This document shows, in pieces, positions 1 through 28,018 of a stretch of DNA of 28,018 bases. The notes under the pieces were generated by a model. It saw only the letters and a list, made by a program, of their open reading frames with translations. It did no database searches and had not been told where the DNA came from. Numbering within the stretch: position 1 is the first letter of the stretch; every line of letters starts with the position of its first letter. This DNA comes from Synura sp. LO234KE. Its lineage: Eukaryota > Sar > Synurophyceae > Synurales > Mallomonadaceae. The stretch spans positions 1 through 28,018 of the forward strand of contig VKHC01000022.1 of NCBI GenBank assembly GCA_015143735.1. The letters are read 5' to 3'. The translations under genes and the position numbers were made by a program.

Positions 1-710
1 GTGTAGTCAATAACAAGGTTGACCGCTTGGAGTTTATGCGTGATAAACTCATCCAAGTAGTGGAGAAGAAGCCTGGTGATGTCCCCACGTAAGTCCAATG
101 GAAGATTGCGAAAGACCAGGGCTTCAGTTAGATGATCCAGTTGCCAGTGCTGAGGCAAAAATTGGACAAATATATTGATCCCACCAGTTTGCGAATAGCC
201 GGTGGGAAGACTCGCTACCTTGAGACCTGCAAGGGTAACGCATCGAGGATAGATGCGATACTGGGCAGAGCGAGGATTTAGTGGTTCCGAATGGAACTCA
301 GAAACTCCATCTCCATCCGAGCCAGCAAGGACAGCGTCGCGAAGGGGGATGTATAAGTTGACATGTTTGGAAGTAGGAAAAATGGCATTTTCTGCCGCTA
401 ACCAGTCTTCAGGAAGGTTCCTCCAATCCGGGCGTAAATTCAGTACCAGAGTCACCTGGCGAAGAATGTCTAAGATCTGGGCCTTGGTATTTTGATTGGA
501 GATGGGGCTAATAATAATTCCTCTGGAACGGAAGGTTCGAATTTCCGCTAAACTCCCACGGAGAATACAGGAGCGTAGCAGCCATTCGCCTTCAAAAACA
601 GAGAAACTTTGTTCTGTGATATCCGCATTTTCTGTGCGTTGACGATATCGTTCAAATTCGTTGTCATCATCGATATTATCCGGAATGGGATCATTTGGTG
701 GAATGTCCAT
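1..710 (-). CDS. Unassigned open reading frame, partial at left window edge
   Basis: Read on the minus strand from the ATG at 708-710, this frame has no stop for 236 codons and runs off the window at base 1, so the C-terminus is missing. The product starts MDIPPNDPIPDNIDDD, an acidic disordered-looking head, and then turns into a mixed hydrophobic/charged soluble sequence (FEGEWLLRSCILRG, ILRQVTLVLNLRPDW, NLYIPLRDAVLAGS, INIFVQFLPQHWQL). No signal peptide, membrane helix or catalytic motif is visible. The length without stops, in otherwise stop-rich AT-rich DNA, and the protein-like composition argue for real coding. I do not recognise the family; a retroelement or viral ORF or a host gene are all possible. 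It is transcribed away from the broken plus-strand frame at 1546-2539. Confidence 0.55.
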   Translation of the reverse strand, partial: MDIPPNDPIPDNIDDDNEFERYRQRTENADITEQSFSVFEGEWLLRSCILRGSLAEIRTFRSRGIIISPISNQNTKAQILDILRQVTLVLNLRPDWRNLPEDWLAAENAIFPTSKHVNLYIPLRDAVLAGSDGDGVSEFHSEPLNPRSAQYRIYPRCVTLAGLKVASLPTGYSQTGGINIFVQFLPQHWQLDHLTEALVFRNLPLDLRGDITRLLLHYLDEFITHKLQAVNLVIDY

Positions 711-1545
711 TGATATTTTGTGTTGAAGTTTGGTGTTTTTTAATATTTTCTGAAAAAATATGTTGGCGGAGGCGTCAAACTCCGATTTTTTGAGCGATTA
801 CTTAGCAGAGTAAATAATGCAACTTGGCAAATTTTGAGATAACACCACTCAAAATCGGAGTAGAAAAATACTAGATATGTTTTGGCACTGTCGTACAAAA
901 CACGTTTTTAAAACTGTCTTATAACCTGGGATTTTAAGCAAGCGTAACGAGAAAACATTTTTCCTGGCATTCACCAAGACAAAGAGAAATCAAGACACCA
1001 AATCTAATGGGCCTTCCAACAACCAGTATCGCACTCAGATTTGTCCGAGAATCGTTGCTACGGAATTAATTCCCGAAAAGTTAGCAGTTAGGTTGCAAAA
1101 CGGCGTTGCAATCCTGACAGGAAGCAGCACATCATGAGGGAGTGAACACACATCACCAACCAAACTAGATTTGCAAAAAATCATATGATGGTAGTTGCTA
1201 CTAAGACGTACAACTGATTAAATTAATTTTCTACCGAGATAATGAGATTACGTTTTTCGATCTGGTAGATTCGGCGGGTGTCGACTTGATATTAATTTTG
1301 CAAAAGACGTGTGTGGGGGAATAGTGGTGCTGAGGAGAGTTGCCTAGAAGTTTTTCGAGTAATTAAAGCACACATAAGTGGCTAAAAAACAAGGCAGCTT
1401 TAAAAAACGCGTGGCGGTTTTCTTCCCGATCCACAACTTAGATATTTTCTACTCCAGTTCGCTCTGAGAAGTTTCGACTCAGAATTTGCCAATAAGGTTT
1501 TAAATTTTTGTTATTTGAACCTTTAAATTTCGGTCGCCAAAGACA
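711..1545. other. Divergent intergenic region
   Basis: AT-rich spacer between the minus-strand frame ending at 710 and the plus-strand frame starting at 1546. No reading frame of note. It would have to hold the promoters of both flanking frames if they are expressed, but no clear TATA box can be assigned. An inverted repeat at 780-860 is listed separately. Confidence 0.4.
780..860. repeat. Inverted repeat (dyad) in divergent spacer
   Basis: The arm CTCCGATTTTTTGAG at 780-794 pairs with CTCAAAATCGGAG at 848-860, separated by about 53 nt. Arms match except for two extra T in the first. It lies about 70 nt upstream of the ATG at 710. It could be a regulatory dyad, a weak hairpin or a transposon-end relic. 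Confidence 0.5.
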
Positions 1546-2539
1546 ATGCAGGGCTTCGAAAATCAAATGCTTCAACAACTCGAAACCAAACCCAAAAACC
1601 GAATTTCAGAAAATTCAGTTAAACCTCATGAAAATGAAGGAAAGTCTCCCAAAGCATTACCCCCGGCCTGGACCCACGCTTCTGACCAACTGAATCAAGA
1701 TAGAGATAAATTTTTTAACTTTTTAACAAAAATTTTAGGTCAAAAATTTAGTGTCCAACTTGATTCTGCGCCTCGGTTATTTTTTGGAGCGCCAATAAAT
1801 CAAGTCGTCCTTCCCATTGCTGGACCTCATGCTCTCAGCCAACTCAACCCCGATCGAGACAAAATCTTTGGATTTTCAGGATCCACAAACATCCAGATTG
1901 GGCTACTCTTCGTGAATCAATCGTCGAGGAAGCTGCTCTGGCTGCCAAGTACGGCTACCCCTGGGATGAGACTGCTCATGTTAAGCGCCTGACACCGCTA
2001 TGGGAGCATGAACGACTCCGTGCGGTGGAAAAGCTAGAGCCCCGTCTCGTCTGGTCCGCTCAGCTCACGGACATTGGAGACCATGAGCGCACCTACTGCC
2101 AGCAGCGTCACATCTCCCGGCGGGTGCTTCAACAAACGTGGAGCTCCCCGAACAAAGAACAGCTTACCGAAATGATTCTCGGGTCCTTGCAGTTCTCAGG
2201 AATAGGACCGATAGGGTTCTCCCAGCAGTATGTGACCCAACACGACATACTCTCAAAGGTCAACTACGTTCAAGGAGGTTGGCTTATCAGTTTCGTCGTT
2301 ATGGTGACCTCCACCAGGCTCGAGCTCAAGGACGACTTCTCCAGGCTAGACGTCCGCATTTGCGCCGAGTCTCTCGAGGGGTACCTCCGCAACACCATGC
2401 TTCCACTTACTTTCCAATCATTCCACATTGGATGTTCCAAAGGGAAGACCATCTTGTTGCTCTGCGCTTCGCGACATCGCAGCAGATCCACGTCAGTGCT
2501 CTAGCGGATGGCTGGGACATTTCTCCTTGGAGCAAATGA
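1546..2539 (+). pseudogene. Unassigned coding sequence broken by two frameshifts
   Basis: Three overlapping frames read as one protein. Frame 1 starts with ATG at 1546 (MQGFENQMLQQLETKPK) and stays protein-like to about 1880 (LSQLNPDRDKIFGFSG). The sense then moves to the frame holding HPDWATLRESIVEEAALAA and TPLWEHERLRAVEKLEPRLV, up to about 2130. A second shift leads to the frame ending LRFATSQQIHVSAL and SALADGWDISPWSK with TGA at 2537-2539. The middle-to-end part is rich in Arg and Gln. Each segment has balanced composition where the other frames do not. The family is not recognised; an old retroelement ORF is a reasonable guess. Sequencing indels are an alternative to true decay. Confidence 0.45.
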
Positions 2540-3225
2540 ATCTCCTTGAGAACATCGTCGAGCCATATGGTCAAGTGCCATGGGCTTAAGAAGTTGTAGG
2601 AAGTTGATTTATGTGGCTGAGGGAGTTACAGCTGTAGGGAAGTAACACGACAAGTTTTACAAAGTCTGATTTTGACTAATAACGGACAATTTGCACGTTT
2701 TAGCACACACCTCTCTATCTACAACGTGTATCAGTATAAAACCTACATAAACGGTTAGAGCAAGTTAAGAGCATTGCGCCGCTATGCTCTAGCTCATACA
2801 AAAATAAAAATTAAAAAAGTTATAAGCGTAAAACTAAATGTCCAAATTTGGACAATCAAAAGTCCAAGGGCGTCGTGAACTCACTTTGGATTGAAAAGAA
2901 ACTCCCTCCGGCGCACCTGTCGTCGCTTCCCTGCATTGTGTCGATTGCGCTTGCTACACCACCCCGATGAGCTCTTCTCCACCATTGGATGCGTCTGCAT
3001 GGGTGGAGATTCCCCTTGCTTTAGTAGGGGACATTTCAGCGTATTAACACATCCCGGGGGAGAACTTTCCATTGCCCTCGGGCATGCGTTCTTCTCCCCG
3101 TGCTCCTACTCGCCATTTACATTGCCATGGGTACATAGGGGAATGTTATTTACTTAGTGGTGTAATGGTGCTGTCTAGACCCTCCATCTGACTTTTCATT
3201 TCCTTCCCATTGTAATAAATAACTA
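2540..3225. other. No gene recognised
   Basis: Mostly AT-rich. A GC-richer block at about 2890-3140 gives short open frames on both strands (88 aa plus, 63 aa minus), but neither has recognisable motifs or convincing composition. Confidence 0.35.
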
Positions 3226-3733
3226 ATGGATTTTCAGCAAATAAAAACCAGACAGCTACAGTGGTATCGACTGTGGTGGTACCAGCAATTTTAAATTCCA
3301 ACTCTGTATCCCCTGGTATGTCGGTGGACTGAAGCTGGTAGGGCTTTGAATGAACCAGCTATAGCTCCTGGTGACCAAGGATTTTTGGAGTACAACGAAG
3401 TTTCTAGACAATTCATGGTGAAAATTATCGGTGGACTCTACATACGGTTGGGATTCGGATGAACCCACTAAAGTTGGCGGCGACGCTTATAGAGTACGGT
3501 AGAAAATGTTGGTTTACTTTGACGGTAGACTGCACGAGGTAACTGCTTTTACCGATTCTTCCCCCTTCCTAACGATAAATAACTACGCGATGGTGCTATT
3601 CTTGGAATATTGCAACGACTTCAGCGGGGTCAAAATTAAAAATGGGGAATTCCCGTTTTTGATGAGAGTGGCTTACTACGTGAATCTATGTTTAATGTTG
3701 AACTATAGTAAAGAAAAACTAAAGATGACTTAA
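3226..3733 (+). pseudogene. Unassigned decayed coding region
   Basis: Consecutive plus-strand pieces look coding but lie in different frames. GFSANKNQTATVVSTVVVPA continues to SVSPGMSVD and a TGA near 3331. The next frame gives EAGRALNEPAIAPGDQGFLE, then EYNEVSRQFMVKIIGG and IRLGFG with TGA near 3460. From the ATG at 3506 comes MLVYFDGRLHEVTAFTDSSP and on to FLEYCNDFSGVKIKNGEFP, stopping at 3731-3733. The order and shared strand suggest one former protein with at least two indels. No family could be assigned. It ends about 500 nt upstream of a copia remnant on the same strand, so it may belong to a mobile element, but nothing shows this directly. Confidence 0.3.
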
Positions 3734-4248
3734 GCAATTTTTGCGGCGCTGAATAGCACTAAGTTCCATTTCGGCAAAAGCGTCACTGGTAGTGTGACGC
3801 AATGTCAAAAAATATCGCATAGTTGATGTATTTCAATCTTGATCCGTTTTCAACGATCTTTTCTTAAGTTTTGACATACTTAGAGCTAACTACTACTGAC
3901 TCCACTAACTCAACAAAAAACACGTTGTGGTCTAAGCTATGGAACCATAACGAATTTTTTTCATGATTTCAATTTTAAGAATTGTAATACTTGAGACTCT
4001 GTAAACTATTTCTCACCTTTTTTGGCAGCTGCGCCTGCTCATTCTGTTTCCGAAAAGTATATCATATGCTAGGTGATTCGGGGTTCCAAAAGAGTTCTCC
4101 TCTCCGGAAAATTTGGAGGTGTTTTTGACAGTGAGAAACCATATTTAACCATGTCGCTAAGCAAATAAATCGATATATTACAAATAGTGTAGTTTCCTGA
4201 TAACAGTTAATGTAGCTAAAACTGCATAAATCATTCACTAATCAAGGA
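3734..4248. other. No gene recognised, AT-rich
   Basis: AT-rich with no coding-like frame. If the copia remnant that follows once had more pol sequence upstream, that part has been lost or is unrecognisable here. Confidence 0.35.
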
Positions 4249-5218
4249 TACAAGTGCATGCAAATAAAAGCTCTGTCTACAGATCCCACAATCATAGAAT
4301 TATACGTAGATGGCCTTGTCATTGCGGGAAAAACAAAAGAAGCCACAGCAGTAAAAGATTTTCTGAATTCTAGATTACTATGAAAGATTTAGGTGAAGTC
4401 AATCACGTCTTGGGATGCGAAGTGTTTAAAGATCTTCAGAAAGAATGTATACATCTTACTCAACGTCGGTATATACTCTGCACTGTAAAACACTTTCTGA
4501 ATACAGAACAACTCTTAACAACTGGTACAAACGCATCACCAATGGAATCTTCTATCCATTTAATCTTACTAATGTGTCCAACCGATCAATCCGATATCGT
4601 GAATCTATAGGATCTCATCTATGGCTTGTCGCGGGAATAAAACCAATAATTTCCTTTGCAGTTCAATCATTTGCAAGATTTTGTGCCAATCCTGGAATGA
4701 AACCCTGAAAAGCAGTTTTAAGAATATTCTGCTATCTTCACAGGGGAATAAATTTCGGTGTAGTCTATCGTTCTTTCTTGTACACTACAGCAGATTCTAA
4801 GATATACAACTCGTGCAACAAATTCAGATTCACCAACTCTGACAATCCTAACTTACAGACATCGGTAATACGCTACTCTTACTCAGACTGGGGCCGTGAT
4901 CCTGACACCGGGAGATCAATCTCAGGTTATCTCATGGTCATGAATGGGTGACTTATCGGCTGGTGCTGCAAACGTCAGACAAGCGTTGCATTATCCATAG
5001 AAGCGGAATATATGGCACTCTGTGTAGCTGCCCCAGTAGCAGTTTGGCTTATTGAACTAACGCACAACTTGAATTTTCTGCTTATCAGTCCAATCACTAT
5101 CTTTGCAGGTAACCAAGCAACCATTGAATTTTTTCATTACAATTTACATCATGCAAAATCAATGTATATTTGTGTAACCGACGTCGTCAACATCAGTTTC
5201 GTTCTTTTAAGTTCATAA
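4249..5218 (+). mobile_element. Ty1/copia retrotransposon remnant (RT end plus RNase H)
   Basis: The translation matches the end of copia pol. The reverse-transcriptase active-site block reads LYVDGLVIAG, so the second catalytic Asp of YVDD is replaced by Gly. After a frameshift near 4377 it continues MKDLGEVNHVLGCEVFKD. A second shift between about 4480 and 4600 leads to YRESIGSHLWLVAGIKP and SFAVQSFARFCANPG. RNase H follows as SDWGRDPDTGRSISGYL, KRQTSVALSIEAEYMALC and NQATIEFFHYNLHHAKS. In-frame TGA codons interrupt it at 4706-4708 and 4949-4951, and the frame ends at 5218. No gag, protease, integrase or LTR is recognisable nearby. The element is clearly dead: it lacks an intact active site and has stops and frameshifts. 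Confidence 0.9.
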
Positions 5219-7084
5219 CTACCAGTCTTAATTAAAGTCTCTTGACTTTAACGTGAACTAAGCGATCTCAGTTTAGCACTAGCAGTGATAATTACAGAAA
5301 CATCTCACAAATAGTGCATTTTTAAAAGTGTAGTTTTAAGCTGAAATGGTCGAATTCTCTAAATAATGATAAATGAAGATTAAGTATTTGCACACATTAA
5401 CATTATTCTAGACAATATGAAACGGCGATCGTTCTCAATTTACGCAAAAAGTTTCCTCGGCTAACGAAAAGTTTGGTGCAGTCAATAGATTCGAAACTAA
5501 ATAGATTTACCTGCTCGCGACCTTAAAATATCACCACTCGCATAATATATTGACGCCCATTTCAAATAGTCATAAATTTACTTAAAGGTGACAAGGATTC
5601 CAATTTCCTCTAAAAACAAACACGGCTCAATTAAATTATAAAATTGAAATTAGAGTTTGTCGTGAAATGCAACCAGTATTTTAAGAGCAAGGAGTTCAAG
5701 ACTGTTCAATAATTTACAGATTTCTGTACCAAACATAAAACGGCTCGCATGGATCTCAAGGAGATCCTTGAAACTGTTGGTACGTGTTGCACCTCATTAT
5801 TTCTGTGGACTTCGTAAGTTAAGTTCTATTCAATTTACAATCGTTTGCTAGTTCCGACATTCACAGAAAATCTCGCGCATGACTTCATTTGGCATACAAC
5901 TTACCGAAGCAAACTTTCATCGATGGAAGCTTAAAGTTTTCGACAACTGTGCGAGAAAGTGTAACGCACGGTATAAACATGGTCTCATGGACCTCATTCT
6001 AACGGATGCTCAATGGCTCGTGTGCAACGGCGCTGCTGCAAAGCCTCAGCGCTAAATGCAAGAAGAAGTGCGGTAGAAAATTGTTTTCCCAAATTGCAGT
6101 ACATTTACCTCACACTTTCTTTTTACTACAGTTTAAAGTATCCGAACTTTGGTACGGACTTTGGTCTAACTAGGTCTTCTGGTCTAACTAGGTCTTCTGT
6201 TGATAATCTAAGCAACTAGCGGCACAAGAACAGATTAGTTCTTACTTTAATCGATCGAAAGAGAATAAGAAAAGCGGTTGAATTGAAAATCACATACGTT
6301 GGAGCACTTAAACATTAGACAGCACTCCGCCTGCCCAGTGCCCTTCCTCAGTCTAAGTGTAACAATGGTTACTGTGAATGACTCTCGGGAAATATGAATT
6401 CAAGGGACCTATCGTGAATAAACCATATGTGCAATATTCGTTCATCCCCCCCACAGACAAGATCATAAACGTATTTGCAATTACTTAGCAGCGCTAATAA
6501 GACAATCTATATTCAAAGGATTTTGGTGAGTACCTAATATAAGAACATTACATTCGGTAATCGTTCGTGCTGCCTAGAGTTTCGAGAAGGATTTTACTCT
6601 CCTGGAATATAGTGCTAAAAGTTGAACAAAAGTGCATTTCGAAATTATTCAAATATTTGACATTCAAACAATAGTTAAATTAGTCATCTATCGCTTGAAG
6701 TGGTGATATTAACTGGAAAAAGCTTCAATGGGTTGAACATTGTTAATCTCAGTTTCTAACGCACAACATTAGTTTTCGAAGTTATTCGATCAGCAAGTCA
6801 GTTATCCAGCCTTTTGAAATCGTTCGACGGAGGGAAGGTTGCGGCACACGCTTCGCGTCTTCACGCACAACTTGTGGATTCAACATACCTAAGAAAAGAG
6901 AACGTAAAAAAATTAAGCTAAACTATCAAATCAACTCGGGATATTGACGACTTCAATATTTCTGTATTTACTGAACTGTAAGTTCTACTGGAATTACGAA
7001 GTGGTTCAGGCAATATTATAAAAATATTGGGAAACTGGCGAAATCTGGAGTAACGTCTCGACTGACGTTGATATGAACGTGACG
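5219..7084. other. Long non-coding stretch, no gene recognised
   Basis: AT-rich, with stops in all frames and no convincing protein motif. The only feature seen is an 18-bp tandem duplication at 6163-6198. The right end is the 3' flank of the histidine kinase gene on the minus strand. Confidence 0.45.
6163..6198. repeat. 18-bp perfect tandem duplication
   Basis: GGTCTAACTAGGTCTTCT occurs twice head to tail without a mismatch. A recent slippage duplication; no function is implied. Confidence 0.9.
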
Positions 7085-10000
7085 CTACTTACCTCGAATT
7101 TTTGCGATTAGCAGATCGATATCGAGCGGTTTGGGCAGGACCAAGTCCGTCCCACTAGTTAGGAAAGTCTCCAAGTCCTGAGGCGAAGAGTTACCCGTCA
7201 CACCAATTATGATTCCTGTGTAACCTAGCCGACGTATGGCTCTGGTGGCTGTGGGTCCGTCCATCTTGGGCATCATAAAGTCCATTAGAATTACATCATA
7301 CGGAGCTTCCCCTCGCTCGACCATTTGTCTGACTTTAGAAACAGCCACTAGTCCGTCTTCTGCTTCATCCGGTATAAACAAGGATTTGTCGAGCATGCGT
7401 CGAACCATCTTACGATTAGAACTCGCGTCATCCACAAGTAAAATAGGCACAGGTCCAGAGAGGGGGACAGCGGCGATGAAATCATTATCCACTTCAACAG
7501 ATTTACAAGGAGTTCTGGTATTCGATTTCCTGGTTTTCCTCGATGCAGCGGATACAACTCTCTTACTATCCGAAGAAGCTGGGAATATTTGGTTCGAAAA
7601 ATGAATATAGTGTTCGGACGACTTCCATTCATCGGACTCCGATCTAATACCCGGTAACGATGAACCGGCCACCTTTACAGGAGAATTTATCGCCGCTAAT
7701 TGCTCTTTAGAGGAAAACAAAGATGACTTGTTGTCCACCACTGGTATTTCGAAGAAGAAAGTGCTTCCTAGGCCCTCACCCGGAGAGTACACTCCAATGC
7801 GGCCTCCGTGAAGGTCAATTATACGCTTCGATACTACGGTAAAATAATGCAAGAGGAATATGATATATAAGAAACAGTAGAGGACACTCCTATGCGGCCT
7901 CCGTGAAGGTCAATTATACGCTTCGATGCTACAATATAATAATACAAGGGGAATTTGATATTTGAGAAACATTTAGGGCACTTCCATACGGCCTCCATGA
8001 AGGTCTATTATACGCTTCAATACCATAGTATACGCAAGAGGAATATTGTGAATGAGAAACAGATGACACTTCTATGCGGCCGAGAAAATCTATCATGATC
8101 AGAATAATAATATAAGTGGAACATGATATATAAGTAACATTCGACACTCTTGTGCGGCCTCCTTGAAGGTTTATAGGAAGCTTCGACACTATATTATAAT
8201 TATACAATAGGAATTTGATATATGACGGACAGGTGAGGCCACTCCCATCCCGCCTCCTTAATGGTCCATTTACGCCTCAACACCATAGAGAAGAAATGCA
8301 ATAGAAATAGTTATCAAAAAGAAATTAAGATAAAGGGTAAAACAAATAATATGTCCAATTGAGCTCAAAAGCTGGAGGATCGACTTTGCATCTAGTCAGT
8401 AATCTGACTTATCCCCTATTTCGGGTTCTTCTATGGGTCTTATTAAGCCTCGTCGACTAGACTTAGGACTTGAATGCGCATATCGCCATTTTTCATTTCA
8501 AGAATAGTTCGAAACAGATTTGTCGACGTTGACTGTTTCAACAGTCGTCGCTCCTGCTTGGTAGAAGTCCTGTATTCTTGTGACATCCGTTGATTCTCAA
8601 ATAATGTGTCTGGTGTAAACGTGACTTGCTAATCCAATTGCTGATCTCCTCAGAGGTTGATCTCGATGGATTTGTATTGGCGGTGATAGTGAGACGAAGG
8701 GTTTGTATCGTCGGTGGTGAGCCAATCTTCATAGCTGATTCCGCAGAGATCTCTCACCATCTCGTCGTAGCAGTCGACAAGGCATATGTTAAACAATCGC
8801 TCCCAAAGTACTAACTGAAGGTGAGCTCGATATTTCCGCTCCAGGAGTACCAAGTCTCCGTCATATCAAGTTCGTTACGTTCTGACTTGATAGGGGGAAA
8901 GCATGTCGAGCTGTCTCTGGAAGTTGACGCTGATACAGGTAATCTACTGTTGGTAGGCAAAGATTGATCTTCAATACTACAATTTGTGCCTGCTGAATGG
9001 AGTATTGGCTCTTCACTTTCCACAGTTGGCCTCGTTACCTCTCTTTCCGATTTAATCTACGCCGGCTTTCGCTGCCGAGTCAAATATCGCCCCGCCTCTT
9101 TCAGGCTCAGTTAAAGTATCTCTTTCACGTGGAGATGAACAGTAATTGTATTCCGACAGAGTATGGTTTCGATCAATTGTGGGCGCCGAGTCAGTCATCG
9201 CTACTCTCAGAGGACGAAGTGCCTTGTTCATCTTTCTAATCATCTGTATGGTCAAAGATTCGAAGTAATTCTGTATGCAGTCGCTCCGCTCTGTTGACAA
9301 TCTTGGTAACGTGTTCGGATGCGCAAACGGAATTCTATAGTACACAGTCGGCATCTTACTAATGGACGACCGCCTGGACATCGCCACACTTGGTCCATCG
9401 CCTTTCCTGCAAGGTTTTGAAATCACTTCCAACCCACTTTTACACGCTTCCATAATTGAATACTTTCCAAATCCATCCACATATATAAAAAATAGAAAAA
9501 TGTTCACTGATGCAATAAACAATATATGGCTTTGATGAAATCAACGGTGCATTAATAGCACGTGGCCAACGATATTGCTATACTCTTCCAGAATGACGAG
9601 TTAATAAATGAATTAATAGAGGCTAGAACCGTCACCAAGTACATCGCCGATCAGCACAGACTTATGATCTTGAACATGCATATCGCTAGATGTTCATTTC
9701 AATCGGATTATTTCCAAACAGATTTGTCGACGTTGATTGTCTCAACAGTCGTCGCTGCTGCTAGGTAAAAGTCCTGTATTCTATTGACGTCCGTTAATTC
9801 TCAAACACATTGTCCGTTGATTCACAGATACAGTGTCCGTTGATTCTCAAATAGAGTGTGTCTCTTGATTCTCAAATACAGTACAATAATACAGAAGAAA
9901 TATGATATATGAGAAACAGGTGAGGACACTCCTACACGGTCTCCGTGAAGGTCGATTATACGCTTCGATACTATGGTATAACAATACAAGGGGAATATTG

Positions 10001-13000
10001 TGAATGAGAAACAAATGACACTTCTATACGGCCGAGAAAATCTACCATAATCAGAATAATAATACAAGTGGAACATAATATATAAGAAACAGGCGACACT
10101 CTTGTGCGGCCTCCTTGAAGGTCGATTATACGCTTCGATACTACGGTATAACAGTACAAGGGGAATATGATATACGAGAAACAGGTGAGGACACTCCTGC
10201 ACGGTCTCCGTGAAGGTCGATTATACGCTTCGATACTATGGTATAACAATACAAGGGGAATATGATATACGAGAAACAGGTGAGGACACTCCTACACGGT
10301 CTCCGTGAAGGTCGATTATACGCTTCGATACTATGGTATAACAATACAAGAATAAAAATAACTCGTACACTGATGAGTGCGCTTGCCCCAACAAATCAAC
10401 GCAATTTATACGGAATAAGCATATTGATAGAAAATTTTTGACATTAAAATTTAAAAGAGTTTGCACTATGGCCAACCACACGCGTATTGGAAGCTGACAA
10501 ATACAACGGTCTTCTCACACGTCTACATCCAAATCTCCGACAATTGCCACCTCCCAAATCCTTGTGATCACCGTTGAAAGATTACTACCGGTGAAAAGTC
10601 TCCACCGTTGAAAAATCGATTGATAGTCGCAATCGAGAATTCCTGGAGCTGATTGCACGTGATATAATGAAATTTCGTCCCAACTGAACACCTTGCCGTA
10701 GAAAGATACCTACGGTTGACCGATCCGTTAATAGGCGCCTTCAAGAATTGCTTGAGCTTGTATATTAAGAACGAGAGAAAGTATCTGAAGCCGAGACGAC
10801 ACACAAAGTTCCACTTAAAGGAAACCGTTGAAAATTACCGTAATAGCACAAGGCAACGATTTAAATGTATTCTCCGTGAAGATGAGTAGAAAATGAAATA
10901 AAAGAGGCTGGTCATCACCAAGTACATCACTGATCCGCAGAGACTTGAGAAAATCACGATCATGCAGTACTTGTAAGCATATTTTATTGATAAGAAATAA
11001 TAATAAAATAAAAGATTTTGTCTTATGGCTAACAAAACGCGTTTCGGAAGCATGCAAACAGAGAAGTACAAATTTATATACAACTTATAAATGCACTCGT
11101 CTATACGGTATAAACGGATGAATATAAAGAGGTACGTAACTGCTTCGTCCTGGGAGAGCCGTGCACTTACTAGGACTATTATTGTAGTATGAAACGGGTA
11201 TACCAGACGTAATAGTGGTACTCACTCCAGAGTCCGAAGCCGGAGCCGTTTCCGTTCTGCAACACGTCCGGCGAGAACTGGATCACCTCCTTGAAGAGGC
11301 GCTTCTGGTTCTCCTACACGCAGTAAGGGGGAAGGAAAACCTATCAAAATACGAATGGATTCAAATGGACCGCTTGACCCATTCAACAGCGCGCATATCT
11401 GAGCGATGGTCAAATCAGGTAGGATAGATTAGGTACCACTAATGGAAGCAATAAATCAATATTTTTCCTATATCTAAATAATAAAAGCATAAGATACGTG
11501 GCGGAGAACAACAACTCTTAACCTCACCGCGGATATTCCAGCTCCTGTGTCCGTGACTTCAAAACGGAAATAAGGAGGGGACAGCGAGCAATCTGGACTG
11601 GAACCCAACGATGTGGTTGCTCGAGTACCTTCGTTAGAACTGTCGATGTTGACTAAAAGTACAATCGTCGCCTTAACAGTTATTCCGCCTCCTTTGGGAG
11701 TGAATTTGAGAGCGTTAGACAGAAGGTTCCGAACCACCTGAGATATCTTCTGTTTGTCGATGTTTATCGAGAAGTTATCCAAAGTATTTTGATCTTTAGT
11801 AGCATTATTAGGATATGCGCCAGAGAGTTTATTGCTGTCATCATTCACGTTGACGCTTCTGCCTTTGTTTCCAAACTCATCAGAATCTTCGCTGCTCGCG
11901 TCAAATTCTTTATTTCGGTTATTATAAGCTCTGCTTCTGATGCCTTCATCTACTCCCATCTCAATGCTTAGACCAATACCAAGGGATCTCGCCTGTGGTT
12001 GAAACGTAGAAAGATAAAGTAATATCAAACCATTCATATTCGGAGGACAGTTTCAAAAGTTAGAATGAGAAGAAAGGAAGTACGAGCGTACTAAAATTAA
12101 GAACTTAAAAAAACATGCAGCGTCGAAATCGCGTTGTTAGCAGTTCGAAGAAAAACACGCTGCTTTCCTTCATCCGCTCATGTGTCAATTAATTTCCTAC
12201 ATTCACGAGAACTATAATCAACTAAATCAGCATTTCACTACCAGCCATCTTTACTAATACGCACACAAATATATATCTTAGACTAGTAAACTTCGATGTT
12301 ACTCAAATCTACATTCAAGCAGTACTAGAGAAGTTAACAAAATTACCTGTAATTTGAAGGGCTTGGAGGCGCTCCGGATGAAATCGAAGGCAGGCTCGTG
12401 TTTGAAATAGGTGTGCAGTAGTCCTCCGTCCAGCTTCTCGTACGTCAGCAAGTCGTTCAGTATGTCTACCGCTGCCTCACACGACACACTTACTTCCTCC
12501 ACCACATCGACGGTGTCCTGGTCCATGGTCGAGTTATTGGACTCGGACTGCTTCTTGAGATAGTTCAGGCCAAGTACCACAGCATTGAGTGGTGTTCGAA
12601 TTTCATGGGAAACGTAACGGACAAACATTCGTTTCACCTCGAGCAGATTCTGCACGAAAATTTCATTTTAAGTGATTGGAATCTAATTATTGTTATCGCA
12701 AAAATTTTGGCAGTTCAAGTATCTTAAAGCTGACGGAAACAATATGCTCAAATATGCACACACGCCTGCCCAGTTTTAACTAACCGCGACATCCGATGCC
12801 TCCGCATGCCATTTCCTCGCGTAAGACACTGAGAACAATACCATATACAAAGATACGGCGTACGAGAAACTCGTGATAAAAGTTATACTGTAATCCTCCC
12901 ATTTCACATTTCGATAATGAATAAGTATACAAAACCCTCCAAGGAAACATGTAATCAACGCACACATTCGAGCAAAACAAACTTTATTGTGTGGATCCAA

Positions 13001-13618
13001 ATCAGGGAAAGATTTCTTGTATAAAAATTTCTTGTACCACACAAAAAAGGTTCGAAAAGTCAGCAAGGCACCAGAACTGATGCTTACAAATGACAATATT
13101 CCGGTAGCAGATTTTATGTTCATTATGTATCCATCTTGAAAACTAAGGGCGAAGTACAGGGACGTGAAACCCGAAACCGTCAATGATGTCCAATGATCCC
13201 ACAAATCACCACAAATGATGTTTAGAGAAGAACAATGGCCACATATTGCAACTGAGAAGTATAAGCATTGCAACATTAGGTAAATTTGTCCGCTGATTGA
13301 ATTTGATCTCAACGCAATCCAAATTATTATGTTCATGATTGCATACGCCATATTTGTACTCCATCTGGCCGCCATATGCTTTTTGGGGATACGACTAGAA
13401 ACGAGAGTCTCTAATAGCAAATGAACAATTATCTGTACGGATATTCCGACCCCGATCAGGGTGGCGTCTGCAAATTCTTTACTTTGCAATGACCGATATA
13501 AATTTGAGTGATGATCCGCTGTACACGTTGCAATTTTAACACAGTATGAGATGACCATAATAGGAAGAAGGAAACAATACTGTCCCAAAACCAATGTTGT
13601 TCTATCATTTGTTACCAT
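7085..13618 (-). CDS. Membrane-bound hybrid histidine kinase (HisKA, HATPase_c, receiver), five exons
   Basis: Five minus-strand exons join to 812 codons: 13618-12785, 12649-12347, 11992-11528, 11313-11226 and 7833-7085. All introns are GT-AG. Start: AAAATGG context with an in-frame TAA three codons upstream. Residues 1-278 hold about eight hydrophobic segments (near 9-30, 53-75, 89-104, 112-135, 146-162, 170-195, 212-235, 243-266), a sensor I cannot assign. HisKA H-box is FVRYVSHEIRTPLNAV with phospho-acceptor His293. HATPase_c has N-box QVVRNLLSNALKFTP (Asn472), G1 DTGAGIS (527-533), F-box KRLFKEVIQF and G2 GSGFGLWISKRIIDLHGG, the last restored only by the exon 4/5 junction. After a polar linker, the receiver domain (about 692-810) has Asp698/Asp699, phospho-Asp748 (LMDFMMPKMDG), Thr776 and Lys798. 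It should autophosphorylate and relay His293 to Asp748. Intron 4 (3.4 kb) carries copies of the exon 5 boundary. A GTAAGT overlaps the stop. Confidence 0.93.
7834..8310 (-). repeat. Exon-boundary repeat array, cluster 1 (older copies)
   Basis: About five units of ~80-95 bp follow the true exon 5 acceptor (TAG at 7836-7834) inside intron 4. Each unit combines ~40 nt of intron end with ~50 nt of exon 5 start. Unit ends fall near 7875, 7972, 8061, 8141, 8233 and 8310. Copy 1 keeps GTAG/CATCG (AG at 7930-7929) and stays close to the exon 5 sequence. Copy 4 keeps ATAG/TGTCG (AG at 8190-8189). Copies 2 and 5 have lost the AG, and copy 3 has a replaced middle. These copies are more diverged than cluster 2. 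Confidence 0.85.
8475..9812. repeat. Intron-4 segmental duplication: 8475-8612 and 9675-9812
   Basis: Two direct copies of about 138 bp share blocks such as ACAGATTTGTCGACGTTGA, CAACAGTCGTCGCT and GTCCTGTATTCT. One lies just beyond cluster 1 of the exon-boundary repeat and the other just before cluster 2. Together with the shared order of repeat units this points to duplication of a larger block within the intron. Confidence 0.75.
8650..9522 (-). other. Unassigned coding-like block inside intron 4
   Basis: Three minus-strand frames follow one another in the direction of the host gene. 9522-9052 encodes 156 aa (MFIASVNIFLFFIYVDGFGK with a hydrophobic start, then a basic Ser-rich part). 9023-8811 encodes 70 aa (Ser/Thr/Glu-rich). 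8853-8650 encodes 67 aa with YDEMVRDLCGISYEDWL. They lie in three different frames, so joining them needs splicing or frameshifts. It sits between the two segmental-duplication copies, so it may be an insertion. No family recognised. It could be a nested gene, an element relic or chance. Confidence 0.25.
9880..10350 (-). repeat. Exon-boundary repeat array, cluster 2 (younger copies)
   Basis: A partial unit (to 9920) is followed by five units of ~95 bp, starting near 9921, 10013, 10093, 10185 and 10280. Four carry a perfect acceptor TAG/TATCG, with AG at 9972-9971, 10142-10141, 10237-10236 and 10332-10331, followed by a near-copy of the exon 5 start. Spliced in phase to exon 4, the newest copies read ISKRIIDLHGDRVGVSSP instead of ISKRIIDLHGGRIGVYSP. 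The unit near 10013 has the same replaced middle as copy 3 of cluster 1 (8062), so clusters 1 and 2 share an ordered block and one derives from the other. Confidence 0.88.
10565..10850. repeat. Short interspersed motif ACCGTTGAAA and diverged ~115-bp repeat
   Basis: ACCGTTGAAA recurs near 10570, 10609 and 10827. The stretch near 10610-10680 (GTTGA, GAATTCCTGGAGCT, GATATAATGAAA) resembles the one near 10715-10785 (GTTGA, GAATTGCTTGAGCTTG, GAACGAGAGAAA). Identity is low and the second claim is tentative. Confidence 0.35.
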
Positions 13619-14168
13619 TTTTAATTAAGCGGAATGCGATATGTACGAGATATGTTCAACAGCAAGAGGCACCGGCAACACACAGTGGTTTTGATTTGTT
13701 CAAAATCTAAAGCTAAGTTATGCAAATCAGCGACTTTATTTAATTGAGCAAATTCAACGACTGATTTCATGTAATCAATCAAATTTTTGTGCCACTTCCA
13801 TCAAATTTAGAATGCCCTCAAAATATCTGTTTGGATTCGCTTCATTCTACTTGTATTGAACTCGGTGGGATTTGAACATACTTCATGTTTGCTGATTAGG
13901 CCGTAGCTAAATTATTTATTTTACCATTCTCGTTCTGTGGTTTGTGGTTTCCCGAGCTACGGAGACGATGAGCTAGAAATATATGCCTCAGAAGGAAACA
14001 AGTTGGAATAGATGTTCAATGTTTTCTTAGAAAATATTCTAGAAACATCGTCTCTAATAATCCTACCTACTTCTAAAGGCTCTCTTGTCTAGCCAGGTCC
14101 GTTTAGATATGGAATTTAAGCTTTCGTTTGCAGGGTAGTAATGAGATTTTGATTTTCAAATTTCATAG
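13619..14168. other. Head-to-head intergenic region, kinase and VDE-like pseudogene
   Basis: About 550 nt separate the kinase start codon (minus strand) from the first recognisable exon of the de-epoxidase-like pseudogene (plus strand). Missing upstream exons of the latter were looked for and not found. No promoter element can be assigned with confidence. Confidence 0.4.
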
Positions 14169-15828
14169 GTGTAAAGGAGATAGTTTATGCTCTACACGAT
14201 GCTTTGCCACATACGGTAGTGGTCAATTAAACAATTTAATATCATCATGGTCAGTAAAAAAAATGACTATTGTGTTCATGTACCTCGAGCCTAATCTGTT
14301 GGCGGCATCAGTAAAGTCTCAGATATCACTGCTTCGATTGTCGTAAAACCTCGTTTATTGTTTTAAATGAAAATAATATTCTTGACAAAATCGGAAAAAG
14401 TGGTAGAAATAAGCAGTCCAATAGCGAAATCCCTTAAAAGTAAAAAACGAGTGTTAGAATTAAATGCTTTATTTCGAATTCCTAAGCCGAGTTATCCTTG
14501 TTAAACAAAATGATATTCATGAAATATTACGATTAGTCGACGAACAAAGGGATCCCGCTGATGAAGAAGACTCTCCTAGTTCAGAAAATGATGGGTGTTC
14601 ATTGACCAGGACCACTAGTAAGTGCTTCGCCAAGCGATATTCAAGAGCGCAATAGTTATGGGAATCCATATGATGTCAACGCCTTCCAATCATCAATAGA
14701 GAAATTACGAGGGTACTTACGATCTCTGCATCGATAATATACTTGTGTTACTGGCAAAGCCGCCCCTCGATACAATGAAAACTGCAACAATAGATTCTGA
14801 TGGGAGTGAAACTGCTTCCGCTTCATTATCGTCCGCGTTGCTGTCGAGGGAATCCTCAATTGGTACAAGGTCGGCTGTTACAGGCGCGGAAATCCTGATG
14901 GTTATTTGGGGCACACCGCTCCTCCAGATGTGATGACAACATCAACAGTGATGTGAACGTTAATTTAAATGGGAGGGGAAAAGGCGACGATTTTATAACG
15001 GTCCAACTGCAACCTCAGGGGGAGATGTTTGGATTATCATTCTGGAAGTACTGGTGCATACGGGGGAGCGCAAAGGCAATAGCTTGCCTTTTGAATGGGA
15101 TTGAATTGATGTTGTCCAAACAGTTGCTGGGACCGATTATTAGCCTTTATTGGGTGATTGACTCTGATTTTCTATTTGTACTCAGGAGCTTTTGTGTATT
15201 CGAGGACACCCGAGCTCTCAGCCGATCTGCTGCGGGCTGCCAGTGACATGATATACAAGGCTGGATTGAACCCAAACGACTTCTGTATTGTCCGAAACTC
15301 CTGTTTTCAACGAAGTCCATCCAACTCCATGGACACTGACGGCTCCTCAACATCCGAGTCCGGGTCCTCGATAACTGCAGATGAAAGAGATAATCGAGTT
15401 TGTTCCAGCTGGATTGTATCCGACACTGACACAGTCGAGGGGAGGGCCCATAACAACAACACGAACGACGTTACTCCGGCGAATAACGTACGTGATACAG
15501 ATGTATTATCCGTGTCAGTTGGCTCAGGAGACCAAGCGACAGTTTGTGTAGTAATCGGAGTGGGGTTCGGGGTGGGGATAGGTTTGACGAGGACATCTAT
15601 CAGAGGTTTTTCCAAAAGACGCGAGAGATAGCTGCGGAGCTATATGATTGGTTTCAAGAACCCTCCATACTATCTGAGTGGCTCTTGTAACAGCAACAGC
15701 ATATGGTGCTCGGGCAACCGGTGGTAAGGGGAATGGCTACTCCGTCGTTATCCCCCTTGTATCACTCCTTGCACCAGTCTCAGCCGAGGTCGTGTCAGTA
15801 TGTATGTTATTGTACTCTATGTGACTAA
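14169..15828 (+). pseudogene. Violaxanthin de-epoxidase-like gene, broken by frameshifts and a stop
   Basis: The family removes epoxide oxygens from xanthophylls in the plastid lumen. Pieces appear in family order. After an acceptor at 14167-14168 comes the Cys-rich part CKGDSLCSTRCFATYGSGQL. A run of eight A (14256-14263) shifts the frame, and NDYCVHVPRA then fits the expected Cys-containing continuation. Lipocalin pieces follow: YHCFDCRKTSF (14324), LFRIPKP (about 14466), MFGLSFWKYW (15025-15054), then after acceptor 15184-15185 GAFVYSRTPELSADLLRAA and KAGLNPNDFCIVRNSCF. An acidic Ser/Asn-rich tail changes frame near 15570-15590 and continues DIYQRFFQKTREIAAELYDW and FQEPSILSEWLL. TAA at 15688-15690 is followed in frame by QQQHMVLGQPVVRGM to TAA at 15826-15828, so it is probably a premature stop. 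The start and plastid targeting region are not visible. At least four frame changes make a functional gene unlikely. Confidence 0.7.
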
Positions 15829-16262
15829 TTTGCGTTTAAGAAAATGAAACAGATTGGGTTTAAGTTTGATAATGTTCACATCATTCACTTTTAGAATGAT
15901 GTTTTTTATAATGATGTTGATTTTTTATCCGCAGGAAGTAAGTCTGTTTTAAAACTGTTTCTTATTCTTTTAGGTGGTTTAGTTTGCTCGCTCCTGTTGC
16001 CAGCTGGTGTTACGTCTTATCCTGTGATGGTGGTGGTAGGGGAAAGGTTCTATTATCAAAAAATTAATATTTTTTCTCAATATTTTTTCTCATTTTTTGC
16101 TCGAATTAAATATCACTGGACCTTATGACCACCAATTTATTCGAAAGATATTCCGCACAAAATGTGCGAAGTGGTAGTTATGTAAGTCTTAAAAATTATT
16201 ACTTTAAAGCAAATTAAATTTCGAATAGCAACAAGAAGTCAAGTCTATTAGCTAGAATAAAC
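15829..16262. other. No gene recognised
   Basis: AT-rich spacer between the de-epoxidase-like pseudogene and the LTR-like sequence. An acceptor-like TTCTTTTAGGTGG near 15967 is followed by a GC-richer stretch to about 16045, which could be one more exon of the pseudogene, but no family motif is seen. Confidence 0.3.
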
Positions 16263-16780
16263 TGTTAACGTGTTTCTGCATTGGATTCTTAGCTCGGTAC
16301 GACGCACTTAAGCTGTAAGTCTTTATTATAGTCGAACGACTCCCCCGAACCTTAAGTTAAATTATTATATCATAAGATATCGAGCGTAGTCAGTCCTACT
16401 CCTCAAAATGGACCGACCTTCAAAGTTCAAGCGCAATCGTCATACCGATCATATACTTGACGGTTAAATGTGTAAATAAAGATTATTCATGTAACTTAGT
16501 ATATCGTCCTTAGCTCTGTAATGATATTATGCTGCTTGCGATTTCTCTCCATTACTCCTTACAGCTTTTATCCAATTATAGCGATGGTAAATTCCCCTAA
16601 CCATTCATAACCATTATAGGCACCGTAAACAATTATTCCTTAAGTAACTCAACGCTACTGCCTGCTTTATCTCTCAACTTATCGACAAGAGCAAGGTTAG
16701 ATTATACTAGGAAATTTGAGTATTAGGAAATCTCTCAAATAGTGCACCGAGAGTACTTTCCATCAGGTTTCACTCTAACA
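16263..16780 (-). repeat. Candidate copia 3' LTR (518 bp)
   Basis: Read on the minus strand, this segment begins TGTTAGAGTG directly after a purine tract and ends GTTAACA, giving a 5-bp terminal inverted repeat TGTTA/TAACA with the TG...CA ends usual for LTRs. It lies downstream of the copia RNase H remnant in the same orientation. The matching 5' LTR was not found in the window, so the exact inner end at 16263 rests on the terminal repeat alone. Confidence 0.55.
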
Positions 16781-16791
16781 CCCCCCCTTAA
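16781..16791 (-). other. Polypurine tract of copia element
   Basis: On the minus strand AAGGGGGGG directly precedes TGTTAGAG. A purine tract abutting the 3' LTR is where plus-strand DNA synthesis is primed in LTR retroelements. Confidence 0.55.
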
Positions 16792-19060
16792 GATAGGCTA
16801 GATCTCCTTGATCATCGCATGCAGTTCCAATACATCATTCTCAAACATGTGTGATCTAAATTACGTCGCCAGGGTTTCGCCGAGGCCGTAACTCAGACAT
16901 CCCTCCAGCAGGTCTGTTCCTATAAGTGTTGCCCACACAACCGCAATCTACAAACCAGACCTTTGTTTACACAGAATGATTACTCAGAATTGGAACATAC
17001 ATATAGCTTGTCATTCAGCATACAGCGATACATTAAAACCGAGTGAACAGTTGCAACTGCACTGAAGTATGTCCAGGAAACACCTCGCAGGGACGGGTAA
17101 ACGATCGTGGAAAGTTACCTCACATACTGACGATGAAAACCTTTGTGCTGAAGTCACAACAGTCTCTTTCACGAAAAGTAAATAAAATTAAAATCGATTA
17201 ACCAAAGTATTCCGAAAACAGAATCGAGAAAGTTCACCGACAGACAGAGTCACGTACATATTAGTTATTCCATATATCTTAAAACTCGACATCAGCATGA
17301 ACTAGGACAAGACATTCCGTGACATGCTTTCAAAACAAATCATAATATAGCAGTTTTGTTAGCAGGTCATCACACTGTCTTTTGTCAATACCTTCACGAC
17401 AAGGATATTCTCCAGCTGAACCTGCTCCCTGACCAAATGATACTTTATCTCGATGTGTTCGATATAAGATTGATTATCCTCCAGCATGGTTAGAGGAGCC
17501 AATCTACTGTAACCCAGACCTCTTAGCGTTGCAATCCACACAAGGCCATGTAGCATTCAGACTGCATACTTGAATTCGCCACGCACTGCTGAAGTTTAGG
17601 CTTCCAGCTAACAGGGGACCCTCCAAGGTAGAATATATACGCAGTTACCGATCTTCTTGTATCAATATCTCTCCCGTGATCAGTGTCCACATACGCAAAT
17701 GGGTTTAGAGAGTATATGACAAGTAATAGATTGTTGAAAATTTAACATCAGGATGAGTAAAAAGACTTCCTTCAATAACCCAATCGTTATTTTTGATACC
17801 ACCAGACGGCACACAGTTCTTCTGTACAATATATCATATCCTGCCGTTCCCAAAAGATATTTCATTAAATGCAGGACAGCTTCCCAATGTAGAGGACCAG
17901 GATTGCAATTATATCTTGCACAAGTTTGAACAGAGTACGCAAAGTCCATCGCACACCATTCGTGTTCCTGCCACTAGCCAAAGCAAACATCCTATGCCAG
18001 AAACGTCACCTATCGCCCCCACTACAATACATATTATAAAGTCATCGATATATAACGCAATAACACTCAACGATCCCTTGAAACATCTAAATTATAAGCA
18101 CGACTTATTCACCATCGGTTGAAGTCACATCTGTTTAAGCGTAAGATCAACGTTTTTGTACCGCGCACGTGGAGCTTGTTTCAAGCAATAAAGTGCCTGC
18201 CTAGGTGGCCAAATAAACTCTGTATCCTTATGGTCGGCATTGAGAAACTCTGCATCTGTTCAACAACCAACAATTAGCAGCAATTGATAGTGCAATCCGT
18301 ATTCCCATCACTTGCGTAAAACCCCTTGCAACCAAACGGGCTTTGTACCTCACGATATTACCATTCGCATCCGTCTTAAGTGTAGACCACTAAGTAGTCA
18401 ACGGGACTACTCTATATGGTAATTTACAAGGTTTCAACAAATTATTTACACTCATACTTCTCAACTCCTCCTTTTCTGCTCTCTTCCATTCCTCAGCTTT
18501 ATTTGAAGCCATAGCCTGCTTGTGTGTTTTGGGCGAGGCTACTAGGTCCGTGACGCACTTTTCCACTAGAAGAAACAAAAAAGAGTAAGATACTTATCCT
18601 CCGTCAAATTATACATGCCCTTAAGAATGTTCATTATCTTGTTCGTCAACGAGTGATTAACACCTTCCGATACCTCATTACTAATTACACGACGTAATCT
18701 TGCTTTCAATGTATAGTCGTCGTTATCAATACACTCATACTTGAGGATATCATTCAAACAAACTTTATCACTTGACACAGTAGATAGATTGCCGTCCGGT
18801 AATACAAGTGCATCCACACATGGCTAATCTTCTCGGTCTATCCTCTCAAAAATCAATGACACGGTTTAATAGACCTGTGTCTTCATCACGGTCAACAGAT
18901 TTCAGTAGGTACTTTACACAGTAGTCAACTCTTCTCTTATATGGGGATATAATCTCTGTGTCCGGGGGTTAATCCGCCGCCGGTACACTTTTATGCGGGA
19001 TATCATTATCAACTCTCATATTCTCACTCATTATATTATTCAACTTCTAAATGTCCTTCA
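16781..19060 (-). mobile_element. Second Ty1/copia remnant (hinge, RT and RNase H)
   Basis: Minus-strand pieces follow copia pol order from high to low coordinates. A hinge-like part (18817-18566, and up to about 19060 with stops) precedes HKQAMASNKAEEWKRAEKEE near 18500, then LKTDANGNIVRYKARLVARG near 18350, DAEFLNADHKDTEFIWPP and ALYCLKQAPRARYKN near 18200. The RT active site is intact as LYIDDFIM near 18040. CLLWLVAGTR and HWEAVLHLMKYLLGTAGYD (about 17860) follow. RNase H is DIDTRRSVTAYIFYLGGSP (about 17650), SECYMALC, MLEDNQSYIEH and IKYHLVREQV (to 17359). Frameshifts, stops and an internal deletion between RT blocks make it non-functional. The LTR-like end at 16263-16780 belongs to it. 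Protease and integrase were not recognised, and the element is probably truncated at its 5' side. Confidence 0.88.
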
Positions 19061-19077
19061 TTTCATTGACATGAGGT

Positions 19078-19293
19078 AGAAATGGTACCACCATGTTGAC
19101 GTCAATTTACCCCTATAAACGACATTTACAAAATGCAAGATCTCATTGAGAACCGCTCCCCAGACATTGATACGATATAGGCAGTGAGATATCAGTACGA
19201 TCGCACTACTTATATCGTCAGAATGACTGCGGGCAAGATTTCCACGCCAGAAATGGTACCACCATGTTGACGTCAATTTACCCCTATAAACGA
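19078..19293. repeat. 45-bp direct repeat pair (19078-19122 and 19249-19293)
   Basis: The 45-nt block starting AGAAATGGTACCACCATG and ending CCCCTATAAACGA occurs twice in the same orientation without a mismatch, 171 nt apart start to start. It contains GGTACC and ACCATGTTGACGTCAA, partly self-complementary. The 126 nt between the copies have no coding sense. Perfect identity in otherwise decayed DNA suggests a recent duplication or a small terminal-repeat element. Confidence 0.85.
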
Positions 19294-19392
19294 TATTTTC
19301 GTGGTGCTATTTGGGCTAATCTTTATTTATTTGTCAATGTTTCGTCGATTTGATTAAGTAGTCACTTGTCAATAGCAAACCGCAAATTTAGA

Positions 19393-19565
19393 AAATATAT
19401 TTTTGAGTCATGGACAATTACGGGGTATAACAAAATCTTACAGGGATAATTACGGAGTATAATCAAAACATGGATGATTAACATCCGTTGTTATCCCTAT
19501 TTTATTAACCATACCGAATTATCCATGGATAATCACGGTAACGTGGATAACCCAGCATGGATATC
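19393..19565 (+). repeat. Long inverted repeat, left copy
   Basis: About 170 bp with dense short motifs: ATTACGGGGTATAA, ATTACGGAGTATAAT, ACATCCG and the 14-bp palindrome TTATCCATGGATAA. The reverse complement of 25603-25770 matches it along its length with many substitutions and small indels. The pair brackets about 6 kb. Confidence 0.85.
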
Positions 19566-19693
19566 TGCGGTTTTCTGTGCGCTGATGAGACGCACGGAAA
19601 ATTCATATGCATGTATATTGGGATTGAAATTTACTCGCTTTGCTGTATTTCTCAGTACCTTCGTGTCGCTCTTAGATTTAGCATCTGGCATAC

Positions 19694-19936
19694 CTACGGA
19701 TACTTTGGGTATGATACATTCCCTATTCCATGCACAGTGCTGTGCAAATCATTAGGAGTATGATCGCTCAAGGTCAACATCGTATCTTCCTTATTATTGC
19801 AATCAGTGGCACCATATATCGGCTCACAACATGATTTGCATAAAACTCTGTTCACACTATTGTAATCAGTGGTACTGCATATCGTCAAACAAGAACAATC
19901 TGATTTACATTCCTCTCTCACAACACTCTCAGGCAC
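19694..19936 (-). repeat. Diverged ~62-bp tandem repeat with Cys-rich reading
   Basis: Two tandem units (about 19796-19857 and 19858-19920) share TATTGCAATCAGTGG/TATTGTAATCAGTGG, ATATCG and a TGATTTGCAT/TGATTTACAT block. The 80-aa minus-strand frame across them is Cys-rich (ECKSDCSCLTICSTTDYN, LCKSCCEPIYGATDCN), each unit giving a similar C-x-x-x-C pattern. No family recognised, and coding status is uncertain. Confidence 0.45.
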
Positions 19937-20063
19937 TAAACCATTCTTATACTCATAATTCAGGTGTAAATGTCAGATCTACCGGAGGCACACTTTGCGG
20001 AACATCCTGCAACGAGTTCTCTACACGGATCTGTATTCACATCATTGCCAATACACTTGCTTT

Positions 20064-20771
20064 TCAAAAGCCATCGGGGGACACATGGTTCTGATACATC
20101 AGTAACCTAGAACAACGCAAATATAAGGACTGCCTCCTTACGGAAGCTTTGGGACGTGTTGACCCTGTCTCCAAGCCCCTCGTCATTTGCTGGAAGATTG
20201 TGTGGTTCCCCGCTCGAGTTAGTTTATGGCTGGTCGATAGGGATACATCTACACTATCGTCCGGACGTAATATGCCCTCGAATGCTTGAACAACAATAAG
20301 TTCGTCGATCTTCCTCGTTTGGACCTGAACGTTGCACAGGCGTAATACCTTCGTTGAACCCCCTGAACACGGCACTTGAGAGATACCTCTTTGAAGCTGA
20401 ACGTGGCGCTGGCCAAGTAATCATATATACCCCTTTTATCTGAACTGCATTGGATACAGGCAAGCAAGCATATTTTCTTGTAGCGTAAATGGGATGGCTC
20501 CACTTTCATCTCTAGCTACTCTGCTGCCAGGGAGGACAAAATTTGAGCTGGGACTATGCACATTGGTTTTCAGTGCCTTCTCAAGGAGTTCACTGACGAC
20601 ACCAATCTACAATACTATGACTTTGGAGATCCTGCCCTCTCGCGTCAAACGCCAGTGGACCTGCACCATTATGTTACCCATATTTTTCGATACCACTTTC
20701 AGACTCAGCCGACATAGACATTTCTTAGGAAGGCGATCTCCGATGTTGTCACGCTTGAAAGTTCTTAACAT
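20064..20771 (-). pseudogene. Unassigned decayed coding region
   Basis: On the minus strand the ATG at 20769-20771 opens a protein-like frame (MLRTFKRDNIGDRLPKKC, MVQVHWRLTREGRISKVIV) to a TAG at 20609-20607. The frame then continues protein-like (IGVVSELLEKALKTNVHSP, FVLPGSRVARDESGAIPF) to about 20440. Beyond that the sense moves between frames (YDYLASATFSFKEVSLKC, VFRGFNEGITPVQRSGPN, VVQAFEGILRPDDSVDVSLS) down to 20064. Composition is convincing but no family is assignable. It lies inside the inverted-repeat pair. Confidence 0.3.
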
Positions 20772-21054
20772 ATCGGTTACTTAGTAATCTCCTTTCGACA
20801 ACACCTATCCTTTCTTACAAATTCCGAGAGTTCAGCAATCGCCGCTTACTCCCAAATATGACTCCTGTCACTCCAAGCTCCCCTCGCTAATAAAAGACAA
20901 ATAGGTAGAGCCATCTAGCAAGCGCGCTATTAAGCCGGTATGGGCCAAAGCCATTAGTCCGGTTATCGACTCATGGCTAAGTGATATTGCTCCCTATGAA
21001 GGCGTAGTGTCTTTGTGGTACTTAGCGCAATGGTGATGGGACGCTCAAGTGAGC

Positions 21055-21682
21055 TCACCAGTCTGTCCGATCGCCAACGAAAGCGATCATTAATATTCGT
21101 TCTGGACAAGCGTGGCATATTACAGGTGGTTTTTTCCTAGCCGCAACGGATACCGTTACAGTGATTTTTCTTGGGGGGATTGGTTTATCGTCGCTAGACA
21201 TTCCTGCTCTAGCCATATCCCTTTTGGAGAAAGTGTTCATGAGGACCTTCCTGTTCCCCTGGATTTTAAAGATATTTGGGTAAGCAGACGCGAGTCGTCG
21301 TGTTCTTGTTTTCGTTATCAGATCCGGTGGGAAGTCAGCTTGCCCAGATTTCCCTTTCCTCCCCTGCACTCACCTCTGGCTTGACTTCCAATCTTTGTGC
21401 AAGCGCATGGGACTAATCTGTACTAAACTCTCTCATACGTCAACAAAGATCAGAACTCTGTTAGAGGGCTCTTCGCCTGGTGAAGGTTTCACTCTACTGG
21501 ATGGGGTCCTTCGGCGTGGTTCCGCCTTCTTCCCCCTTCCCGTTCTCTACATCGTATATGTACTGGAAGCCACTGGCATATCAAGCCTCCCTCCCTTGTC
21601 TTCCTATACAATCCGCGCTCTGCTTGTCTGGCTTCCAGAAAATTCTCCAAACTTAGGGAGATTGAGTACTTTGCTTGGATGA
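21055..21682 (-). other. Coding-like debris, unassigned
   Basis: 21369-21055 is open for 104 aa on the minus strand (RRLASAYPNIFKIQGNRKVL, KPIPPRKITVTVSVAARKK). Upstream of it (21682-21370) the same strand has protein-like pieces broken by stops. The opposite strand is also open (90 and 95 aa), so strand assignment is weak. No domain recognised. Confidence 0.22.
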
Positions 21683-23372
21683 AAATTGGAATGGGAAATC
21701 TTGTAGGGGATAGTAATAGAGATCTCGGTCTTGCTGAAGTTAATGTAGTTATTTATTACGACATAAACTTCATCATGCTTCTGATGCGCGTCGAATGCTT
21801 TCGTTTTATGATGTAGTCATCAGGTAGTAGGGCAAAAGTACTGAAATGACCACGCTGCTATGTCGGTAGAGGGAGATTCTCTATTCAATTCCAAGTCAAA
21901 AGGGGTTTGTGATTTTTACGGACGGGTATCCCGCCCAGATATCTGTGGAGTAAACAACTCGCTCCTTACCTGATCGGACATACGCCACTACTCCCCATCA
22001 CACCGATGCAGTGGCCTTCAATGCTGTGTACTTCTTGTTAAAAATAGAGATAGACAAGGAGCAAGGTATACTATTAACTAGTAAGGAATTCACGAAGCGA
22101 CAATTTACTCTACTGACGTTCCTGTTAGCCGGAAGGCTTATATTTGCACTAGTCATTCTTTTTACCCCGTCTGAAAACAAGCTGCTTTGAGTAATGTGAC
22201 TGCAAGAGCTCTAGGATTAATAATCAAATATACTTAAACGCTATTGAGGGAACAACAACTAGGGAGAAATCAACTATTCTTATGAATGCTGTTGCAGCAG
22301 AATGCTGAATAGGGTACTCATGTTTCGTTTCATTGTAATTGACGGCTGGGCTTACAGTTAGTTACACTCTAACACATCGCTTACTTCACTTTACTTTTCA
22401 CTTCTAACTTCCTTCGCTCTAGTACACATAACTCTTACTCTATTACACTTCTATATGTCATTTGTTACTGATACAACTGGCGGTGTATCTCCGCTGCCTG
22501 GAGATCTATGCCGTAATCGACGGCTGTAGTTAGTTTCTATATGCTAGGGGGCACACAGTGGGGTAGCGTGTGCGTGTATGGTCAGTTGCCGACGTGGTGA
22601 CTGGCACAACGCGCTTTGTGCCGACGTCGCTCTCTCGCGACCTTTCCGGATATAGAAAGTGCCGTGGTGGGTCCTAAAACGCTTAACTAGTCGACTTCGG
22701 GTCTTAAAACAAAACGCTGGGTCCTTGTGACTTATCTCGAGAGGAAGCAAGTAACCTTGTAGTTCTTATTTAAGTGCGACCCAATCGGGTAAGAAACTAG
22801 CTTTCCTGCGGCAGTCACTAAGAAACTCAACAAAACAATACGGCTCAGTGCCTAAGTTTTAAATCCAGGAGTGAACTGAAATTAATTACGTAAGCCCGTG
22901 GCGTATCGAATTCACAACAAATTTTAAAATCATCAAGAAATGAAAAAAGCAATAGCATTCAAGTAAGTTGATACATAACGTTTTTTGTGTGTTTTAAGTA
23001 TAATCAAATCAACTATATTTGAATTCACCAGAGCATCTGGGCATTCAATCTTCGGAAATGCGGTAGCTGATAACAAAAGGAGCAAAAATATAGCTAAATT
23101 CATAAGATCTCAGAAGACGAGATTTATGTGAGAACAAAAAGCCAGGGAGATAAGTACCCATATGCAACTATTTTCCCAAATTTTCTTTTGATATTTCTTC
23201 CCCTGAAAATACATGTAGAAATTTGGTGACGAAATATCTCCAAAGTACGATCACCATCTAGGAAGCTCCGATCAAAACGATTCTTCAAGGTTCCTAACCT
23301 CTACCCCTACTTTATTGGCCCCCCATTCGTTCATCCAGCATAACATCGCTCAAAGCTTGCACCTCTACCCAC
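21683..23372. other. No gene recognised; pyrimidine-rich tract and short repeats
   Basis: No convincing frame. Visible structure: a pyrimidine-rich plus-strand tract at about 22365-22455 built from CTTACT/CTTCTA-like words, GACGGCTG followed by AGTTAGTT at about 22342 and 22518, and GGGTCCTAAAACGC versus GGGTCTTAAAACAAAACGC near 22667 and 22700. The stretch 22480-22860 is richer in GC and CG than its surroundings and could be a promoter or LTR relic of the frame that starts at 23373, but no matching copy was found downstream. Confidence 0.3.
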
Positions 23373-24377
23373 ATGCCAAAAGCATTATACCAAACCACTC
23401 ATGCGACGAAAGAAACCCGAGGGAAAATCTTGAATTTTATTAAAGATCCAATTAAGCATTATTTCCCGTTAGGAAATAAGTCCAAAGATCCTCCTACCCA
23501 CAATTCTTCAAATCTCGCCCCTCCCGTCACCACTTTGACCACTGCTCAACGCGTTGGCTCAACTGCGTCCCGAGGGACCTTTGAGGAAAACGCTCCAGCT
23601 GATACTATCTCACGCCTTCACCCAGAAGTACTTGAGGATCTTAACGAACGCCGCCTCGATCCTATAGGTCCCCTATGCCTATCTGTGCAATTGCATCCAC
23701 CTAGCGCCGCAAGGCAACATCAATCCAAGACTTCCCTGAGGCCTTCGCCAGTAAGTCGGAGCCACGCCAAAACACTTCCACAACATGGTCCTGCAAGCCT
23801 ACAACAGACCCTCTCGTCGACTTCTCGACATTTGCCAAAGGCATATGCGCTTTAACCCTCCCTCTGGGTGAAATGTCGGCAAAAACCTACTGTGACTCTA
23901 CTGGAGTGTGTCGCTTCGGGCACACCCATCATTGACATGCGGCCTTCTTGGATTAATCACGGCGGACGCGGCGTCTTCCGAATTAAGTGCTGTTCGCCTC
24001 CCAAAAGACTTCCCTACCGCTCCCGTAACCACAGAAGAAAATGCTGGCGCGATCTTCATGGGTCACCCTATCCTTAGGTTCTGCGGTGGCCCGACGACGC
24101 TTTCATTTGATCGCGCGAAACCGGAGGCCCAGCCGTTCTAGCGCACCTCGTGAGCACTCCTGTCCGCTGCTGCAGGCGAGGGGAGACAACGTACTTAACC
24201 CGCGTTACCGCTGAGGGTTTGGCGTCAAACCAAGACCTATGCCAAGCCAACTTCTTCGTGAATAACCCGCGCTGCTCTCAGGTAAGAGTCCGTGAGTCTT
24301 ACACCGCCCCAGCTGGCTCCGAGTACGGCATAGTCCGTGAGATGCTTGTCGGTTCCGGCAACGCTTACAATTTGTAG
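23373..24377 (+). pseudogene. Unassigned ORF remnant with Cys/His motif, at least three frameshifts
   Basis: From the ATG at 23373 the frame reads MPKALYQTTHATKETRGKIL to ADTISRLHPEVLEDLNERRL and PIGPLCLSVQLHPPS near 23700. One frame over it continues RRKATSIQDFPEAFASKSEP, DPLVDFSTFAKGICALTLPL and KTYCDSTGVCRFGHTHH, a C-x5-C-x3-H-x-H-H pattern like part of a zinc-binding finger, ending at a TGA near 23932. The sense resumes in another frame (CGLLGLITADAASSELSAVR, ENAGAIFMGHPILRFCGG) and again after 24125, ending SEYGIVREMLVGSGNAYNL with TAG at 24375-24377. Two overlapping AATAAA words at 24418-24427 lie about 40 nt past the stop. A retroelement gag-like or viral ORF is possible; I cannot assign it. 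Confidence 0.42.
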
Positions 24378-24417
24378 TTAACTCCATTGATCTCAAGTGC
24401 TCCTTCCCCTTTACGTA

Positions 24418-24427
24418 AATAAATAAA
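24418..24427 (+). promoter_or_regulatory. Candidate polyadenylation signal
   Basis: Two overlapping AATAAA hexamers, 41 nt after the final stop of the frame at 23373-24377. AT-rich DNA makes chance occurrence likely; position is the only support. Confidence 0.25.
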
Positions 24428-25602
24428 CTTCAATCCCAGAATAGTGTCTCTCAACCATACAGGAACAAAATGCTAGTGTAACAAGACCAGGCAGTAACCG
24501 TAGATTACGGATAGTTCCTGGGGTGGAGATAACCCCCACTGATCAGTCGACGAACGTACAGGATGGAGTATAGTAGGGCAGGCAAGCTACAGCAGGGAGT
24601 AGATAGTAACCGCACCGAGTAATCGCAAATACCCAGTGCAGCTGCTATGCTCTAACAGCTTTGCTTCGGCGCGTGATTTGTGTGGTACTGATATGGAGCT
24701 CTGACTTGGCTCACGCGCTACACCACTTGTACTACACCACTCGATATCTTCCTACTTCTACCCTACACCAGTACTACAGCTTGTTAGGTAACCGATGAAC
24801 AACTATTTTTGATTCCGTGGGTGAAATCATTATTTACGTAAAGTTATACATTACGGATTGCGAGTGACGTGATATGAAAGTGATATGCGTGGAGTGTTAC
24901 GAAGGTACAGCACAGGCGCGACAACAAGAACATCTGAGGCATAGACAAGGGCGGAAAGCCGAGCGAGGAAACATTATGCACTTTTAAATATGGGGCAAAA
25001 GTGGTACAATACCTGTAAATGGCAGCGGCAGATGAAGCGAGAAGAGCATATCCGAGGCTTCTGGGACAGCACGGCGACTTCCTGTGGATGAAACACCTGA
25101 GTCATGTATTTTTTTACAGAAGCTTACCTTAGATGCCTGAGTCATGTATGACATGTGGGAAAAGTGCTATGGTATGTGATGAGAATATGGTGGAGTTGAG
25201 GTTGATGTACGCAATTATGTACCTAAGTTATGGAGTGATCAGGAGAAAATATAGTATGAGTTTGAACGAGATCTGACGCTTCTGCGAAAGGGGAAACGTC
25301 AAGAAATTATGGTATCATATGTATTTGTTATTATTGCCAGGATGAATGGAACATTCTTACGAGCACTTGATAACCAGGGAGTTTGAAGCAATTTTCATCT
25401 TCGAGCCAAAGCCTAAATTCAGTCAAGTTAAGTTATACAGGAATTTTGATATTATAGCAATTTGGGGATTTACCTCTGATAAATTTTGAAGAAATAGTTC
25501 AGAATGGTCAAAATTCTGTTGAGTTCGGTAAAATCCATATACCTTACTGAATGATTGACTTTTAGAGATATTTCCGGGAGAGATGGTTTGCTAAATCGTT
25601 AT
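24428..25602. other. No gene recognised
   Basis: No convincing reading frame. A 14-bp direct repeat CCTGAGTCATGTAT occurs at 25096 and 25136. Around 24720-24775 words of the type CTACACCA/TACTACA recur (ACACCACTTGTACTACACC), a short irregular repeat. Confidence 0.3.
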
Positions 25603-25770
25603 TATTCATGCAGGGTTACCCACGGTACCGTAATTATCCATGGATAATTCGGTATGGTTTATAAAATAGGGTTAATTACGGATGTGCATTATCCATGTTT
25701 TCATTATACTCCGTAATTATCCCAATAAAATTTTATTATACCCCGTAATTGTCCGTGACACGAATTTTTA
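25603..25770 (-). repeat. Long inverted repeat, right copy
   Basis: Reverse complement of the copy at 19393-19565, with the same order of motifs: TTATCCATGGATAA, AACCATACCGAATTATCC on the other strand, ACTCCGTAATTATCC and ATACCCCGTAATTGTCC. The opposite orientation and equal length suggest either the termini of one large element or two independent insertions of one small family. Confidence 0.85.
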
Positions 25771-26204
25771 TATTTTGTGCGAGTCGTGCTGAATGATTTA
25801 GGAGCGATTGCGCTAATTTCCGCCCAATAATTTTCAGATAAATGGCGGTATTACCGTTATCCAACAATTATTCGGCTAATGTCAACGCTTTATTTTCAGT
25901 AACTTCATTATTTTCTTTACGTCCTAGTAGACGAACTCTTATTGGAGGCTAACGAATATTATGACATCGTCGTTCTGCTCTATTTCATCTAAATTTTTAT
26001 CCAATGAGGGCATTCGATCCGGTGTATACGTTTTCGCTAAAATGCGCAAGCGCTCGGTTGCCTTTTTTTATAGCTAAACTACATGCATGAGAATACGCGC
26101 TGTAAATTAACATACATGAATATATTTGATATCGCATTTGAATTAATAAGAATCTGAATACAATAATCTGAATATATTTGAATTGTATACTCTGTATTTA
26201 CCAT
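25771..26204. other. No gene recognised, AT-rich
   Basis: AT-rich spacer between two members of the ATCCATGGATAA repeat family. No reading frame of note. Confidence 0.3.
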
Positions 26205-26420
26205 TGATAAGTGGATATCCCCATGGATAACCACGGTTAGCTTAGATCAGTCCGTGGATATCTTTTACGGATATTCTCCGCGTTATCGTTAGTATAATCA
26301 CGGAGTATAATACGGCGTGGATAAGTCGGTTCCACGCCCGTGGTTAAACCATGGTTATCCACAAGGATGGCGCTGACATTTCAGGTATAATGCGGGGTAT
26401 AATGGTAGTATAAAGTCCAC
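26205..26420. repeat. Third member of the CCATGGATAA family, foldback-like
   Basis: Contains CCCCATGGATAACCACGG, AGTATAATCACGGAGTATAA and GCGGGGTATAATGG, the same words as the inverted-repeat pair but rearranged. It is itself partly self-complementary: ATGGATAACCACGG near 26222 pairs with CCGTGGTTAAACCAT near 26339. This looks like a small foldback or MITE-like element related to the other two copies. Confidence 0.6.
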
Positions 26421-28018
26421 GGCCAAGTTTTGTGCACTGATGATTGCGACAGATTTCGGTGGGTGAAGGAGTTTTTCAAGTTCGATTTTTGAAACCTAAT
26501 CTTTGTAAATATGAGACATTTTGCGAAAAATCTGCCTATACTATTTACAAAAAGGGCTACTGTATCGGGTAAAAAACTGCAAAAATATTTATATTATAGC
26601 AGATTTGGAAGCTATTAACTAAATTCATATACATCTCGGTCGTTATTCATTTCTGTGATGAACTCCATTTTTTGGGTTTTTGAAATTTCATCTGAATTTT
26701 GCACTAACACATATATATCTGGCATTGCCAACTGTATTTTCAAATATTTTCGAATCGCCCGGATAGTTTCCGCTGACAGCTGTATGCCCTGCCAAGCAAC
26801 TTCGTGACACTGACGTATATATTAATTTGTCTTATTTCGGTTTTCTAGACTTAGGCGTTCAGCCACTTCTTTTGTAGAAAGTTCTTAGCGATTGTCGCTG
26901 GAATTATAGTTTCTCAACTAAGTGGGGTGCACTTTTGTGTCTCTAAACTTAGTGAATTATAGTTTCTCAATTAATTAGCTCAACCAAGTGGACTAAACGT
27001 GCTAATTAGACACACTCAACTAGTAGCGACTAAACGAGTTTGTCTAGGAGCCAAAATTGACTAGTTAAGCGTTTTTAGACCCACCAGAACTCTTTCTATA
27101 TCCTATGAGAGAGCGATTTTGGCACGATGCACCGCAGCCAGCCGTGGCCCTCGGAGACCTTCGCTGCCGCTTCGCGTCCCTAGGTGGGGCGGATCCTTGC
27201 CTAACCGCTTTTGACCTTCTTCAACCGCCAAATGGCAAGGATTTGTCTTTAAGTTTGCACGTTTGTCTATCCCTGTTTTACCGTTGCGGTGGTGTGGGGA
27301 TATGGTGGGCGACGTTTGCATTCAACAAAAATTGAGTTTTGAATCTAACTCTTTCTGGTTTTCTATGTAAAATCTATTGGACAGCAAAAAAACACTAGGA
27401 TTGGTGAGAGATTTTTCGTACCTGAATGAAATATTCTATTTTGAATATACTACAAAGGTCGATGGAGGTTCAAGATTAAGTATGCTGAGAGCATAAGGAG
27501 TTATAATGCATATCCTAGTTTATTTTGCATATTACCACGCTGAAATTTGAGCTTCATTTTGTTCATTTACGAAACTAGTTCTTCAAATCTCCATTTTTTT
27601 ACTTGCCATTTTTATTTTCTGCGTTTCGTCATATTTAAAATTAATCCAGTTCTGTTAAGTATTTCGCTTTTTTTGACGTCTGCATTGTTACAATTAGAAA
27701 CTTAGAACCCTTTAGATTCCTCATAATAATTTTTAAAACAAAATCAAATTTTTTCGATACATCACAAATTGAGAATTACAGTACAATTCAATATACTATG
27801 ATAGCCGACCCATCGTACGCGGTGATCCATCACAGTAACGTCTATTGTGTACCGCAGTACCGGTTTTGGGCGTTGATATGCGGTTATAGTGGGTGTGCCG
27901 AACTCACACTCCCAAGACGATCTGGATATGGAATGTGCTCAGCGTAGGGCTTTTAACACTTAACTAATTGAGTTCGGCCTCAATCTAAATCTTCTGATCA
28001 CTGATCCCTAACTTGTCT
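26421..28018. other. No gene recognised
   Basis: Mostly AT-rich. A frame at 27105-27335 (plus, 76 aa, MRERFWHDAPQPAVALGD) lies in a GC-richer patch at 27110-27300, but the minus strand is equally open and no motif is seen. The last 240 nt are also GC-richer and were checked for an RNA gene without success. Confidence 0.3.
26901..26970. repeat. 17-bp direct repeat in AACTAAGTGG-rich patch
   Basis: GAATTATAGTTTCTCAA occurs at 26901-26917 and 26954-26970. Words like CTCAACTAAGTGG, CTCAACCAAGTGG and GACTAAACG recur to about 27060, giving a loose repeat patch. Confidence 0.6.

Follow-up and report, generated by a model that had tools for sequence, protein, structure and literature searches.

Introduction

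How an intron comes to hold many copies of its own end, each joined to a copy of the start of the following exon, and whether such copies matter to the gene that carries them, are the questions raised by a predicted histidine kinase gene in the window analysed here, a stretch of 28,018 nucleotides that corresponds to contig C22 in an 8.09-Mb assembly comprising 549 contigs. In this gene, the junction between intron 4 and exon 5 recurs 11 times within intron 4, besides the genuine junction.

The kinase gene

Six exons joined at GT...AG borders give a single frame of 845 aa, which stays open through the genuine junction (Table 1). Pfam matches to HisKA, HATPase_c and Response_reg are found in the exons, and the gene reads as a eukaryotic hybrid histidine kinase. 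In a homologue search that scored the 7,994 candidates with the most words in common, the named homologues among the 120 best of 4,290 belong to Mallomonas, Ochromonas and Paraphysomonas, their identity being about 30-47% across a part or a large share of the query, and no close relative is present among these 120 of 4,290; we infer a chrysophyte-like host for the gene. Across the whole window, no Rfam family was found at the gathering score, and a scan for patterns of prokaryotic contigs returned nothing, as expected for a eukaryote. At 15158-15631 there is a frame whose weak match to a Pfam family, the violaxanthin de-epoxidase lipocalin domain (PF07137), falls slightly short of the cut-off (24.7 bits against 25.7, E 1.9e-5).

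Table 1. Coordinates in the window of the predicted kinase gene and of the junction copies in its fourth intron
Feature	Positions	Strand	Evidence
Predicted hybrid histidine kinase gene, six exons	6782..13618	-	joined open frame of 845 aa; domains in exons
Kinase exons 1-3	13618-12785, 12649-12347, 11992-11528	-	GT...AG borders and open frame
Kinase exons 4-6	11313-11226, 7833-7093, 6888-6782	-	GT...AG borders and open frame
Intron 4, 3,392 nt	7834..11225	-	GT...AG borders, open frame; paralogues with intron at same place
Unit 1, AG kept, acceptor before 10330; upstream end not unit-like	10279..10350	-	profile and alignment
Unit 2, AG kept, acceptor before 10235	10184..10278	-	profile and alignment
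Unit 3, AG kept, acceptor before 10140	10091..10183	-	profile and alignment
Unit 4, degenerate, acceptor in alignment gap	10013..10090	-	profile and alignment
Unit 5, AG kept, acceptor before 9970	9919..10012	-	profile and alignment
Unit 6, intron half only, ends just before acceptor	9877..9918	-	profile and alignment
Interruption, largely a dispersed, degenerate, coding-like repeat	8311..9876	-	own-genome matches over about 9812-8296; frames
Unit 7, AG lost	8232..8310	-	profile and alignment
Unit 8, AG kept (TAG/TGTCG), acceptor before 8188	8138..8231	-	profile and alignment
Unit 9, degenerate, shares 91% identity with unit 4	8061..8137	-	profile and alignment
Unit 10, AG changed to GG	7971..8060	-	profile and alignment
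Unit 11, AG kept (TAG/CATCG), acceptor before 7928	7877..7970	-	profile and alignment
Genuine junction of intron 4 with exon 5, which begins at 7833	7782..7876	-	open frame; top score of 195 AGs

An array of junction copies in intron 4

The repeated unit is about 95 nt long, of which 43 nt correspond to the end of the intron and 52 nt to the beginning of the exon, the units being tandem direct repeats that span the boundary. When the 100 nt around 7833 were compared with positions 6001-11400 of the window (BLASTN), 10 further copies of the junction were found, with E values from 2e-26 to 1e-6. A profile built from six units gives 13 rows in the whole window, namely the genuine unit, the 11 intronic copies and one weak row outside the intron (plus strand, 16360, E 6.5), and it includes an intronic segment near 8285 (E 2.5e-8) that was missed by BLASTN. 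An earlier sequence-only reading of this DNA, which had described at least ten duplications of a unit of about 95 bp, with some 40 nt of intron and 50 nt of exon, is borne out on both counts, and its copy coordinates agree with the profile and the alignment.

The splice signal is kept in many but not all copies, with the AG intact in 6 of the 11. A perfect TAG/TATCG (the slash marks the junction) stands before 10330, 10235, 10140 and 9970, while before 8188 and 7928 the AG is followed by one changed base (TAG/TGTCG and TAG/CATCG, respectively); four perfect acceptors and two with a changed base had also been read from the letters, and the alignment confirms them, as it does the place of the genuine acceptor as the last of seven AG-bearing candidates. 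Of the other five copies, those at 8285 and 8023 have lost the AG, the two degenerate ones (about 10045 and 8095) have a gap there in the alignment, and the half unit ending at 9877 stops short of it. The amplification was at first taken for a single tandem array, and its tandem nature stands, but the units form two arrays (10350-9877 and about 8310-7834) that are split by about 1.5 kb made up largely of a dispersed repeat.

Pairwise identity among all units ranges from 51 to 94%, the differences comprising both substitutions and indels. As to homogenisation within the cluster that would spare its edges, identity is 94% between the inner units 2 and 5 and 89% between units 2 and 3, but the exon half of unit 1 is the same as that of unit 5 (52/52) while the upstream end of unit 1 differs, and the genuine unit is closest to its neighbouring copy (87%). 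Because the degenerate units 4 and 9 flank the interruption and are so alike (91%), and because 8035-8270 matches 9987-10222 at 83%, a block of units appears to have been duplicated, and most simply this block duplication preceded the split of the array by the interruption.

The interruption and a dispersed repeat

At least 124 of the at least 129 matches of intron 4 in its own genome fall within window positions 9812-8296, with copies in many contigs, while two others are to C22 itself and three lie elsewhere in the intron; all of these counts are lower bounds, as 40 of 45 first-look candidates were scored. The copies of the dispersed repeat carry broken, coding-like frames. No Pfam family exceeded its cut-off in six frames taken from the repeat and from sequence around it, two of which gave weak sub-threshold rows, and the window's own frame in the interruption (9052-9522) has no Pfam match. 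The repeat would appear to be a mobile element. Several copies of it stand in a row on contig C387, and a 23-bp tandem array of four copies lies at the start of the interruption in the window (9789-9882).

The half unit at 9918-9877 and the partial unit at 8310-8232 fit an insertion into the array, and, since no clear target-site duplication was seen around the interruption, the order in which the array came first and the interruption later is the presumed one. The interruption was also considered as a decayed kinase exon, which is unsupported: in comparisons of the listed homologues and of the kinase itself with the intron, the best matches were to the array, with 0 of 70 best rows in the interruption. 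Likewise unsupported is a retroelement with a reverse-transcriptase-like frame as the source of the repeat. The frame in question, at L011 2891-3229 near a copy of the repeat, which we took to resemble a reverse-transcriptase motif, has no Pfam match at E 1 and occurs at a single place in the genome.

Paralogous kinases and the rest of the genome

An acceptor occupies the same codon position in eight paralogous kinases (on C105, C305, C131, C188, C421, C16, C37 and C79). A second copy of the junction was found in 0 of 8 in up to 1.5 kb upstream, where the same test gives ten in C22, and a retest of C421 over a longer stretch again gave none. The paralogue introns measure 79-218 nt in seven of the eight, in which the upstream G2-box exon was located; upstream of the C421 paralogue exon, no G2-box exon matching the motif was found in about 3.9 kb. 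Given the short introns of these seven at the same place, a short shared intron appears to have been lengthened to 3,392 nt here.

Contig C421, too, carries a copy of the dispersed repeat (L034 91-1274), about 230 nt upstream of the homologous paralogue exon and in the same orientation. This copy is 72% identical to the repeat in the window, and 65% over a longer stretch, lower than the 78-79% of the best copies, and the C16 paralogue, which has the same 32-aa G2 tail, has an intron of 79 nt there, from both of which it is argued that the C421 copy is probably an independent insertion.

The array unit itself has at least five matches in its own genome, all on C22, and on this ground a dispersed satellite or mobile element was rejected as its nature; within the searches made, units of the array turned up in no intron but this one. 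Tandem repeats are not rare in the sampled genome, where Tandem Repeats Finder, applied to 34 loci that total 108,674 bases (any overlap between loci being counted twice), gave 16 rows with a period of at least 20.

Splice sites, predicted products and selection on the copies

Acceptors were scored with a matrix of 12 acceptors from the same genome, 8 of which are the homologous paralogue acceptors, and whose leave-one-out scores run from -4.3 to 8.6. With this small matrix the genuine acceptor scores 8.98, the highest of 195 AGs. The four best copied acceptors reach 5.75-5.94, which lies between the lowest and the highest leave-one-out scores of the 12 real acceptors and makes their use plausible, and the two other AG-bearing copies score 3.53 and 2.75. 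Four AGs outside the array (8946, 9200, 8456 and 9358) outscore the copied acceptors, and for this reason, as well as for its small size and its homologous members, the matrix is a weak guide. The best donors inside the units score 2.5 (8274) and 2.4 (7990), as opposed to at least 5.9 in 10 of 11 real donors and 1.8 in the eleventh (leave-one-out), and the top donors in 10400-7700 belong either to the interruption (8816, 9427) or to exon 5 (7780). The site at 7780, a donor-like CGG/GTGAGG on the minus strand that scores 6.3 with a small matrix, adjoins the low end of the unit (7782).

When the predicted joins are translated, all of the AG-bearing copied acceptors lead to a stop before the receiver, with products of 594-649 aa. 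A G2-box tail is still recognisable when the exon-like part of the copies is translated, as had been claimed from the sequence, but the description of this part as near-synonymous was overstated, as the four best copies have 7 or 8 differences each from the genuine exon, of which 4 are at third codon positions, and variation among eight copies is spread about evenly over codon positions 1, 2 and 3 (9 of 17, 11 of 18 and 8 of 17 columns, respectively, all small counts). The genuine exon departs from the majority of the copies at 0 of 17, 1 of 18 and 4 of 17 columns of the same positions, which are again small counts, a pattern as expected with selection on the genuine exon alone. Conservation of the AG columns is 0.73, compared with 0.82 in the intron part and 0.81 in the exon part, gaps being counted. 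No sign of working copies was found in codon-position bias, AG conservation, donors or reading frames.

Discussion

The array is best read as a nearly inert minisatellite that would have lengthened the intron, and very probably as one of the type known as a mirage, with the genuine last junction presumably in use and the copies decaying as intron sequence. Under this reading, a segment of about 95 nt, containing the intron 4 acceptor and the opening 52 nt of exon 5, would have been tandemly duplicated, and the array would then have grown by unequal exchange or gene conversion, including the duplication of a block of units, before being split in two by pieces of the dispersed repeat, in what is a presumed order of events. 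The gene would keep its last, genuine junction, to which splicing presumably proceeds, as the copies decay, and any use of the copied acceptors would yield transcripts that stop before the receiver. The probable outcome is that the intron has grown while the protein is affected little or not at all.

It could instead be proposed that the array is a regulatory decoy, in which upstream acceptors compete with the genuine one, a share of the transcripts is receiver-less or unstable, and copy number tunes the amount of kinase. Such a role would draw on the six AG-bearing copies that lie upstream of the genuine acceptor, on the four of these that score in the range of real acceptors, and on the uniform truncation of their predicted products ahead of the receiver; it is nevertheless unlikely, in that the AG columns have no special conservation, the genuine acceptor has the top score, the non-array AGs that also outscore the copies show the matrix not to be specific, and the array is absent from the paralogues. 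The recognisable G2-box tail in the copies' exon-like part might likewise suggest cassette or alternative exons built from copied exon starts, but the units contain no strong donor, on which ground this proposal was rejected, and the copies are without codon constraint, leaving it scarcely credible.

That extra units arose by misassembly of short reads is very improbable. While the assembly is fragmented, the units differ by substitutions and indels and other sequence stands between the two parts of the array, which argues against a simple copying error, although the number of units could still be wrong.

Tandem, minisatellite-like duplications of intron/exon boundaries have been described in amphioxus as 'mirages', with reports of them in Adh3 and in the globins BflGb6 and BflGb9 (PMC3087553), as well as in Adh, TnC and PGBD5 (PMC3902484). 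In BflGb6, the unit (150-160 bp) joins an intron's 3' end to the 5' portion of the exon that follows, two haplotypes carry 6 and 3 units that are 81-100% identical, and many, although not all, repeats keep their splice signals (PMC3087553). RT-PCR of amphioxus globins suggests that regular splicing is undisturbed by the mirages (PMC3087553). The kinase array is like the amphioxus mirages in being tandem, minisatellite-like and boundary-spanning, and like BflGb6 in joining the 3' end of an intron to an exon start; judged by its architecture, it is a mirage. It differs in its presumably alga-like host, in its histidine kinase gene and in its units of about 95 nt, and also in that its copies are more diverged and are split by a dispersed repeat, and it is known here from sequence, as opposed to the globins, whose splicing has been tested by RT-PCR.

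Two other known systems bear a partial likeness. In the minisatellite of human IFI6 (6-16), the units carry splice donors, two downstream units reportedly being used (PMC4526556, citing Turri et al. 1995); this is like the kinase array in having minisatellite units with splice sites at an exon/intron border, whereas the IFI6 units supply donors, two of them reportedly used, and those of the kinase array carry candidate acceptors. Intron gain by tandem genomic duplication (PMC4974935, PMC3443670) likewise involves tandem duplication of gene sequence at splice sites, but in the kinase gene no new intron is seen, and it is an existing shared intron that has been lengthened. In the open-access literature searched, which amounts to a partial survey, no mirages were found beyond amphioxus, and no printed case was found in a two-component gene or in an alga. 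The statement of the sequence-only reading that no case had been described in a two-component gene therefore holds within that literature, although the same architecture is on record for the amphioxus mirages. This kind of boundary-spanning array is already known, and what may be new is the type of gene and the lineage of its host.

If the array is read correctly, boundary-spanning minisatellites would not be confined to lancelets, as far as the limited open-access literature allows, and in a eukaryote that resembles an alga they can make a short shared intron many times longer with the gene still open. Were the copies to act as decoys, the copy number of the array would set the dose of the sensor kinase, with transcripts divided between receiver-less or short-lived forms and the full kinase. 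The four near-identical acceptors that precede the genuine one would in themselves provide a natural test of 3' splice site choice.
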